Origin: an uncultured Bacteroidia bacterium
Lineage (GTDB): Bacteria; Bacteroidota; Bacteroidia; Bacteroidales; UBA932
NCBI GenBank assembly: GCA_902780455.1
Contig: CACZFO010000006.1
Coordinates: forward strand, 1 to 64,000
DNA: 64,000 nucleotides
Direction: 5' to 3'
Of the stretch, positions 1 to 64,000 are shown piece after piece. Under the pieces are notes generated by a model. It ran no database searches, was not told the origin of the DNA, and saw only the letters and a program-made list of their open reading frames with translations. Each line of letters begins with the position of its first letter. Position 1 is the first letter of the stretch. The position numbers were made by a program, and so were the translations under genes.

Positions 1-30
1 AAAACACTCTAATCTCTCTCATAGATAGCC

Positions 31-190
31 TTCCATTCCCCCTCTTTTCAGTATTCTCCCACCAAGCGCGTTCGGGAAAGTGTTCTAGAGCTTAATACAG
101 GTTGATAGAATGGGGGTGGGAGTGGTTGGATCAGCCGCCTATAGCATCTTTGATATAATTGAATACAGGGCCTCCAGAGTTGATAGATTT
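31..190 (+). repeat. Intergenic repeat A, copy 1
   Basis: About 160 bases that recur, diverged but clearly alignable, at 4223-4384 in the same orientation. Shared blocks include GTTGATAGAAT, GGGGTGGGAGTGGTTGGATC, TTTGATATAATTGAATACAG and AGTTGATAGATT. No reading frame runs through both copies, so the similarity is not coding. This copy fills most of the leader before the small genes at 258-1030. It may be a remnant of a duplicated gene boundary or a recombination arm between accessory cassettes. Confidence 0.75.
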
Positions 191-257
191 TGGCCTTTTC
201 TTAAAACAGAGTATCTTTATATCTGACCTTCGGTGAATTCAATAAAAAGACCACAAA

Positions 258-410
258 ATGAAACTCCGTTACATTAATCTCCAATTAGATCGTTCCGTCT
301 ATGATTTAGACTATGTCTCTGAATTCCGTTACCGGGATAGATTTATGTCCAATTATCTTTCCCGTAAAGTGAGATTACTTCATTTTGAAACAGACGGAAC
401 TTTAATATGA
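258..410 (+). CDS. Small 50-residue protein overlapping the next gene
   Basis: The frame starts at ATG 258 and encodes 50 residues rich in Arg, Tyr, Asp and Leu, beginning MKLRYINLQLDRSVYDL. It ends at TGA 408-410, which overlaps the ATG of the next gene (407) in an ATGA arrangement typical of translational coupling. I recognise no family. The amino acid make-up is protein-like and there is no signal peptide. Alternatively this is the true N-terminus of the downstream protein, separated by a one-base frameshift, because joining the two frames gives a smooth 256-residue protein. Real coding is likely; whether it is one gene or two is open. Confidence 0.5.
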   Translation: MKLRYINLQLDRSVYDLDYVSEFRYRDRFMSNYLSRKVRLLHFETDGTLI

Positions 411-1030
411 TAAGTATTAATCTTGGAGGAACTTCTGAAATAGATATAGTTGGCCTTGATGCGCTACAAGTTAGTCTGCCATTCAATAAAGAAGAATATG
501 ACAAACTGGATGACAATGATAGAATCATCTATTTTGCTTCTAAGTTTAAGGAAGGCTTTAGACTGGCCGCTACAAATAAAAGTATCCCTTTAGATGGATT
601 GTATGGTATATTGGCAGAATTTCAAACTAATGGCTTTAAAAACACCTGGGTTGCCAAGAATAAAATTTTTAGAGAACATAATTTGAGGGTTATACTGAAC
701 TGTGACTTCAACCAGTATGACTTTCATTTAAATGTGGAGATATATCAATGGTCTTCTAAAAAACTTCTATGTTCGGGAACCGTCATTAGAACTCTTCCGG
801 GTGAAGTCTTTTTTGACTACCTCTTTAAAGATGTTTATGTTCGTGGAGAACACATAGTGATAACACAATTTTTGGATTACGATTTCATTCAGATTTCTTT
901 AACTGAAGCTCAAAAAGGGCATTTTGTTTTCACCTTTTCTAAATGTCCTAAAGAATTGAATAATGAAGAGCATTGGAATAAAAATATTCATGATATTTTG
1001 GCGATGCTGTCTTCTAATTCAACACAATAA
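407..1030 (+). CDS. Hypothetical cytosolic protein, possible immunity-type protein
   Basis: A 207-residue soluble protein, beginning MISINLGGTSEIDIVGLDAL, without signal peptide or membrane segment. It is acidic and aromatic-rich, with a central region of alternating hydrophobic residues suggesting beta strands (for example HLNVEIYQW and GEVFFDYLF). No catalytic motif is visible and I do not recognise the family. Size, low GC content, lone position and neighbouring orphan genes fit the immunity or orphan-antitoxin class common in Bacteroidales accessory islands, but this is inference from context only. It overlaps the 50-residue gene upstream by four bases and is followed at 1057 by the GTCGCC repeat module. 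Confidence 0.6.
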   Translation: MISINLGGTSEIDIVGLDALQVSLPFNKEEYDKLDDNDRIIYFASKFKEGFRLAATNKSIPLDGLYGILAEFQTNGFKNTWVAKNKIFREHNLRVILNCDFNQYDFHLNVEIYQWSSKKLLCSGTVIRTLPGEVFFDYLFKDVYVRGEHIVITQFLDYDFIQISLTEAQKGHFVFTFSKCPKELNNEEHWNKNIHDILAMLSSNSTQ

Positions 1031-1056
1031 ATAGGGTTGATTATGATAGAGATTTT

Positions 1057-1073
1057 GTCGCCTATGAGTCGCC
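1057..1073 (+). repeat. GTCGCC module, copy 1
   Basis: Sequence GTCGCCTATGAGTCGCC, two GTCGCC hexamers separated by five bases, followed by AAAAT. It lies 27 bases after the stop codon at 1030. Near-identical modules occur at 2046-2062 and 5385-5401, and a half module (GTCGCCAAAA) at 6734. All are in the same orientation and lie between unrelated orphan genes. No hairpin forms, so it is not a terminator. Function unknown. Confidence 0.6.
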
Positions 1074-1111
1074 AAAATATGTATCTTTGAAAAACTAAAA
1101 TTACGAGTTTA

Positions 1112-1942
1112 ATGAAAAGGAGTAGTACATTTCTGATTTGCCTTCTGTCATTCACGGCTGTTTCTGCGCAGAACAGCCTTCCGCCTCTAGACCGGCTGGC
1201 TTCGATTAATGACAGTATTGTCGGTGAAGCCCATATGCTCTATTTCTCAGAAAAGATAAATTGGATTACAACAGATTATTTCCTTGAAAATCACACTCCG
1301 GAACAGATAGGTGGAAGCTTGACATATTTCAAGGACAGTGTCTGGGTATGTTTCTTCTGCGATAAGGAACAGCAGAATTCCATATCAGAGATCCGATGGA
1401 ACATAAAAGGGAAAACTCTTCAGGAAAGCCGTTCAGATTCTATAAGACCGTTGTTACCGGAGGAAAAGCAGATGATGGAACGCCGTTATAGAATTCTGGG
1501 CAAAGCTTTCGACGAATATAGAGACAGTATATATTCACTTCCGTCGAAGTATGGGAAACTGAATTTTGACTTGATTCCAATTGGCGATAACATAACCAGG
1601 ATTTATATCTTGCAGGGCATTTTCGTGAAAGGTATCTTGCCTTGGGGCAATGATTACAGCATAGATGTGGATTCGAATGACAATATTATATGTTTCCGCC
1701 GCCATCACAGATCATTTATCCCGGTAGAACTAAAAAAATCAGAGGATGGAGAGGATTTGGTTTATCACGCCCATCTCGAAGATAATCCATTCATTACTGC
1801 CACAGATATTTGCAATTTCCTGATGTATGGCAGGGATTTGTATAATCTGAAACAATTTATGGTAGTTAGTCCCGCTTTCAACTGCAATTTCTCATACATA
1901 GACAGTATGAAAACGATAATTACCCTAGATAAGAACAAATAA
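1112..1942 (+). CDS. Secreted hypothetical protein
   Basis: A 276-residue protein with a clear signal peptide (MKRSSTFLICLLSFTAVSAQ, cleavage likely after the AQ at residues 19-20), so it is periplasmic or outer-membrane exposed. The mature part has many Asp, Glu and aromatic residues and a pair of cysteines in the sequence CFFCD near residue 80. I see no enzyme motif and recognise no family. It shares with the gene at 5892 the pattern of a short secreted orphan in this island. A periplasmic immunity or envelope-stress role would fit the context but is not shown by the sequence. Confidence 0.6.
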   Translation: MKRSSTFLICLLSFTAVSAQNSLPPLDRLASINDSIVGEAHMLYFSEKINWITTDYFLENHTPEQIGGSLTYFKDSVWVCFFCDKEQQNSISEIRWNIKGKTLQESRSDSIRPLLPEEKQMMERRYRILGKAFDEYRDSIYSLPSKYGKLNFDLIPIGDNITRIYILQGIFVKGILPWGNDYSIDVDSNDNIICFRRHHRSFIPVELKKSEDGEDLVYHAHLEDNPFITATDICNFLMYGRDLYNLKQFMVVSPAFNCNFSYIDSMKTIITLDKNK

Positions 1943-1958
1943 TCAGGTTGATATATCA

Positions 1959-2062
1959 AGTGATAACTGCCTAGAATCCATCCATCAGGAGAATCTTTAG
2001 GCCCCTTGTGCGATACGATTTTAACGGCTATATTCGCTCAAGTTTGTCGCCTATATGTCGCC
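1959..2062 (+). repeat. Intergenic repeat B, copy 1, ending in the GTCGCC module
   Basis: About 104 bases after the stop at 1942. They align with 5293-5401: both contain a TAGAATCCATCCATCAGGA or CAGAATCTATCCATCAGGA block, a GGCCC block, and end with the identical 17-mer GTCGCCTATATGTCGCC (2046-2062). Between the blocks the copies have diverged. No coding frame is shared. The repeat separates convergent genes at 1942 and 2090. Confidence 0.7.
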
Positions 2063-2089
2063 AAAATTTCTATCTAACAACAGGGGACT

Positions 2090-2563
2090 TTATGATCTTT
2101 GATTCTGTTGTCTTTCCTGTTTAATTGCTCTTAAATATGATCTTATGCCAAGATATGCAAGATAGAAAACACAGAAGTCCTGATAGAGATAGGAAAAAGT
2201 AACCTTGGCTATATGAGAAGATGATTCTGTTCCCCTAAAAGATAAACATCCGAATCCGGTGTAAGCCCAAATGAAAGGAAGAAAAGCACCTGCCACTGCG
2301 AAGAATACAAGGCCCGTATTTTTAAAACTTTTGTTTTTAAATGGATTTAACCGAAGCAATCTCATTATGCAGATAATTAATACAGCAGCAACAGAAAACA
2401 GCCAAAGCAGTGCTAATGGATTATAGTGTTCTACAATCAACTCAAAGTCCCATTCAATCATTCCCCATACTGCAAAGAAGTAGCAGAGAACAAAGTTGAT
2501 AATGCAGAAGATATCGCCGAGTACAGTCTTAATCTTCATAAAGCCAAAACTTCTATCAAACAA
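2090..2563 (-). CDS. Small integral membrane protein
   Basis: A 157-residue protein (149 if it starts at the second Met, position 2539). It has about four hydrophobic segments, including FCIINFVLCYFFAVWGMI, LWLFSVAAVLIICIMRLL and TGLVFFAVAGAFLPFIWAY, and ends with a charged tail (KQERQQNQRS). No family is recognised. It lies 13 bases after the stop of the gene at 2577-3155 on the same strand, so the two are probably co-transcribed. A pairing of a small soluble protein with a small membrane protein is frequent among immunity gene pairs, but that reading is inference. Confidence 0.55.
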   Translation of the reverse strand: MFDRSFGFMKIKTVLGDIFCIINFVLCYFFAVWGMIEWDFELIVEHYNPLALLWLFSVAAVLIICIMRLLRLNPFKNKSFKNTGLVFFAVAGAFLPFIWAYTGFGCLSFRGTESSSHIAKVTFSYLYQDFCVFYLAYLGIRSYLRAIKQERQQNQRS

Positions 2564-2576
2564 CCAAGAGAACGAT

Positions 2577-3155
2577 TTATATGAAGAATCCTAATTCCGA
2601 AATTGTTTCGGGCTTAAGGGAATATGAACCGTGATAATCATCATATACATTTGGTTCCTCTTCCCAGCGTCCCGTTTTTATTCTTGATATTACATTACAA
2701 GGCGGAACTATGATACCCATATCGGCATACCAATATTTTTTTGGCAATGTTTTGTAGTGTTTAAATTCTTGATTGGGTGTCCATATCCACCAACAATCTT
2801 GTTCTTTGTCTAAATCTAATCCAACGATCTTTTTGTGATATACTATCTTTTTGTGATATAGGCGGAAAACTATATCACTAATATTGCCAAGATCTTTAGA
2901 TTTACCTGCTTTCCGCCACAAACCATCAAGTACACCATGCCCAATAGCATAGGTCAAGCAATAGAAATCAACCTCATCGGCAACAATATCATTGACAGAC
3001 GGTTTCTCTTCCGGAAGATAATGCTTTTTGAACACTCTGATACCCCAACCTCCCAAATGTGTAGAATCGACCACAATAAACTGCATATACCTTTTGCATC
3101 CAGATGATATCGGGATTTCAAATATGTCTCCGATGTGTGTTGCGGGTGCTCTCAT
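2577..3155 (-). CDS. Candidate Imm26-like immunity protein
   Basis: A 192-residue soluble protein beginning MRAPATHIGDIFEIPISSGC. The N-terminal pattern (GD-I-F-x-IP, then a strand, then GGWGIRVF) resembles the start of Imm26-type immunity proteins of polymorphic toxin systems. This is recognition from memory of the family pattern, not a search. Trp and Tyr are abundant in the second half (CWWIWTP, KKYWYADMG). A short internal duplication, YHKKIVYHKKIV, comes from an 18-base near-tandem repeat around 2831-2866. No cognate toxin gene is in the window. It heads a two-gene minus-strand unit with the membrane protein downstream. Confidence 0.5.
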   Translation of the reverse strand: MRAPATHIGDIFEIPISSGCKRYMQFIVVDSTHLGGWGIRVFKKHYLPEEKPSVNDIVADEVDFYCLTYAIGHGVLDGLWRKAGKSKDLGNISDIVFRLYHKKIVYHKKIVGLDLDKEQDCWWIWTPNQEFKHYKTLPKKYWYADMGIIVPPCNVISRIKTGRWEEEPNVYDDYHGSYSLKPETISELGFFI

Positions 3156-3310
3156 ATAAATCTCGATTTATCAGATACAAATATACTTATTATACCTCTT
3201 GAGCACAATTTGACCACTTTTTTAGAAAAGTCCTCGCCTGCAGCGCCTTTAAAAGATTGCGTCAATTCTTAGAATTCTGTTTAATGTTAAGAATAAATAA
3301 GAAAATTTCT

Positions 3311-3318
3311 TATATTTG
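3311..3318 (+). promoter_or_regulatory. Candidate -7 promoter box of parDE
   Basis: TATATTTG matches the Bacteroidota -7 consensus TAnnTTTG and lies 19 bases before the parD start codon. The expected -33 TTTG is not perfect (TGTTAAG lies in that interval). Direct ParD binding to this promoter would be normal for the family. Confidence 0.45.
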
Positions 3319-3337
3319 TTGTGAGATATAAAGCAAT

Positions 3338-3592
3338 ATGAAGACAACAACAGTAGCATTAGGAGCTCATTTTGATGAATTTGTAAAGGCAACCATCCAA
3401 AGTGGACGTTATACCAACGTTAGCGAGGTTATTCGAGCTGGGCTTAGGAGGCTGGAAGAGGATGAGCAGAAGATTGCTGCTCTCCGTGCAGCTATTGAAG
3501 ACGGTGAGAACAGCGGATATGTTGAGAATTTTGATTTTAAGAAGAACTTGGAGGATTTGAGGGCAAGCAGGAGAAAAGATGGGACGGTATAG
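3338..3592 (+). CDS. parD: ParD-type ribbon-helix-helix antitoxin
   Basis: An 84-residue protein. The N-terminal strand (TTTVALGAHFDEFVKATIQSG) is followed by RYTNVSEVIRAGLRRLEEDE, the classic ParD/CC2985-type ribbon-helix-helix signature SEVIRAGLR. The C-terminal half is charged and probably wraps the toxin. It overlaps the toxin gene by 14 bases, the normal antitoxin-first arrangement. Its role is to neutralise ParE and repress the operon by binding its own promoter. Low GC and island context suggest it is part of the accessory gene pool. Confidence 0.9.
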   Translation: MKTTTVALGAHFDEFVKATIQSGRYTNVSEVIRAGLRRLEEDEQKIAALRAAIEDGENSGYVENFDFKKNLEDLRASRRKDGTV

Positions 3593-3875
3593 GATTTCAA
3601 AACGAGCGATTGAAGATTTAAACGGAATTTGGGATTATACAGTGGCAGTTTGGTCTGAAGCTCAAGCTGTCAAATATTATAATCAGATTTATACTTCAAT
3701 AGAAAACCTTTCAGAAAATCCAGGCTATAAAGGTTTACGATATGACTTTATAAAGGAGGGTTTGTGGGGATACCGCGTCGGTCATCACATAATCTTCTAT
3801 AAAATCCTTTCAGAGAATTACATATCAGTAGATCGTATTCTCCATGAAAGAATGGATTATCAAAGACATCTTTAG
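3579..3875 (+). CDS. parE: ParE/RelE-superfamily toxin
   Basis: A 98-residue protein of the ParE type. The N-terminus MGRYRISKRAIEDLNGIWDY matches the family pattern of strand, then A-x-x-DL-x-x-I. The core helix pair (AVKYYNQIYTSIENLSENP) is followed by the strand pattern KGLRYDFIKEGLWGYRVGHHIIFYKI and the usual C-terminal ILHERMD. Family members poison DNA gyrase; some relatives cleave mRNA instead, and the sequence alone does not separate the two. It is translated in overlap with parD. Length and motif order are complete, so it appears intact. Confidence 0.9.
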   Translation: MGRYRISKRAIEDLNGIWDYTVAVWSEAQAVKYYNQIYTSIENLSENPGYKGLRYDFIKEGLWGYRVGHHIIFYKILSENYISVDRILHERMDYQRHL

Positions 3876-3939
3876 AATCAACGTTGAAAAGTCTATCTAT
3901 CATTTACTGTGAAGATGGAAAATGAAAGGATAATATTCT

Positions 3940-4137
3940 TCAACGATCTTTAGAGCCTTTGTAGCCTTCCCTAATTAACTTATTGAAAACCAGCTGATGT
4001 TTTACTTCAAAATCATCCCTTGATATTTTGTCATCACTATCAGTCCCAGCTAAAATGTAGGTTGAAACTCCAGCTATAATATCATATATGAGATAAGCCG
4101 GTATCAGGATATAGAAAAAGACTTTAAGTAATTTCAT
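3940..4137 (-). CDS. Small single-pass membrane protein
   Basis: A 65-residue protein starting MKLLKVFFYILIPAYLIYDI, with one N-terminal hydrophobic helix and a charged tail (KISRDDFEVKHQ, NKLIREGYKGSKDR). I place the start at 4137, not at the longer 4257 frame start. AAGGA lies five bases upstream of this ATG, and the longer version would run through repeat A, which is non-coding elsewhere. Family unknown. It lies convergent to parE with a 64-base gap. Confidence 0.5.
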   Translation of the reverse strand: MKLLKVFFYILIPAYLIYDIIAGVSTYILAGTDSDDKISRDDFEVKHQLVFNKLIREGYKGSKDR

Positions 4138-4222
4138 ACAGTCCTTATTATCTGTGCTAAATTGAATAGGAGAACCAGTTAGCACAAAGATAGGATAATC
4201 ACAGGAAAGTGGAGTAAATATC

Positions 4223-4384
4223 CTATCCTTCCCCCTCTTCCCGTATTCGCATTCCAATCGCGTTCGGAAAGGTGTTCAAGAGTTTAATACATGTTGATAG
4301 AATTGGGGTGGGAGTGGTTGGATCAGCTGTCGGTAGAATCTTTGATATAATTGAATACAGGATAGTCTCAGAGTTGATAGATTA
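4223..4384 (+). repeat. Intergenic repeat A, copy 2
   Basis: About 160 bases alignable to 31-190 in the same orientation, with the 20-mer GGGGTGGGAGTGGTTGGATC and the block TTTGATATAATTGAATACAG shared exactly. It sits between two minus-strand genes (ends at 4137 and 4402). Together the two copies bracket a 4 kb segment carrying parDE and the immunity-like genes, so recombination between them could excise or duplicate it. Confidence 0.75.
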
Positions 4385-4401
4385 AGGTACTTTGAGCCAC
4401 C

Positions 4402-5187
4402 CTAAAGACCATCTTCAAGCTTTTTAAGGAAGACTTTTTTATACTCCTCACCAAAAGACTGGGGCCCAACTGCACCGCCACCAAATTCAAAAACAACCCG
4501 GTCAGAATAAGGAATCAATTCATTTTGATTGATGGCATTTTGCATTTGTTCTTCTGTCATCGGCGACAAATAGATTCTATAATAGTATGCTTCAAATCCT
4601 ACTCTCTTGTATTGTAAGCGGCAATAGTCAGGGAAATGGGTTTCAAGGAAATTACATCCTGTTTCTTTCAAAAGAGTTCTGATCGTTTTGGCGTTGTCTT
4701 TAGATATTGCCGGTAGGAGAGGCCTATCTTTTTTCTCGTACCACTCTCCTCTGTCATTCCTCTCTGGTCCATTTCCAGCTTCCACTTTGCATATATCACC
4801 TTCAGAATCGATGACCATATTAAAACCATCATTTAAAGATTGTCTGGTGAAATAGACAAGTTCATCCATTTCCCCCTTTACCTTTTCGTAATGACGGGCC
4901 ATTTTATATGGATCGCAGTTATAAGATTGAATCCTTATAAAAAAGAGTAGACTAATAGATAGAAGAACAAGCCCCGATGCGATAAGAATTCCTCTAAGGT
5001 GCTTGCCTCCCCTTTTTATGGATTGTAACAAAACAATGATTGCCCATACAACAGCGCCTATTAGTAAGGGCCACAAAAATGCGAGCATCATAAACCCGGT
5101 AAATGGATCTCTCCACGGGAAATAGCTTAGAAGTAATAAGGCCCCAAAAGGAATATAATCAACTGAACGGTTTGCGGAGGAAGACAT
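4402..5187 (-). CDS. Hypothetical membrane-anchored protein
   Basis: A 261-residue protein. Three hydrophobic segments occupy roughly residues 10-100 (YIPFGALLLLSYFPW; MMLAFLWPLLIGAVVWAIIV; GILIASGLVLLSISLLFFI). A soluble domain of about 150 residues follows, rich in Tyr, Arg and Glu, including YCRLQYKRVGFEAYYYRIYL. It ends VFLKKLEDGL. No catalytic motif or known family is recognised. It stands alone on the minus strand between repeat A and repeat B. The membrane anchor plus exposed domain fits an inner-membrane immunity or stress protein; that is context inference only. Confidence 0.6.
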   Translation of the reverse strand: MSSSANRSVDYIPFGALLLLSYFPWRDPFTGFMMLAFLWPLLIGAVVWAIIVLLQSIKRGGKHLRGILIASGLVLLSISLLFFIRIQSYNCDPYKMARHYEKVKGEMDELVYFTRQSLNDGFNMVIDSEGDICKVEAGNGPERNDRGEWYEKKDRPLLPAISKDNAKTIRTLLKETGCNFLETHFPDYCRLQYKRVGFEAYYYRIYLSPMTEEQMQNAINQNELIPYSDRVVFEFGGGAVGPQSFGEEYKKVFLKKLEDGL

Positions 5188-5292
5188 TCTATCAAACAGA
5201 GATTTAAGAGTCGTACTATTTCATTCAAATATAAACATAATACTTGAAAGGCACAGCTTAAAGTCAAAAGAGCATTTGCAATACAGATAGAT

Positions 5293-5401
5293 CTGGTCAT
5301 AATTACCCAGAATCTATCCATCAGGATTAGTCTTTTGGGCCCTTTCTGGGAGTGATTTTTACCATCCGGATTCACTTTGTTTTGTCGCCTATATGTCGCC
5401 A
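5293..5401 (+). repeat. Intergenic repeat B, copy 2, ending in the GTCGCC module
   Basis: Aligns with 1959-2062: shared CATCCA/CTATCCATCAGGA and GGCCC blocks, and the identical terminal 17-mer GTCGCCTATATGTCGCC at 5385-5401. Here it lies upstream of the minus-strand gene 4402-5187 rather than downstream of a plus-strand gene, so it does not behave as a fixed 3' element of one gene. Confidence 0.7.
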
Positions 5402-5502
5402 GAGAGTCTTTTCTCTCCCATATAAGGAAGATAAGAACTTGATAGATAGAAATATGTAAAAAGTCCCTTGGTGGTTCTTCTGGGCCCACAATTCAAAATA
5501 AA

Positions 5503-5530
5503 GCACCTGCAGAAACGCAGGTGCTTTTTC
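5503..5530 (+). terminator. Rho-independent terminator without an adjacent gene
   Basis: A perfect 8-bp stem, GCACCTGC / GCAGGTGC, with loop AGAAAC and a following TTTTTCTTTT tract. No plus-strand gene ends just upstream: the nearest plus-strand stop is more than 1.6 kb away. It may be left from a gene or tRNA lost from this spot. Confidence 0.75.
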
Positions 5531-5571
5531 TTTTATGAAAGGACTAACCTTTTCTCAGCGAATGGGGGAGA

Positions 5572-5693
5572 CTCGGCGATGGTGGGTTGTAAGTGGCTGA
5601 TAATCAGCTTATCCTAAAATAAGAGCCTCTGAGTTGGATATCTTATTTGGAGACAATCTGAGTGTCAGTGAGTTACAAGGCACCATCGCCGAG
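5572..5693. repeat. 122-base element with perfect 13-bp inverted ends
   Basis: CTCGGCGATGGTG at 5572-5584 is the exact reverse complement of CACCATCGCCGAG at 5681-5693. The match continues partly inward (GGTTGTAA versus TTACAAGG). A second small hairpin, GCTGAT-A-ATCAGC, lies inside near 5597. There is no coding frame or obvious target-site duplication. It could be a miniature transposable element, a recombinase site or a large RNA hairpin. The rest of the 704-base gap 5188-5891 holds only repeat B and the orphan terminator. Confidence 0.6.
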
Positions 5694-5891
5694 AACCTAC
5701 CCTCCCTATCTTAACAGAAATCCCATAAAGTCCCCTAAATGGAGTGAGACCAGCAGAGCCTTGCAGTCTCTGGGGGATTGTTTGTATAATTGTTTGGAAA
5801 TTTCTGTTTTTTATCTTGCGATTGGAAATGTTTTACTATATTGCAAGTAATTAACAAGCCCCCCCTAAACATTAAAATTATAATTAGAATT

Positions 5892-6725
5892 ATGAAACGA
5901 TCATACAAATACTTTTTATCATTGCTGTTTATAATGACGGCCATACCTTTTCTCTGCATTGCCCAGTCTCCCAAAAGGCTGAAGAAAGCAGATGTTCTTG
6001 TTCGCTCGGACAAGGAGTTTTCGGTATCGGGGAAGAAGGTTTTTATAGTATCGTATGCTCCATCTTATCTTTCTGGAGAAGAATTGTCTTTCAGGGATAG
6101 TCTGCTTTCCAGATTCCTGGCAAATAAAGGAGCGATAGTCGTTGATAAGGAGAGTGATGCTGAATGCATTGCAATAAGCATTTTTAAAGATACAACATGG
6201 ACAAACTCCTGGGTAGATGTTGATAAGAGCAATAGACTGCTTCTTTCAAGAAACAATAATATATACAGTGGCCGTTACTCTGGTCAAATGATCTTCAATG
6301 GAGAACGGGTCTCATCATACCAAATTGTAGAAAAGAAACCTGTTTATTCTACCAGGACAACCAAAGAAGACAGGTTCCGCTATGACCACAGCCTCTATAT
6401 AATTGATCGCGACAGAATGGACGATTCATATCTGTACTATTTCCAAAGTACGATTCTACAATCGAAGCCTCGCCGATTTAAAGATGTTTTGTCTTTAATG
6501 GTATCAGCATCTTATAATTACTTTGGTGACAATATCGGGGAACAATTCAAGAACATTAAGGTAAGAACAGACAGCTACAATTACTATAATGACGATGTGA
6601 GACAGGAACAAAGGTGGTTGAGGCTCAAGGAAAAGGGGAGGGGCTGGAATCCTGATATGAACAGAAAGAATATTCCGGTCAGCCCAACACTATATCCAGA
6701 TTATAGCGCAATGTCTATCAAATAG
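5892..6725 (+). CDS. Secreted hypothetical protein
   Basis: A 277-residue protein. I chose ATG 5892 because it opens a standard signal peptide (MKRSYKYFLSLLFIMTAIPFLC, then IAQS); the frame is open further upstream but has no signal sequence there. The mature region is basic, with alternating strands (KKVFIVSYAPSYLSGEEL, AECIAISIFKDTTWTNSW) and a Tyr/Asn-rich end (DSYNYYNDD). It was not assigned to a known family. The first mature part (advance of old lipoprotein-like beta/alpha units) is reminiscent of a periplasmic alpha/beta domain, but this is weak. It is followed by a GTCGCC half module and a terminator hairpin. Confidence 0.6.
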   Translation: MKRSYKYFLSLLFIMTAIPFLCIAQSPKRLKKADVLVRSDKEFSVSGKKVFIVSYAPSYLSGEELSFRDSLLSRFLANKGAIVVDKESDAECIAISIFKDTTWTNSWVDVDKSNRLLLSRNNNIYSGRYSGQMIFNGERVSSYQIVEKKPVYSTRTTKEDRFRYDHSLYIIDRDRMDDSYLYYFQSTILQSKPRRFKDVLSLMVSASYNYFGDNIGEQFKNIKVRTDSYNYYNDDVRQEQRWLRLKEKGRGWNPDMNRKNIPVSPTLYPDYSAMSIK

Positions 6726-6782
6726 GATAAAACGTCGCCAAAATTGATAGCACATCAATCTATCAAAAAAGAGTGTAGACAA

Positions 6783-6815
6783 TTAAGGCATCGCAGAACA
6801 TCTGCGGTGCCTTAA
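6783..6815 (-). terminator. Terminator between convergent genes
   Basis: TTAAGGCATCGCAG / CTGCGGTGCCTTAA form a 14-bp stem with one G-U pair and a five-base loop. It lies 10 bases beyond the stop of the minus-strand M20 peptidase gene, so it probably ends the long minus-strand transcription unit. It may also stop the convergent plus-strand gene. The T-tract is weak on both strands. Confidence 0.6.
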
Positions 6816-6824
6816 CTGTTTAGT

Positions 6825-8171
6825 TTAGTAGTATTTGTAGAAGAGGGCGATGGACTCCATTCCGCTAAAGAACTGCTTGAGCAGGTAGCTTTCGTTAGGG
6901 GAGTGGATGGTGTCTCTCTCAAGGCCGAATCCCATCAGCAGAGGGTCTGTTCCCAGGATCTTCTGCATGTCTGCAAGCACTGCAATGCTTCCGCCTCCGC
7001 GGCTTGGAACAGGCTCTATGCCCAGTACTTCCTTCATGGCCTTTGATGCGGCCTGGAAAGCAGGGGAGGTAATCGGGATAAGGAAACCGTTTCCGCCTTC
7101 TTTTTCCTCTACCTTGACCTTGACATATTTTGGTGCTATGGAAAGGAAGTGCTTTTTGAAGAGCTTGGTAATCTTGGCGCTGTCCTGGTTAGGAACCAGC
7201 CTCATGGATATCTTGGCGTGGGCGGTTGAAGGAAGCACTGTCTTTGCGCCTTCTCCGGTGTAGCCGCCCCATATGCCGCATACGTCAAGACAAGGGCGTA
7301 TACCGGTTCTCTCGAGGGTTGTATAGCCTTTTTCTCCCTTTACCTCAGCGATGCCCAGGAACTTCTTGTATTCCTTCAGGTTGAAAGGAGCCCTGGCAAG
7401 CTGGGCGCGGTCTGCCTTGGAAAGGTTGACCACATCGTCATAGAAGCCTTTTACCTTTATCTTGCCGTTCTTGTCTATCAGCGATGATATCATGTCGCAG
7501 AGGACGTTGATAGGGTTGGCGACGGCACCGCCGTAATGTCCTGAATGGAGGTCTTTGTTCGGTCCGGTGACGGTTACCTCAAGGTAGGCCAGGCCTCTCA
7601 TTCCGCAGTTGATGGAAGGAACCTTCTCGCTGATCATGGTGGTGTCGGAGACGAGTATCACATCGCTTGCAAGCATCTTCTTGTTTTTCTTTACCCATGC
7701 AGGGAGTGAAGGGCTGCCGATCTCTTCTTCTCCTTCAAAGATGAACTTTACGTTATGCTTGAGCTGTTTGGTCTTTACAAGGTATTCAAAGGCCTTGATG
7801 TGCATGAAAAGCTGGCCTTTGTCATCGTTGGCACCTCTTCCCCAGATGGCTCCGTCGTGGATCTGAGGCTCAAACGGGTCTGAATTCCATTTTTCCAGAG
7901 GTTCTGCCGGCTGCACGTCATAATGGCCGTAAACCATTACGGTCTTTGCCTTGGGATCTACCGTCTTCTTTCCGAAGACTACCGGATTGCCGTCTGTAGG
8001 ATAGACGTCCGCCTGGTCTGCACCTGCCTGCTTGAGAAGCTCTACCAGTCTTTTTGCACAGCGGAGCATATCCGGCTTGTTTTCTTTCTTTGCACTGATG
8101 GAAGGTATTCTCAGGATTGAAAAAAGTTCTTCGAAGAATCTGTCTTTGTTCTGCTCGATATACTGTTTCAT
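6825..8171 (-). CDS. M20-family dipeptidase
   Basis: A 448-residue cytosolic dinuclear zinc peptidase, close to the carnosine-dipeptidase/PepV-like M20 group. The zinc and catalytic motifs are present: GHYDVQPAEP (His83, Asp85), WGRGANDDKG (Asp116), GEEEIGS (catalytic Glu149/Glu150 region), and a late His in ERDTIHSPNE. A central dimerisation domain follows the LDVCG region. The start at 8171 was chosen over 8198, since MKQYIEQNKDRFFEEL is the usual start of the family. A TATCTTTG box on the minus strand (8196-8203) may add an internal promoter. It is last in the minus-strand run and cleaves short peptides for amino acid use. Confidence 0.9.
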   Translation of the reverse strand: MKQYIEQNKDRFFEELFSILRIPSISAKKENKPDMLRCAKRLVELLKQAGADQADVYPTDGNPVVFGKKTVDPKAKTVMVYGHYDVQPAEPLEKWNSDPFEPQIHDGAIWGRGANDDKGQLFMHIKAFEYLVKTKQLKHNVKFIFEGEEEIGSPSLPAWVKKNKKMLASDVILVSDTTMISEKVPSINCGMRGLAYLEVTVTGPNKDLHSGHYGGAVANPINVLCDMISSLIDKNGKIKVKGFYDDVVNLSKADRAQLARAPFNLKEYKKFLGIAEVKGEKGYTTLERTGIRPCLDVCGIWGGYTGEGAKTVLPSTAHAKISMRLVPNQDSAKITKLFKKHFLSIAPKYVKVKVEEKEGGNGFLIPITSPAFQAASKAMKEVLGIEPVPSRGGGSIAVLADMQKILGTDPLLMGFGLERDTIHSPNESYLLKQFFSGMESIALFYKYY

Positions 8172-8224
8172 GACAAGTGTATTTTTGTTTGTTATCAAAG
8201 ATACGAAAAAACAATGAACCCAGC

Positions 8225-10855
8225 CTAGAAGCTGAGTTCAAATCCGAAGTTGATGGCGGCGTGGTGCTTGTTGCGGACTTTTACGCCGTTCACTATCTTG
8301 TTGCGGTGGGTCATTCTCCAGAAGCAGTCTACACGGAATACCCTGAAGATGTTGGTTACGCCCACGCCCATTTCCACATACGGTTTGCGCAGGGAGCTCA
8401 TGCCTTCAGGAAAGAGCATGCGGGCTTCCATGCCTTCATATTTTTCTCCGGGTCCGGTACCTGCAACCGTGCTGAGAGGGTTGCCGATCTTGCCGTCTGT
8501 AATGCCGTTGTTTACCTTTGAAAGGGTTCCGTAACCGGCCTTGAGGGTAAATACCTCTCTCCACTGCAGGCGTTTCATCAGAGGAATCTTTCCGAGGAAG
8601 AAGCCCTTGAAGTTATGCTCGTAGAAGAGGGTGGTCCAGGTATCCGATGCAAACTCGTAGAAGTCCATGCAGGCAAAGGAGCTCTTGTCAAGGAAGTATG
8701 TGCCGTTTCCTTCATGGAGCTTGAGCAAAGGGTAAGGGACCTTGCCTATGATCTTTCCGGCTGTGAGGTGGAATCTGGATGTTCCAACCGGAGGAAGCTG
8801 AAGGTCATAGTCTACGGAAGCTTCTGCCCTGAAGAAGCCGAAATCGTTGTCTGCAAGGCCTTTTATTCCGGTAATAAGGTCTACGGTTACTACAGGATAA
8901 TGGGTGAGGACATAGATCTTGTCAAAGGTTCCGCGGGTAACCGTCTCGTCCCATGAGAAGCGTGCCTGATAGTGGATCTGGTTAGACGCCACGCTGGTTA
9001 TGTGGGTGCTGTCCGGCGTATACATAGGCACGTACCTGTTGGAGTATATGCGCCTGCCTTCAACGGCAATGCTGTTGTTGAAGCCTTCGTTCCATTCGTG
9101 GATGTAGCCCAGGGCGTATTCGTTCACGGGGCTGATCCTTTCGCTGTTGCCCTTGTTGAGCAAAGACGACATGATGTTGGCTTCCGTGAGGGCATCCGAA
9201 CCCCTTCCCATCTGCACCATGTCGCGGCTGGCGCTGGCAAAGACTTTCCTTGTAGGCATGTTGCTGAACATGTACTCGGCCATGAGCTTGCCCTTGAACT
9301 TGTGGTCCTTGGTGCCGTAGGCTATGTGGCCTGAGAGCCTGAGTTTCTTGGAGAAGTCTTCTGTGGTGCGGCCTCCGAACTGGAATCTTGCACCTTCGAG
9401 GTTGTTGAAACTGAACATCTTGTAGTAAGGGCCAACTCCAAAGTACTTGAAGTTGTAATAGCCGTTTACGAAAGTGTTCACTATGGTGTACAGGTTGCGG
9501 TACAGCGGAACGTTCTTGATGGAATCAACCATCTTGTAGATGTTGCTTTCCTTTTCGCTCAGGGCATAAGGGCGGTTCTGCGCCCAGTAGTCCTCGTCAT
9601 TCACCAGAGGATTGGCAGACATGGAGACATTGCTCATGAGCTTTGAGACGCTGTCCGGCATGGGAGTGTCGAATCTTGGGTCGAGATAATCGCACTGTCT
9701 GCGGCCCAGGAAAGACATCAGCTTGGATGAGTCTCTCATGGTTACCGAGAAGTCTGCATACATCCTGTCCTGCTTGAAGAACCAGAGAGAATCCCTGCCC
9801 TTGTACGAGCCGCGGCCTCCAACCAGCTGGTATTCTGAATCAAGGACGAGATCTCTTATCCAGTTTACGTTGGAGCCCTTCCTGAGCTTCACGTGGATTT
9901 CCCTTACGGCCCAGTCCTGGGCATCTATCCTCATCTCTCCGTCAAAGGTTGGGGATGAGACCATCTTTGAAGGGTGGAACCTGATCAGGTAGGTCTTCCT
10001 TCCGTCTACGTTGAGGCTGTCTATCAGGAAGTAGTCGTAGAAAACGTTAGGTCCGCTTACAGGAGAAGGAATCTGTATGTTGAACAGGTTTATGAAGTTG
10101 TCGTAGAAGTTGGTGCGGATGTGCATGTTGCCGGTGAACTGGGCGAATGTCGCCTCGTCCTTAACTCCGGAGATGCGGCTGGCGTTTATCACCTCCTTGC
10201 TCTGGGATGGGTCTTTCTGCCTGTAGAACATGGAGTTGTTCTCGGAGATCATTATAGGCAGATAAGGTTGTCCTGAGACTACTGAAGTGTCCATGTAGTC
10301 AAACACAAAACCAAAGTTTTTCCTCAGGAGCTTGTTCTTGATCTGGGTATCTGCATTCACCAGGTCCAACTCCATCTTGGTATAGAGGCGGCACTGGTAG
10401 CGGTCCCTTTCTTCAGGGTTGTTGACTTTCTTTGCGTGTTCTATGTTGGAAAGTATCCAGCGGATGTAGCGGTAGTCGGGCTTGACCACGATTTGGCTCA
10501 GAAGGTTCTGCTCCAGCTTGAGGGCAAAGTCCACCTGGTTGAAGGCTCCCGGTTTTACTTTCATTTCCTGGGGAATGTAGCTTACATACTCCACCCTGAG
10601 CAGGTCTACGCTCAGGTCTCTGGTTTCCAGGGTGTAGTATCCGTCATCGTCTGTTGAAACGCCGATGGTGGTGCCTTTGAACAGTATGCTGGCAAAGGGC
10701 AGGGGCTCTCCGGTTTCAGCATCGGTGACACGCCCTTTGACTTTTGTGGTCTGGGAATAGGACAATGAAGATACGAGCGTGCACAGGATCAGTGCCGCAG
10801 CAAAGACAAGCCGGCGGAAACCGGCTGGCGCAGTTATGTTGTCAAGTCTGCGCAT
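8225..10855 (-). CDS. DUF5686-type outer-membrane protein with CarboxypepD-reg-like domain
   Basis: An 876-residue protein. A signal sequence (VFAAALILCTLVSSLSYSQ) is followed by a carboxypeptidase-regulatory-like beta-sandwich (VKGRVTDAETGEPLPFASIL, DDDGYYTLE; residues about 37-115), then a long region matching the DUF5686 family and a beta-strand-rich C-terminal half ending in aromatic residues (AAINFGFELSF), as in outer-membrane barrels. Its biochemical role is not established. Its start codon overlaps the LolA-like gene's stop by one base (TGATG), tying it to the lipid-export run. It is TonB-receptor-like in build but lacks a recognisable TonB box or plug. Confidence 0.85.
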   Translation of the reverse strand: MRRLDNITAPAGFRRLVFAAALILCTLVSSLSYSQTTKVKGRVTDAETGEPLPFASILFKGTTIGVSTDDDGYYTLETRDLSVDLLRVEYVSYIPQEMKVKPGAFNQVDFALKLEQNLLSQIVVKPDYRYIRWILSNIEHAKKVNNPEERDRYQCRLYTKMELDLVNADTQIKNKLLRKNFGFVFDYMDTSVVSGQPYLPIMISENNSMFYRQKDPSQSKEVINASRISGVKDEATFAQFTGNMHIRTNFYDNFINLFNIQIPSPVSGPNVFYDYFLIDSLNVDGRKTYLIRFHPSKMVSSPTFDGEMRIDAQDWAVREIHVKLRKGSNVNWIRDLVLDSEYQLVGGRGSYKGRDSLWFFKQDRMYADFSVTMRDSSKLMSFLGRRQCDYLDPRFDTPMPDSVSKLMSNVSMSANPLVNDEDYWAQNRPYALSEKESNIYKMVDSIKNVPLYRNLYTIVNTFVNGYYNFKYFGVGPYYKMFSFNNLEGARFQFGGRTTEDFSKKLRLSGHIAYGTKDHKFKGKLMAEYMFSNMPTRKVFASASRDMVQMGRGSDALTEANIMSSLLNKGNSERISPVNEYALGYIHEWNEGFNNSIAVEGRRIYSNRYVPMYTPDSTHITSVASNQIHYQARFSWDETVTRGTFDKIYVLTHYPVVTVDLITGIKGLADNDFGFFRAEASVDYDLQLPPVGTSRFHLTAGKIIGKVPYPLLKLHEGNGTYFLDKSSFACMDFYEFASDTWTTLFYEHNFKGFFLGKIPLMKRLQWREVFTLKAGYGTLSKVNNGITDGKIGNPLSTVAGTGPGEKYEGMEARMLFPEGMSSLRKPYVEMGVGVTNIFRVFRVDCFWRMTHRNKIVNGVKVRNKHHAAINFGFELSF

Positions 10856-11532
10856 CAGTAGTTGAAAACGTCTGGAGAGACTACTCCGTTGTACTCTTTG
10901 TCAGGAGTGTTGTAGGTTGTGGTGTTGCCGTTTTTCTCTTCAAGTGTGAGAATGCACAGAGACATGTCTTTCTTGCTGTAGGATACGGACATGTGGTTCC
11001 AACGTCCCTTGGCTTGCTTTGAAACATCCATGTCAAAGACATAGTACTTGTCCGTAACGCTCATCTTGACTTCGGACTTGTTGAGTTTGGCGGCTTCTGC
11101 AACCTGTCCCTTGATGCAGTAGAGCAGCGTCCACTGCAGGATCTTCATGTTCTGGTCTGCCTTGGTATTGAAGACGTTCCTAGCTCCTCCGTTGATGGAT
11201 ATCACCTTGTCTCCATTCAATATGAGCTGGTTGTCTTTGTCCTTGCCGTTGTTCTTGTGGTTCTTGAACTGCATCTTCATCTGGTTGGATGATCTGGCAA
11301 AGAACATGGTTCCGGTGCTGGTGATATTTTTCTTCATGCCTTTCATGGTCTTGACCTGGGTGCATGTAGAAACAATGGTCTTGTAAGATTCGTTCTTTTT
11401 CTGGATGGATTCCATTACCTGGTCCTTGTTCTGCGACATGGCAGGTTCTGCGGCCAGGAGCCCCAGAGCAAGAATAAATGCGGCAAGGATTCCTGCCTGC
11501 ATCTTTCTGAGTTTGTAGCTGATTCTTTCCAT
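10855..11532 (-). CDS. LolA-like outer-membrane lipoprotein carrier protein
   Basis: A 225-residue periplasmic protein. The signal peptide lies in MERISYKLRKMQAGILAAFILALGLLAAE with cleavage after AMSQ. The body has the LolA/LppM pattern: an N-terminal helix (DQVMESIQKKNESYKTI), repeated strands including GTMFFARSSNQMKMQF and NQLILNGDKVISING, and the conserved fold ending in TYNTPDKEYNGVV. The start at 11532 excludes a 20-residue extension lying within the upstream gene. LolA-like carriers accompany ketosynthase/MMPL loci of the aryl-polyene type and are thought to move a lipid product rather than lipoproteins. It sits between the oxidoreductase and DUF5686 genes. Confidence 0.85.
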   Translation of the reverse strand: MERISYKLRKMQAGILAAFILALGLLAAEPAMSQNKDQVMESIQKKNESYKTIVSTCTQVKTMKGMKKNITSTGTMFFARSSNQMKMQFKNHKNNGKDKDNQLILNGDKVISINGGARNVFNTKADQNMKILQWTLLYCIKGQVAEAAKLNKSEVKMSVTDKYYVFDMDVSKQAKGRWNHMSVSYSKKDMSLCILTLEEKNGNTTTYNTPDKEYNGVVSPDVFNY

Positions 11533-11543
11533 AACGTGCAAAT

Positions 11544-13049
11544 TTACTCCAAAAAAGATACCAATGCTCTTTTTTCTAAAATTTCCGAGCATGTCATCAG
11601 CGATGTTATAGAAACTCCGAGCACTCCGTGGAGGTTCAGGTTCTGTCCGGTAAGCAGCAGGTTAGGTATCGGAGTCCTCGGGGCCAGCAGGGTCTGGAGG
11701 AGGTTGTTGCAGTCTTTCCTGATGCCGTAGGCAGTGCCCCTGATGGCTCCGGTATAGTACTGATAGGTCAGCGGAGTGCTGGTATAGCAGGTCTCAACTG
11801 CATCTTTGAGGCCGCTTATGCAGTTGTTGGCCATCTGGATGCATTCCTCAGCTTTCCTTGCCTTGAACTCCCGGTATTCTGCCGGACGTGTGCCCGGGGT
11901 GGTTCCTTCCCATTCTCTGACCTCGGAATAGCTCATCGGGGCAAGTATGTCAAGATGGGTGGCATATCTGCAGTCCGGGCCAGAAGGAACCTGCTGGCTT
12001 ATGAGTATGCCTTTTATCTTTCCCATGTCGGCCTGCTCGGCGATGTCCCATACCGAATCAAGGTCAGGACTGTAGCAGTAGAAGTTGCGGTTGAAGTAAG
12101 GAATCTTTCCTTCCTTGAGCTTTATGTTTACCGTAAAGAATCCGTAGGTCTGGTTCAGGTTCAGTATCCTCCTCCTGAAGACAGGTCTGATGCACTTGCT
12201 TTCCTTGACAAGTGAGAGTGTAAGTTCAGGACTGAGGTTGGATATGAAATGCCGGCCGAATATCTTTCTGCATTCTCCGCTCTTTTTGTCCTTGACCGTA
12301 AGATGCTCGGCCCTGCCGTCCTTTTCAACGATCTCGGTTACCTCTGAGGACATGAATACGTCTCCTCCCATGGCCCTTATGCTCCCAACCAGGGAATCTG
12401 CAATCATTGAACCGCTGCCCTTGAGCCTCCATGCGCTCTGGATGTAGGAACTGTTTATCTGGGCGAAGGTATAGAGCGGAAGGCTTTCTTTCTTGAGCTC
12501 CAGCTTGAGGGAGTTGCCGCTGAGGATGTTTCTCAGAAGGGGGTCGCTGATGTTTGTCTGGAGGTACTCCCAGGCATTCTGTGAAAGGAGCCGGTTTACT
12601 GTAAAAAAGCCGTCTCCGGGTTTCAGGAGAGGATCGGTAATCTTGCTCCCAACATCCTTCAAGAATGAGGAATAGGCTGAAATCTGCTTGCTTTGTGAAG
12701 GGAATACATCGCTCAGGGTCTGTGCAAATCCATCGTAGCCGCAACTGAGCCTGAAGCTTTTGTCGCCGATGACTATTTCATCAAAGCCGTTGCAGTCGAG
12801 CTGGTGCCAAGGCAGTTCCATCAGGCCGAAGTAACTGAATATCCGTTCAAGTATCTGCCCTTTTCCAAGGGCTCCTACATAGTGGAATCCTGTATCGAAC
12901 TCTTCGTTTTTTCTCTTGAAACTTGCAAGGCATCCTCCTGAGTTGGCGTTCTTCTCCAGCACGCACACGCTCATTCCGTTCTTGGCCAGGATGTAGGCAC
13001 ATTGAAGTCCTCCCAATCCGCTTCCAAGTATGACGGCATCATAAATCAT
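11544..13049 (-). CDS. CrtI-like NAD(P)/FAD-dependent oxidoreductase
   Basis: A 501-residue flavoprotein of the phytoene desaturase / retinol saturase superfamily. The dinucleotide fold opens the protein (GSGLGGLQCAYILAKNG, GxGxxG at residues 9-14), followed by the VLEKNANSGGCLASF motif and the C-terminal FAD-binding block (NLLLTGQNLNLHGVLGV). Carotenoid genes are absent. In flexirubin and aryl-polyene loci such proteins are proposed to adjust the oxidation state of a polyene or fatty acyl chain, so an acyl or polyene substrate is the likelier reading here. Its start is one base from the MMPL exporter's stop, indicating tight coupling. Confidence 0.85.
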   Translation of the reverse strand: MIYDAVILGSGLGGLQCAYILAKNGMSVCVLEKNANSGGCLASFKRKNEEFDTGFHYVGALGKGQILERIFSYFGLMELPWHQLDCNGFDEIVIGDKSFRLSCGYDGFAQTLSDVFPSQSKQISAYSSFLKDVGSKITDPLLKPGDGFFTVNRLLSQNAWEYLQTNISDPLLRNILSGNSLKLELKKESLPLYTFAQINSSYIQSAWRLKGSGSMIADSLVGSIRAMGGDVFMSSEVTEIVEKDGRAEHLTVKDKKSGECRKIFGRHFISNLSPELTLSLVKESKCIRPVFRRRILNLNQTYGFFTVNIKLKEGKIPYFNRNFYCYSPDLDSVWDIAEQADMGKIKGILISQQVPSGPDCRYATHLDILAPMSYSEVREWEGTTPGTRPAEYREFKARKAEECIQMANNCISGLKDAVETCYTSTPLTYQYYTGAIRGTAYGIRKDCNNLLQTLLAPRTPIPNLLLTGQNLNLHGVLGVSITSLMTCSEILEKRALVSFLE

Positions 13050-13050
13050 C

Positions 13051-15573
13051 TCAGCTGACTTTCTTGCTCCTGCTTTTCCATGCTTCCCACTTGTAGTAAA
13101 GGTAAGGCTGCAGGGTGAAGGTTATCAGTATGGTAGAGACCATGCCGGCCAGGGTGGACAGACCAATTGAGGAAATGGCCGGATGAACGGCAAGGAGCAG
13201 GCTGGATACGGCCAGGATCAGCATCACTGCGGAGAAGAAGATGGCGCTCCGGTGATATTTGAGAAGTTCCTGCTGGCTCTTGCCCTTGATCAGGCCGTCC
13301 ATTACGAATATGCTGTAGTCTACGCCCATTCCAAAGATGAAAGTGGAGATGACCATGTTGATCAGGTTGAACTCCATGTTCAACAGTTTCATGAATCCCA
13401 GGACCAGGAACCAGCTCATGAACATAGGCAGGAACGCAATCACGGACAGGATGATGTTCCTCAGTGCAATCAGCAGTATCACAAAGACAAACAGCGATGA
13501 AATGAGCAGGACGGTGTTGAAGTCGTGCTCCATTATCTCCAGCATGTCTGTCGTATAGAAGAGCGGATCTATCACTATCAGTCCGTTTGAAAGGGTCTTG
13601 TCATTGTTGTCTCCGCCTTGGGCGAGCATCTTGGACGCATCCCATAGCATCTGGTTGTCTTCTGCCTTGAGGGTTGTAAGTACCAGATACGTACCGTCAT
13701 CATTTTTCTCCATGAAGTTGCCCAGGATTTCCGGAGGAATCGTTCCGCTTCCAAAGACATCGAGAGGAGAATACTCTGTATCCAGAGCCTGGTAGAACGG
13801 CTCAAACATCTGAGCCTCAAAGCCGTTCCTTTCAGCTGCAGCTGCGGTAAGGGCCTTTACCCTGGCTTTCTTTTCAGGGGTGAAATAACGGTTCCAGACT
13901 TCTATCCTCTCCTTCTGCTCAGACAGAGGAAGCAGCAGTGAAGACAGGTTGTTGAACGATGAGATCATCCCCTTGTCCTGAAGGATCTGGCATTGCTCTG
14001 CAACTTTCTGGTTGAGCATCAGGGCGCTGTCGAGGTCCTTCGAATGTACGGCAATGTATTTTGTCTGCATTCCGCCCTGAGTTTTCTGGGTGTAGAGGCT
14101 TTCAGCCTTGATAAGGCCTGGAGAACTGTAGGACAGATGCGAAAGGTCCGTGTCAAAGTTGGCGCGCCCCCTGGTGAAGACAACGCTGAGTACGAACAGC
14201 AGCAGAACCAGGACTATGAGCCATGTATGCCTGTAGTAAGGCTTGGTTGTGATCTTCTCGATTGCGGCAAACGCTTTCTCGTCTTTTTTCCCGGTGGAGT
14301 TCCTGAAGAACTGAGGCAGGAAGAATATGGCGGCAAGTGTTGTTCCAACCATCACGAAAGATGCCATCAGGCCAAAATCTCTAAGCAGCGATGATTTGGT
14401 GAAAATCAGTCCCAGCAGAGATCCCACGGTGGTTATGCATCCCAGCGTTACAGGCTTTGCCTGGTCCTTGATAACCTGCTCCACATCGCCCACATATTTG
14501 TGGTGGGTAATCAGGTGGATGCAGTAGCTCAAGGCCACTCCGATTACTATGCAGCCGATTCCCAGGGCTATGAAAGACATCTGCCCCTGGATGAGGTAAA
14601 CAGCCGCTATGGCTGCAACCACACCCCAAAGCAGAGGCATCAGCAGATAGAAGATCGTATCCTTTGTCCTGAAACAGTATCCGATGATAAGGACGATGAA
14701 GATCATCGCGATGGAAACCGTGATGACAAGGTCTTTCTTGATCCTCTTTGCCGTATAGACGCTCTTGGCGGATTTTCCGCTTATGAGGACCTCTACGCCT
14801 GAAGCAAGTTCCAGTTCGTCTGCCTCTTCCTGGATAAAGTCTATGAGTCTGGTTCCGGCCTTGCTGTCCATTGCCTTGAATCCCGGGGTCACGTATATAA
14901 TGGCAGTGGTGCTGTCTGAAGAGAACAGGTGGAAATCGGTGAGTGTGAGAGAACCTTCTGCCTTGGCCGCGCTTTTGTCGGAAAGATCTGCCGAACGGGA
15001 GAGGTTATGCATTGCTATGCTCCTGAAAGCCAGAGGGTCTTTGCAGACTATGTCATACCACATTCCGCTTCCGTCATTTTCCAGGATCTCAATGTTCTGC
15101 TGCATCAGCGAATCCATGCCGGCAGGATTGAGAGTCTTTTCGAAGGATGGATAGAACGTGCTGTCCAGGAAGCAAGGAGCGTTGTCCAGGATCATGAACG
15201 CTCCGTCTCCAAGAATGGAAGGATCTACCCTGAACAGTATGTCTTCTATTGAAGATCCTTTGTCGTGAGCCTTAAGGGAGTCGCAGAGTCTGGTTCCGGC
15301 AGAGATCAAGGTATCCAGCATGTCGGTCTTTGCCATTGTGCTGTCCTTGACCCTGAGCAGGACGAATATCTTGTCTTTTACCTTGAGTTTGTCAAAGACA
15401 TACCTTACGCCGCTGTTGCCTTCGGTTGCAGGAAGCAGCTTGGTGATGTCCTCTTCATAGTACATCTTGTTTGCCAGGAAGGCAAACGCAAGGAAACTTC
15501 CCGGCAGTACGAGGAAGAAAATGCTTCGGTACCTTTTGAAAAAGCGATATACCGCCAGGGCGATTCTGGTCAT
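13051..15573 (-). CDS. MMPL/RND-family lipid exporter
   Basis: An 840-residue inner-membrane protein with the RND half-repeat build: TM1 (SIFFLVLPGSFLAFAFLA), a large periplasmic loop, a five-helix bundle around residues 275-420 (LVITVSIAMIFIVLIIGYCF; VAAIAAVYLIQGQMSFIALG), then a second loop and bundle (NTVLLISSLFVFVILLIALR; FNLINMVISTFIFGMGVDYS). The motif GMGVDYSIFVMDG in the last bundle is typical of MMPL proteins, with a membrane Asp for proton coupling. Relatives export lipids or polyenes. It begins directly at the ACP gene's stop, which links it to the ketosynthase/ACP product. Confidence 0.9.
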   Translation of the reverse strand: MTRIALAVYRFFKRYRSIFFLVLPGSFLAFAFLANKMYYEEDITKLLPATEGNSGVRYVFDKLKVKDKIFVLLRVKDSTMAKTDMLDTLISAGTRLCDSLKAHDKGSSIEDILFRVDPSILGDGAFMILDNAPCFLDSTFYPSFEKTLNPAGMDSLMQQNIEILENDGSGMWYDIVCKDPLAFRSIAMHNLSRSADLSDKSAAKAEGSLTLTDFHLFSSDSTTAIIYVTPGFKAMDSKAGTRLIDFIQEEADELELASGVEVLISGKSAKSVYTAKRIKKDLVITVSIAMIFIVLIIGYCFRTKDTIFYLLMPLLWGVVAAIAAVYLIQGQMSFIALGIGCIVIGVALSYCIHLITHHKYVGDVEQVIKDQAKPVTLGCITTVGSLLGLIFTKSSLLRDFGLMASFVMVGTTLAAIFFLPQFFRNSTGKKDEKAFAAIEKITTKPYYRHTWLIVLVLLLFVLSVVFTRGRANFDTDLSHLSYSSPGLIKAESLYTQKTQGGMQTKYIAVHSKDLDSALMLNQKVAEQCQILQDKGMISSFNNLSSLLLPLSEQKERIEVWNRYFTPEKKARVKALTAAAAERNGFEAQMFEPFYQALDTEYSPLDVFGSGTIPPEILGNFMEKNDDGTYLVLTTLKAEDNQMLWDASKMLAQGGDNNDKTLSNGLIVIDPLFYTTDMLEIMEHDFNTVLLISSLFVFVILLIALRNIILSVIAFLPMFMSWFLVLGFMKLLNMEFNLINMVISTFIFGMGVDYSIFVMDGLIKGKSQQELLKYHRSAIFFSAVMLILAVSSLLLAVHPAISSIGLSTLAGMVSTILITFTLQPYLYYKWEAWKSRSKKVS

Positions 15574-15822
15574 TTACTTTTCGGAGATTCTTTCGTAGAG
15601 GAAATCGTAGAGCTGGCTGAAGGTTGCTGTCTTCATGAGGTCTGTGCCCTTGATCTTGATGTCAAAGTTCTCTTCTATGAGTGCAACAAGGTCTACAAGT
15701 GAAAGGCTGTCCAAATCGAGTGTTTTCTTTATGTCTGCCTCAGGAGTAATATCTTCTTTTTCTACTTCAAATTCTTCTGCAAGGACATCTACGGCCTTGG
15801 CTATCATTTCTTCTCTAGTCAT
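15574..15822 (-). CDS. Acyl carrier protein
   Basis: An 82-residue acidic protein of the ACP family. The phosphopantetheine attachment site is DLDSLSLVDLVALIEE, with Ser39 in the DSL motif, and four-helix spacing is normal. This is a dedicated carrier rather than the primary fatty-acid ACP: it lies between the locus ketosynthase and exporter genes, and its sequence (TPEADIKKTLDLDSLSLVDL) resembles the ACPs of aryl-polyene and resorcinol clusters. It would need a phosphopantetheinyl transferase encoded elsewhere. Stop and start abut the MMPL gene without a gap. Confidence 0.9.
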   Translation of the reverse strand: MTREEMIAKAVDVLAEEFEVEKEDITPEADIKKTLDLDSLSLVDLVALIEENFDIKIKGTDLMKTATFSQLYDFLYERISEK

Positions 15823-15827
15823 AGGTA

Positions 15828-17048
15828 CTATAGGTTTTTGATTATCAATGTTGAGTTGGTGCCTCCGAATCCGAAGGAGTTGGAAAGGAAGCAGTCAAAG
15901 TTTCTTTCTATTCTCTTTGCCGGGATGTTGAGCTTTGCAGAATCCTCGTCAGGGGTTTCAAAGTTCAGGTTGGCTGCAACAAACCCGTTTTTCATCATCA
16001 GGGTTGAGTAGATTACCTCGCTGGCGCCGGCCATCCACATTTCGTGTCCGGTCTGGCTCTTGGTGCTGGTTACAGGAGGCATGTCGTTTCCGAAGACCTG
16101 ATATATGGCCTTTGCCTCGTTCTGGTCTCCCACCATCGTGCTGGTTGCGTGGGCGTTGATGTATCCGATCTGGTTTGCCTGAAGGCCCGCCTGCGCAAGA
16201 GCCATCCTCAGGGAGCGGGCCGGACCGTCGACGTTAGGAACCGATATGTGGTCTCCGTTGGAAGAGAATCCGTATCCGAGCACCTCGGCGATTATAGGAG
16301 CACCTCTTTTTACAGCGGTTTCATAATCTTCAAGTATAACCGTGGCGGCTCCTCCTGAAGGTACAAGGCCGTCCCTGTTCTTGTCAAACGGACGTGAAGC
16401 CTTTTCAGGTTCGTTTTCTCTCTTTGAGAAGGCGCTGATACCGTCAAAACTGCATACGGAATATGGATTCGTCTCCTGGGCTCCTCCGCAGATCACCATG
16501 TCCTGGAGTCCGTTCTGGATGAGCATCGCACCCCAGCCTATTGAGTGGGAACCGCTGGCGCAGGCTCCTGATACGGTGAGGTTTATGCCCTTGAGCTTGA
16601 AGATGCAGGAGAGGTTCATCGTAACGGTGGAGTTCATGCTCTTGAAGATTCCGCCGCTTCCGATCATGGAAGTGTCTTTCTTCTGCCTCATGATATCTAC
16701 GCTCTCCACTATAGGCTCGGCGCTGGAATCGTTTCCGTAAATCAGGCCTACTTCATGGCTGTCGAGATAATCCTGGGCGATGTTGGCAGCCTTGAGGGCA
16801 TCGGCGGTTGCGCAGTATGCGAAGAGTGCCTGCTCCGGCATGTACACCCTCTGGTTGCGGCTGAGGATACCCTTCAGGTTAGGCTTCTCAACAAAGCCTG
16901 TAAGGGCTGATACAAAGCCCATCTCCTTTCTCACGGGCTCAAATACGATTCCGCTTTTTCCATTATAGAGAGAATCTCTTACTTCTTCCAAGGTTTTTCC
17001 CAGACAGGAATAAATTCCCATTCCGGTAATCACTACTCTTCTTTTCAT
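15828..17048 (-). CDS. Beta-ketoacyl-ACP synthase (FabF/KS type)
   Basis: A 406-residue thiolase-fold condensing enzyme. The catalytic triad is complete: Cys163 in VSGACASGSHS, His300 in INAHATSTMVGD and His335 in SQTGHEMWMAGAS. It therefore performs decarboxylative Claisen condensation and is not a chain-length factor. The AHATST motif deviates from the AHGTGT of housekeeping FabF, supporting a specialised pathway. It overlaps the acyltransferase gene by four bases (ATGA) and precedes the dedicated ACP gene by five. No ketoreductase, dehydratase or loading enzyme lies nearby; these would have to be supplied by the housekeeping FAS. Confidence 0.9.
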   Translation of the reverse strand: MKRRVVITGMGIYSCLGKTLEEVRDSLYNGKSGIVFEPVRKEMGFVSALTGFVEKPNLKGILSRNQRVYMPEQALFAYCATADALKAANIAQDYLDSHEVGLIYGNDSSAEPIVESVDIMRQKKDTSMIGSGGIFKSMNSTVTMNLSCIFKLKGINLTVSGACASGSHSIGWGAMLIQNGLQDMVICGGAQETNPYSVCSFDGISAFSKRENEPEKASRPFDKNRDGLVPSGGAATVILEDYETAVKRGAPIIAEVLGYGFSSNGDHISVPNVDGPARSLRMALAQAGLQANQIGYINAHATSTMVGDQNEAKAIYQVFGNDMPPVTSTKSQTGHEMWMAGASEVIYSTLMMKNGFVAANLNFETPDEDSAKLNIPAKRIERNFDCFLSNSFGFGGTNSTLIIKNL

Positions 17049-18421
17049 TTCTTAAATATGGACCAAATAACGTCTTCCAGTTTTTCGCTGTTTTTCTTTA
17101 GAGCCTGCAATTTAGCAATTTTTGCTTTTTTGGAAAGCCTCAATAAACGCAGGTCCTGTTTTATGCTGTTCCACCACTCGGTATAGTACCAGCAGAACAG
17201 GGCCAGAGGCGGCATCAGCAGCAGGTATATCAGCGCCATGTAGATGGTCATGAAACACCAGACCAGGATAAACGAAATAAGTGCAAATAAAGGTATTGTA
17301 ACAACTGCATTGATTCCCAGCAGGAATGACGAACTGAGCATCTTGTCCTTGACTCTTTCCGTAAGTTTCCTTGGTATGTGATACAAAAGCGCATTAGGCC
17401 AAAGTGAGAATATCCACAGTGGCAGAAGCAATATCATTCCAATGATTTTCAGTGCGGTTGCGCCGCCTGACACTTTTTTCCTCAGCGATTTGAACTCCAG
17501 CTTGTTCTCTTCAAGCTCCTGCTTTACCTGCCTTGCCTGGCCGAAAATTTCCTCCCGTTTTTCTTCCTCCAGGTTGCCGATTGCAGCAACAAAGTCCTTC
17601 TCCACTTCCAGTTTCTCAGGCAGGATGGAATAAGGCTTCTTGCAAAGGAGGGCAAAGGATTTTCCGTAATTGGTGCGCAGGAAGTCTATGACGTCATAGT
17701 TGTCGAGGTCCTGGATATCCAGCATCATTGAAGAGACGGCTTCCCTTACAACCTGGTTGACTTCCCTCATGGCCGTCCTCGGCTTTTCCTTGTAAAGCTC
17801 GTAGTAAGGCTTGAGGGAGATAGGCTTGCCGAACATCACGCACATCTGCCTTCTCATTCCGAAATAGTTGGTGTAGTGGTTGGCAGAAGGGAGTATGAAA
17901 ATCTCCTTCTCCCAGTTTCCCTTTTCGGCTGTCTTGAAGGCCATTGTTGTATAACCGCTCGTAAAATGTCCGAGGTAGTGCTTGTCCTGGTGCCCAGCCT
18001 CTGGAAATATCATCACGCTCTGGCCGTGGAGCAGGAGGTGGTAACTTTCGTCAAAGGAGGCGTTGTTCTTTCCCACGTCGTCAAGCCCTTCATGGTCCAT
18101 CCTGAAAGCCGGCATGAGTCCCAGGAACCTGAGGTACTTTTCCAGAAGCTTGTGGACGGCAAAGATGTCTGCCCTGGCCCAGAAATAAGGTTTTCTTCCC
18201 GGCCCCTTGAAGGAGAGCATGACAGCAATGGCATCCACCAGACAGTTCTGGTGGTCGGAGACAATTACCTGTGGATTGCCCTCTGGCAGGATGTTCTCCG
18301 TCCCGATGGAATAAGTTTTCCTGTAGAGGAAATGACAGAAAAGAAAACGGATGAATTCCTTGAACCCCATGTAGTAGAGGCCTCCCTTGAAATTCTTCCT
18401 CAAGTGTGTGGAGTTTTCCAT
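17045..18421 (-). CDS. PlsC-like glycerolipid acyltransferase
   Basis: A 458-residue membrane-associated acyltransferase. The family's His-Asp motif appears as DHQNCLVD (His57 to Asp63), the spaced H-x5-D version seen in large Bacteroidota members, followed by a FPEAGHQDK block equivalent to motif III. The C-terminal half holds two or more membrane segments (IIGMILLLPLWIFSLWPNAL; VTIPLFALISFILVWCFM) and a charged tail (LSKKAKIAKLQALKKNS). It is longer than ordinary PlsC (about 250 residues). In this locus it probably transfers the product of the ketosynthase/ACP pair to a lipid head group. Confidence 0.85.
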   Translation of the reverse strand: MENSTHLRKNFKGGLYYMGFKEFIRFLFCHFLYRKTYSIGTENILPEGNPQVIVSDHQNCLVDAIAVMLSFKGPGRKPYFWARADIFAVHKLLEKYLRFLGLMPAFRMDHEGLDDVGKNNASFDESYHLLLHGQSVMIFPEAGHQDKHYLGHFTSGYTTMAFKTAEKGNWEKEIFILPSANHYTNYFGMRRQMCVMFGKPISLKPYYELYKEKPRTAMREVNQVVREAVSSMMLDIQDLDNYDVIDFLRTNYGKSFALLCKKPYSILPEKLEVEKDFVAAIGNLEEEKREEIFGQARQVKQELEENKLEFKSLRKKVSGGATALKIIGMILLLPLWIFSLWPNALLYHIPRKLTERVKDKMLSSSFLLGINAVVTIPLFALISFILVWCFMTIYMALIYLLLMPPLALFCWYYTEWWNSIKQDLRLLRLSKKAKIAKLQALKKNSEKLEDVIWSIFKK

Positions 18422-18436
18422 CAGTCTGGTGTTAAG

Positions 18437-19651
18437 TTATTCTTGCTGGATCCAATCCTGGATATCAAGGGTCTGGTTGTCTTTGAGGAACAGTTGGAGA
18501 ACCTTGTTCACGATGTCATGGCCTGCTCCGCTGTTGGCAAAATAGACCAGTGTCTTCTTCTGCGAAGGAATTATGATGAACAGGGCCTTGGTGTTGCCGT
18601 TGTCTCCCCAGTGCCAGAGGACCCTTCCGTAATGAGGGTTCTCCTCTATTCCAAGGCCGAGGCCCCAGAATATGCTCTTCTTCTGGTCCACCGGTCTGAC
18701 CTTAGGAGGGAACTGGGTGGCAGGTCCGCTGCAAGGTGTAACCATGAGGGCGTGGCTGGCCTGGCTCAGGCCCTTGCCTTCCATGATGGCCCTTATGAAG
18801 TTGGAATAGTCGTTGGCGCAGGTGCGGAGCGTATATGCTACGTTCTGCCTTGGGAACTGCCTTACGCCCTGGCTTTCTCCGTTGCGTCTAGTGGATGCGG
18901 TCGTGATACCTTCAAACTCAGGAATCCACTCGTAGGAAGACAGAGGCATGTCAAGCGGCTCGAACACATATTCCTTTGCTATGCTCTGGATGTCTTTGCC
19001 CTTTATGGCCTCAACAGCTCTCTGCAGAAAAGCATAACCCTCTCCTGAGTATCCGAAGATGGAATCAACTGGGAAGGTGAACTTGATCGGAGATGTAGGC
19101 CATTCATCTGAAGAAGGGGATGCTGCCCAGTCGTCAATGCCGCTGCGGTGCATAAGTATCAGCCTTGCAGTGAGTTTCTTGGCCATGTCCTTGTCTACGA
19201 AACGGTCTATGTCCGTGTATTCGTACAGAGGGCGGTCTATGTCTATCTCGCCCTTGTCGTACATCTTCATCACGATATATGCAAACACAACCTTGCTCAG
19301 GCTTGCCGCCTGGAATACGGCTTCTTTCTCATAATCAGCCTTTCCCGTATCGTGATAACTGAATTTGAGCTTGTTCCACTCTTCTTCTCCTACTGAGGCG
19401 GAGTCAATTGCCACCGGCGCCTGGTCAGACCACGGGGTTACTCCCACCTGGCAGTAGATGCTGTCGCCGGGTTCGGTATATTTCACTTGGATCATCGGGA
19501 TGTTTGCTTCCCTTATGATGCAAAGCAGCGAATCTTCATATGCTGCCTGCCTTTGGGCAAGTGCTTCATGGTCTTCTGAACAACCGGCGGAAATAACAGC
19601 AATACACATGGCAATACCCATTCCAAATATCAGTTCACGCAATTTAGACAT
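18437..19651 (-). CDS. Beta-lactamase-fold serine hydrolase lipoprotein
   Basis: A 404-residue lipoprotein. The lipobox SAGC places the acylated Cys at position 24, so it is membrane-anchored in the periplasm or outer membrane. The class-C beta-lactamase/penicillin-binding fold shows the SxxK motif as SLSK (Ser117, Lys120), a Tyr block in YSGEGYAFLQ, and the third motif as HWGDNGNT. Relatives are peptidases, esterases or transacylases rather than lactamases. It is 15 bases after the outer-membrane protein gene and 15 before the acyltransferase, so it belongs to the same transcription unit; an esterase or transacylase role is possible. Confidence 0.85.
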   Translation of the reverse strand: MSKLRELIFGMGIAMCIAVISAGCSEDHEALAQRQAAYEDSLLCIIREANIPMIQVKYTEPGDSIYCQVGVTPWSDQAPVAIDSASVGEEEWNKLKFSYHDTGKADYEKEAVFQAASLSKVVFAYIVMKMYDKGEIDIDRPLYEYTDIDRFVDKDMAKKLTARLILMHRSGIDDWAASPSSDEWPTSPIKFTFPVDSIFGYSGEGYAFLQRAVEAIKGKDIQSIAKEYVFEPLDMPLSSYEWIPEFEGITTASTRRNGESQGVRQFPRQNVAYTLRTCANDYSNFIRAIMEGKGLSQASHALMVTPCSGPATQFPPKVRPVDQKKSIFWGLGLGIEENPHYGRVLWHWGDNGNTKALFIIIPSQKKTLVYFANSGAGHDIVNKVLQLFLKDNQTLDIQDWIQQE

Positions 19652-19666
19652 ATTAAACCAAGATTT

Positions 19667-20392
19667 TTAGAGAATGACACCAACAGAAATGTAGCTGAGC
19701 TCTGGACCGAATTCTTTCTGGAAGAGAGAGTGAGGAGCGTACTTGATGTACAGCTTTACTTCTGGAAGTCCTATGGTAAGACGGTATTCCGGAGTGAATT
19801 TCTTGGTCTTCCAGTGCTTCAGCTTGAGTTTCTCCTTGGAGCTGCCGATCTTGTACTTGCTTACGCTCTTTGCTGAGAAATTATAGTTGCCCAGAAGGTC
19901 GAATCCAATGTTGAGGTCATCCATGACCTTGATTTCATACCCCAGTGCAGCTCCGAGTTCATAAACGTCCAGCCTGGACTTTCTTTTGCTCTTGCTCATG
20001 GATTCAGCAGGGAACGGTGCAGCTACATAATGTCCGCTCTCCAGTCCCGGAACCGGAATGTAATGGGTGTTTGAAATTATGTTCTTATGGCGTGTCTTGA
20101 AGAACCTTGTGCCAAAATTCAGGGCAAAAGAAAACTTATGCTGGTATGCAGGCTTGTAAGTGAGGTTCATGATGTCAAGACCCAGTTCCCATGATTTGAA
20201 GGCCTTAAGCCCCATATCCTTTGGAGAATCCAGGGCGGTAAGGGATCCGATGTAGAAATTCTCACCAAAAGACAGATTCAGGTCAGATGTCTTCTCCTCA
20301 TCTGAAACCGGCAGCACGTCCACCTCCACGATCTGAGCCTGGAGGCTCACAAAGGCAAACGCAGCCAGAATGGTCAAAAACAGTTTTTTCAT
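19667..20392 (-). CDS. Outer-membrane beta-barrel-like protein
   Basis: A 241-residue secreted protein. The start at 20392 (MKKLFLTILAAFAFVSLQAQ) gives a textbook signal peptide; the longer frame from 20419 does not. The mature part alternates aromatic and polar residues in strand-like blocks (FSFALNFGTRFF, YELGAALGYEIK, EYRLTIGLPEVKLYIKYAP), ending VGVIL, as in small outer-membrane barrels. No specific function is known. It is the first gene of the minus-strand run; a TATATTTG box on the minus strand at 20424-20431 is a plausible -7 element for the whole unit. Confidence 0.75.
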   Translation of the reverse strand: MKKLFLTILAAFAFVSLQAQIVEVDVLPVSDEEKTSDLNLSFGENFYIGSLTALDSPKDMGLKAFKSWELGLDIMNLTYKPAYQHKFSFALNFGTRFFKTRHKNIISNTHYIPVPGLESGHYVAAPFPAESMSKSKRKSRLDVYELGAALGYEIKVMDDLNIGFDLLGNYNFSAKSVSKYKIGSSKEKLKLKHWKTKKFTPEYRLTIGLPEVKLYIKYAPHSLFQKEFGPELSYISVGVIL

Positions 20393-20452
20393 AAAGGTAT
20401 TGTTGATAGTTTGTTTCAAACGACAAATATAATCAGAACAAAACTAAAAAAG

Positions 20453-20482
20453 AAAAAGGAAAACCCGCTTGGATTTTCCTTT
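20453..20482 (-). terminator. Terminator downstream of tRNA-Glu
   Basis: Stem AAAAGGAAAA-CC / GG-(A)-TTTTCCTTTT with loop CGCTT. On the minus strand a T-rich tract (CTTTTTCTTTTTTAG) follows. It lies two bases beyond the 3' end of the tRNA and separates it from the promoter of the downstream gene run. Confidence 0.65.
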
Positions 20483-20484
20483 TG

Positions 20485-20556
20485 TAGGAGATAGGAGAAT
20501 CGAACTCCTATTTAGGGAATGAGAATCCCTTGTCCTAACCGTTAGACGAATCTCCC
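20485..20556 (-). tRNA. tRNA-Glu (anticodon CTC)
   Basis: 72 bases that fold into a complete cloverleaf on the minus strand. The acceptor is GGGAGAT/ATCTCCT with a terminal G-U pair and discriminator A; the D arm is GTCTAACGGTTAGGAC; the anticodon stem AGGGA/TCCCT has loop TTCTCAT; the variable loop is AAAT; the T arm is AGGAG-TTCGATT-CTCCT. Loop position 34-36 reads CTC, decoding GAG. The D-arm GTCTAACGGTTAGGAC is the characteristic Glu pattern. CCA is not encoded. Confidence 0.93.
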
Positions 20557-20584
20557 GTATGTTCCCTTCCGGGGATTTGGACTG

Positions 20585-20614
20585 CAAATATATGAAATTG
20601 TTTCAAATCTGCAA
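20585..20614 (-). promoter_or_regulatory. Promoter of tRNA-Glu
   Basis: On the minus strand, TTG (20614-20612), a 19-base spacer and TATATTTG (20592-20585) match the Bacteroidota TTTG/TTG-N19-TAnnTTTG promoter. Transcription would start about 20 bases before the mature tRNA 5' end. Confidence 0.6.
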
Positions 20615-20642
20615 GTGTTGCCTTAAAAGATCCTTGCCTTGT

Positions 20643-23108
20643 CTAGAGGAAAGCAAAGGCTTTTGAGACCGCAAAAGCTACTATCCATGCAAGGCAAAGG
20701 GTGTAGCATACGGTGAACAGGGCCCATTTCCAGCTGCCGGTTTCTGACTTTATAGCTCCTATGGTGGCAATGCACGGGAAATATATCAGGGTGAAGACCA
20801 TGAATGCAAGCGCCACTGCCGGCGTGAGGACCTGGCCGATTATCAGCTGGCCGTCTACCGTGTAGAGCATGTTCATGGTACTTACCACTATTTCCTTTGC
20901 CGCCGTTCCGCTCAGGAGCGATACCGTTTCCTGCCACTGGAATCCTATCGGAGCCAGCACAGGGGAAAGGAAGTTGCCTATGGCTGCCAGGTAGGAGTGC
21001 TGCAGGCGTGCGGCAGGGTCAGGATCACAGGTAGGGAAGTAACTCAGTGCCCATACGATGAGGGTTCCTACCAGTATGACCGTGGCTATCTTGTGAAGAT
21101 ACTGCTTGCCTTTGTCCCAGGTGTCTCTGAGCAGGGATTTCCAGGTAGGAATCCTGTAAGGAGGAAGCTCCATCACAAACGGAGTTTCTTCAGAGTTGAA
21201 GAGGAACTTGCTGAAAAGCTTGGCCATCAGGGCGGCCAGCAGTATGCCTCCCATGTATATGCAGAAGATTACCAGGCCGGCGTTCTTCGGGAAGAAGATT
21301 CCTGCAAGGAGCAGGTATATCGGGAGCCTGGCGTTGCAGCTTATCAGAGGGTTGATGAGTATGGTTATCATCCTCGCGTTCCTGTTCTCTATGGTCCTTG
21401 TAGCCATTACTGCAGGCACGTTGCATCCGAAGCCCATCATAAGCGGAATGAAACTCCTGCCGTGAAGGCCGAACAGGTGCATGATCTTGTCCATTATGAA
21501 TGCGGCCCTGGCCATGTATCCGCTGGCTTCCAGAAGAGATATGAAGAAGAACAGGATGAGTATGTTGGGCAGGAATACCAGGACTCCGCCGCATCCGGTT
21601 ATTATGCCGTCTACCACGAGGGCCTTCAGCCAGCCGTCAGGCAGCAGGCCTCCCACCAGGTCGCCGAGCCATTTGACTCCGGCATCTATCCAGTCCATAG
21701 GGTACTGTCCCAGGGTGAAGGTGGCCTGGAAGATAAGATACATGGCAAGAAGGAAGATTGGGAATCCCAGCCACCTGCCGGTAACGATGTTGTCTATCTT
21801 CTCGGTAAGGGTCTTGCCCGGTTTTCTTTCTCCTCTGCGATAGGTCTCCTTGAGGGCTCCGTCTATGAAGCCGTACTTGGCGTCCATGATGGCATTTTCA
21901 GGAGTATCGCCGAGTTCCTTCTCCAGGATCCTGGCCTCGCGGTCTCTGATCCTGAGGATTTCCTCCTTGTTTGAGAACGAATCCAGCACCTTCTCTATTT
22001 CCTTGTCATGCTGGAGAATACGTATTGCAATGTAACGAGGTGTGTACTCGTCCATGGCATTCGGATTCTTGTAGATTTCTTCCCTGAGAAGGTCTATGCT
22101 TCTTTCAATCACCGGACCGTGGTTGATGTGGATGTGCTTGAGGATTCCGAGCACAGAATCCATGGAAGAGCGGTCCTTCCTGTTTTTCTGGAGCGGATAC
22201 TTTCCGGAGGCGTCCGTGGATTCTATCTCGTCTCCCTGCTCATACAGTTCTATGATGGTGTTGAACAAATCCTGAATCCCCCTGCCGCTTACAGAAACAG
22301 TAGGAACCATGGGTACTCCAAGAAGCTTTTCCAGTTCCTTGTATTCCAGTTTGTCTCCCCTGTGTTCCAGTTCGTCAAACATGTTGAGGGCAATCACCAT
22401 CCTCAGGTTCATGTCTATGAGCTGGGTGGTGAGGAAGAGGTTCCTTTCCAGGTTGGACGAGTCAACCACGTTGAGGATGACATCCGGCTTGTCGTTGATT
22501 ATGGTATGCCTTACGTATTTCTCTTCAGGGCTGTAGGCGGAAATGGAATAGGTTCCCGGAAGGTCTATGAGGGTGAAGCGGTACCCCCTGTAGTACATCT
22601 TGCCCCTTACAGCATCAACGGTAACTCCGCTGTAGTTTCCTACCCTCTGGTGGCTTCCGCTGGCCTTGTTGAAAAGACTGGTCTTGCCGCAGTTGGGGTT
22701 TCCCACAAGAGCTACGGTAATCTCCCTGCTCTTTTCCCTTGCTCCGCGATAGAGGGCGTCCTCCTCTGTTGTCTGCTTGATGGAATCCCTGAACCTGCAG
22801 GAGGCCTCTGTGCAGCCGATGCAGGAAGGAACGAAGTTGCCGGTCCGGGGATTGTGCTCCATGGCCAGGTGTTCGGCCTCCTCAACAGAAATCACCTCTA
22901 TCTGGGAGGCTTCCTTGAGCCTCAGGGAAACATGATAGCCAAGTATCTGATACTCAACCGGATCTTGAAGCGGGGCCTTGTGCACTACCTCCACGGTCTT
23001 GCCCTGGATGAAGCCCATCTCTATGATTCTCTTGCGGAAACCTCCGTGGCCGAGAATCTTTACGATTACCGCCTTTTCTCCCGTGTTGAGTTCGCTGAGT
23101 CTGCCCAT
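20643..23108 (-). CDS. feoB: Fused FeoA-FeoB ferrous iron transporter
   Basis: An 821-residue protein combining FeoA and FeoB. Residues 1-75 form the SH3-like FeoA domain (LSELNTGEKAVIVKILG, ILGYHVSLRLKEASQIEVI). A cysteine-containing linker follows (SCIGCTEASC). The GTPase domain has G1 GNPNCGKTS (136-144), G2 VGNYSGVTV and G3 DLPGTYS, and the G4 block is in LNMFDELEH. The membrane domain carries gate motifs (MGFGCNVPAVMATRTI and GTAAKEIVVSTMN). Start 23108 is the FeoA start; upstream frame is non-family. The fusion is common in Bacteroidota. It imports Fe(II) across the inner membrane. TACATTTG at 23140-23133 (minus) is a likely -7 box. No Fur site was identified. Confidence 0.95.
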   Translation of the reverse strand: MGRLSELNTGEKAVIVKILGHGGFRKRIIEMGFIQGKTVEVVHKAPLQDPVEYQILGYHVSLRLKEASQIEVISVEEAEHLAMEHNPRTGNFVPSCIGCTEASCRFRDSIKQTTEEDALYRGAREKSREITVALVGNPNCGKTSLFNKASGSHQRVGNYSGVTVDAVRGKMYYRGYRFTLIDLPGTYSISAYSPEEKYVRHTIINDKPDVILNVVDSSNLERNLFLTTQLIDMNLRMVIALNMFDELEHRGDKLEYKELEKLLGVPMVPTVSVSGRGIQDLFNTIIELYEQGDEIESTDASGKYPLQKNRKDRSSMDSVLGILKHIHINHGPVIERSIDLLREEIYKNPNAMDEYTPRYIAIRILQHDKEIEKVLDSFSNKEEILRIRDREARILEKELGDTPENAIMDAKYGFIDGALKETYRRGERKPGKTLTEKIDNIVTGRWLGFPIFLLAMYLIFQATFTLGQYPMDWIDAGVKWLGDLVGGLLPDGWLKALVVDGIITGCGGVLVFLPNILILFFFISLLEASGYMARAAFIMDKIMHLFGLHGRSFIPLMMGFGCNVPAVMATRTIENRNARMITILINPLISCNARLPIYLLLAGIFFPKNAGLVIFCIYMGGILLAALMAKLFSKFLFNSEETPFVMELPPYRIPTWKSLLRDTWDKGKQYLHKIATVILVGTLIVWALSYFPTCDPDPAARLQHSYLAAIGNFLSPVLAPIGFQWQETVSLLSGTAAKEIVVSTMNMLYTVDGQLIIGQVLTPAVALAFMVFTLIYFPCIATIGAIKSETGSWKWALFTVCYTLCLAWIVAFAVSKAFAFL

Positions 23109-23160
23109 TGAATGATTTGTGATATCAGTCGGCAAATGTAAGATTTTTATCCTATTGATG

Positions 23161-23168
23161 TATATTTG
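23161..23168 (+). promoter_or_regulatory. Candidate -7 box for the DUF4465 gene
   Basis: TATATTTG matches TAnnTTTG and would start a transcript with a leader of about 60 bases ending at ATG 23234. The -33 region is not convincing. It lies back to back with the feoAB promoter region. Confidence 0.4.
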
Positions 23169-23233
23169 CAACGCAAAGGAGCCGGGAGGCATCTTTTATA
23201 TGTAATGTGGTATAACAGTTAAAAATCAACGAT

Positions 23234-24064
23234 ATGAAAAAACTAATCTTTTCAGCAGCAGTGTTGCTCGCGGCTGTTTTTGCGGCTTCCTGCAACAAGA
23301 GCTCACACAACGAGATTCCCTTCTATCAGGCCGTAGCCATGTTTGACGACCTTTCTCCTGAAATGTACGCATCTGACGTTTACGGCGAAAACCTTTACGG
23401 CAAAGGATATTACTGGCTCGACAAGAACACCGGCCTTGGCTCAAAGCCTGTAGACGACCAGTTCTACTCCGGCGGAATTGCAGCAGGCAACTTCAGCGCA
23501 GTGGAACTCACACCTGAAGACGCTGCCAACTGGTACAAGCAGCAGCTGGCGGTCAACGTCAAGAACCTCAGGGATTTTCCTGGATACAACAACACGGAGC
23601 ACTGTCTGGTTTCATTCGGATGGGCTGATCCTAAAGGCTGGAACCACGCCCCTCAGATGACCTTCACGGACACAGACACCACCACTAGGATCATAGACGG
23701 CCTGTACGTTACCAATACCAGCTATGCAGTAGCCCAGATGACCACCGACCTTGGAAGCGGCGTTCCAATCAAGGACGGATGGTTCAAGGTTAAGTTCATA
23801 GGCCTTGACGCGGCCGGAAACGAGAAGGGAAAAGTAGAGGTATACCTTGCCAACTATCAGGACGGCAGCAAGTTCATCCTTGATAAGTGGCAGCCTGTAG
23901 CCCTTTCAAGCCTCGGAAGGATCCACTCCCTCAAGATAGACCTTGACGGCACAGACAAGGGCGAATACGGACTCAACACCCCTGCCTACGTTGCAATAGA
24001 CTGTATCGTAGTCAGGATAGACAAGGGCACTGAGGTTAAGCCTAACAAGGCCAACATCAAGTAA
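23234..24064 (+). CDS. DUF4465 lipoprotein
   Basis: A 276-residue lipoprotein: signal MKKLIFSAAVLLAAVFAASC with lipobox AASC (Cys20). The mature domain matches DUF4465, a beta-sandwich found on Bacteroidota surface proteins. Its usual elements are visible: FYSGGIAAGNFSA, DGLYVTNTSYAVAQM, WFKVKFIGLDAAGNEKG and VEVYLANYQDGS. Members are often linked to extracellular binding or cobalamin-type loci, but no partner gene is adjacent here. A strong terminator follows, so it is likely transcribed alone. Confidence 0.85.
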   Translation: MKKLIFSAAVLLAAVFAASCNKSSHNEIPFYQAVAMFDDLSPEMYASDVYGENLYGKGYYWLDKNTGLGSKPVDDQFYSGGIAAGNFSAVELTPEDAANWYKQQLAVNVKNLRDFPGYNNTEHCLVSFGWADPKGWNHAPQMTFTDTDTTTRIIDGLYVTNTSYAVAQMTTDLGSGVPIKDGWFKVKFIGLDAAGNEKGKVEVYLANYQDGSKFILDKWQPVALSSLGRIHSLKIDLDGTDKGEYGLNTPAYVAIDCIVVRIDKGTEVKPNKANIK

Positions 24065-24090
24065 AGGACCCTTCATCCCAGAATAAAAAA

Positions 24091-24120
24091 ACAGCCGGCT
24101 TGCAACCGGCTGTTTCTTTT
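24091..24120 (+). terminator. Rho-independent terminator after DUF4465 gene
   Basis: ACAGCCGG / CCGGCTGT stem with loop CTTGCAA, then TTTCTTTT, 27 bases after the stop at 24064. Preceding A residues allow it to work on the opposite strand for the convergent peptidase gene as well. Confidence 0.85.
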
Positions 24121-25831
24121 AATATGTCTTTTCGTTCATCGGAATAGGGTTCATCTCCTTGCCGATGGCATCCAGCCATTTCTGAGGGTAGCCCGGCTGG
24201 TCAGGCATCACGGCGTTGTCTTCGTTGTAGATTGTCTTGAAGCTGCCGTCAGGATTCTGCTTCTTGACGTTTCCGTCCATATACTTGACAAGCAGGTATT
24301 CATCGAGTTTCTTGAATTTCTTGAACATCCTGTCTGCAAACTTGTTTGACCATTCGGTCAGGTAAGCCTTTACCTTCTGTTCATCCTTGCTCTCGGAGAG
24401 GATCCTCTGGGCGTTGGCATCTATCTCAGGTATGATCTTGAGGGCACCGTTCTCGTGTTCGTCTATGGCGGCGCGGACTTCAGGCGCGATGTCCTTGTAG
24501 CGGCTGTAGGCAAACTGGGCTATCCTGTTGAAAAGCCAGAAGGCTGAGGAATCTGAATACCTGACCATGCTTCCGTTGCCTACCCTGAAGCACAGAGGAG
24601 TCTCAAGTCCGCTGGAATAAACAGGGGTGAGGGAACTGGTGGCAGTATCGTCAACTCCGAACCAGATGATGCCTCCGATTACATCGGGCAGCCAGCCTCT
24701 TGCCTGGCCCAGGAGCCAGAAACCGGTCTGCTGGGTGGCGATGGACCTCTCGAACTCGTATTTCTTGCCGTCTGAAACAAAGGACATCGGCCTCCATCTG
24801 TACGGGTTTTCGAATGGGCCGGCTCCCAGGTCATATCTGAAGTCGAAAGGAGTGTCCTCAAAGTGGTCTCTCATGGCATCTGCCACATCCTTTACGGTAA
24901 GCGGATGTGAAGGTTTGATGTAAAGAGGCATCTTGTTGGCCGGGTTGGTGCCGGCGGCGTAGTCTGCGTAGAAGGAAGCGTCCTTGTCTCCTATCTTTCC
25001 GCCGCCCAGGATTTTGAAGAAACTCCATACCCTGGTCTCGCAGCCTCTGAGGGTTCCGAATGAAGCCGGTGCAAAAGCATCGCAGAAGCTGAACTCGTTG
25101 TCCGGTCCGTTATAGTAGCCGTTCTCCTTGGCAAATTTTATGATGTCTTTCGAGTAGAGGCAGTTCTCAGGGTCGTTGAGAGGGAAGGTGGATATCCTGG
25201 AGCAGTTGGCGTGGCCGCTGATATAACCGTCGGGAATCCGGATTGCCACCCAGTTGGCGCCCTTGTTGAGGTTCTTGCCGTCCTTGCCCTTCTTTACGCC
25301 CTTGCCCACGATCTCCATGATCCATGCTTCATCCTTGTCTGCGATGGAAAAACTTTCTCCCTCAGAGCGGTATCCGTAGGTATCCATGAGCTCGGCGATT
25401 ACCTTGATGGCCTCCCTGGCGGTCTTGGCCCTCTGAAGTGTGATATAGATCAGTGAACCGTAGTCTATTCCTCCGGTGGTATCCACAAGGCTTTCCAGCC
25501 CTCCGAAAGTTGTTTCTGTAATTATGAGCTGGAACTCGTTCATGTTTCCCATTGTGGAATAGGTGCGCCTGACCTGGGGAATGTCCATCAGGTAGCGTCC
25601 TGTATCCCACTCGTAAACCTTTATCATGGTTCCCTTGGGCCATACTCCGCCGTTGTGGTGGTAGAGTTCTCCGTACTGGGTGTGTGAATCGGCAGCATAG
25701 GTTACCATGACGCTTCCGTCCTTGGAAGCCCCCTTTGTTACAATGATGTTGGTGCAGCTTGAGGCTGTCTGGTAGGATGCCATGGACAGCAGCAAGGCAA
25801 TCATCGCGATAAGTTGAATTCTCTTTCTCAT
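24119..25831 (-). CDS. C69-family dipeptidase, secreted
   Basis: A 570-residue Ntn-hydrolase of the PepD/C69 family. The signal region MRKRIQLIAMIALLLSMASY ends before SSCTNIIVTKGASKDGSVMV, where Cys26 is the expected catalytic N-terminal nucleophile after processing. Further family blocks are TYAADSHTQYGEL, IVGKGVKKGKDG and FWLLGQARGWLP. Start 25831 was chosen for its signal peptide; the frame extends 64 codons upstream without features. It cleaves dipeptides in the periplasm or outside the cell. TACCTTTG on the minus strand at 25886-25879 is a likely -7 box. Divergent from the gene at 25913. Confidence 0.9.
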   Translation of the reverse strand: MRKRIQLIAMIALLLSMASYQTASSCTNIIVTKGASKDGSVMVTYAADSHTQYGELYHHNGGVWPKGTMIKVYEWDTGRYLMDIPQVRRTYSTMGNMNEFQLIITETTFGGLESLVDTTGGIDYGSLIYITLQRAKTAREAIKVIAELMDTYGYRSEGESFSIADKDEAWIMEIVGKGVKKGKDGKNLNKGANWVAIRIPDGYISGHANCSRISTFPLNDPENCLYSKDIIKFAKENGYYNGPDNEFSFCDAFAPASFGTLRGCETRVWSFFKILGGGKIGDKDASFYADYAAGTNPANKMPLYIKPSHPLTVKDVADAMRDHFEDTPFDFRYDLGAGPFENPYRWRPMSFVSDGKKYEFERSIATQQTGFWLLGQARGWLPDVIGGIIWFGVDDTATSSLTPVYSSGLETPLCFRVGNGSMVRYSDSSAFWLFNRIAQFAYSRYKDIAPEVRAAIDEHENGALKIIPEIDANAQRILSESKDEQKVKAYLTEWSNKFADRMFKKFKKLDEYLLVKYMDGNVKKQNPDGSFKTIYNEDNAVMPDQPGYPQKWLDAIGKEMNPIPMNEKTY

Positions 25832-25912
25832 ATATTTTATAACTTTGTTTCCTGTTAGGAACGTGTTTTGATGTGAATCAAAGGTAACTATTTTGAGATT
25901 AAAACCATTGTT

Positions 25913-26344
25913 ATGAGAAGGATTTTTATTGCCACCCTGCTGTTCCTTGTTGCCGGAACGGTTTGTTCTTATGCTCAATATCAAGACAAGGAGCCTTCCA
26001 TGGAAGAGATAGCTGAAAAGCATACCAAGGACCTGGTCAAGAAGATAAATCTTTCAGATGCCCAGGAATTCTACGTAGATTCCATACTCCGTACCAACTA
26101 TGTGGGAATGAAGGACGCCCTGGACGACCTCCAGAGGTCCGGAATGCAGGATCCTGAGAACTACCGCTACGTCAACCAGCAGTGGCAGGACAAGACCCTG
26201 GCAGCCATGAAGAAGGTGCTTGACGAGCAGCAGTACATAGGCTACTTGAGGTATATAGGAAAAGGGAAGGATTACAAGAAGGGCAAAGACGGCAAGTGGT
26301 ATCTCAAGTCTGAACTCAAGAAGCAGAATAAGAATCCTCAATAG
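25913..26344 (+). CDS. Small secreted helical protein (Spy/CpxP-like build)
   Basis: A 143-residue protein with signal peptide MRRIFIATLLFLVAGTVCSYAQ. The mature part is almost all helix with charged and Gln-rich heptads (SMEEIAEKHTKDLVKKINL, LSDAQEFYVDSILRTN, DKTLAAMKKVLDEQQYIGYL) and a Lys-rich tail. The LSDAQ plus LDEQQ spacing recalls LTxxQ-type periplasmic chaperones such as Spy/CpxP, but the exact motif is absent, so this is only a structural analogy. The last 29 bases overlap the 3' end of the convergent cdaA gene. Confidence 0.65.
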   Translation: MRRIFIATLLFLVAGTVCSYAQYQDKEPSMEEIAEKHTKDLVKKINLSDAQEFYVDSILRTNYVGMKDALDDLQRSGMQDPENYRYVNQQWQDKTLAAMKKVLDEQQYIGYLRYIGKGKDYKKGKDGKWYLKSELKKQNKNPQ

Positions 26345-27101
26345 CAAGCCTGAGCTCCGTGATGGAGCTTATGGTCTTGATTTCCCCGTCCTTGACGAAA
26401 GAAATGCCGCCGGTTTCCTCGGAAACCACTATTACGGTGGCATCGGTCATTTCCGTCACTCCTACGGCGGCCCTGTGCCTCATTCCGTAATGTGCAGGGA
26501 TTTCAGTGCTTTCAGAAATAGGCAGGGTGCATCTGGCTGCAACCAGCCTGCTGGTATCCATTACTACGGCTCCATCGTGAAGGGGAGAGTTCTTGAAGAA
26601 AAGGTTTTCTATCAGCCTGCGGTTTACCACGGCGTCTATCCTGTCTCCGGTTTCTACGATTCCCTCCAGGGATGATTTGTGGGTCATCACGATAAGGGCT
26701 CCGGTCTTGGTTTCGGACATTTTCCTCACCGCCTGGGTGAGCTCGTCCAGAGTGGCAAGGGGCACGGTAGTGGTCTTGGTTCCGAACAGCCTGCGGGTGA
26801 AGAAGTTGCTGTTGCGGTGTATGGAATTGTTGCCCAGATGGATCAGGAACCTTCGGATCTCCTGCTGGAAGATGATGATCAGGGCCAGCACTCCCACTCC
26901 CAGAACCTGACCCAGTATGGCGGAAAGAACCTCCATGTGTATGGTTTTAACCACCAGCCAGATGAAGTAAAGGATGATGATGCCGATGAAGATGCTCATA
27001 GCGGCAGTTCCCCTTATAAGCTTGTAAATCTGATAGATAAGTAAGCCTACGAGGAGAATGTCCAGAATATCGATCAGGTGCAGGTTGATAAAATCCAGCA
27101 T
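26316..27101 (-). CDS. cdaA: Diadenylate cyclase CdaA
   Basis: A 261-residue protein making cyclic di-AMP from two ATP. Three N-terminal membrane helices (residues about 8-80, including MSIFIGIIILYFIWLVV and LGQVLGVGVLALIIIF) are followed by the DAC domain with both catalytic motifs: DGA at 176-178 (PLHDGAVV) and RHR at 208-210 (GMRHRAAVG). Length and layout equal standard CdaA. No CdaR or GlmM gene is adjacent, as is common in Bacteroidota. The upstream gap to comF is short (47 bases), so both may share a transcript. Confidence 0.95.
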   Translation of the reverse strand: MLDFINLHLIDILDILLVGLLIYQIYKLIRGTAAMSIFIGIIILYFIWLVVKTIHMEVLSAILGQVLGVGVLALIIIFQQEIRRFLIHLGNNSIHRNSNFFTRRLFGTKTTTVPLATLDELTQAVRKMSETKTGALIVMTHKSSLEGIVETGDRIDAVVNRRLIENLFFKNSPLHDGAVVMDTSRLVAARCTLPISESTEIPAHYGMRHRAAVGVTEMTDATVIVVSEETGGISFVKDGEIKTISSITELRLAIEDSYSAS

Positions 27102-27147
27102 ATTTCACTCTTTAATCCAACCGCGAATTTAATAAAAACCCAAGAAA

Positions 27148-27894
27148 CTAAGGTACATAAGCCAATGTGGCAATGCTTATACGGCACTGTGCAGCCTGGT
27201 GCAGCAGGCTGGCGCAGGCATCGAGGGTGGCCCCCGTGGTAAGCACGTCATCCACCAGCAGTATCTTCAGAGGAACGTTTGGCGATGCCGAGGGAGTTGA
27301 CAGTTTACTTAGCCGCTTTTGATTTATGACAAAGGCGTTGCGGACGTTCAGCCAGCGGTCAATCCTGTCTTTTCGGGTCTGGGTTGGGGTAAAGTTGCTC
27401 CTGAGGACCAGATGGGTTTCAACAGATACATCAGAACCTCTTTTTCTCAGCGATTCAGCTATTCCCCGGGCAATCATTTCAGACTGGTTGTAGCCTCTTC
27501 TGCGTTTCTTCTTCGGATGCAGCGGGACGGGAACTATGATCTCAATGCCTTCAGGGGCGATATGTTCTCCCAGCATTTTTCCCAGCCGGATGGCCAGAGG
27601 CGCATTTCCCCGGTATTTGACGCTGTACAGAAGTTCCTTGTATTTCCCTTTGTAGATGAACAGTGAGGTTACCTTTTCTACGGGGGTTCTGCCCCAGAAT
27701 GTGATGTCCGCCGGAGAATCCTTTTCAACCCATGTGAATGAAGAGGGGAGGTCTGAAAGGCACATTGTGCAGATGTCTTTTTCAAAGGCGGCCAGAGGGC
27801 GGTGGCAGCATACGCATTCCCGGCCCAGCATCACAGTCCGGATGCTCCTTGCCCAAATTGAGATTTCCCTTGCCAGATGCTTGATGGTATTCAT
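27148..27894 (-). CDS. comF: ComF-family phosphoribosyltransferase-like protein
   Basis: A 248-residue protein. A four-cysteine zinc-finger-like N-terminus (CVCCHRPL ... CTMCL) precedes the phosphoribosyltransferase fold with the ComF signature VPVPLHPKKKRRRGYNQSE and the PRPP loop ILLVDDVLTTGATLDA. Start 27894 gives the usual short lead before the Cys motif; the longer frame from 27948 adds 18 residues without family features. Homologues assist DNA uptake, yet it is widespread in bacteria not known to be competent. It is divergent from the PHP gene, with 62 bases between the starts. Confidence 0.88.
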   Translation of the reverse strand: MNTIKHLAREISIWARSIRTVMLGRECVCCHRPLAAFEKDICTMCLSDLPSSFTWVEKDSPADITFWGRTPVEKVTSLFIYKGKYKELLYSVKYRGNAPLAIRLGKMLGEHIAPEGIEIIVPVPLHPKKKRRRGYNQSEMIARGIAESLRKRGSDVSVETHLVLRSNFTPTQTRKDRIDRWLNVRNAFVINQKRLSKLSTPSASPNVPLKILLVDDVLTTGATLDACASLLHQAAQCRISIATLAYVP

Positions 27895-27956
27895 ACTGGC
27901 AAGTTTGGAATTATTGAGTATTTTTGCATGCCGAACGGTAAAAATCAATAGTTTGT

Positions 27957-28775
27957 ATGGGTAAATTTTTCGATACGCACACTCATTCCGAATTTTCTCC
28001 CGACAGCAGGACCACCGTAGAGGAAATTCTCAGGATGGCAAGGAGGATTGGTGCCGGCGGAGTTACCTTGACGGATCATCTTGACCTGGACGCCCCCAGG
28101 AATCCCGGCAGGTTCGAGTTTTCTATCGATGCCCAGCAGGAAAAGATAGAGGAAAAGTCCTGGGAGATTTTCCCGGAAGGGAGCTGCAAGGTGCTCAAAG
28201 GCATAGAAGTGGGGTTGCAGCCTTGCAGCATCGCCCACAGCCTGGAATATGTATCCGGATACAAGTTTGACCAGATAACCGTTTCAGTCCATTTCGTAGA
28301 CGGGGAAGATCCGTACTATGGAGAATACTACAAAGGCAAGGACTTCTGGCAGGCCTACGGCAGGACCCTGGAACTTATATATGAAACTGCCCGGGACTTC
28401 AAGGATTTTGACGTGATAGGGCATTTTGACTATGTCGCCCGTTATGCTCCGTACGAAGTCAGGGACGTCAGGTATGCGGATTTCCCTGATGTCCTGGACA
28501 CCCTTCTCAGGTTCATGGCCCAGGAGGGAAAGGCCCTGGAAATCAATACCAAGACTTACGACATGCATGGAGACCACCTTCAGGTCCTGGATGAGAATAT
28601 CCTCAGAAGGTTCAAGGAGCTGGGCGGAGAGTTCGTGACGCTGGGCTCCGATTCACATTCGGCATCCAGGCTGACGGAAAAATTTGAAGAGTTTGCCCAT
28701 ATTTGCAGAAACTGCGGATTTGAAAAACTGACTTATTTTGAAGACAGGAGGCCGGTACTCTATTCACCATTCTGA
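27957..28775 (+). CDS. PHP-domain phosphatase (histidinol-phosphatase-like)
   Basis: A 272-residue metal-dependent phosphoesterase. PHP motif I is FFDTHTHSEFSPDS (residues 4-17), motif II is TLTDHLD, and further metal ligands occur in KGIEVGLQP, VSVHFVDG, IGHFDYVAR and TLGSDSHSASR. This HisJ-type layout points to L-histidinol phosphate or a similar small phosphate ester. No other his genes are close, so pathway assignment is only by family. The gene is 18 bases before mutS2, with which it probably shares a transcript. Confidence 0.85.
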   Translation: MGKFFDTHTHSEFSPDSRTTVEEILRMARRIGAGGVTLTDHLDLDAPRNPGRFEFSIDAQQEKIEEKSWEIFPEGSCKVLKGIEVGLQPCSIAHSLEYVSGYKFDQITVSVHFVDGEDPYYGEYYKGKDFWQAYGRTLELIYETARDFKDFDVIGHFDYVARYAPYEVRDVRYADFPDVLDTLLRFMAQEGKALEINTKTYDMHGDHLQVLDENILRRFKELGGEFVTLGSDSHSASRLTEKFEEFAHICRNCGFEKLTYFEDRRPVLYSPF

Positions 28776-28793
28776 TAAAGGCACATATTCAAG

Positions 28794-31298
28794 ATGACTG
28801 GAACAGTTTCTTTGGAAAACAAGATAGGATTCAACTTCATAAGGGAGCGGATCAAAGGCCGCTGCTCCACCTCCTATGCCGTCTCCAGGGCTGAGGATGA
28901 GGTCATATCCACAGATGCTGCGGAGATAGAAAGAAGGCTCTGCCTGGTAGAGGAGATGATGGAGATAGGCATGATGGAGACCAAGTTTCCCCAGGGCGGC
29001 TTTACAGACTGTACCACATTCCTGCCTTCACTGAAGAAGGAGAGCAGCAGCATTTCCGTGGAGAACATGAAAAAGCTTTCGTCCTTCATGGAAAACCTCC
29101 GCCAGGTAACATCTTTCCTTAGCGGAACCAAGGAGGGCAAGTATCCTTTCCTGAAGGCTCTGGCCCTGCCCATACAGTACTTTCCTTCCGTCAGCACCAG
29201 GATAGGGAGCATCCTGGACAAAAACGGCTTTGTCAAGGATTCGGCATCCAGCGAACTTCAGAAAATATCTTCAGAACTGCGTCAGGCACAAGCATCGGTC
29301 AGCAGGAGGATAGAGTCTCTTCTGAAGAAGGCCAAGGCCGACAACATGACAGACGAGGACGCTACCATTTCCGTCCGCGACGGAAAGATGCTGATTCCTG
29401 TAAACGCCACCAGCAAGAGAAGTCTTCCAGGCATAGTCCAGGACGAGAGCGCCAGCGGCAAGACCTTCTTCATAGAACCTATGGAGGTGGTAGAACTCAA
29501 CAACAGCATCCGCCGCCTGATGTTCGACCGCCAGAGGGAGATAGCCCGCATCCTTTTTGAATTCACTGATTTCCTCAGACCTTATATACCTGAGCTCATG
29601 GAGGGTGCAAGGTTCATAGGGGAGGTTGACTTCATCAGGGCAAAGGCCGAATGCGCTTCACAGATGGGAGCCGGAAGGCCGGTCATGTCTGAAGATGGAA
29701 CGCTCAGGATATACGAAGGCCGCCATCCGCTTCTGGAATCAGCCCTTGCCAGGGAAGGCAAGAAGATAGTTCCGATAGACCTTCATCTTACCCGCGAAAA
29801 GCACATACTGGTGATTTCCGGCCCCAATGCCGGAGGTAAGTCCGTAGCTCTGAAGACTACCGGCATGCTGCAGTACATGTTCCAGTGGGGCATGCCTTTG
29901 ACCTGCAGCCAGAAGAGCGAGTTTCCGATATTTGACAGCATTCTCATAGACATAGGAGACCAGCAGAGCATGGAGAACGACCTGAGTACCTACAGTTCTC
30001 ATCTGATGAACATGAGGAACCTGCTCAAGCAGGCCTCTTCAAAGACGCTGGTTCTCATAGACGAATTCGGCAGCGGCACAGAGCCGGCCGCCGGCGGTGC
30101 CATTGCCCAGACCATACTGGAGGAGCTGGAGGAAAGGGGTACTTACGGAGTTATCACCACCCATTACACAAACCTCAAGGTATATGCCGAAGGCAGCAGG
30201 GGAGTGGTCAACGGAGCCATGCTGTTTGACAGCGTCAACATAGCCCCTCTCTACAAGCTGGAGATGGGGGTTCCGGGCAATTCCTTTGCCTTTGACCTTG
30301 CAAGGAAGATGGGGCTTCCGGAGCATATCGTAAAGAGGGCCGAGGAAAAGGCCGGAGAAGATTTCATAGACCTCGAAAGGCAGTTGCGCACCATATCCAG
30401 GAACAGGAGGAAGCTCGACGAGAAACTTGCGCGCATAAGGAATACAGACAAGACCCTGGAGTCCGTTACAGAAAAATATACCAGGGAACTTTCTGACATC
30501 CGCCAGACCAAGAAGCAGATAATAGACCAGGCCAAGGAGGAGGCCCGCCAGATTATCGCCGATGCAAACAGGAGGGTGGAGTCTACCATAAAGAAGATCA
30601 AGGAGGCCCAGGCTGAGAAGGAGGCTACCAAGAAAGCCCGCCAGGCCCTGAAGGACGCCGGAGAGAATATAGAAAACAAGGGTGTCACCGATCAGGACAG
30701 GAAGATAGAGGCCAAGATGAAATCGCTCCAGGAGCGCCAGGCCCGCAGGGAAGAAAGGAAGGCCAAAAGAGAAAAGCAGCAGCCGAAGGCAGACACTGAA
30801 CAGCCAAAGGTACTCAGTCTGGAACCGGGCTGCAAGGTCAAGGTTCAGGGCAGCGGTCTTATAGGCGAAGTCCTGAAGATAGAGGGCCGTAACGTCACCA
30901 TATCCGTAGGTGATATTACTAGCCGCGTAAAGAAAGATGCCGTAACGGTTATCTCCAACAAGGAGTTCCAGAGCCACGCAGACACCAGACCGGTTGCATC
31001 GCTGAGAAATTACTCCGTTACGGTTGATGAGAGCATAAACAGGCGCAAGCTTTCCTTCAAGGATGAGATAGACATCCGGGGCCAGAGGCTGGAAGAAGCC
31101 CTGATAAGCGTTTCAAAATTCATGGACGACGCAACCCTTGTAGGGGCTTCAAAGGTCCGCATCCTCCACGGCAAGGGAACCGGAGTCCTGAAGGAAGAGA
31201 TAAGAAAATGGCTCAAGACCAATCCGTCGGTCGTAAGTTGCAGGGATGAGGATGTCCGCCTCGGCGGTTCTGGAATAACCGTCGTAGAACTGGACTGA
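28794..31298 (+). CDS. mutS2: MutS2 family ATPase/endonuclease
   Basis: An 834-residue protein. Core MutS-like lever and clamp regions (residues 1-330) lead into the ATPase with Walker A GPNAGGKS (about 343-350) and Walker B LVLIDEFGSGTEP (about 419). A long charged coiled coil (550-660) is rich in Glu, Lys and Arg. A KOW-like segment (EPGCKVKVQGSGLIGEVL) precedes the C-terminal Smr nuclease domain (DIRGQRLEEAL ... RILHGKGTGVLKEEI). It lacks the mismatch-recognition domain, so it acts in anti-recombination or, as shown for Bacillus MutS2, in splitting collided ribosomes. All motifs are intact. Confidence 0.95.
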   Translation: MTGTVSLENKIGFNFIRERIKGRCSTSYAVSRAEDEVISTDAAEIERRLCLVEEMMEIGMMETKFPQGGFTDCTTFLPSLKKESSSISVENMKKLSSFMENLRQVTSFLSGTKEGKYPFLKALALPIQYFPSVSTRIGSILDKNGFVKDSASSELQKISSELRQAQASVSRRIESLLKKAKADNMTDEDATISVRDGKMLIPVNATSKRSLPGIVQDESASGKTFFIEPMEVVELNNSIRRLMFDRQREIARILFEFTDFLRPYIPELMEGARFIGEVDFIRAKAECASQMGAGRPVMSEDGTLRIYEGRHPLLESALAREGKKIVPIDLHLTREKHILVISGPNAGGKSVALKTTGMLQYMFQWGMPLTCSQKSEFPIFDSILIDIGDQQSMENDLSTYSSHLMNMRNLLKQASSKTLVLIDEFGSGTEPAAGGAIAQTILEELEERGTYGVITTHYTNLKVYAEGSRGVVNGAMLFDSVNIAPLYKLEMGVPGNSFAFDLARKMGLPEHIVKRAEEKAGEDFIDLERQLRTISRNRRKLDEKLARIRNTDKTLESVTEKYTRELSDIRQTKKQIIDQAKEEARQIIADANRRVESTIKKIKEAQAEKEATKKARQALKDAGENIENKGVTDQDRKIEAKMKSLQERQARREERKAKREKQQPKADTEQPKVLSLEPGCKVKVQGSGLIGEVLKIEGRNVTISVGDITSRVKKDAVTVISNKEFQSHADTRPVASLRNYSVTVDESINRRKLSFKDEIDIRGQRLEEALISVSKFMDDATLVGASKVRILHGKGTGVLKEEIRKWLKTNPSVVSCRDEDVRLGGSGITVVELD

Positions 31299-31364
31299 TT
31301 TCCTTACGGCGGGTAGTATGGCAAAATGCCCGGACCGGCCTGACAACAAGACTGGAAAGTAGGT

Positions 31365-32633
31365 TTAAGCCAGTCTGAAGTACTGCCTGATCTTCTCTAC
31401 CGAGTCTGTCAGTTCCCACCCGAAGAACTGGACTTTCTTCCTGATCTTCTTTCCGTCGCGAAGAAGGGTAACCTCCTTTGTATAAGGCTTTCTTCCCATG
31501 TGGCCGTAGGCGGCGCATGGTTCGTAGATAGGGTTCTTGAGTCCGAATTTGTCTATAATCTTGGCTGGCCGCAGGTCGAAGATCTTTCCCACAGCCTCGG
31601 CTATCTGCCCGTTTGTCAGAACCTTGCCGTTTTTCCTGACCTTGGTTGTGCCGAAGGTGTTGATGAAGATGCTCAGGGGTCTGGCCACTCCTATTGCGTA
31701 GGAAATCTGTATCTGGCACTCGTCGCATACGCCGGCGGCAACCAGGTTCTTTGCAATGTATCTTCCGGCATAGGCTGCGCTGCGGTCCACCTTGCTAGGA
31801 TCCTTTCCGCTCAGTGCTCCTCCGCCATGGGCTCCTCTTCCGCCATAGGTATCCACGATTATCTTCCTTCCGGTAAGGCCGGTGTCTCCGTGAGGACCTC
31901 CGATGACGAACTTTCCGGTAGGGTTTACGTATAGCTTGTAGCCTTTTGAGAAAAGTTTCTTGATGCTTTCAGGCATCTGGCTTAGCATTCTTGGGATAAG
32001 GATTTCCTGGACATCTTCCTTGATCTTTTTCAGCATCTGGCTGTCTTTGCCGAACTCGTCGTGCTGGGTAGAAAGGACGATGGTATGAACCTTTACGGGC
32101 TTCCGGTCGTCGGAATACTCAATGGTGAACTGGCTCTTGGCGTCAGGCCTTAGGTAAGGCATCAGCTTGGTGTTCTTGCGGATGTCTGCAAGAGTAAGCA
32201 GAAGCTTGTGGCTCAGCCATATAGGAAGCGGCATGAGGTCTTCCGTCTCGCGGCAGGCGTATCCGAACATCATGCCCTGGTCGCCTGCTCCCTGGTCTTC
32301 TTCCTTCTTGCGGTCAACTCCCCGGTGGATGTCGTCGCTCTGTTCGTGAAGGGCGGAGAGGATGCCGCAGCTGCTGGCGTCGAACTTGTACTCGGCCTTG
32401 GTGTATCCGATGCGGCTTATGACGTTGCGTGCAGTCTGCTGTATGTCTACGTATGCTTCCGAGCGGACTTCTCCGCCTATTACCACAAGGCCGGTGCTCA
32501 CGAATGTCTCACAGGCCACCTTGCTGTTTTCGTCCTGGATGAGGAACTGGTCAAGTATTGCGTCTGATATCTGGTCCGCAACCTTGTCGGGATGCCCCTC
32601 AGATACTGATTCTGATGTAAATAGATATGCCAT
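31365..32633 (-). CDS. metK: S-adenosylmethionine synthase
   Basis: A 422-residue enzyme forming SAM from methionine and ATP. Family blocks are all present: ATP-binding [19 protein letters not shown] with His15, [10 protein letters not shown], the [11 protein letters not shown] hexapeptide region, [20 protein letters not shown] with the following [20 protein letters not shown], and the C-terminal Lys/Asp sites. It is somewhat longer than E. coli MetK (384), with small insertions such as VDRKKEEDQ. The gene lies under a SAM-II-like riboswitch, giving product feedback. It is convergent with mutS2. Confidence 0.97.
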
Positions 32634-32689
32634 TTCAATTCTTGTTATGGCAGACGATCTGACTTTGTGCTGGAAAGGGAAGGAAGAAA

Positions 32690-32752
32690 CTCCTCACCCG
32701 GTTCGTTTTAGCATTTTTTAGCGTGGTTGCAAGCAGTCAAATCTGTCCACCG
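32690..32752 (-). promoter_or_regulatory. SAM-II-like riboswitch in the metK leader
   Basis: On the minus strand the leader reads GGUGG, then AGAUUUG, then CUUGCAACCACG, then CUAAAAAAUGCUAAAACG and GAACCGGG. The P1 stem pairs GUGG (32750-32747) with CCAC (32726-32723). The GAUUU element, UUGCAACCAC and the GCUAAA loop (32712-32706) are in the order and spacing of the SAM-II pseudoknot. UUUG and CGAA can form part of the second stem. It starts about 11 bases after the predicted transcription start and ends about 57 bases before metK. It would switch metK off when SAM binds. Confidence 0.75.
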
Positions 32753-32769
32753 TCGTTTATAATCGGCGG

Positions 32770-32800
32770 CAAAAATATCATATTTTTACATACCAAGCAA
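32770..32800 (-). promoter_or_regulatory. Promoter of metK
   Basis: On the minus strand TTG (32800-32798), 20 bases, then TATTTTTG (32777-32770). This agrees with the Bacteroidota consensus, and the predicted start near 32763 leaves the full riboswitch in the transcript. Confidence 0.6.
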
Positions 32801-32836
32801 CATAAAAGCATTTTATTTTGTTTTGCAATCTTTTTC

Positions 32837-32867
32837 TTGGGAAATGTCTTGACATTTTGTATTTTCG
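32837..32867 (+). promoter_or_regulatory. Promoter of the TonB-dependent receptor
   Basis: TTG at 32837-32839, 20 bases, then TATTTTCG (32860-32867), one mismatch to TAnnTTTG. The leader to ATG 32911 would be about 37 bases. It diverges from the metK promoter. The rest of the 277-base gap 32634-32910 is the metK leader. Confidence 0.5.
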
Positions 32868-32910
32868 CCTGTTGGAAACAAAATCTACAAAAACCTTATA
32901 TTTTAATTTT

Positions 32911-35900
32911 ATGAAAAAAACAATTAAGCTGCTTGCCTTGACGGTTATGAGCTTGTTTGTAGCCACCGGCGTTTTCGCCCAGGTTACGACATCTTCCATG
33001 AGCGGAAAGGTGAGCGAAAAGGACGGAACTGGAGTTGCCGGTGCTACCGTAATAGCCACCCATACTCCTTCTGGAACAAAGTACTACTCCGTTACCGACA
33101 ACAACGGTAATTACCGTATTCCTAACATGCGTGTCGGCGGTCCTTACGAAGTTACAGCAACCCTTATGGGATATGCAGATGCAAAGACAGACGGAGCTTA
33201 CCTGAAACTGGGTGAGAACTTCGTCCGCAACATCACAATCTCAGAGCAGTCTGTGGCTTTGGATGCAATCGTTGTAAAGGGTGGAGTCGTAAACCCTATG
33301 TTGAACTCAGACAAGGACGGTGCTTCCACCAACATCAGCACAGCCCAGCTCCGTCAGCTTCCTTCTATCAGCAGGGGTATCACCGATTTCACCAAGTTGA
33401 CTCCTCAGGCCAACGGAACATCATTCGGCGGCAGGGATAACAGAATGAACACCGTGACAATTGACGGTGCAGTATTCAACAACAACTTCGGATTGAGCAC
33501 AACCCAGATCCTCCCTGGTGGACAGGCACAGCCTATTGCCCTTGATGCAATCGAGGAAATCACCGTTAACCTGGCACCGTTCGACATCCGTCAGAGCCAG
33601 TTCACCGGCGCATCCATCAACGCAGTTACCAAGAGCGGTACAAACAGGTTCACAGGAAGCGTCTACACTTATTTCCGTCCTAAATCCTTCACAGGAGACA
33701 AGGTTGGAAACAGCAAGGTTCCAGGTGCTCACGATTCCAAGGCCCAGACCTTCGGAGTTACCCTGGGCGGCCCTATCGTAAAGGACAAGCTGTTCTTCTT
33801 TGTCAGCGGCGAGCTCGAGAAGACTACAAAGCCTTCAGGCGCATGGGAGCCTAGCACTTCAGGTGTTGCAGACAACGCTACCAGAACATCCCGTACAACC
33901 GTTGCAGACCTCCAGAAGATGCATGACTACCTCCTCTCTACATACGGATACGAGGCTGGTGCATATCAGGATTTCCGCAACTTTGAGGAGAAGAACCATA
34001 AGATCCTTGCCAGAATAGACTGGAACATCAACAAGAGCAACAAGTTGACCCTCCGTTACAACGAGGTTATCGGAACTTCAGACGTTCTTACCAATGCTAC
34101 TTCAGCTCCTGGTACCAGAGGATCCGGCCGTATTTCAGCTCAGTCAGTTGCATTCCAGAATGCCTGGTACGGCTTCGAGAATACGGTAAGGAGCATCACC
34201 GGTGAGTTGAACTCCAACTGGGGCAAGGTTTCCAACAACTTCCTGGCTTCCTACACCATGATTGAAGACAAGAGAACTTCCGATTCAGACGAGTTCCCGT
34301 TCGTTGATATCTACAAGGGCGGAGACCAGTACATGGCATTCGGTTACGAGCTCTTCACCTACAACAACGACGTTATCAACAATACGCTCTCCATCAAGGA
34401 CAACCTGTCATTCTCACTGGGAGCTCACAACATCACCGTTGGTGCAGGTTATGACCAGCTCTACTTCAAGAACAACTACATGAGAGAGGGTACCTCATAC
34501 TACAGGTACAACTACAATAACACGGCAGACCCTGCAACTGGAATCGTTTATGCAGACGGTATGGATGCTTTCTATGCAGGTGCAACCCCAACTTCCTTTG
34601 CTATCCAGTACGCTTACAAGGCTGGTGAGAAGCCAGGTGTTGAACTCTCATTCGGCATGGCTTCCCTCTATGCACAGGACGAGTGGAAGGTTTCTGACAA
34701 CTTCAAGCTTACTTACGGTCTGAGGGCAGAGATGCCTATCTACCTCAACAAGCTCGATGCAAACGCTGCTGTTGACGAAGTCGGTTTCAACAAGTGGAAC
34801 GACAACTGGAGAGACCACTACAAAGTAGGTGTTGCTGCAGACAAGAATTACCATATCCAGAGCGGCAAGTGGCCTAAGAGCAGGGTACAGTTCTCACCAA
34901 GAGTTGGTTTCAACTGGGATGTTCTGGGCGACAGAAGCGTTCAGGTTCGTGGTGGTACAGGTCTGTTCACCGGATTCCTCCCATTCGTATGGTTCACCAA
35001 CCAGCCTAACGGTTCCGGTATGATCCAGTCTCCTGAGGTTACTATTACAGACCACAAGACACTTGCCGATGCAGGTATCAAGTTCAACCCTAACTTCAGA
35101 GACCAGATTGACAAGAATCCGACCCTCCTTCCTACAACTCCTGGCAAGCTTCCTAACAGCCCTGCTTTTGCAGAGGTTGACAAGGACTTCCGCATGCCTC
35201 AGGTTTGGAGAACCAACCTCGCAATTGACTTTGAACTTCCTTGGAACATGGTATTCACCCTTGAGGAAATCTTCACCAAGGATATCAACGCCGTAATGCA
35301 GAAGAACATCAACATGCAGTATGCAGCCGGATACTATTCAGGTGCTGACATGAGGCCTTACTGGACTGCCAAGAAGATCAACAACAACATTGGTTCTGCA
35401 ATGCTCCTTACCAACACCAACAAGGGATTCCAGAATTCCATCACCGCACAGCTGACCAAGAACGCAAGCAAGGGATTCAGCGGAAGCATCGCCTACACCT
35501 ATACTATAGCTAAGGACGTAACTTCCAACCCTGGTTCAACCGCAGCATCCGCTTGGAGTTCAAACCCTGCAATCTGGCAGCTTAACGACCCTGAGCTCAG
35601 CTACTCCAACTTCGCTGTTCCTCACAGGGTAGTTGGTAACCTGTCATACAGGTTCGAGTGGCTCGACCACTTTGCAACCACCTTCTCACTCCTTTATACA
35701 GGAAGTGCCCAGGGAAGATGCAACTGGATGTATTCAAACGACATGAACCAGGACGGCTACACTGCTGACCTGATGTACATCCCTGGCAATGCAAAGGACA
35801 TTAAGTTTGCAGACTACACTTACAACTGGAAAGATGGTTCAGGTGTAACCCATAAGGTTATGGTTCCGGCATCACTGGCTCAGGCTGCTTTCTGGCAGTA

Positions 35901-36318
35901 TGTCAACGATACCAAGTATCTGCGCAAGCACAAGGGAGAATATGCAAAGAGATTCGCATATGTTGCTCCTTGGCACAACAGATGGGACTTCAAGGTTATG
36001 CAGGACATCTTCACCAACTTTGGTACAGACCGCAGATTCACCCTGCAGGCCAGCCTTGATATCGTTAACGTTGGTAACCTGCTCAACAAGAAGTGGGGTG
36101 CTTACAAGAGCATGACCAACCAGAGCTACGACAATCTCCGTCCTCTTACTTTCGTAAAGGCCGTAGACGGAACCCCTACATTCAGGCTGAATGCAAATGC
36201 AACTGCCAACGACCCTCAGAGTGTAATCCAGAATTTCTACGATGCAAACTCTTGGAAGAAGACAGTTTCCACAAGTTCTACCTGGGGAATGATGTTCGGA
36301 CTCAGACTTATCTTCTAA
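32911..36318 (+). CDS. TonB-dependent receptor, Oar-like
   Basis: An 1135-residue outer-membrane protein. Start 32911 (MKKTIKLLALTVMSLFVATG, cleavage after VFAQ) replaces a 31-codon longer frame. A carboxypeptidase-regulatory-like domain (SGKVSEKDGTGVAGATVIA, DNNGNYRIPNM) precedes a plug with VVKGGVVNPML, GRDNRMNTVTIDG and AFDIRQSQFTGASINAVTKSGTN, all typical of Oar/TonB-receptor family. The barrel ends with WGMMFGLRLIF, a terminal aromatic outer-membrane signal. No SusD partner follows, so this is not a polysaccharide utilisation pair; the substrate is unknown. Codon use is strongly biased to C/T-ending, suggesting high expression. A terminator follows. Confidence 0.92.
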   Translation: MKKTIKLLALTVMSLFVATGVFAQVTTSSMSGKVSEKDGTGVAGATVIATHTPSGTKYYSVTDNNGNYRIPNMRVGGPYEVTATLMGYADAKTDGAYLKLGENFVRNITISEQSVALDAIVVKGGVVNPMLNSDKDGASTNISTAQLRQLPSISRGITDFTKLTPQANGTSFGGRDNRMNTVTIDGAVFNNNFGLSTTQILPGGQAQPIALDAIEEITVNLAPFDIRQSQFTGASINAVTKSGTNRFTGSVYTYFRPKSFTGDKVGNSKVPGAHDSKAQTFGVTLGGPIVKDKLFFFVSGELEKTTKPSGAWEPSTSGVADNATRTSRTTVADLQKMHDYLLSTYGYEAGAYQDFRNFEEKNHKILARIDWNINKSNKLTLRYNEVIGTSDVLTNATSAPGTRGSGRISAQSVAFQNAWYGFENTVRSITGELNSNWGKVSNNFLASYTMIEDKRTSDSDEFPFVDIYKGGDQYMAFGYELFTYNNDVINNTLSIKDNLSFSLGAHNITVGAGYDQLYFKNNYMREGTSYYRYNYNNTADPATGIVYADGMDAFYAGATPTSFAIQYAYKAGEKPGVELSFGMASLYAQDEWKVSDNFKLTYGLRAEMPIYLNKLDANAAVDEVGFNKWNDNWRDHYKVGVAADKNYHIQSGKWPKSRVQFSPRVGFNWDVLGDRSVQVRGGTGLFTGFLPFVWFTNQPNGSGMIQSPEVTITDHKTLADAGIKFNPNFRDQIDKNPTLLPTTPGKLPNSPAFAEVDKDFRMPQVWRTNLAIDFELPWNMVFTLEEIFTKDINAVMQKNINMQYAAGYYSGADMRPYWTAKKINNNIGSAMLLTNTNKGFQNSITAQLTKNASKGFSGSIAYTYTIAKDVTSNPGSTAASAWSSNPAIWQLNDPELSYSNFAVPHRVVGNLSYRFEWLDHFATTFSLLYTGSAQGRCNWMYSNDMNQDGYTADLMYIPGNAKDIKFADYTYNWKDGSGVTHKVMVPASLAQAAFWQYVNDTKYLRKHKGEYAKRFAYVAPWHNRWDFKVMQDIFTNFGTDRRFTLQASLDIVNVGNLLNKKWGAYKSMTNQSYDNLRPLTFVKAVDGTPTFRLNANATANDPQSVIQNFYDANSWKKTVSTSSTWGMMFGLRLIF

Positions 36319-36340
36319 AAGAAGTCTGAACCAGAAGCAA

Positions 36341-36370
36341 AAAGGGTTGGCCGATTGGCCAACCCTTTTT
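36341..36370 (+). terminator. Rho-independent terminator
   Basis: AAAGGGTTGGCC / GGCCAACCCTTT, a 12-bp perfect stem with loop GATT and a T tract, 22 bases after the receptor's stop codon. Being A-flanked on the 5' side, it can also end the convergent DUF4270 gene's transcript. Confidence 0.9.
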
Positions 36371-36405
36371 CTGTATCTGTTATCTTGTACCCAATCACTT
36401 GTGAA

Positions 36406-37809
36406 CTAATCGTTCATGATTGCATAAACTATTTCAATAGTAGGGTAGTTGGTATGAAGAGGACCGTTGAGCTTTCCTACGTAATAAGAAGAAGCGTCAG
36501 CAGAATAATTGGTGCTTGAAGAACCGGTAAGATAAGAACTTGTGGTAGACTCGTTTGCTGTTGAGAACCACATGGCGTATTTCTTCCACTCGGACTGGAT
36601 CTCTGACTTGTCCTTGTTTACCATCTTCTGGATCAAGCTGGATATGTCTCCGTTGAAGTTGCTCTGGGACCTGTTTATGTCTCCCGCATTGTTGGAAAGG
36701 GAGTAGATGTCTTCCAGAGGAGCAAAATAGTAGAACCGTCCGTTTGAATCCCATTCCTTGCTCATCGGATAGAGGTTGGCAGGGAAGCATTTGTTTATGA
36801 ACGATACGGTGGAATTGTCTGTAACGAACGGAAGCTTGTATGTAGCCTTTCCGATGAGGACCTTCTTTGGATTGTAGCCCTTCTTGGCAATCCAGTTGTC
36901 AAGAGTATCCTTCAGGACCATAGGGTCTACGTAAGGTTTGAGCCCTCCGATGCCCTCTGCCATCACATATTCCTTAGGATCTGCACTTTCAAGAGGCGCA
37001 GACTCGTATGAAGAGAAATTCTGGGTGAAGGTGTTGTCTGCAAGAGGAATCATCATGGTGGTATCCTTGCGGTCGAGCCCGCTCTTCCAGGTTGGCTGGA
37101 AGTTGAAGGTTATGTAGAGGTAGGCGCCGCTTGTAGAAAAGACGTTCACCCTTCCGCCGTTGGTTCCGTCTTCAGGAGAGTCGCATGTAAAATACAGGGC
37201 CTTGAACCTGTCCATGAACTTTGCGGAGGAATCCAGTTCCAACTGGGTGGCGCTGAGGATTTCCTTTCCGAAACTGTTCTTGAGCCAAATCCTGAGAGTG
37301 TCTGATCCTGTGTAGACAACGCTTCCGGTATCCACCGGAGTATGGTTGTAGTCAGAAGACTTGATATATCCGTATCTGCTGGTGGTGTCAACCACGCGGT
37401 TCATCCTGTAGACATGGATGTTCTGCGGAAGACCCTTCTGGCTTTCGTCAATCGTGGTGGTGGACGTTCTCTGGATAGTCAGATAGACTTGCTTGATCCT
37501 GCGGTCGTTGCCCCAGTTCATCTTCTTTGTGGAATAAGGGGCGTAGTTGGTAGCAAAAGAGAATTTTGCCAGCCCGAACTCGTCTGTCCTGAGAGCTCCC
37601 AGGACTGCATAGCTGGTAGTCAGGGCCTGGAGGCTGTCCATCATCTTCGTCTGCAACGGCAGGTGGAATGTTGCAGTCTGAAGCTGGAGGGCTTGTTCGT
37701 CCGGGATGTTGTCTGCTCCTAATGTCTTGTCTATTTCTATGCAGGAAGAGGCCAGAAAGGAAATGGATATGGCAAATGATAAGGCTGCTGCCTTGAATAT
37801 TGAATGCAT
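36406..37809 (-). CDS. DUF4270 lipoprotein
   Basis: A 467-residue lipoprotein (signal MHSIFKAAALSFAISISFLASSC, lipobox ASSC). The mature part follows the DUF4270 pattern of Bacteroidota: IDKTLGADNIPDE near the start, strand-rich SYAVLGALRTDEFGLAKFSF, and a C-terminal GKLNGPLHTNYPTIEIVYA. Function is unknown. Its start overlaps the stop of the glycogen-synthase-like gene (TAATG), and this pair is repeatedly found together in Bacteroidota, which hints at a shared but undefined role in the cell envelope. Confidence 0.88.
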   Translation of the reverse strand: MHSIFKAAALSFAISISFLASSCIEIDKTLGADNIPDEQALQLQTATFHLPLQTKMMDSLQALTTSYAVLGALRTDEFGLAKFSFATNYAPYSTKKMNWGNDRRIKQVYLTIQRTSTTTIDESQKGLPQNIHVYRMNRVVDTTSRYGYIKSSDYNHTPVDTGSVVYTGSDTLRIWLKNSFGKEILSATQLELDSSAKFMDRFKALYFTCDSPEDGTNGGRVNVFSTSGAYLYITFNFQPTWKSGLDRKDTTMMIPLADNTFTQNFSSYESAPLESADPKEYVMAEGIGGLKPYVDPMVLKDTLDNWIAKKGYNPKKVLIGKATYKLPFVTDNSTVSFINKCFPANLYPMSKEWDSNGRFYYFAPLEDIYSLSNNAGDINRSQSNFNGDISSLIQKMVNKDKSEIQSEWKKYAMWFSTANESTTSSYLTGSSSTNYSADASSYYVGKLNGPLHTNYPTIEIVYAIMND

Positions 37810-38636
37810 TACTCTTTCAAAAATTTTCCGTAAAACTTAATGTATTTGCTTGTATATGCAGCAGTATTTCCTTCAGTTATCTCCGTATAGGCAAGGGAAG
37901 GCTTCTTTTCTTTTGCCGCAAAGTCAATCACCTCCTTGCTTACGTTCTTGCTGCCGAAAATCACTCCGTCTGCATATTTGACTGCCAATTTTGCAAGATT
38001 TATGCCATTAGGCGTATTGATCAGTTCCACGTCTGAAGGCTTGAGATTGCCTGTAAGCACTTTCTTTGCAAAGGAGGAGGAGAATTTCTCCTTGTTTATT
38101 TCATCGTAGAGGGAAACTATGATCTTGCAGTCTGTGAATATAGGGTCTGCCTTGAAGGTCTTCTTGAGATAGAGAGGCACCAGGCTGGCAATCCATCCGC
38201 TGCAATGGACTATGGTAGGCTGCCACCTGAGCTTCTTTACGGTTTCAAGCGTGCCTTTTGCAAAGAGTATGGCTCTTTCATCGCTGTCCGCAAAGAACTT
38301 GTCCTTCTCATCCCTGAAGATGAACTTTCTCTTGAAGTAATCTTCATTCTCGATGAAATAAACCTGGATCCTGGCCTGCTGTATGGATGCAACCTTTATG
38401 ACCAAAGGGCGGTCCACATCGTTTACGACGATGTTCATGCCCGAAAGCCTTATGACCTCATGCAGCTGGTTGCGCCTTTCGTTTATGCAACCGTACTTGG
38501 GCATGAAAGACCTTATCTCCATACCGTTTTCCTGGGCGGCCTGAGGCATGTACCTTCCTACAATGGCAGAAGGGCTTTCAGGAATGTAGGGAGTAATCTC
38601 CGAGCTTATATATAAAATTCTTACAGGCGCTTTCAT
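37809..38636 (-). CDS. Glycogen/starch synthase N-terminal-domain protein
   Basis: A 275-residue protein equal to the N-terminal GT5 domain alone: ILYISSEITPYIPESPSAIVGRY at the start, then VHCSGWIASLVPLYLKKTF (the usual DWHTGL-type region with His replaced in context), and NTPNGINLAKLAVKYADGVIFGS. The C-terminal GT-B half that binds ADP-glucose in glycogen synthases (about 200 further residues) is missing, so catalysis is doubtful. Similar single-domain proteins beside DUF4270 occur across Bacteroidota, so it is a family trait, not a local truncation. A TATCTTTG box lies at 38661-38654 on the minus strand. Confidence 0.8.
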   Translation of the reverse strand: MKAPVRILYISSEITPYIPESPSAIVGRYMPQAAQENGMEIRSFMPKYGCINERRNQLHEVIRLSGMNIVVNDVDRPLVIKVASIQQARIQVYFIENEDYFKRKFIFRDEKDKFFADSDERAILFAKGTLETVKKLRWQPTIVHCSGWIASLVPLYLKKTFKADPIFTDCKIIVSLYDEINKEKFSSSFAKKVLTGNLKPSDVELINTPNGINLAKLAVKYADGVIFGSKNVSKEVIDFAAKEKKPSLAYTEITEGNTAAYTSKYIKFYGKFLKE

Positions 38637-38693
38637 CCGTAAAATAGTTTATGCAAAGATAACAAAAATTTTTAACTATCGGGCACCTTTTTA

Positions 38694-38701
38694 TATCTTT
38701 G
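38694..38701 (+). promoter_or_regulatory. Candidate -7 box of the ftsX unit
   Basis: TATCTTTG matches TAnnTTTG. With a start near 38708, the ATG at 38710 would have almost no leader, which favours the ftsX start at 38749. Confidence 0.5.
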
Positions 38702-38748
38702 AACCGTCTTTGCGCCTGTTTGAGCGGGCGGATTGGGAGCAAAGAGTC

Positions 38749-39627
38749 ATGAACAGGAAGGAAAAGGGAATATTGCGCCGCCGATTTTGGCGCTCATACA
38801 TATCCTCGGTGATAAGTATCTCTCTGGTACTATTCATCGTAGGTCTTTTTGCCGTACTCTTCCTGAGCGCCCGCAGGATTTCCTCCTATTTCAAGGAAAA
38901 CGTCAAGATTTCGGTCATCCTTGCAGACAATGTGTCTCCCTCCCAGGCCGAGCAGTTCTCGCAGAATCTGGCAAAGATGCCCCAGGTGGTTTCTTCCGAA
39001 CTGATTTCACAGGAGCAGGGCACCAAGGAAATGAAGGAGTTCCTCGGAGAGGATTTCCTGGACCTGTTCGAATCAAATCCGATCCCGGCATCGGTGAACC
39101 TCCAGCTGAGGGAAGAGTATTTTGAGGCGGACAGCATTGCTTCGATCAGGGAAATGCTTTGTGAGGATCCGATGGTGGACGACGTGATGTACCAGGAGGG
39201 AGTGATCTCCGCCATCAACCACAACCTGAGGCGCATGGCTGTTGCATTCCTGTGTTTCATAGCCTTGCTCTCCCTTATCTCCATAGTATTGATAAACAAC
39301 ACGGTACGTTTAAATATCTACTCCCGCAGGTTCTCTGTCAGGACCATGCAGCTGGTGGGTGCCACAAAAGGATTCATACAGCGTCCGTTCCTGCTCAATG
39401 CCGTTACCCAGGGAATACTGAGCGCCTTTGTAGCAACCGCCGCCCTTTGGGGTATAGTGGTCATGGTCAAAAAGCAGATTCCGCAGCTTTCTTCTATCAT
39501 CGGAACGGAAACTTTCCTATATTGCGGCCTGGGATTGATTGTGCTGGGAGTTTTGCTGTGCCTTGTATGCACTTATTTTGTAGTTAGGAAAATGACGGCC
39601 ATGTCTGTGGACAGGCTATATTTTTAG
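38749..39627 (+). CDS. ftsX: Cell division protein FtsX
   Basis: A 292-residue inner-membrane protein with the FtsX layout: cytosolic basic N-terminus (MNRKEKGILRRRFWRSY), TM1 (ISLVLFIVGLFAVLFLS), a periplasmic domain of about 120 residues, then three helices (MAVAFLCFIALLSLISIVLI; VTQGILSAFVATAALWGIVVM; LYCGLGLIVLGVLLCLVCTYF). The FtsX core motif LVGATKGFIQRPFL is intact. With FtsE (not in the window) it controls peptidoglycan hydrolases at the septum. I use ATG 38749; the frame's earlier ATG lies at the predicted transcription start. It heads a plus-strand group with DUF3098, uppP and lpxH. Confidence 0.9.
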   Translation: MNRKEKGILRRRFWRSYISSVISISLVLFIVGLFAVLFLSARRISSYFKENVKISVILADNVSPSQAEQFSQNLAKMPQVVSSELISQEQGTKEMKEFLGEDFLDLFESNPIPASVNLQLREEYFEADSIASIREMLCEDPMVDDVMYQEGVISAINHNLRRMAVAFLCFIALLSLISIVLINNTVRLNIYSRRFSVRTMQLVGATKGFIQRPFLLNAVTQGILSAFVATAALWGIVVMVKKQIPQLSSIIGTETFLYCGLGLIVLGVLLCLVCTYFVVRKMTAMSVDRLYF

Positions 39628-39638
39628 AAGATATCATT

Positions 39639-39881
39639 ATGGCAGACAACAATAATTTCGCTCTTCCCAAGAAGAATCTCATATGGATGGTTCTGGGTTT
39701 TGGAGTAATGGTTCTGGGCTTTGTCCTGCTTGCAGGAGGAGGAAGTTCCGACCCTTCCAGCTTTTCTCCTCAGATATTCAGTGCAAGAAGGTTGTACGTT
39801 GCCCCGGTAGTTATCCTGCTGGGTTGCGCCCTGGTGGTTTTTGCCATAATGCACAAAGGAAAGAATAACAAAAACAGTTAG
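39639..39881 (+). CDS. DUF3098 membrane protein
   Basis: An 80-residue protein with two membrane helices (LIWMVLGFGVMVLGFVLLAGG and RLYVAPVVILLGCALVVFAI) joined by a short loop (SSDPSSFSPQIFSARR), the layout of DUF3098. It is almost always encoded between ftsX and uppP in Bacteroidota, as here (11 bases after ftsX, 3 before uppP). A part in division or undecaprenyl recycling is likely from context only. Confidence 0.85.
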   Translation: MADNNNFALPKKNLIWMVLGFGVMVLGFVLLAGGGSSDPSSFSPQIFSARRLYVAPVVILLGCALVVFAIMHKGKNNKNS

Positions 39882-39884
39882 TTT

Positions 39885-40820
39885 ATGGATTGGTGGCATG
39901 GTTTGATCCTGGGTCTGGTGCAGGGTATTGCGGAATTTCTTCCGATAAGCAGCAGCGGACATCTGACAATTATGCAGGAAACTTTGGGTATAAGCGGACA
40001 AGGCAACCTTGCCTTTGACATCGCCGTTCACGTGGCAACGGTGCTCAGTACCCTGGTTATTTTCTGGAAGCCTGTTTTCAGTTTGGGAAAAGGTCTGTTT
40101 GCCAAAGGCATGAATCGCGAAAAGGATTATATCCTCAAGATTCTGGTTTCTATGATTCCTATCCTGATAGTGGGGCTTTTCTTCAAGGATTGGATTGAGA
40201 GGATTTTTGATACGGGAAGGATAGCCCGCCATACCGGAAATCCCTTGCTGGTGGTTGGTATCTGCCTGATAGTTACGGCAGTACTTCTCCTTATCAGCGA
40301 AATAATCTCTGCTGTCAGGGACCTCAAGAAGGGTAAGGACGGAGAGGACAAGGAACAGAAGCTGGCCGACAGGATGGCCGTGGATGACAACATGACGGGA
40401 GCTGAGAAGAGGAAGGTTTTCTCCCTCCAGAACGGAATCAACTACTGGCAGTCTTTCCTTGTTGGAGTGGCCCAGAGCTTTGCTGTTCTTCCGGGTCTTT
40501 CACGTTCCGGCTCCACAATAGCTACGGGACTGATGGCCAAGGTCAGAAGGGTTTCCCTGGCGCAGTTCGTCTTCATCATGGTGATAGTTCCTATCCTTGG
40601 CGAAGCCTTCCTGGAACTGATCAAGATGTTAAAGGGTGATGACATGAGCACCTTCATGAACGTTCCGGTGCTGTGCGGATTCATTGCGGCTTTCGTTTCA
40701 GGACTTTTTGCCTGCACTTTCATGGTGAAGCTTCTGAAGAAGTTCCGTCTGTGGGGTTTTGCAGTCTATTGTTTCATAGTCGGCGTGCTCTGCATCGTTC
40801 TCCCGTACGCAATAAGGTAG
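39885..40820 (+). CDS. uppP: Undecaprenyl-diphosphatase UppP
   Basis: A 311-residue integral membrane phosphatase that recycles undecaprenyl diphosphate for wall and surface glycan synthesis. The active-site motifs are LVQGIAEFLPISSSGHL (residues 10-26) and LPGLSRSGSTIATGLM (about 204-219). It is about 40 residues longer than E. coli UppP because of a charged cytoplasmic insertion (KKGKDGEDKEQKLADRMAVD), a feature of Bacteroidota members. It follows DUF3098 by three bases and abuts lpxH, so these envelope genes are co-transcribed. Confidence 0.95.
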   Translation: MDWWHGLILGLVQGIAEFLPISSSGHLTIMQETLGISGQGNLAFDIAVHVATVLSTLVIFWKPVFSLGKGLFAKGMNREKDYILKILVSMIPILIVGLFFKDWIERIFDTGRIARHTGNPLLVVGICLIVTAVLLLISEIISAVRDLKKGKDGEDKEQKLADRMAVDDNMTGAEKRKVFSLQNGINYWQSFLVGVAQSFAVLPGLSRSGSTIATGLMAKVRRVSLAQFVFIMVIVPILGEAFLELIKMLKGDDMSTFMNVPVLCGFIAAFVSGLFACTFMVKLLKKFRLWGFAVYCFIVGVLCIVLPYAIR

Positions 40821-41594
40821 ATGGCCCTGTATTATTTCATAGCAGATACTCATCTTGGCCTGGATTACAAAGACCCACGCTCAAGGGAGAGGGCCTTTGC
40901 TTCTTTCCTGAAGAATCTTCCCGAAGATACCGCCCGGGTTTTCCTTCTGGGGGATATCTTCGATTTCTGGTATGAATACAAGAACGTGATACCGCGCGGC
41001 TTCACCCGTACCCTTGGAGCATTGGCGGAGTTGGTTGACCGGGGAGTGAAGGTCAGTTTCATGAACGGCAACCACGACATCTGGACCTACAGCTATCTCC
41101 AGAACGAAATAGGGGTGGAAATCCTCAAGCAGCCTTTTGTGGTGGAGATAGAAGGCCAGAGATTCTGCCTGGGGCATGGAGATGCACTGTGGGACAACAC
41201 CCCTTCCTACAGCTTCCTGCAATCCATCTTCAAGTGCCGTTTCATCCAGATATTGTTCAGCGCCATCCATCCGCGCTGGGCTTTCCTGCTGGGCCACAGC
41301 TGGAGCAAGCACAACCGCCTTACCAGATACAAGGGCGAGAATGACGAGTCTCAGAAGGTTTATCGCGATAAAATAATGAAGGAAAGCGTGGAGTGGGCTG
41401 CCAGGTACCAATCTGAAAATGCATCAGAGGGCAGGATAGACCATTTCATTTTCGGGCATTTCCACATGCCTTTCACCAGGGAGGTGGAGGGTGGCGGAGA
41501 CCTTTCCATCCTCGGCGACTGGATCCATAACCCGGATTATCTGGTGTTTGACGGAAAGACCCTGGAGCGCAGGCAGTTTTCCGGCACCGTATAG
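40821..41594 (+). CDS. lpxH: UDP-2,3-diacylglucosamine diphosphatase-like phosphoesterase
   Basis: A 257-residue metallophosphoesterase of the LpxH group. Metal ligands occur in FIADTHLGLDY, LGDIFDFWYEY, MNGNHDIW, CLGHGDALW and FGHFHMPF, the complete calcineurin-like set. LpxH hydrolyses UDP-2,3-diacylglucosamine to lipid X in lipid A biosynthesis at the inner membrane face. The SFMNGNHDIWTY and GDALWDNTPSY blocks are of the LpxH type rather than the general phosphatase type. It begins directly after the uppP stop codon. Confidence 0.9.
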   Translation: MALYYFIADTHLGLDYKDPRSRERAFASFLKNLPEDTARVFLLGDIFDFWYEYKNVIPRGFTRTLGALAELVDRGVKVSFMNGNHDIWTYSYLQNEIGVEILKQPFVVEIEGQRFCLGHGDALWDNTPSYSFLQSIFKCRFIQILFSAIHPRWAFLLGHSWSKHNRLTRYKGENDESQKVYRDKIMKESVEWAARYQSENASEGRIDHFIFGHFHMPFTREVEGGGDLSILGDWIHNPDYLVFDGKTLERRQFSGTV

Positions 41595-41597
41595 CAT

Positions 41598-42365
41598 CTA
41601 TTCATTGAACATGGAGTAGTAGAGGTAGTCGAACGATCCCGCGTTGTAGAGCAGGATGAGGTCTTCTACCATGCGGTCTTCTCCGTATCTGTCATAGGGT
41701 TTCTTGAGGTCGTTCCCAAAGACTTTTGCCACCGTCTGCCAGAATCCTGCAGAGAGTTTGCCCCTGTACTCCCTGATTATGTAGAACGAGGTTCTTCCCA
41801 TTTCCCTGTCGATGAGCTTGAGGAGCAGTTTGCCCTGGCTGATGGTCATCTTCCTCAGGGGCTTTTCAAATTGCTTGAAGAGTTTTTTCTGGTAATCGGA
41901 AATGTACTTCTCCCTTTCGCGGTCGCTGAAGTCGTTTACGGCAAGTACGCTGTCGGCCTCATGTATGATGGCCTTGGCTTCAAGTGCATAAGGATAGGTT
42001 TTCTTGAAATTGTAGACCAGCCTGCGGTACTGCCTCCAGGACTTGCGGCTGCGGTTCCCCTTCATCCTGGCAAACTTGAAGACGGCAGGCAGCTGGCTCA
42101 CGAATACCGTATCTCCCTCTACTATCTGGTAGGTCATCAGGTAATAGGTTCCGGAGGGTCTTGCCTTCTGCTTCTCCATTTCCAGCTTCATGGCCCTTTC
42201 CTCCCTTTTCTTGATGCGCCTTTGTATGGCCCTGCGGTCTTCCAGGGTCTTCTGGATGTCTGATTTCTTTTCAGGCATCTGCCAGACATCCTGGGCACGC
42301 GAAACCGTATCCGGCAGGAGGGCCAGAAAAACAACCATCAGAAATATGCCTGGAAGCTTTTTCAC
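41598..42365 (-). CDS. DUF4294 protein, secreted
   Basis: A 255-residue protein with signal peptide MKKLPGIFLMVVFLALLPDT and cleavage after SRAQ. The mature part is helical and very basic (KRIKKREERAMKLEMEKQK; KGNRSRKSWRQYRRLVYNFK) and matches DUF4294, including FKKTYPYALEAKAIIHEADS, GKLLLKLIDREMG and VAKVFGNDLKKPYD. Function is unknown. It is convergent with lpxH with a gap of three bases. A TTTG-N18-TATCTTTG promoter at 42399-42370 on the minus strand would give an almost leaderless mRNA. Confidence 0.85.
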   Translation of the reverse strand: MKKLPGIFLMVVFLALLPDTVSRAQDVWQMPEKKSDIQKTLEDRRAIQRRIKKREERAMKLEMEKQKARPSGTYYLMTYQIVEGDTVFVSQLPAVFKFARMKGNRSRKSWRQYRRLVYNFKKTYPYALEAKAIIHEADSVLAVNDFSDREREKYISDYQKKLFKQFEKPLRKMTISQGKLLLKLIDREMGRTSFYIIREYRGKLSAGFWQTVAKVFGNDLKKPYDRYGEDRMVEDLILLYNAGSFDYLYYSMFNE

Positions 42366-42444
42366 GCATCAAAGATAAATATGAATTGATTACTGCAAAA
42401 CTCGTTCTTCTTTTTTCACTATCTTTACGTCAAATTCCGAGACG

Positions 42445-43845
42445 ATGAATGATTTCTTTCATTTTCAGGGGTTCACTCCCTGGGTATTCCTGGTTGACAT
42501 GGGGTTGCTTTTCGGCCTCATGCTCATTGGTAAGTTCATTAGGGTAAAGGTCAAGGTTGTACAGCAGCTTTTCATTCCACCAAGCCTTCTGGCAGGCCTT
42601 CTGGGCCTGGCTCTCGGACCTCACGGTCTTGGCTGGCTGCCGTTTTCCGGAAATCTGGGCTCGTATGCTGCAGTGCTCATAGCCCTGGTTTTCTCCACCC
42701 TGCCTTTCTCTTCACAGAAGACATCAGTCAAGGAAGTTATTACCAGGGTAGGCCCGATGTGGGTGTACGCCCAGATAGGCATGCTCCTCCAATGGGGCAT
42801 CATGGGACTTCTCGGAATCTACCTGTTCAAGACAATATGGCCGGACCTCAACCAGGCTTTCGGAGCCATGCTTCCTACCGGCTTTTACGGAGGCCACGGA
42901 ACGGCTGCTGCCATAGGAAGCGCCTTTGAGAACCTGGGCGGAGGCCTCAAGTGGGAAGACGCAATGACACTGGGAATGACTACGGCCACTGTCGGTGTGG
43001 TGATGGCCATAGTATTCGGTCTGTTCATCATCAAATGGGGCGCCCGCAAGAAGCACACTTCTTTCATCGCCGATTTCAAGGACCTTCCGCCTGAGCTCCG
43101 CAGCGGTCTGCTGCCAAAGGGCAAGAGGTTTTCACTGGGAGAGTCCACGACATCTTCCATCTCCATAGAGCATCTTACCTTCCACTTTGCCATCGTGTTT
43201 TTCGTGGCTTTCCTCGGGTACGTCATGAGCGTTGCCGTAAAGAACTGGTGCAGCGGTCTGGAGGCACCGTACAACGGTCTGGAGCTTCCGGTTTTCTCCT
43301 GCGCCTTCGTGGCCGGCCTGATCCTCAAGAAGCTGTTCGATGTTTTCAAGGTTTCAGACTACATTTCACGCGAAACTGTCCAGAGAGAAGGAAGTTTCTT
43401 CACAGACCTGCTCGTTACATGCGGCGTGGCTTCCATAAAACTCGGGGTTGTGGTCAAGTACTGGCTGCCGCTGCTGGTTCTCGTGCTTGTGGGAGTGCTG
43501 GTGGTATTCCTGATAACGTTCTATTTCGGCCGCAGACTCAGTCCGAGTTACTGGTTTGAGCGTTCTATATTCGCCTGGGGCTGGTGGACCGGTACCATGG
43601 CAATGGGAATCGCCCTGGAGAGAATCGTCGATCCTCAGATGAAGAGCAAGACCATGGACGATTACGCCCTTGCATACCTTCCGATAGCTCCGGTGGAGAT
43701 TCTGCTCATAACCATGGTTCCTATTGCATTTTCAGCAGGATGGGGCGGGCTTCTGATGTGGATATGTTTGATATTCAGTGCATTGCTGCTTATACTCGCC
43801 TTCGGAATGAAATGGTGGCACCCTCTTAAGAAACAAAAAGCTTAA
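42445..43845 (+). CDS. gltS: Sodium/glutamate symporter (GltS/ESS family)
   Basis: A 466-residue membrane protein with about 12 helices. ESS-family features: the FIPPSLLAGLLGLALGPHGLG block (residues about 45-65), the first re-entrant loop with LPTGFYGGHGTAAAIGSA (about 133-150), and a second repeat (FFTDLLVTCGVASIKLG). It imports glutamate with Na+. It lies six bases before the M19 dipeptidase gene, so uptake of glutamate and release of amino acids from dipeptides may be co-expressed. Slightly longer than E. coli GltS (401) owing to the loop around residues 200-230. Confidence 0.88.
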   Translation: MNDFFHFQGFTPWVFLVDMGLLFGLMLIGKFIRVKVKVVQQLFIPPSLLAGLLGLALGPHGLGWLPFSGNLGSYAAVLIALVFSTLPFSSQKTSVKEVITRVGPMWVYAQIGMLLQWGIMGLLGIYLFKTIWPDLNQAFGAMLPTGFYGGHGTAAAIGSAFENLGGGLKWEDAMTLGMTTATVGVVMAIVFGLFIIKWGARKKHTSFIADFKDLPPELRSGLLPKGKRFSLGESTTSSISIEHLTFHFAIVFFVAFLGYVMSVAVKNWCSGLEAPYNGLELPVFSCAFVAGLILKKLFDVFKVSDYISRETVQREGSFFTDLLVTCGVASIKLGVVVKYWLPLLVLVLVGVLVVFLITFYFGRRLSPSYWFERSIFAWGWWTGTMAMGIALERIVDPQMKSKTMDDYALAYLPIAPVEILLITMVPIAFSAGWGGLLMWICLIFSALLLILAFGMKWWHPLKKQKA

Positions 43846-43851
43846 TTATAT

Positions 43852-45006
43852 ATGATCAGAAGATTACTTTGGCTAGTGCTGACCGCACATCTGGCGGTTC
43901 TTGGATTTGCACAGGATCACTGTGGCAACTGTTCCAAACATGGAAAGAAAATGACTGAGCAGCAGTATATGGCTCTTGCGGACAGTATCCACAAGGTTGC
44001 CATTTCATTTGACACCCATGTTGACACTCCGACCTACTCCCTGCATCCGGAGGGTCACTACACCGTAGCCAAGGGCCAGGTAAGCTTTGACCTCATGCGA
44101 AAGGGCGGCCAGGACGGGGCATTCTTTGCCATCTACCTTGACCAGGGCCCTTGGCAGAACCAGAAGTCCCTGGATTCGGCCTACAACTGGTGCCACGACG
44201 AGATCCAGAGCTGGAAAGACTATGTTGAGAACAACCACAGCCATGAGGCCGGAATCGCCTACTCCACTGACGATGTCTACCGTCTCAAGAAAGAAGGCAA
44301 GAGGATAGTGGTCCTCTGCATTGAGAACGGCTATCCGGTCCGCACGCTTGAAGACCTGGACGAGTTCTACAAGATGGGCGTCAAATACATCACCCTCTCC
44401 CACAACACGCCAAACCAGATCTGCGACGGCTCAAGATACATCAACACCTATTACTGGTATCCTAATACCGGCCACGGCCTTTCTCCGTTCGGCTACAAGG
44501 TGGTGGAAAGGATGCAGCAGCTCGGCATAATGGTGGACGTTTCACACATCTCTTCAGAATCGCTTGTCGATGTGCTCAAGGTAATCAAAGCCCCTGTGCT
44601 GGCTTCCCATTCATCCTGCAAGGCCCTCAAACCTTCCCAGACCAGGAACCTCACCGATGACGAAATCCGCGCCATAGCGGCCGTTGACGGCGTAATCCAG
44701 GTTGGAACCGGAAGGTTCTTCCTCAGCGACGACCTTCCTTACTACAAAGTAGGCATAGCAGTGCTGGCAAACCACATTGACCACATCAAGAACCTTGTAG
44801 GTTACCGCCATGTTGGCTTGGGAACCGACTTTGACGGCGGAGGCGGAATTGTCGGACTGGACAATTCATCGCAGATGAAGAATCTCACCGTGGAGCTTCT
44901 CAAGAGAGGCTGGACGGCCGATGAACTCATAGCCTTCTGGGGAGGAAACCTCCTGCGCGTCTGGAAAGCCTGCGAGGACTACGCCGCCAAGTTCAAGAAT
45001 CTTTAG
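43852..45006 (+). CDS. M19 membrane dipeptidase, secreted
   Basis: A 384-residue renal-dipeptidase-family metalloenzyme. The signal peptide is MIRRLLWLVLTAHLAVLGFAQ. The zinc ligands are in SFDTHVDTPTY (HxD), LCIENGYPV (Glu), DVSHIS (His) and LASHSSCKAL (His), and GLGTDFDGGGG supplies the further Asp. It hydrolyses dipeptides, including D-amino acid containing ones, outside the cytosol. It is encoded after gltS. Downstream the genome switches to the rplP ribosomal unit after a 398-base gap. Confidence 0.92.
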   Translation: MIRRLLWLVLTAHLAVLGFAQDHCGNCSKHGKKMTEQQYMALADSIHKVAISFDTHVDTPTYSLHPEGHYTVAKGQVSFDLMRKGGQDGAFFAIYLDQGPWQNQKSLDSAYNWCHDEIQSWKDYVENNHSHEAGIAYSTDDVYRLKKEGKRIVVLCIENGYPVRTLEDLDEFYKMGVKYITLSHNTPNQICDGSRYINTYYWYPNTGHGLSPFGYKVVERMQQLGIMVDVSHISSESLVDVLKVIKAPVLASHSSCKALKPSQTRNLTDDEIRAIAAVDGVIQVGTGRFFLSDDLPYYKVGIAVLANHIDHIKNLVGYRHVGLGTDFDGGGGIVGLDNSSQMKNLTVELLKRGWTADELIAFWGGNLLRVWKACEDYAAKFKNL

Positions 45007-45306
45007 AGCCGGATCTTTACTTGTAACCTACGTTCGGTTAATATATAGCGCCAAACATTTTTCCACTCCGGCTTTCAACCGAAGGTCAGTTTTTTTGAAC
45101 CAGTTTCTGTCATGAGATGTTGGATAGAACCAATTACGCCTTAGGTCTGGACCGACAAATAAATCTCCCAAAACGACAAATTTGTCGTCCCAGAAATCTA
45201 AAAGCTGAGCGTTGGTGATATCTTTCAAATTTGTAAATCGCTGAGATTGCTGGTTTTGACTATCAAAAAATTTTAGCCAAAACCTTGAAAAATTTTCTGA
45301 AAAATA

Positions 45307-45337
45307 TTTGCATATTCAGATATTTGTTTTACCTTTG
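45307..45337 (+). promoter_or_regulatory. Promoter of the rplP ribosomal protein unit
   Basis: TTTG (45307-45310), a 19-base spacer, and TACCTTTG (45330-45337): a full match to the Bacteroidota consensus. Transcription would start near 45344, just at the 5' edge of the leader hairpin. The rplP unit therefore has its own promoter and does not depend on read-through. Confidence 0.8.
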
Positions 45338-45344
45338 CGTCCCG

Positions 45345-45373
45345 ACATTTTGGTTCCGTTACAGCCAAAATGT
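45345..45373 (+). promoter_or_regulatory. Leader hairpin before rplP
   Basis: ACATTTTGG (45345-45353) and CCAAAATGT (45365-45373) are perfect reverse complements with an 11-base loop TTCCGTTACAG. The hairpin begins at the predicted 5' end of the mRNA and lies 31 bases before rplP. There is no T tract, so it is not a terminator. A role as mRNA-stabilising 5' stem or ribosomal-protein binding site is possible. Confidence 0.6.
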
Positions 45374-45404
45374 TGAGAATTAACGAGATAAAGCAATTTT
45401 AGCT

Positions 45405-45827
45405 ATGTTACAACCAAAGAAAACCAAATTCAGAAGAATGCAGAAGGGCCGTATGAAAGGACAGGCCCATAGAGGAACTCAGCTTGCGTTCGGCTCTTTC
45501 GGAATCAAGACCCTTGAGTCTTGCTGGATGACAGGTCAGCAGATAGAGGCAGCACGTCAGGCAGTGGTCCGTTATATGAAGCGTGAAGGATATGTTTGGA
45601 TCCGTATTTTCCCTGACAAGCCATTCACAAAGAAACCTGCAGAAGTACGTATGGGTAAGGGTAAGGGTAATCCTGAGGGATTCGTTGCTCCTGTAACCCC
45701 TGGTAGAATGCTTATAGAGGTAGAGGGTGTTCCTATGGAAGTTGCCAAGGAGGCTCTCAGACTTGGAGCTCAGAAACTTCCTGTTACTACAAAGTTTGTA
45801 GTCAGAAGAGATTATGTTAAACAGTAA
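45405..45827 (+). CDS. rplP: Ribosomal protein L16
   Basis: 140 residues, full length, beginning [19 protein letters not shown] as in all L16. The [20 protein letters not shown] region and [10 protein letters not shown] block are conserved. L16 binds 23S rRNA near the A and P sites and is needed for the peptidyl-transferase centre. It is the first gene of this unit, whereas in most bacteria rpsC comes directly before it; rpsJ through rpsC are not in this window. Codons are highly biased, as expected for a ribosomal gene. Confidence 0.98.
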
Positions 45828-45841
45828 AAGAGATTAGTATT

Positions 45842-46045
45842 ATGGATATCAAGGAAATACGTGAAATGAGCGAGAAGGACCTCAGGGAGCGCATCGAGAC
45901 TAACCGCGCAGCTCTGAACCAGATGCTTCTCAACCACGCTGTCTCTCCATTTGAGAATACATCTCAGATAAAAAAAGCTAAGAAAGATATCACCAGGATG
46001 CTTACAGTCCTGACCGAGATCGAGAATAAAAAACAGAGCAAATAA
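45842..46045 (+). CDS. rpmC: Ribosomal protein L29
   Basis: 67 residues: the coiled two-helix L29 with [19 protein letters not shown] and the [18 protein letters not shown]-like second helix. Located at the peptide exit tunnel on 23S rRNA, where trigger factor and SRP dock. Its TAA stop overlaps the rpsQ start by one base (TAATG). Confidence 0.96.
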
Positions 46046-46299
46046 TGGAAAGGAAGCTTAGGAAAGTAAGAATAGGTGTTGTAGTCAGCAACAAGATGGA
46101 CAAGAGTGCCGTAGTAGCTGTCAAGACCAAGGAGAAACACCCTATTTACGGCAAGTTCGTAAATAAAACCACAAAGTTCGTAGCGCACGACGAGAAGAAC
46201 GAGTGCTCTGAAGGTGATACCGTAAAGATCATGGAGACCCGTCCTCTTTCTAAGACAAAGCGCTGGAGATTAGTTGAAATCGTTGAAAAAGTTAAATAA
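46045..46299 (+). CDS. rpsQ: Ribosomal protein S17
   Basis: 84 residues with the S17 OB fold: [19 protein letters not shown], then [17 protein letters not shown] and [18 protein letters not shown], all family signatures. It binds the 5' domain of 16S rRNA and is a primary assembly protein. It directly follows rpmC in the usual order. Confidence 0.97.
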
Positions 46300-46302
46300 G
46301 CT

Positions 46303-46668
46303 ATGATACAGCAGGAATCAAGATTAATGGTAGCCGACAACAGCGGTGCAAAGGAAGTCCTCTGCATCCGTGTCCTGGGTGGAACCAGGCGCCGTTATGC
46401 AGGTGTCGGAGACAAGATCGTGGTAGCAGTTAAGAGCGCGATCCCTGGTGCAGACGCCAAGAAGGGTTCTGTATCCAAGGCAGTAGTTGTAAGGACAAAG
46501 AAAGAGATCCGCCGTGCAGACGGTTCTTATATAAGGTTTGACGAGAACGCTTGCGTACTCCTGGACAACCAGGGTGAGGTTAGGGGAACCCGTATTTTCG
46601 GCCCTGTAGCAAGAGAGCTTCGCGACAACTATATGAAGATTGTTTCACTTGCCCCTGAGGTACTTTAA
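46303..46668 (+). CDS. rplN: Ribosomal protein L14
   Basis: 121 residues, full length. [21 protein letters not shown] is the standard L14 start; the [22 protein letters not shown] and [16 protein letters not shown] blocks are intact. It binds 23S rRNA at the subunit interface and is the contact for the RsfS silencing factor. Spaced three bases after rpsQ. Confidence 0.98.
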
Positions 46669-46684
46669 TATAGGAGGTATGGCA

Positions 46685-47008
46685 ATGAATGTAAAATTCC
46701 ACGTTAAGAAAGGTGACATGGTCTTCGTAAACGCCGGTAACGAGAAAGGAAAGACCGGTAAGATCCTCAGAGTAGACCGCAAGAACATGCGTGCCATCGT
46801 TGAAGGACTCAACATGGTAAGCAAGAATACCAAGCCGAATGCTAACAACCCTCAGGGTGGCATCATCAAGCAGGAGGCTCCAATCCACATATCTAACCTG
46901 CAGCTTGTAGACCCTTCAAAGGGCGGTCCAACCAGAATCGGACGCCGTCTGAACGACAAGGGCAAGCTTGTACGTTATGCTAAAAAATCAGGGGAGGAAA
47001 TCAAATAA
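46685..47008 (+). CDS. rplX: Ribosomal protein L24
   Basis: 107 residues with the KOW domain ([22 protein letters not shown]). I choose ATG 46685 ([11 protein letters not shown]) because AGGAGG at 46672-46677 sits seven bases upstream; ATG 46679 would be only one base from it. This is a rare clear Shine-Dalgarno in this phylum. L24 starts 50S assembly. Its stop overlaps the rplE start. Confidence 0.93.
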
Positions 47009-47652
47009 TGGCAAAGGAAGTTAAGAAAGAGCAGGCCGCCAAGAATGCAAAGCAGTCAAAGGGCGAGGCAAAGTCCAAGAAAGGCGGTGAGCAGGTAGTT
47101 CCTAAGGGATGGATTCCTAACCTGCAGAAAGAATACAAGGAAAGGATAGCCGGCGAGCTCCAGAAGCAGTTCGGTTTCAAGTCAAGCATGCAGATTCCAA
47201 GGCTCGAGAAGATTACCATCAACCAGGGTATCGGTGCCGGTGTAGCAGACAAGAAGATCGTTGAGAACGCAGCTGAAGAGCTTGCAATGATCACCGGTCA
47301 GAAGGCGATACTTACCTACTCAAGAAAGGACATCGCTTCCTTCAAACTGAGAAAGGGAATGCCTATCGGTTGCAAGGTTACTCTCAGAAGGGCCAAGATG
47401 TACGAGTTCATGGAGAGGCTCATCAAGGTTTCTCTTCCTCGAATCAGAGATTTCAAGGGAGTTGAGGAGAAGTTCGACGGCAAGGGTAACTACACCCTCG
47501 GCCTCAAGGAGCAGATCATCTTCCCTGAGATTGACATCGACAAGGTTTCCAAGGTTCTCGGAATGGAGATCACCTTCGTTACCAGCACTACCAAGGATGA
47601 GGAAGCACGTGCCCTGCTTGCAGCCTTCGGAGTTCCGTTCAAAAAGAAATAA
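47008..47652 (+). CDS. rplE: Ribosomal protein L5 with Lys-rich N-terminal extension
   Basis: 214 residues, against about 180-185 for ordinary L5. The family body starts at [20 protein letters not shown] (about residue 36) and contains [32 protein letters not shown] and [17 protein letters not shown]. The first 30 residues ([20 protein letters not shown] and on) are a Lys/Ala-rich tail not found in typical L5. It binds 5S rRNA and the P-site tRNA. ATG overlaps the rplX TAA, fixing this start. Confidence 0.96.
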
Positions 47653-47667
47653 TAAAACAGATAGTAT

Positions 47668-47937
47668 ATGGCAAAAGAATCAATGAAGGCACGCGAGGTA
47701 AAGCGTGCGAAGTTATGCGCCAAGTATGCTGAGAAACGTAAGGCACTCAAGGCTGAGGGCAACTATGCAGCTCTGGACAAGCTTCCAAAGAACGCTTCTC
47801 CTGTAAGGCTTCACAACCGCTGCTCTCTTACCGGAAGACCAAAAGGTTACATGAGGGTTTTCGGAATCAGCAGGATACAGTTCAGAGAGATGGCCAGCAA
47901 GGGCCTCATCCCTGGTGTACGCAAGGCCAGCTGGTAG
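47668..47937 (+). CDS. rpsN: Ribosomal protein S14, zinc-free type
   Basis: 89 residues: the long S14 form. The [23 protein letters not shown] block is intact, and the CxxC pair of zinc-type S14 is absent (only single Cys residues). It sits in the 30S head. Standard position between rplE and rpsH. Confidence 0.96.
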
Positions 47938-47981
47938 AAACTAATTAACTAAAGGATATCGATTATTAAAAACTAAAGACA

Positions 47982-48377
47982 ATGACTGATCCGATTTCAG
48001 ATTTTTTGACTAGAATCAGGAACGCCTACAGGGCCAACCATAAGGTTGTTGAGATTCCTGCCTCCAAGATGAAGAAGGAGCTTACAAGGGTACTCTTCGA
48101 GAAGGGTTACATCCTTAGCTACAAAGTTGTGGAGGGACAGCCAGTAGGAACCATAAAGATTGCGCTCAAGTACCATCCTGAGACCAAGACTCCTGCCATC
48201 AAGAAGATTGTCAGGGTAAGCCGTCCGGGCCTCAGACAGTACAGGGGAGTGGAGAACATGCCTAGAGTCCTCAACGGACTTGGAATAGCCATCCTCTCAA
48301 CTTCCAGAGGTATCATGACAGACAAGGAAGCCAGGCTGCAGAATGTTGGCGGCGAGGTGCTTTGCTACGTTTACTAA
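47982..48377 (+). CDS. rpsH: Ribosomal protein S8
   Basis: 131 residues. MTDPISDFLTRIRNAYRAN and the C-terminal GLGIAILSTSRGIMTDKEAR block are diagnostic. It binds the central 16S rRNA domain; in E. coli S8 is the autogenous repressor of the spc operon. I did not find an S8-site-like element upstream of rplE here. Confidence 0.97.
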   Translation: MTDPISDFLTRIRNAYRANHKVVEIPASKMKKELTRVLFEKGYILSYKVVEGQPVGTIKIALKYHPETKTPAIKKIVRVSRPGLRQYRGVENMPRVLNGLGIAILSTSRGIMTDKEARLQNVGGEVLCYVY

Positions 48378-48395
48378 CAGAATAACATTATTGAT

Positions 48396-48953
48396 ATGTC
48401 AAGAATAGGAAAATTACCTGTAAGCCTTCCACAAGGAGTTTCAGTCTCCGTAGAGAACAATGTGGTAAAGGTTAAAGGCCCTAAGGGAGAGCTCACTCAG
48501 AAGGTTGATCCGGATATTGAGGTTTCCGTTGAGGGAGGCGTGCTCACTGTAAAGAGACCTACAGACCAGCCGCGCCACAGATCTTTGCACGGACTTTATC
48601 GTGCTCTTATACACAATATGGTTGTAGGAGTTTCTGAGGGTTACCAGATTCAGCAGGAACTCGTAGGTGTAGGTTACCGTGTAGAAGCCGCCGGCCAGCT
48701 GCTCAAGTTCAGCCTCGGTTTCTCTCACGACATCTATCTCCAGCTCCCTGACGAGGTTACCGCAGAGGTTCCTCAGGTTAAGAAGGGTGCCAACCCAATT
48801 CTCATTTTGAAGAGTTCTGACAAGCAACTGCTGGGTATGGTTGCTGCCAAGGTGCGTTCATTCCGCAAGCCTGAGCCTTACAAGGGTAAGGGTATCAAGT
48901 TCGTAGGTGAAGTGCTCCGCAGAAAGGCAGGAAAGACAGCTGCAGCTAAATAA
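48396..48953 (+). CDS. rplF: Ribosomal protein L6
   Basis: 185 residues with the two repeated L6 domains: MSRIGKLPVSLPQGVSVSVE at the start and KPEPYKGKGIKFVGEVLRRK at the end, the latter the family signature. Binds 23S rRNA near the factor-binding site. A C-terminal Ala/Lys tail (AGKTAAAK) is normal. Confidence 0.97.
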   Translation: MSRIGKLPVSLPQGVSVSVENNVVKVKGPKGELTQKVDPDIEVSVEGGVLTVKRPTDQPRHRSLHGLYRALIHNMVVGVSEGYQIQQELVGVGYRVEAAGQLLKFSLGFSHDIYLQLPDEVTAEVPQVKKGANPILILKSSDKQLLGMVAAKVRSFRKPEPYKGKGIKFVGEVLRRKAGKTAAAK

Positions 48954-48966
48954 TGGAGGATAGGAT

Positions 48967-49323
48967 ATGAATAAGATAGAAAGAAGACAGAGAATCCGTT
49001 ACCGTATCCGCAAGGTTGTCAGCGGAACACCGGAAAGACCAAGGATGAGCGTGTTCAGATCAAACAAGCAGATCTATGTTCAGTTCATCGACGATGTTAA
49101 TGGAGTAACTCTCGCAGCTGCTTCATCTCTTGACAAGGCCGTTGCCGCTCAGACCGAGGGCAAGACCAAGGTTGAGATTGCTGCTCTTGTCGGAGCCGAG
49201 GCCGCAAAGGTTGCCGCTTCCAAGGGTATCACTGAAGTTGCTTTCGACCGTGGAGGTTACCTCTATCACGGAAGAGTTAAAAGTTTGGCAGACGCCGCAC
49301 GCAAGGGCGGTCTTAAATTCTAA
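48967..49323 (+). CDS. rplR: Ribosomal protein L18
   Basis: 118 residues. [38 protein letters not shown] and the end [20 protein letters not shown] are complete. L18 carries 5S rRNA together with L5. A Shine-Dalgarno GGAGGA at 48955-48960 is six bases before the ATG. Confidence 0.97.
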
Positions 49324-49328
49324 AGACT

Positions 49329-49850
49329 ATGGCAGAGAATAACAAGAACAAAGAGATCAGAACTACAGACCTTGAACTCAAGGACAGGTTGGTAGCTATC
49401 AACAGGGTGACCAAGGTAACTAAGGGTGGCCGCCACTTCAGCTTCGCAGCCATAGTAGTAGTAGGTGACGAGAAGAGCGTGGTAGGATACGGACTTGGCA
49501 AGGCCAACGAAGTTACCACAGCTATCTCCAAGGCTATCGAGGATGCAAAGAAGAACCTCGTGAAGGTTCCTATCTACAGGCATACAATTCCTCACGAGCA
49601 GACTGCAAAATTCGGCGGTGCCGAGGTATTCATGAAGCCTGCAGCTCCTGGTACAGGAGTAAAGGCCGGTGGTGCTATGCGTGCCGTTTTCGAGTCTGTC
49701 GGAATCCACGATGTGCTTGCAAAATCAAAGGGATCGTCAAACCCTCACAATCTGGTGAAGGCTACTATCGCAGCTCTTGCACAGATGAGAGACGCTTACA
49801 CCGTAGCAGGTCTGAGAGGCGTTCCTATGAACAATGTATTTAACGGATAA
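49329..49850 (+). CDS. rpsE: Ribosomal protein S5
   Basis: 173 residues. The double-stranded RNA-binding N-terminal domain ([39 protein letters not shown]) and the C-terminal domain ([19 protein letters not shown]) are intact. S5 lies at the mRNA entry site and influences decoding fidelity. It follows rplR by five bases. Confidence 0.97.
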
Positions 49851-49862
49851 GGAGATTCAGAA

Positions 49863-50042
49863 ATGGCTAAGGTTAAAGTTACACAAGTAAGAGGAAAGAG
49901 CGGAGCCACCAAGAGGCAGATCGCTACTCTCGAGGCTTTAGGAATCAGAAAGATTCACCATTCCGTAGAAGTTGAACTGAACCCAGTCAACAAGGGTATG
50001 ATCGAGAAAGTTCGTCACCTTGTGAAGATTGAGGAAATTTAA
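49863..50042 (+). CDS. rpmD: Ribosomal protein L30
   Basis: 59 residues: MAKVKVTQVRGKSGATKRQI, then LEALGIRKIHHSVEVELNP and the terminal VRHLVKIEEI, the complete L30 pattern. GGAGA lies nine bases before the ATG. Normal position between rpsE and rplO. Confidence 0.96.
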   Translation: MAKVKVTQVRGKSGATKRQIATLEALGIRKIHHSVEVELNPVNKGMIEKVRHLVKIEEI

Positions 50043-50054
50043 GGAGGACAATAG

Positions 50055-50504
50055 ATGAAACTCAATACATTAAAACCTGCTAAGGGTTCTCTGGGAAGAG
50101 AAAAGAGAATAGGTCGCGGAGAAGGCTCCGGACACGGAGGAACTTCCACACGTGGTATGAACGGTGCCAAGCAGCGCAGCGGTTATTCCGACAAGATCGG
50201 TTTCCAGGGAGGTCAGATGCCTATCCAGAGGCAGCTTCCTAAGTTCGGTTTCACCAACACCAGAAAAGTTGAATACAAGGTTATCAACCTTTCTTCACTT
50301 CAGTCTCTGAGCGAGAAGCTCGGCGTTGATACCATCAGCCGCGACACCTTGATCCAGAACGGTCTTGTTTCCAAGAACGACCTGGTGAAGGTTCTCGGGA
50401 ACGGTGCCCTCAGCAGCAAGCTCAACGTATCTGCAAACGCTTTCTCAAAGTCTGCAATTGCCAAAATAGAGGCTTTGAACGGAACCGCAACAGTAATCAA
50501 GTAA
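50055..50504 (+). CDS. rplO: Ribosomal protein L15
   Basis: 149 residues. The Gly/Arg-rich N-terminus (GSLGREKRIGRGEGSGHGGT, then GMNGAKQRSGYSDKIGFQGG) contacts 23S rRNA and assembles late. AAGGAGG at 50041-50047 is a clear Shine-Dalgarno seven bases before the ATG. Confidence 0.97.
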   Translation: MKLNTLKPAKGSLGREKRIGRGEGSGHGGTSTRGMNGAKQRSGYSDKIGFQGGQMPIQRQLPKFGFTNTRKVEYKVINLSSLQSLSEKLGVDTISRDTLIQNGLVSKNDLVKVLGNGALSSKLNVSANAFSKSAIAKIEALNGTATVIK

Positions 50505-50508
50505 TAAA

Positions 50509-51825
50509 ATGAAGAAGTTAATAGAAACTATAAGGAACATTTTCAAGATTGAGGAACTCAGGAAGAGGATAATCTACACATTCCTCCTCATCCTGGTCTA
50601 TCGTCTTGGAAGCTTTGTAGTGATGCCGGGAATCAACCCTCACCTGATTGCAGATTCAGATCTGACTACTCAGACTTCAGAGGGTCTTCTGGGATTGCTC
50701 AATATGTTCTCCGGAGGAGCATTCGGAAACGCTTCCATTTTTGCATTGGGTGTAATGCCTTACATCTCTGCATCAATCGTTCTCCAGCTCCTCGGCATTA
50801 TGGTTCCATACTTCCAGAAGCTCCAGAAAGAAGGTGAGAGCGGAAGGAGGAAGATGAATCAGTGGACTCGTTACCTGACCATCGTCATCCTTGCAATCCA
50901 GGGTCCGGCTTACCTGACCAACCTTCATGCCCAGCTTCCGAAGGAGGCCTTCCTCCTCAACGGCACAATGTTCAACGTATTTGCAACCTTGGTGCTGATC
51001 GGAGGAACCATGTTCATCATGTGGCTCGGCGAAAGGATTACAGACAGAGGTATCGGAAACGGTATTTCCCTGATTATCATGATCGGTATCGTTGCAAGGC
51101 TGCCTCATGCACTGGTTGCTGAAATCGGAACAAGGATGAGTGCAAGTGTCGGAGGTCCTCTGATGCTCATCGTTGAATTCATCCTCCTGTTCGTGGTTTT
51201 CGCCCTCACGATTGCCCTTGTACAGGGAACCCGCAAGATTCCGGTACAGTATGCAAAGAGGATCGTAGGCAACAAGCAGTACGGTGGCGTTAGACAGTAC
51301 ATCCCTTTGAAGATCAATGCTGCCAACGTTATGCCTATCATTTTTGCCCAGGCACTGATGATGTTCCCTCTCCTGTTTGCCCAGTTTGATGCAACAAGAG
51401 GATTTGCTGCCACCTTCTCAGATGTGAAAGGTTTCTGGTACAATGCAGTATTTGCATTCCTTATCATAGTCTTCACTTACTTCTACACTACCGTCATCAT
51501 CAATCCAACCCAGATGGCAGAAGAAATGAAGAAGAACGGCGGATTCATCCCTGGTGTAAAGCCTGGAAAGAATACAGCTGAATACATAGACTCAATAATG
51601 AGCCGTATAACCCTGCCTGGTTCCATCTTCCTGGCTATCGTAGGTATCCTTCCTGCACTGGCCATGATAGTTGGAGTAAACAACCAGTTTGCCCAGTTCT
51701 ACGGCGGTACATCCCTGCTGATCATGGTAGGTGTTGTACTTGACACATTACAGCAGATAGAAAGCCATCTGCTGATGAGACACTATGACGGCTTGACCAA
51801 GACCGGAAGACTGAAGGGAAGATAG
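50509..51825 (+). CDS. secY: Protein translocase subunit SecY
   Basis: A 438-residue, ten-helix channel of the Sec translocon. Diagnostic parts are the plug region after MFSGGAFGNASIFALGVMPY, cytosolic loop C4 KLQKEGESGRRKMNQWTRYL and C5 loop GTRKIPVQYAKRIVG with the conserved Arg residues. Slightly long loops around residues 255-300 are usual in this phylum. Encoded between rplO and map, as in most bacteria. Confidence 0.98.
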   Translation: MKKLIETIRNIFKIEELRKRIIYTFLLILVYRLGSFVVMPGINPHLIADSDLTTQTSEGLLGLLNMFSGGAFGNASIFALGVMPYISASIVLQLLGIMVPYFQKLQKEGESGRRKMNQWTRYLTIVILAIQGPAYLTNLHAQLPKEAFLLNGTMFNVFATLVLIGGTMFIMWLGERITDRGIGNGISLIIMIGIVARLPHALVAEIGTRMSASVGGPLMLIVEFILLFVVFALTIALVQGTRKIPVQYAKRIVGNKQYGGVRQYIPLKINAANVMPIIFAQALMMFPLLFAQFDATRGFAATFSDVKGFWYNAVFAFLIIVFTYFYTTVIINPTQMAEEMKKNGGFIPGVKPGKNTAEYIDSIMSRITLPGSIFLAIVGILPALAMIVGVNNQFAQFYGGTSLLIMVGVVLDTLQQIESHLLMRHYDGLTKTGRLKGR

Positions 51826-51855
51826 CAGACAGTTTAAGAGCAAGTTGTAAAGGGT

Positions 51856-52629
51856 ATGGTACACTATAAGACAGAAGAGGAAATAGATATTCTCAGGGAG
51901 AATGCTATCCTTGTGTCAAAGACCTTGGCAGAGGTTGGAAAGCATGTTGCTCCTGGTGTGACTACAAAGCAGCTGGACAAGATTGCTGAGACCTTCATCC
52001 GTGACAACGGAGCGGTGCCCGGGTTTCTGGGGTACGGAGGTTTTCCGGCAACGCTCTGCCTGTCGGTAAACGACATGGTGGTGCACGGGATTCCCGATGG
52101 CTATGTACTTCAGGAAGGTGATATCATCTCGGTTGACTGCGGTACCGTTTACAAAGGCTTCTATGGAGATTCCGCCTACACTTTTCCAGTAGGTGAAGTT
52201 GACGCCCAGACGGCTCTCCTTCTCAAGACGACTGAGGAGAGCCTGTACCTGGGAGCCGCCCAGGCCGTAGACGGGAACAGGACGGGCGATATCGGACATG
52301 CTGTCCAGTCTTATTGCGAGGCCAGAGGCTTTTCTGTAGTAAGGGAGCTTGTGGGCCACGGACTGGGAAGAGACATGCACGAAGACCCTATGGTTCCGAA
52401 CTACGGAAAACCCGGGAGCGGAAAGAAACTCCGTGAGGGAATGGTAATCTGCATAGAGCCTATGATCAACGCAGGAGCAAAGGAGGTTTACGAGAAGGCT
52501 GACGGTTGGGGAATTGCTACTGCAGACGGCAGGAAATCCGCCCACTTCGAGTTTGCCGTAGCCGTGCGCAAAGGCAAGCCGGAGATACTTACAACTTTCG
52601 ATTACATCAAGAAGATCAAGGAATATTGA
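51856..52629 (+). CDS. map: Methionine aminopeptidase, type I
   Basis: 257 residues of the pita-bread fold. Metal ligands are in [18 protein letters not shown] (two Asp), [16 protein letters not shown] (His), [12 protein letters not shown] (Glu) and AHFEFAVAV (Glu). It removes the initiator Met from nascent chains. The short type-I form without an SH3 linker. Located 30 bases after secY and two before infA. Confidence 0.97.
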
Positions 52630-52630
52630 T

Positions 52631-52849
52631 ATGGCAAAACAAGAAGCTATTGAAAGAGACGGCGTTATTCTGGAATCACTTTCCAACGCCATGTTCAAGG
52701 TGGAACTGGATAACGGTCCCATCATTATCGCCCACATCTCAGGAAAGATGAGGATGCACTACATCAAGATCCTTCCGGGTGACAGGGTAAAGGTGGAGAT
52801 GTCTCCGTATGACCTTACCAAAGGTCGTATATCCTTCAGGTACAAGTAA
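52631..52849 (+). CDS. infA: Translation initiation factor IF-1
   Basis: 72 residues, the usual length. The OB-fold sequence [40 protein letters not shown] and [16 protein letters not shown] is fully conserved. It binds the 30S A site during initiation. It is part of the map-infA-rpmJ group. Confidence 0.97.
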
Positions 52850-52893
52850 AATGTAATCGGCTCTGAAAGAATAATCTAAAAAATCAAAATACA

Positions 52894-53010
52894 ATGAAAG
52901 TCAAAGCTTCAGTAAAAAAGCGCAGCGAGGATTGCAAGATCGTAAGACGCAAGGGACGCGTTTACATCATCTGCAAGAAGAACCCTAAGTTCAAGATGCG
53001 TCAGGGCTAA
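52894..53010 (+). CDS. rpmJ: Ribosomal protein L36, zinc-free type
   Basis: 38 residues: [20 protein letters not shown], then [16 protein letters not shown]. Of the four zinc ligands of the C+ form, the first Cys is Ser and the His is Phe, leaving two Cys, so zinc binding is lost, as in other Bacteroidota L36. It lies in the 50S near helix 89. Confidence 0.95.
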
Positions 53011-53033
53011 TCGGGAGATGACCCTGTAATTGA

Positions 53034-53387
53034 TTGCCAAAAAACAAAAGGGGAGAGATAGGTCTTACCTATATCTTCGGAATTGGTCGCTCTTCTGCCC
53101 AAAAAATCCTTGATAAGAACAGCATCGACCGCAACATCAAGGTGCAGGATTGGACAGATGACCAGATTGCTGCAATAAGAAAGACGATTGCAGACGAGTA
53201 TAAGATTGAGGGCGAGCTCCGTACCGCAACTCAGTTGAACATCAAGCGTCTTATGGATATCGGATGTTACAGAGGTATCCGTCATAGACTAGGTCTGCCT
53301 GTAAGAGGGCAAAGTACTAAGAACAATGCCCGTACAAGAAAGGGAAAGAAGAAGACTGTTGCTAACAAGAAGAAGGCAACCAAATAA
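53034..53387 (+). CDS. rpsM: Ribosomal protein S13, N-terminus damaged or non-AUG start
   Basis: 117 residues from TTG 53034. The body is intact ([40 protein letters not shown]), but the universal start MARIAGVD is missing. In-frame TGA at 53031-53033 directly precedes TTG, and the only nearby ATG (53018) is out of frame by one base. GTA ATT GAT reads like the Val-x-Asp before Leu if one T is restored. Either translation begins at TTG, or the sequence carries an indel here. S13 bridges the subunits and contacts the P-site tRNA, so a full loss is unlikely. Confidence 0.85.
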
Positions 53388-53400
53388 ACGGACTTAGATT

Positions 53401-53790
53401 ATGGCAAAGAAAGTAGTTTCAAACAGAAAGAGAGTTGTAAAGGTAGATGCAGTGGGCCAGGCTCATATCTCATCTACATTCAACAACGTTATAGTAACAC
53501 TGACCAACTCAAAGGGTCAGGTTATCAGCTGGTCCTCAGCCGGAAAGATGGGTTTCAGAGGATCAAAGAAGAATACTCCTTATGCAGCCCAGGTTGCTGC
53601 AGAGGATTGCGCAAAGGTTGCCTTCGACGCAGGTCTGCGCAAGGTTAAGGCATTCGTAAAGGGTCCGGGAGCCGGCCGCGAGTCTGCAATCAGGACTATT
53701 CATAACGCAGGTATCGAGGTAACTGAAATCGTAGACGTTACTCCGCTTCCTCACAATGGTTGCCGTCCTAAGGGCCGCCGTAGAGTTTAA
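53401..53790 (+). CDS. rpsK: Ribosomal protein S11
   Basis: 129 residues with [40 protein letters not shown] and the C-terminal [18 protein letters not shown] signature. Lies in the platform of the 30S at the mRNA exit. Valine codons here are GTA and GTT almost only, with no GTC, in contrast to the next gene. Confidence 0.97.
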
Positions 53791-53810
53791 CTGATTAATC
53801 GTATAAGAAT

Positions 53811-54413
53811 ATGGCTAGATATACTGGACCAAAGACAAAGATCGCCCGCAAGTTCGGCGAGCCTATATACGGCCCTGATAAGGTCTTCGAAAAGAGAAAT
53901 ACTCCTCCGGGACAGCACGGTCTCGCTGCAAAGCGCAAAAAGCAGAAAGAGTACGGCACCCAGCTCAAGGAGAAACAGAAAGTCAAATACATGTACGGTG
54001 TTCTCGAGCGTCAGTTCCGCAACACTTATGACAAGGCTGCCCGCATGAAGGGTCAGACCGGTGTCAACCTTATCCTCCTTCTCGAGTCAAGGCTTGACAA
54101 CGTCGTCTATCGTCTCGGAATCGCTCCTACCAGAGCAGCTGCCCGTCAGCTCGTTCTCCATCGTCATATTTCCCTCAACGGAAGTATTTGCAACATTCCT
54201 TCGGCATTCGTGAAGCCCGGTGACGTTGTCGCCGTTCGCGAAAGGTCAAAGAGCCTCGAAGTCATCCAGAACAGCGTAGCATCAGCTACGAAGTACTCAT
54301 GGCTCGAGTTCGACGCCAAGGAGCTCAAAGGTAAATTCCTCAATGTCCCCGTTCGCGAGGATATTCCTGAGACTATCAACGAGCAGCTCATCGTCGACCT
54401 CTACTCCAAGTAA
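53811..54413 (+). CDS. rpsD: Ribosomal protein S4
   Basis: 200 residues. The N-terminal [17 protein letters not shown] and [20 protein letters not shown], and the S4 domain [20 protein letters not shown] are standard. It is a primary 16S rRNA binder and, in several bacteria, translational regulator of its operon. The first dozen codons use AGA, GGA, CCA and ACA like the genes before; after about codon 12-25 GTC, CTC, CGC and CGT take over (about ten of sixteen valines are GTC). Confidence 0.97.
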
Positions 54414-54442
54414 TAGTTTTTAACACCCCAAAAGGAATAATT

Positions 54443-55450
54443 ATGGCAATCTTATCATTTCAGAAACCGGACAAGGTGATCATGCTCGAAGGCACCGACA
54501 CCGTCGGCCGTTTCGAATTCAGGCCTCTTGAGCCGGGATACGGACAGACCATCGGCAACGCCCTCCGTCGCATATTGCTCGCGTCTCTGGAAGGTTTCGC
54601 AATCTCGCAGATCAAGGTTGACGGAGTGGACCAGGAGTTCGCTACCATCACCGGCGTGATCGAAGGCATGCAGGACATTATTCTCAACCTCAAGCAGGTT
54701 CGTTTCAAGAGAATGGTCGAATCAGTCGACTCCGAGGTTGTGAACGTCACTGTCGGCGGCAAACAGGAGTTTACCGCAGAGGATATCTCTAAAGGATTGT
54801 CTTCTTTCAAGGTGTTGAATCCGGAGCTGCATATTTGCTCTCTCGAGCCCTCTGTCAAGCTCAACATGACCATTACCATCACCAAGGGCCGTGGATTTGT
54901 TCCCGCCGAGGAGATGAGGGATGAGAATACCCCTATCGGTACCATTCCTGTGGACGCCATCTATACTCCTATCAAGAAGGTCAACTGGACCGTGGAGAAC
55001 TGGCGTGTCGAGCAGAAGACAGACTATGAGAAGCTCAACCTTGAGATCGTGACCGACGGCTCAATCACCCCGGCCATGGCTCTCCAGGATGCAGCCAACA
55101 TCCTTATCTACCATTTCAAGCTCTTCACCGACGACAAGACTATCTCTATCGAGAATCCCAACGAGCCGGAGGCTGCAGGACTTGATCAGGAGACACTCCG
55201 CATGAAGCATCTGCTTCTTTCCAAGCTTTCAGACCAGGGCCTTTCAGTAAGGGCTTACAACTGCCTGAAGGCTGCCGATATCGACACATTCGCAGACCTC
55301 GTATCTTATTCGAGACCCGAGCTCATGAAGTTCCGCAACTTCGGCCGCAAGTCTCTCAACGAGATCGACCTGCTGCTCGAGAAAATGAAGCTTTCATTCG
55401 GAATGGATGTTACAAAGTATAATATTGAACCAAAGAAAAAGACCGTTTAG
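54443..55450 (+). CDS. rpoA: RNA polymerase subunit alpha
   Basis: 335 residues. The N-terminal assembly domain ([25 protein letters not shown] region) and the C-terminal DNA/activator-binding domain ([39 protein letters not shown]) are complete. It dimerises to start core enzyme assembly. Same order as in all Bacteroidota, between rpsD and rplQ, and the same codon style as rpsD's main part. Confidence 0.98.
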
Positions 55451-55452
55451 AA

Positions 55453-55917
55453 ATGAGACACAATAAAGCAGTCAATCATCTTGGACGTAAGAGCGCTCAC
55501 CGCAAAGCTACCCTCGCATCTCTCGCAACAGCTCTCATCCTCCACAAGAGGATTGAAACCACTGTAGCCAAGGCAAAGGCGCTGAAGCCTTATGTAGAGC
55601 CGCTTATCACCAAGTCTAAGGAAGACACAACCCACAATCGTCGCGTCGTGTTCAGCTATCTCAAGAATAAATACGCCGTGACCGAGCTCTTCCGTGAGAT
55701 CGCTCCGAAGATCGCTGACCGTCCGGGCGGATACCTCCGTATCCTCCACACCGGATTCCGTCAGGGTGATGCTTCCGAGATGGCTCTCATAGAGTTTGTT
55801 GACTTCAATGAGGCAGCTCTTGCATCCGCTCCCAAGGAGGCTAAGAAGACCACTCGCCGCAGCCGCGCCAAGAAGGCAGAGGCTCCGAAAGCTGAAGAAG
55901 CTCCCGCAGCGGAATAA
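55453..55917 (+). CDS. rplQ: Ribosomal protein L17
   Basis: 154 residues. [40 protein letters not shown] and [20 protein letters not shown] are diagnostic. The C-terminal tail is longer than in E. coli and rich in Lys, Ala and Glu ([15 protein letters not shown]), common in this phylum. It is the last gene of the ribosomal unit; a terminator follows within 20 bases. Confidence 0.97.
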
Positions 55918-55935
55918 GATCTATCTCCATTCAGT

Positions 55936-55972
55936 GAAAAAGGCCGATCCATTTTGGTGGACCGGCCTTTTC
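55936..55972 (+). terminator. Terminator of the ribosomal protein unit
   Basis: AAAAGGCCG-(A)-TCCA / TGGA-CCGGCCTTTT with loop TTTTGG: a strong stem with one bulge and a T-rich end, 18 bases after the rplQ stop. Confidence 0.85.
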
Positions 55973-56018
55973 TCTGCCTTTAAAGCGTTCCCACTGTTTA
56001 TTTTTTATATAAAATGAT

Positions 56019-56026
56019 TATATTTG
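56019..56026 (+). promoter_or_regulatory. Candidate -7 box before the small peptide gene
   Basis: TATATTTG matches TAnnTTTG, with an A/T-rich stretch upstream and only a weak -33 (TGTTTA). The start near 56033 leaves a 20-base leader to ATG 56053. Confidence 0.5.
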
Positions 56027-56052
56027 CAATCTATACGCAAATTAATAAAAGC

Positions 56053-56193
56053 ATGTTTTTTACAGATATTAAGAAATCTTATTCCGTTCCGGAGACAAGG
56101 GTGGTCCTTCTCTTTACGGATGTTTCTTTCCTCCAGAGCGTGGGAGGCGTAATCGATGATTGGGGGGATGATTCAGGAGAAATCAATTTCTAG
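56053..56193 (+). CDS. 46-residue acidic peptide gene
   Basis: A 46-codon frame: MFFTDIKKSYSVPETRVVLL, then a middle of FTDVSFLQSV and the acidic end VIDDWGDDSGEINF. It resembles the very short peptides encoded before fimbrillin-like lipoproteins in Bacteroidales, with a hydrophobic centre and a terminal W-G-D-D-x-G-E-I-x-F motif; the resemblance is from memory, not a search. There is no signal peptide. Its stop is two bases before a possible start of the next gene (56195), so the two are co-expressed. Function unknown. Confidence 0.6.
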   Translation: MFFTDIKKSYSVPETRVVLLFTDVSFLQSVGGVIDDWGDDSGEINF

Positions 56194-56218
56194 GATGTCA
56201 GACCAAAAACGAATGAAA

Positions 56219-58054
56219 ATGAAAAGAAGATTATACATTCCGGGTCTGGCAATTGCGATACTGACCCTCGTGCAGTGCTCCGTCGAAGAACAGGAAGCTC
56301 TCATTCCTTCACAAAATTCTGAAATTCCTTTTGAGGTAATAGCAGCAGGCGTTGATACAAAAACTGTCAATGAAGGCAAGTCCACAGTTTGGGAAGTCGG
56401 TGATGCTTTCAGCCTCTTCCATAAGGCTCGCAGGACTACAAAATTTATTTCAGACGGTAGTTTTACTATTGACGATGCTTCTACCGGACATGCAAAAGGT
56501 TCCCTTGGCCAGGAACTGACCGAGTCCTTGTTTGACTGGTTCGCGATTTATCCCGCTTATTCTGACGCTGCTGATCCTGCGGCCATGGATAATGTCGTTG
56601 TCGGATCAAAGGCGGGCGAGGCACAGGCTCAGGCAGGCTACGGCAGCATGGCACATATTGCCGGAAGCAATTATCCTGTCATTGGAAAAGTCGAAAGTGT
56701 TAAATCAACAGAGGTTCCGAGCCTTAAATTTGCCCATGCTACCGCTCTTGCCGCTATCAAGGTGACAAACAATCTTGACGAGGAAGTTACAATCACTTCT
56801 GCGACGCTCAAGGCTCCTGAAAGTATTGTCGGTCTCTTTGATGTGGATATTACATCAAGTCCGGCGACATTCAAGGCCGTTGAAGGATCGGTTTCATCAG
56901 AGGCATCGGTTTCAGTATCTGACGGAACTGCTCTTGCAAAAGGAGGAAGCGCAGTGGTCTATTTGGGATTCAAGCCATTCAAGGCAGCCTCAGGTAGCAC
57001 GATTTCGTTAATTATCTCAGTGTCAAATGCTTCCGGGAAGATATGGTCTCAGACAAAGACCGTTACTCTTTCTGCAGAGACCTCTTTCGAGGCAGGCAAG
57101 ATCAAGACTCTCAACTTCGGTTTCGACGAGCCTTCATCTCAGGAACAGCTTGAGACTCTATACGTTTTCAAACGTACGGATACAATGGTAGGTGGCAAGC
57201 AGTATGTGCTGATTTCTACTTCCAACGATATTTTCTATATTGCAAAACCTGTATCGGAAGGAGTTGATTCTGAGATTATTCTGACGGAAGAGGTTACCGA
57301 TTACGACGGTGAAGTCAGACTGAAGACTATGGATAATGCCTTCATGTTTGCCCTCAGCAGCGGAGGATATACTATCCAGCAGTCTGATGGCAGGTATCTT
57401 TACCACAGCGGCACCGGAGCAAGTACTTCTGCAAAGTCGACACTCTCAAGCGAAGAAGGCATTTGGTCCGTAAGTATCAGTTCTTCTTCGTCAAAAGCTG
57501 CAATAGCTTATTCAGATTCTTTCAAATACGGCCTCAATACGTTCTCTTCCGGAATGAAGTTCACTCTTGCAACGAGCCAAAGCTCGTCTAAGCAGCCTTA
57601 TCTTTATGAGTATATAGGGACTACAGATGGCCCTGCAGAGCCGGATGATACAGAGGAGTTCCTCGCGACATATGCTTATGGAGTCTACTCTTATCAGGGC
57701 TCCACATGGCAGTACTCCGAAGGCGCGGGAGAGCTGGATTGGAAGTTCAGCGGCCAGAAAGTGAGATTCCGTATCCTTGAGCCTGCAAACCATTCATATA
57801 CAGAAGTTTCCGGAGTCCCGGCAAGTGTTGCTGTAGGCGATGTTGTGAGTGTCGGGCTTGTCCGTTATGAGAATGAGGCTATCCTTAAGTCCGATACTCT
57901 CGAGGCGACTGTCCTGAAAGTTGAAGACGGGGATGTATGGATGAGGACCTATACTTTCAATAGCTCTTCTATCCATCCAGATGGTATTCGCTATCCCTGC
58001 GAAGCCGGGAAAATTTGCTTACAAGCAGCCGGACGGTTCTGTCGTAATGGTTGA
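56219..58054 (+). CDS. Fimbrillin-like lipoprotein, 3' end overlapping M6 protease
   Basis: About 611 residues from ATG 56219 (MKRRLYIPGLAIAILTLVQC); earlier in-frame ATGs exist at 56195 and 56213. The lipobox LVQC is poor but usable. Residues to about 310 show the fimbrillin/Mfa-like layout: VNEGKSTVWEVGDAFSLF, then FDWFAIYPAY, a FAHATALAAIKVTNN block and KIKTLNFGF. A Ser-rich region and a further strand-rich domain follow. The last 25 residues (PDGIRYPCEAGKICLQAAGR) are an out-of-frame reading of the M6 protease start, so the natural C-terminus is lost or the two genes were joined by a frameshift. Confidence 0.7.
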   Translation: MKRRLYIPGLAIAILTLVQCSVEEQEALIPSQNSEIPFEVIAAGVDTKTVNEGKSTVWEVGDAFSLFHKARRTTKFISDGSFTIDDASTGHAKGSLGQELTESLFDWFAIYPAYSDAADPAAMDNVVVGSKAGEAQAQAGYGSMAHIAGSNYPVIGKVESVKSTEVPSLKFAHATALAAIKVTNNLDEEVTITSATLKAPESIVGLFDVDITSSPATFKAVEGSVSSEASVSVSDGTALAKGGSAVVYLGFKPFKAASGSTISLIISVSNASGKIWSQTKTVTLSAETSFEAGKIKTLNFGFDEPSSQEQLETLYVFKRTDTMVGGKQYVLISTSNDIFYIAKPVSEGVDSEIILTEEVTDYDGEVRLKTMDNAFMFALSSGGYTIQQSDGRYLYHSGTGASTSAKSTLSSEEGIWSVSISSSSSKAAIAYSDSFKYGLNTFSSGMKFTLATSQSSSKQPYLYEYIGTTDGPAEPDDTEEFLATYAYGVYSYQGSTWQYSEGAGELDWKFSGQKVRFRILEPANHSYTEVSGVPASVAVGDVVSVGLVRYENEAILKSDTLEATVLKVEDGDVWMRTYTFNSSSIHPDGIRYPCEAGKICLQAAGRFCRNG

Positions 58055-59723
58055 AAACCATGGTGACGAACATGGCCACTGGATGACCAATGAGGCCGGT
58101 GAGGCAGTTAAACTAGGGAAAGACGGATTTCTGAAGAGGATGGATGCTTCGGAGCTCGCATCAATTTTCGATAATGCCGTAAAGACTCGTTCGGAAGCTG
58201 AAGAGAATCGCATCGCAAGAGCCTCAGTTACCACCGGCTCAATAAAGGTTCCGGTTATCCTTATCGAGATGCAGGATAGGCATTTTACCATTGACAATCC
58301 GGTTTCGGCTTTCAATAATCTTTTGAACAAGGAGGGTTATTCAGCAAATGGAGCGACCGGTTCCGTCCGTGACTTTTATAGCGACAACTCCAACGGTCAG
58401 TTTATCCCTGAATTCGAAGTATATGGTCCCATTGAGGTTTCTGATTCTTCCGCATACTATGCCGGTTCTTCAGGAACGGACAAGGCTGATATAGCTTTCA
58501 GGGAAGCTTGCAAATTACTTGATTCCGTGATTGATTTCAGCAAGTACGACAGTGACGGCGATGGTTATGTGGACATGATCCTCTTCTATTATGCCGGTTA
58601 CAATCAGGCAGAAGGCGTCGGAACATACAATAAAGACTGTATCTGGCCGCATGAGTCACATCTCTATGCCGGTCCTTATGACGGCAAATATATCGATCGT
58701 TATTCTTGTACTTCCGAGCTCAAGGGCTATACAGGGTCGAATATGTGCGGAATCGGTACAGCTTGTCATGAACTTGGTCATGCTCTCGGGCTTCCTGATC
58801 TTTACGATACGAATTATGCGCAGAATGGAGAGGCTGGTGGTCTATACAATTTCTCCACCATGTGCAGCGGCTCATACAACAATGACGGAAGGACTCCTCC
58901 TTTCTTCAATATTGAAGAGAGGATTTTCCTTGGCTGGAACACAGCAGACGATATTGAAGAAATTACTACTGGGGGTACATATTCTCTTCCTGCTTTCAAT
59001 GTGGGTTCCCACAAGGCATATAAGACTGCTACGACTACTTCAAACGAGTATTTCCTTTACGAGTGCCGTGGAGCCAATAGCTGGGATACTGCTATAGGGG
59101 CTGCCGGAATGGTAGTGTATCATGTTGACAAGTCGACCAGGAACGTGAAAATCGATTATCGCAACGTCCGCGCATCCAATCTTTGGAGCAACTGGGAAGC
59201 ATATAACGGAATCAATAAAAATGGTTCGCACCCTTGTTTCTACATTGTCCCGGCCACAGATCAGGAGAACCTTAACTACACCGGCTATACGAGCAGAATG
59301 GTTTTCCCTGGTACAGGTTCCAACAGGGTGACTGAATTCCAGGCTGTTGATTGGGAAGGGGAGAAATCGGATTTTGTTCTCTCTGAGATTAAGTACTCTT
59401 CGAGGACAGCGACATTCAAGGTCGATGTATCCGGAATGGAGGACACAGCGACATTCAAGGTCGATGTATCCGGAATGGAGGACGTAGGATTCAACTATAT
59501 TTACAATCCTGGAAAGGGGACTTATTCTGCAGGTACAAAACTGCCTCTCATTCTAGTTGAGACCGAATCTGAGGCTCCTTCTTCCGTTACATGGTATTAT
59601 GATGGCACCAAGACCACGAGTTCAGAGGTCTTATTGACTTCAGGCAGTCATTCAATAGTCGCCGAGCTTACTTATTCGGACGGTTCGACCGGCAGAATCA
59701 AACTTGTCATAACAGTAAACTAA
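57981..59723 (+). CDS. M6-family metalloprotease, no signal peptide
   Basis: 580 residues. The start MVFAIPAKPGKFAYKQPDGS is the mature N-terminus of M6 (immune inhibitor A-like) proteases, which normally follows a signal peptide; here none precedes it, and 74 bases overlap the lipoprotein gene in another frame. The zinc site is HELGHALGLPDLYD with catalytic Glu. Blocks SVRDFYSDNSNGQF, DSDGDGYVDM (calcium-type), and IWPHESHLY are normal. A 39-base perfect tandem repeat gives TATFKVDVSGMED twice near the C-terminus. Secretion is uncertain unless a +1 frameshift links it to the lipoprotein. Confidence 0.8.
   Translation: MVFAIPAKPGKFAYKQPDGSVVMVENHGDEHGHWMTNEAGEAVKLGKDGFLKRMDASELASIFDNAVKTRSEAEENRIARASVTTGSIKVPVILIEMQDRHFTIDNPVSAFNNLLNKEGYSANGATGSVRDFYSDNSNGQFIPEFEVYGPIEVSDSSAYYAGSSGTDKADIAFREACKLLDSVIDFSKYDSDGDGYVDMILFYYAGYNQAEGVGTYNKDCIWPHESHLYAGPYDGKYIDRYSCTSELKGYTGSNMCGIGTACHELGHALGLPDLYDTNYAQNGEAGGLYNFSTMCSGSYNNDGRTPPFFNIEERIFLGWNTADDIEEITTGGTYSLPAFNVGSHKAYKTATTTSNEYFLYECRGANSWDTAIGAAGMVVYHVDKSTRNVKIDYRNVRASNLWSNWEAYNGINKNGSHPCFYIVPATDQENLNYTGYTSRMVFPGTGSNRVTEFQAVDWEGEKSDFVLSEIKYSSRTATFKVDVSGMEDTATFKVDVSGMEDVGFNYIYNPGKGTYSAGTKLPLILVETESEAPSSVTWYYDGTKTTSSEVLLTSGSHSIVAELTYSDGSTGRIKLVITVN
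59406..59483 (+). repeat. Perfect 39-bp tandem duplication in the M6 protease gene
   Basis: Two identical adjacent copies (59406-59444 and 59445-59483) encode the 13 residues TATFKVDVSGMED twice in frame. No mismatch separates them, pointing to a recent duplication or slippage event in the linker between the catalytic part and the C-terminal beta domain. Confidence 0.95.
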
Positions 59724-59736
59724 TAATCTATAACCG

Positions 59737-60660
59737 ATGAAAAGAACAGCATTAGTCGCGCTTGTCGCGGTTGCGGCACTTTCCCTTGCCGCTTGTTCTC
59801 CCAAGGCTCCTGAGTATGCCACTCGTGCAGAAAAGATTGTTGCGGAGATTCACAATCCTTCTTCCAAGTATGTAGTAGTTGCCTCTCACAGGGGCGACTG
59901 GAGGAACTTCCCTGAGAATTCCATCCCTGCTATCGAGTCTGTTATCAAGATGGGCGTCGATATCATGGAACTCGACCTCAAGATGACCAAGGACAGCGTC
60001 CTCGTTCTCAGCCATGACCGTACGATCGACCGTTGCACCAACGGAAAGGGAAAAGTAAGTGATTTCACCCTCGATTCACTCAAGACTTTCCGTCTCAGAA
60101 GGGCCCACAATGTAACTACCGACAGTCTTCACATGCCTACCCTCGAAGAGGCCCTTAAAGTCTGCAAAGACAGGATTGTTGTCAATGTAGACCAGGGATT
60201 TGAGTATTATGACCAGGTCCTCGAAATCACCGAGAAGCTCGGAGTTACGGATCAGATTCTCATCAAGGGAAAGAAACCTGCAAGGTTCTGCCAAGAGATG
60301 TTCTCGAAGAACGAGCACAATATGATGTACATGCCGATTATCGACATCCTCAAGCCTCAGGGCCAGGCTCTGTTCCAGGAGTATCAGGACGAGAAGATCG
60401 TTCCTCTCGCTTACGAGGTATGCTTCGATAAGATTACCCCCGAGGTTGAGGCTTGCTTCAAGACAGTCAAGGAGACCGGTTCCAAACTCTGGATCAACAG
60501 TATCTGGGGAAGCCTCTGCGGCAATCTTGACGATGACAATGCTTATATCAACGGCACCCAGGTATATGACAAGCTTCTCAGCTACGGTCCCACTATGATT
60601 CAGACAGACCGTCCTGAGTTCCTTATCAACTATCTCCGCTCAAAAGGCTTACACGATTAA
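59737..60660 (+). CDS. Glycerophosphodiester phosphodiesterase lipoprotein
   Basis: 307 residues. The signal MKRTALVALVAVAALSLAAC gives Cys20 as lipid anchor. GDPD motifs are ASHRGDWRNFPENS (His51, Arg52, Glu60), IMELDLKMTKDSVLVLSHD (Glu-x-Asp and second His) and the C-terminal IQTDRPEFL. It hydrolyses glycerophosphodiesters to glycerol-3-phosphate and an alcohol, in the periplasm or at the outer membrane. Located 13 bases after the M6 gene and 25 before hppA. Confidence 0.93.
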   Translation: MKRTALVALVAVAALSLAACSPKAPEYATRAEKIVAEIHNPSSKYVVVASHRGDWRNFPENSIPAIESVIKMGVDIMELDLKMTKDSVLVLSHDRTIDRCTNGKGKVSDFTLDSLKTFRLRRAHNVTTDSLHMPTLEEALKVCKDRIVVNVDQGFEYYDQVLEITEKLGVTDQILIKGKKPARFCQEMFSKNEHNMMYMPIIDILKPQGQALFQEYQDEKIVPLAYEVCFDKITPEVEACFKTVKETGSKLWINSIWGSLCGNLDDDNAYINGTQVYDKLLSYGPTMIQTDRPEFLINYLRSKGLHD

Positions 60661-60685
60661 AAGGATATTTTTTAACTAAACTAAA

Positions 60686-62875
60686 ATGCAAACACAGACA
60701 TTGTTTTATTTCGTGCCCCTGGCATCTTTGATCGCGCTGTTTTTCGCGTGGCTATTCTATCGCCAGATGAAGAAAGAAAGTGAGGGCACTCCTACAATGA
60801 AAGAAATTGCCCAGTATGTTCGCGAGGGAGCGATGGCATACTTGAAGCAGCAGTATAAGGTCGTCATCATCGTTTTCCTTGTCCTGGCAGCCATTTTCGC
60901 TGTCTTGGCTTATGGATTCGGTGTCCAGAACCCTTGGGTTCCGTTCGCATTCCTGACCGGCGGTTTCTTCTCCGGTCTCGCCGGTTTCATCGGCATGAGA
61001 ACGGCAACATATGCCTCAGCCCGTACTGCAAACGCAGTTACCCATTCTCTGAATAAAGGTCTCAAGCTTGCATTCCGCAGCGGCGCCGTCATGGGTCTTA
61101 CCGTTGTCGGTCTCGGCCTTCTTGACATCTCTATCTGGTGGTTGATTCTCAGGGCTTTCTATGATCCTACTGTCAGCCAGAACCTTATCGTCATCACTAC
61201 AACGATGCTTACCTTCGGAATGGGTGCTTCGACGCAGGCTCTCTTCGCCCGTGTAGGCGGTGGTATCTATACGAAGGCTGCTGACGTAGGTGCTGATATC
61301 GTAGGAAAGGTCGAGCAGGATATTCCTGAGGACGATCCCCGTAACCCTGCTACTATCGCTGATAACGTTGGTGACAACGTAGGTGATGTTGCAGGTATGG
61401 GTGCAGACCTTTACGAGTCATACTGCGGTTCTATCCTTGCTACCATGGCCCTCGGAGCTTCCGCTTTCTTTGGCGATACAAACATGCAGATGAAGGCTAT
61501 CATGGCCCCGATGCTTATTGCTGCTATTGGAGTAGTTCTCTCAGTTATAGGTATTTACGCTGTACGTACTAAGGAAGGAGCTTCTCTTAAGGACCTTCTC
61601 GGATCGCTTAGCCGCGGTACCAATCTCAGCGCTATCCTTATTGCTGTTCTCTCATTTGGCGTTTTCAAGCTTCTCGGCTTCTCCAACTGGTGGCAGCTTT
61701 CCCTCTCCGTACTCTCCGGCCTTCTCGCAGGTGTGATCATCGGAAAGGTTACCGAGTATTATACATCTCACTCCTATAAGCCGACTCAGAAACTTGCAGA
61801 AAGTTCTCAGACCGGTCCCGCTACCGTCATTATCAACGGTGTCGGCCTCGGTATGATCTCGACAGCAATTCCTGTCGTTACCATCGCTTGCGCAATTCTC
61901 CTTGCTTACGGCTTCGCTACCGGATTCGAGTTCTCAACCGCTACCCTCAGCAACGGTCTTTACGGTATCTCAATTGCGGCTGTCGGTATGCTTTCAACTC
62001 TTGGAATCACCTTGGCTACAGACGCTTACGGTCCGATTGCTGACAACGCTGGTGGTAACGCCCAGATGTCTGAGCTCGATCCTTCCGTACGTGAAAAGAC
62101 CGACATCCTCGACTCTCTTGGCAACACAACCGCTGCTACCGGAAAGGGATTTGCAATCGGTTCTGCTGCTCTTACCGCTCTTGCCCTCCTCGCTTCCTAT
62201 ATCGAGGAAATCAAGATCGGTCTCGGCCATATCGGAAAGACTACAATCGAGGTCGGCGGACAGACTATCGAGACGGTTCGTGCAACGATCACTGATATTG
62301 TCAACTTCTATGATATCTCTCTGATGAACCCGCTCGTTCTCGTCGGTATCTTCATCGGCGCTATGATGGCATTCCTCTTCTGCGGACTTACCATGAACGC
62401 AGTAGGCCGCGCAGCAGAGAAGATGGTCATCGAGGTTCGTCGCCAGTTCCGCGAGATTGCAGGTATCCTCGAGGGAAAGCAGCGTCCTGACTATACAAGC
62501 TGCGTCCGCATCTCGACTAAGGCAGCCCAGCATGAGATGATATTCCCGTCTCTCCTCGCTATTATCGTCCCGATGCTTGTCGGTGCTATTCTCGGCCCTG
62601 CCGGAGTTATCGGCCTTCTCGCCGGTGGACTTGGAGCAGGATTCGTACTTGCCATCTTCCTCGCCAACTCGGGCGGTGCCTGGGACAATGCGAAGAAATA
62701 CGTAGAAGAGGGTCATTTCGGAGGAAAGGGATCTGTCAATCACCACGCTACAGTAGTTGGTGACACAGTCGGCGATCCTTTCAAGGATACTTCAGGTCCT
62801 TCTCTGAACATCCTCATCAAGCTTATGTCGATGGTTTCCATCGTCATGGCGGGTCTTACCGTAATGCTTCACTAA
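60686..62875 (+). CDS. hppA: Membrane-bound ion-translocating pyrophosphatase
   Basis: 729 residues, about 16 membrane helices. The substrate-binding motifs [40 protein letters not shown] and [11 protein letters not shown] are complete, and the C-terminal [14 protein letters not shown] is present. [10 protein letters not shown] (Ala where K+-independent enzymes have Lys) marks the K+-dependent class. Such enzymes in Bacteroidota pump Na+ or both Na+ and H+ using PPi; the sequence does not decide between them. It adds to ion-motive force when PPi is released by biosynthesis. Confidence 0.96.
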
Positions 62876-62878
62876 TAG

Positions 62879-64000
62879 ATGAAAGCCTCCAAGGTCCTCA
62901 TTTTCATCCTCGGAGTCTTTTTACTTCTTGCCGCCGGCTGGATCTTGTATCCGGCCGGAGGTATTAATATAGGCACCTTCAATCTCCGTTTCGCTTCCAT
63001 GGAGGAATCCCTTCGGGAGGCCGCTGAGGAGAAGGTTGATGTCGATGCGGTAGTGAATTCCCTGGAGAAGGGTTTCCTCCGCGGGAGCGATACCCTGTCG
63101 TTCTATAAAGATTATTTTGCCTCCAATTCCGCTCGTTTCTACCTTCCGGGGGATGATTATACCTTCTTCGATGGAGTCTTCTCCGACTGGGAAAATGCTA
63201 GAAGGAAGGGAATCACCTGGAGGATAGTTCATTACGGAGATTCCCAAATTGAAATGGACCGCATCTCCTCAGACCTTCGCGAGTCATTGCAGGAGCGCTT
63301 TGGCGGTGAAGGCACGGGGATGTTCCCCGCGCTGGGAAATGTACCTTCGGCGAGCATCTACAAGAGCGCATCGGGAGGTTTTGTCCATTATACGATGTAC
63401 GGCGATTCCACAACCGTGAGGGCCCCTCATCGCCGCTACGGGGTGATGGCTCAGCTATCCTCTCTCTCCGGGGGAGGGACCGTTTCCATGAGAGCTTCTT
63501 CGAGCCGCTATGCCAAGCCTCGCACCAAGAAGTTTTCTACTATTTCCGTCCTCCTTGGAAAGAATTCAGAGGGCTTCTCCGCCAAGTTGGTTTCCGACAC
63601 TATAAGGCCTAAGCCCACCGTTCTTGATAGGGACACCCTTGGTGCCAGACTCATTACCTGGAAGCTGCCCCATAGCGTCTCAAAGGCAACTATCAGTTTT
63701 AAGGGGAATGCTGAAATATATGGCGTAATGGCTGATGGCAGAGGGGGAGTAGCAGTGGACAATATCCCTCTTAGAGGCTCTTCCGGGACCATTTTCTCTC
63801 GAATTGACGAGAATGTGATGACACGGTCCATGTCCCTTGACCATACCAATCTTATCATTCTCCAATTCGGAGGCAATATGATGCCTTCGGTCTACAATTC
63901 CAAGAGCATTTCAACTTATGCAACCTCTGTCCGGAAGCAGATAGCCTATTTCAAGAAAGTCGCTCCCCGGGCGAAAATTCTTTTCATCGGACCTTCTGAC
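62879..64000 (+). CDS. SGNH/GDSL-type hydrolase-like protein, runs off the window
   Basis: The frame opens at ATG 62879, three bases after the hppA stop, and is still open after 374 residues. One N-terminal hydrophobic helix (KVLIFILGVFLLLAAGWILY) anchors it, so the rest is periplasmic. The SGNH block I is VHYGDSQIEMD (Ser122) and a later ILQFGGNMMP matches block III (Gly, Asn); LFIGPSD is at the edge. Such proteins in Bacteroidota act as acetyl-esterases or O-acetyltransferases on surface glycans; the missing block V (Asp-x-x-His) lies beyond the window. Confidence 0.75.
   Translation, partial: MKASKVLIFILGVFLLLAAGWILYPAGGINIGTFNLRFASMEESLREAAEEKVDVDAVVNSLEKGFLRGSDTLSFYKDYFASNSARFYLPGDDYTFFDGVFSDWENARRKGITWRIVHYGDSQIEMDRISSDLRESLQERFGGEGTGMFPALGNVPSASIYKSASGGFVHYTMYGDSTTVRAPHRRYGVMAQLSSLSGGGTVSMRASSSRYAKPRTKKFSTISVLLGKNSEGFSAKLVSDTIRPKPTVLDRDTLGARLITWKLPHSVSKATISFKGNAEIYGVMADGRGGVAVDNIPLRGSSGTIFSRIDENVMTRSMSLDHTNLIILQFGGNMMPSVYNSKSISTYATSVRKQIAYFKKVAPRAKILFIGPSD

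Follow-up and report, generated by a model that had tools for sequence, protein, structure and literature searches.

The window, by which we mean the whole 64 kb stretch of DNA analysed here, carries the ribosomal protein gene rplP behind a dipeptidase gene, and rplP is followed by the spc-alpha genes in their usual order up to rplQ, which ends at 55917. The features of the locus, with coordinates in the window, are as follows.

39885-40820, + strand: uppP (Pfam BacA), part of the conserved neighbourhood joined by rplP in the split clade
40821-41594, + strand: lpxH-like metallophosphoesterase gene (Pfam Metallophos), same rplP-upstream neighbourhood
41598-42365, - strand: DUF4294 gene (Pfam DUF4294), same rplP-upstream neighbourhood
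42445-45006, + strand: sodium/glutamate symporter-family gene and M19 dipeptidase gene, between the DUF4294 gene and rplP (PF03616, PF01244)
45007-45404, + strand: intergenic gap of 398 bases with the predicted new rplP promoter and leader
45070-45087, + strand: terminator-like hairpin with a T run, after the dipeptidase gene (weakly supported: 2 found against 0.5 expected in shuffles)
45307-45337, + strand: putative rplP promoter, TTTG-N19-TACCTTTG, motif conserved in split relatives
45338-45404, + strand: predicted 5′ leader of the rplP mRNA, with a covarying hairpin at 45343-45375 and its loop CCGTTAC at 45356-45362
45405-45827, + strand: rplP (L16), head of the detached spc-alpha piece (PF00252, E 2e-51), single copy in the genome
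45842-55917, + strand: rpmC rpsQ rplN rplX rplE rpsN rpsH rplF rplR rpsE rpmD rplO secY map infA rpmJ rpsM rpsK rpsD rpoA rplQ (from ORFs and sequence, genes named by reading)

The rplP locus and the three pieces of the ribosomal cluster

The str-S10-spc-alpha cluster encodes about half of the ribosomal proteins and is normally found in one piece; the S10-spc cluster is among the best-kept bacterial gene orders, and its linkage is usually explained by a need for co-regulation. The original prediction placed rplP behind an M19 dipeptidase gene, after a 398-base gap and with a perfect promoter of its own, and this description holds: the dipeptidase ORF (PF01244) ends at 45006, rplP (PF00252) starts at 45405, and TTTGCATATTCAGATATTTGTTTTACCTTTG at 45307-45337 is the sole match to TTTG-N19-TAnnTTTG on both strands of the 64 kb, where 0.21 would be expected. 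The order uppP-lpxH-DUF4294 upstream of rplP is common to most genera in which the cluster is split, as judged from the neighbourhood tables. The symporter and M19 dipeptidase genes precede rplP in most members of the window's genus and are variable elsewhere.

Two further observations concern the window itself. Upstream of the rplP promoter, the gap contains a palindromic stem of 14 pairs (45165-45196, GACGACAAATTTGTCGT), which may serve as a site for a regulator or, on the opposite strand, as a terminator. At 56156-59723, an N-terminal ORF of lipoprotein-like type (56156-58054) overlaps a Peptidase_M6 ORF in another frame (57981-59723); the two may belong to a single gene, frameshifted near 57980-58050.

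The genome of the window is a MAG of 1.92 Mb in 78 contigs, 97% complete, with a single rplP (45405-45827) and a single rpsC, the latter on a different contig (C7). There rpsC lies mid-contig, closing the block rplC-rplD-rplW-rplB-rpsS-rplV-rpsC, and is followed by a small lipoprotein gene and then by two glycosidase-like genes; rplC is preceded by a SIMPL-domain gene and not by rpsJ. The rpsJ gene was found on a further contig (C1) behind rpsL-rpsG-fusA. As rplP, rpsC and rpsJ are thus single-copy genes on three contigs, the str-S10-spc-alpha cluster is in three pieces and not in two: both the rpsC-rplP and the rpsJ-rplC adjacencies of the canonical cluster are absent, and the order inside each piece is kept. 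At locus L299 (6479-6552), a tRNA gene lies directly 3′ of rpsJ, where the rpsL-rpsG-fusA-rpsJ piece ends.

Distribution of the split in the family and the order

The cluster had been claimed to be interrupted between rpsC and rplP by a genuine rearrangement and not by faulty assembly; what follows rpsC elsewhere in the genome was to be the check, and rpsC joined to rplP in close relatives the counter-evidence. The claim stands on both counts, since the sole rpsC of the genome, on its other contig, is followed by the lipoprotein gene and not by rplP, and the close relatives are split as well, with no case of rpsC-rplP adjacency among members of the window's genus in which both genes were detected. 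What the original prediction had missed is the second break, between rpsJ and rplC, and the sharing of the arrangement by a whole clade.

Among 105 genomes of the family with both genes (the family being GTDB UBA932, as judged from its named members), the two are adjacent in 26, apart on one contig in 12, at distances from 11 kb to 454 kb, and on different contigs in 67, a category that taken alone is weak evidence because most split genomes are draft MAGs. In total 79 genomes are split and 26 joined; the case for the split rests on genomes in a single contig, on genes that lie well inside their contigs and on foreign neighbours that are conserved. In the single-contig genome G025, for instance, rpsC lies at 422,543 on the minus strand and rplP at 864,578 on the plus strand, 442 kb apart. 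Each genus of the family is uniform: g185, g186, g187, g197, g198 and g201 are joined, and all others are split. Egerieousia and Coprenecus have been assigned to the Bacteroidales family UBA932 (PMC8035907), and current GTDB names may differ.

Outside the family, rpsC and rplP share one contig in 89 of 91 genomes of the order, counted over genomes found in both gene listings among the matches listed, and the two exceptions among them are fragmented assemblies. In the named relatives that the tree places outside the split clade, rplP comes immediately after rpsC. In another Bacteroidales MAG (L153, 8472-9371; CANSAP010000003.1), a gene for a secreted Sel1-repeat-like protein, named by eye, interrupts the spc operon between rplP and rpmC.

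Promoter motifs and structured leaders at the new operon heads

The consensus for the primary sigma factor of Bacteroidetes is TTTG at -33 and TAnnTTTG at -7 (PMC7366714). The full motif was found at most 300 bases before rplP in 85 of 87 distinct split sequences, and in the remaining two the -7 box is present and the -33 box imperfect; after shuffling, 0.6% of the split sequences carry it. The joined sequences, about 70 in number, gave two matches before rplP, at -225 and -274, both inside the rpsC coding sequence; a third sequence, labelled as joined (L284), belongs to a genome in which the cluster is split and rpsC lies 19 kb off. An internal promoter that predated the split was also considered, and none was found between rpsC and rplP in the approximately 70 joined sequences.

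The same holds for the other head. The motif precedes rplC in all of the split loci that could be used, 31 in number, and in some of them its -33 box is shortened (L119 and L283, where rplC is cut off, were left out), against 2 of 50 joined loci, both of them from Rikenella. In these Rikenella loci (L130, 2003-3900; L123, 3247-3937) the rpsJ-rplC gap is enlarged, to about 1.6 kb in L130, with the genes still in order and the full motif before rplC. Both boxes of the Bacteroidetes primary-sigma promoter, at the right spacing, are conserved in the relatives, and the promoters at the two new heads probably drive separate transcripts.

Behind the rplP promoter, the predicted leader of the window folds better than all 200 of its shuffles (z -3.4). 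Its hairpin at 45343-45375 has the loop CCGTTAC, which does not vary among the 15 sequences aligned from the window's genus, and 8 of its 13 stem pairs show changes on both sides, giving a covariation score reached by 0 of 500 shuffles; these pairs were counted on an ungapped subset in one register. In total, 87.7% of the cells of the stem pair, against 28-42% for slid controls. RNAalifold, applied to a sequence-only alignment in which the stems are shifted, recovered only 4 pairs. A covariance model gave a single match in each of 12 members of the window's genus, always at rplP, along with a weak match at rplP of one neighbouring genus and another weak match in the joined genome G349 (E 0.004), the last of these probably due to chance. 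A different loop is present in one genus member (G001). The longer rplP leaders of the genera g4, g195 and g199 (122-130 nt; L318, L288 and similar loci) have near the rplP start codon a conserved inverted repeat around CGTTAAAC, which differs from the element of the window's genus.

The rplC leader bears a second element, AGYYGUA-H-CCA...UGG-CNA-UGCRRYU, in nearly all members of the window's genus for which the region is available; it is absent in G037 and altered in G031. With its two arms joined by an artificial linker for the counting of pairs, all cells were paired, the internal loop was conserved and three pairs were changed on both sides. The rplC leaders of other genera are shorter and less elaborate, so these structures arose after the split. 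More generally, since the leaders are recognisable only in the window's genus (that of rplP weakly in one more), they are younger than the split and were not needed at once.

Both leaders show the conserved RNA structure with covariation that would be expected of an autoregulatory leader ahead of ribosomal protein genes, and a conserved loop on a covarying stem is the pattern usual for a binding site. We infer that the two leaders are feedback sites for a protein of the respective operon. Mimicry of rRNA sites (S8-type and others) by the leaders was examined by eye and was not established.

Ribosomal leaders of S4 (rpsD) and of L13 have been described in Bacteroidia (PMC7247131), and the present leaders resemble them as covariation-supported structures 5′ of ribosomal protein genes. 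They differ from the motifs tabulated there, none of which precedes rplP and the sole rplC-led one of which is archaeal (Archaeoglobi), and neither the rplP nor the rplC leader has a match in a search of Rfam 15. That one genus, after the family-wide breakup, evolved two autoregulatory leaders (rplP and rplC) in replacement of a lost common control is a tentative proposal, to which we give somewhat less than even odds.

A simpler alternative, and in our estimate an equally credible one, is that the leaders are plain 5′ stability hairpins, or result from discriminator effects at strong promoters, and that no ribosomal protein binds them. Many leaders of the family begin with CANCCC and have some hairpin, including those of genera that lack the covarying element, and the leaders have neither a known ligand nor an Rfam match. 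Against this alternative stand the invariant rplP loop CCGTTAC on its covarying stem and, in the rplC element, a conserved internal loop together with 100% pairing and compensatory changes.

Origin of the arrangement and its significance

The split was inherited from a single common ancestor of most genera of the family. In a FastTree phylogeny of 12 spc-cluster proteins, all split genomes fall into one clade with a support of 0.999, and the joined genera of the family branch elsewhere; in a separate tree of the rplC-rpsC block the split loci again form one clade (0.996), adjoining joined genera of the same family. Two trees with the split genomes in one clade indicate one ancestral change, vertically inherited, and the position of the block beside joined genera of its own family gives no sign of horizontal replacement. 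None of the split loci has an intact rpsJ-rplC junction, and all joined loci that reach far enough to show it do, so that the rpsJ/rplC and rpsC/rplP junctions are always broken together. Several split genera share the neighbourhood ftsX-DUF3098-uppP-lpxH-DUF4294 before rplP, and several have a beta-lactamase-family gene, aroC and aroA behind rpsC. Joined relatives have ftsX-DUF3098-uppP without lpxH, DUF4294 or rplP, and aroC elsewhere. A simple two-breakpoint inversion was rejected, as uppP/lpxH and aroC are not adjacent in joined relatives, and for the same reason no ancestral junction can be reconstructed.

How the cut was made can be pictured in another way: the rpsC/rplP break may have begun as a gene insertion that later grew, rather than as a block transposition, with g2 and g182 keeping the early state. 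In four genomes of these two genera the genes are indeed on the same strand and in the same order, with 11.2, 13.3, 18.8 and 21.9 kb between them, and in all four g4 genomes with both genes on one contig and in G344 rplP lies downstream on the same strand at 137-275 kb. We regard this course as less likely than not, since g2 does not branch early within the split clade, the halves lie on opposite strands in some other genomes, the uppP segment between them is inverted in G407, and the halves may also have come together again later. The spacing of 11-22 kb on one strand in g2 and g182 may be either a remnant of the first state or a product of re-approach.

Far less probable is a cluster that split several times, separately in different genera. 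The genes next to rplP and rpsC do differ between some split genera, but the split genomes are monophyletic in both trees, the identical two junctions are broken every time, and the ftsX-DUF3098-uppP-lpxH-DUF4294-rplP and rpsC-beta-lactamase-aroC-aroA neighbourhoods recur across genera. Loss of the rplC-rpsC block followed by its horizontal reacquisition would fit the movement of all seven genes as one unit, yet the tree of the block places the split loci beside joined genera of the same family, and there is one rpsC per genome, so that we consider it very improbable. A misjoined contig or binning error between the dipeptidase gene and rplP, conceivable in a MAG of 78 contigs, can be practically dismissed: the DUF4294(-GltS-M19)-rplP junction recurs in many independent assemblies, rpsC lies mid-contig with other neighbours in many of them, the split is visible in the single-contig genomes G025, G245 and G400, and a promoter with its own leader stands exactly at the junction.

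Taken together, the data favour one ancestral double cut, vertical inheritance, new promoters and leaders acting as cis-regulatory sites, a reading that we consider correct with a probability of about 0.88. On this reading the str-S10-spc-alpha cluster was cut at rpsJ/rplC and at rpsC/rplP in the ancestor shared by most genera of the family, such that rplC-rplD-rplW-rplB-rpsS-rplV-rpsC and rplP...rplQ became separate operons, with rplP ending up behind the uppP-lpxH-DUF4294 neighbourhood, and the arrangement was then passed on vertically. Each new head would be served by a Bacteroidetes-type primary-sigma promoter, whose motif is conserved and whose activity is predicted from it. In the window's genus the leaders would most likely be cis-regulatory sites, bound by a ribosomal protein encoded in the same operon, and such control may restore balanced synthesis after the cutting of the operon. 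The original prediction also held that the split would change the co-regulation of half of the ribosomal proteins, which is plausible given promoters and leaders at both heads.

In B. thetaiotaomicron the ribosomal operon BT_2700-BT_2731 was reported among the longest transcripts (PMC7366714). Compared with this canonical Bacteroidales cluster, the genes, their order in each piece and the type of promoter are the same, but here there are three pieces with three heads instead of one long operon. Breakups of the cluster are a known kind of event in other phyla; one study counted 115 rearrangements, 65% of them separating whole operons (PMC8046335). In the present case, by contrast, the cuts fall inside the classical S10 operon, one behind rpsJ and one at the rpsC/rplP boundary, and most genera of one family in another phylum have kept this state. 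We found no description of the split in this Bacteroidales lineage in the open-licence literature. What is new is its extent, the double cut and the new operon heads, the breakup as such being already known.

Because breakups are known from other phyla, the split alone is of moderate interest. A large natural clade of gut bacteria of the Bacteroidales with a doubly cut cluster, alongside joined sister genera, offers a comparison of what the linkage is for, and each cut, with its conserved new promoter and, in one genus, structured leaders, bears on how new feedback control arises. If the proposed role of the leaders is true, this would be a natural experiment in the re-evolution of ribosomal protein feedback regulation.
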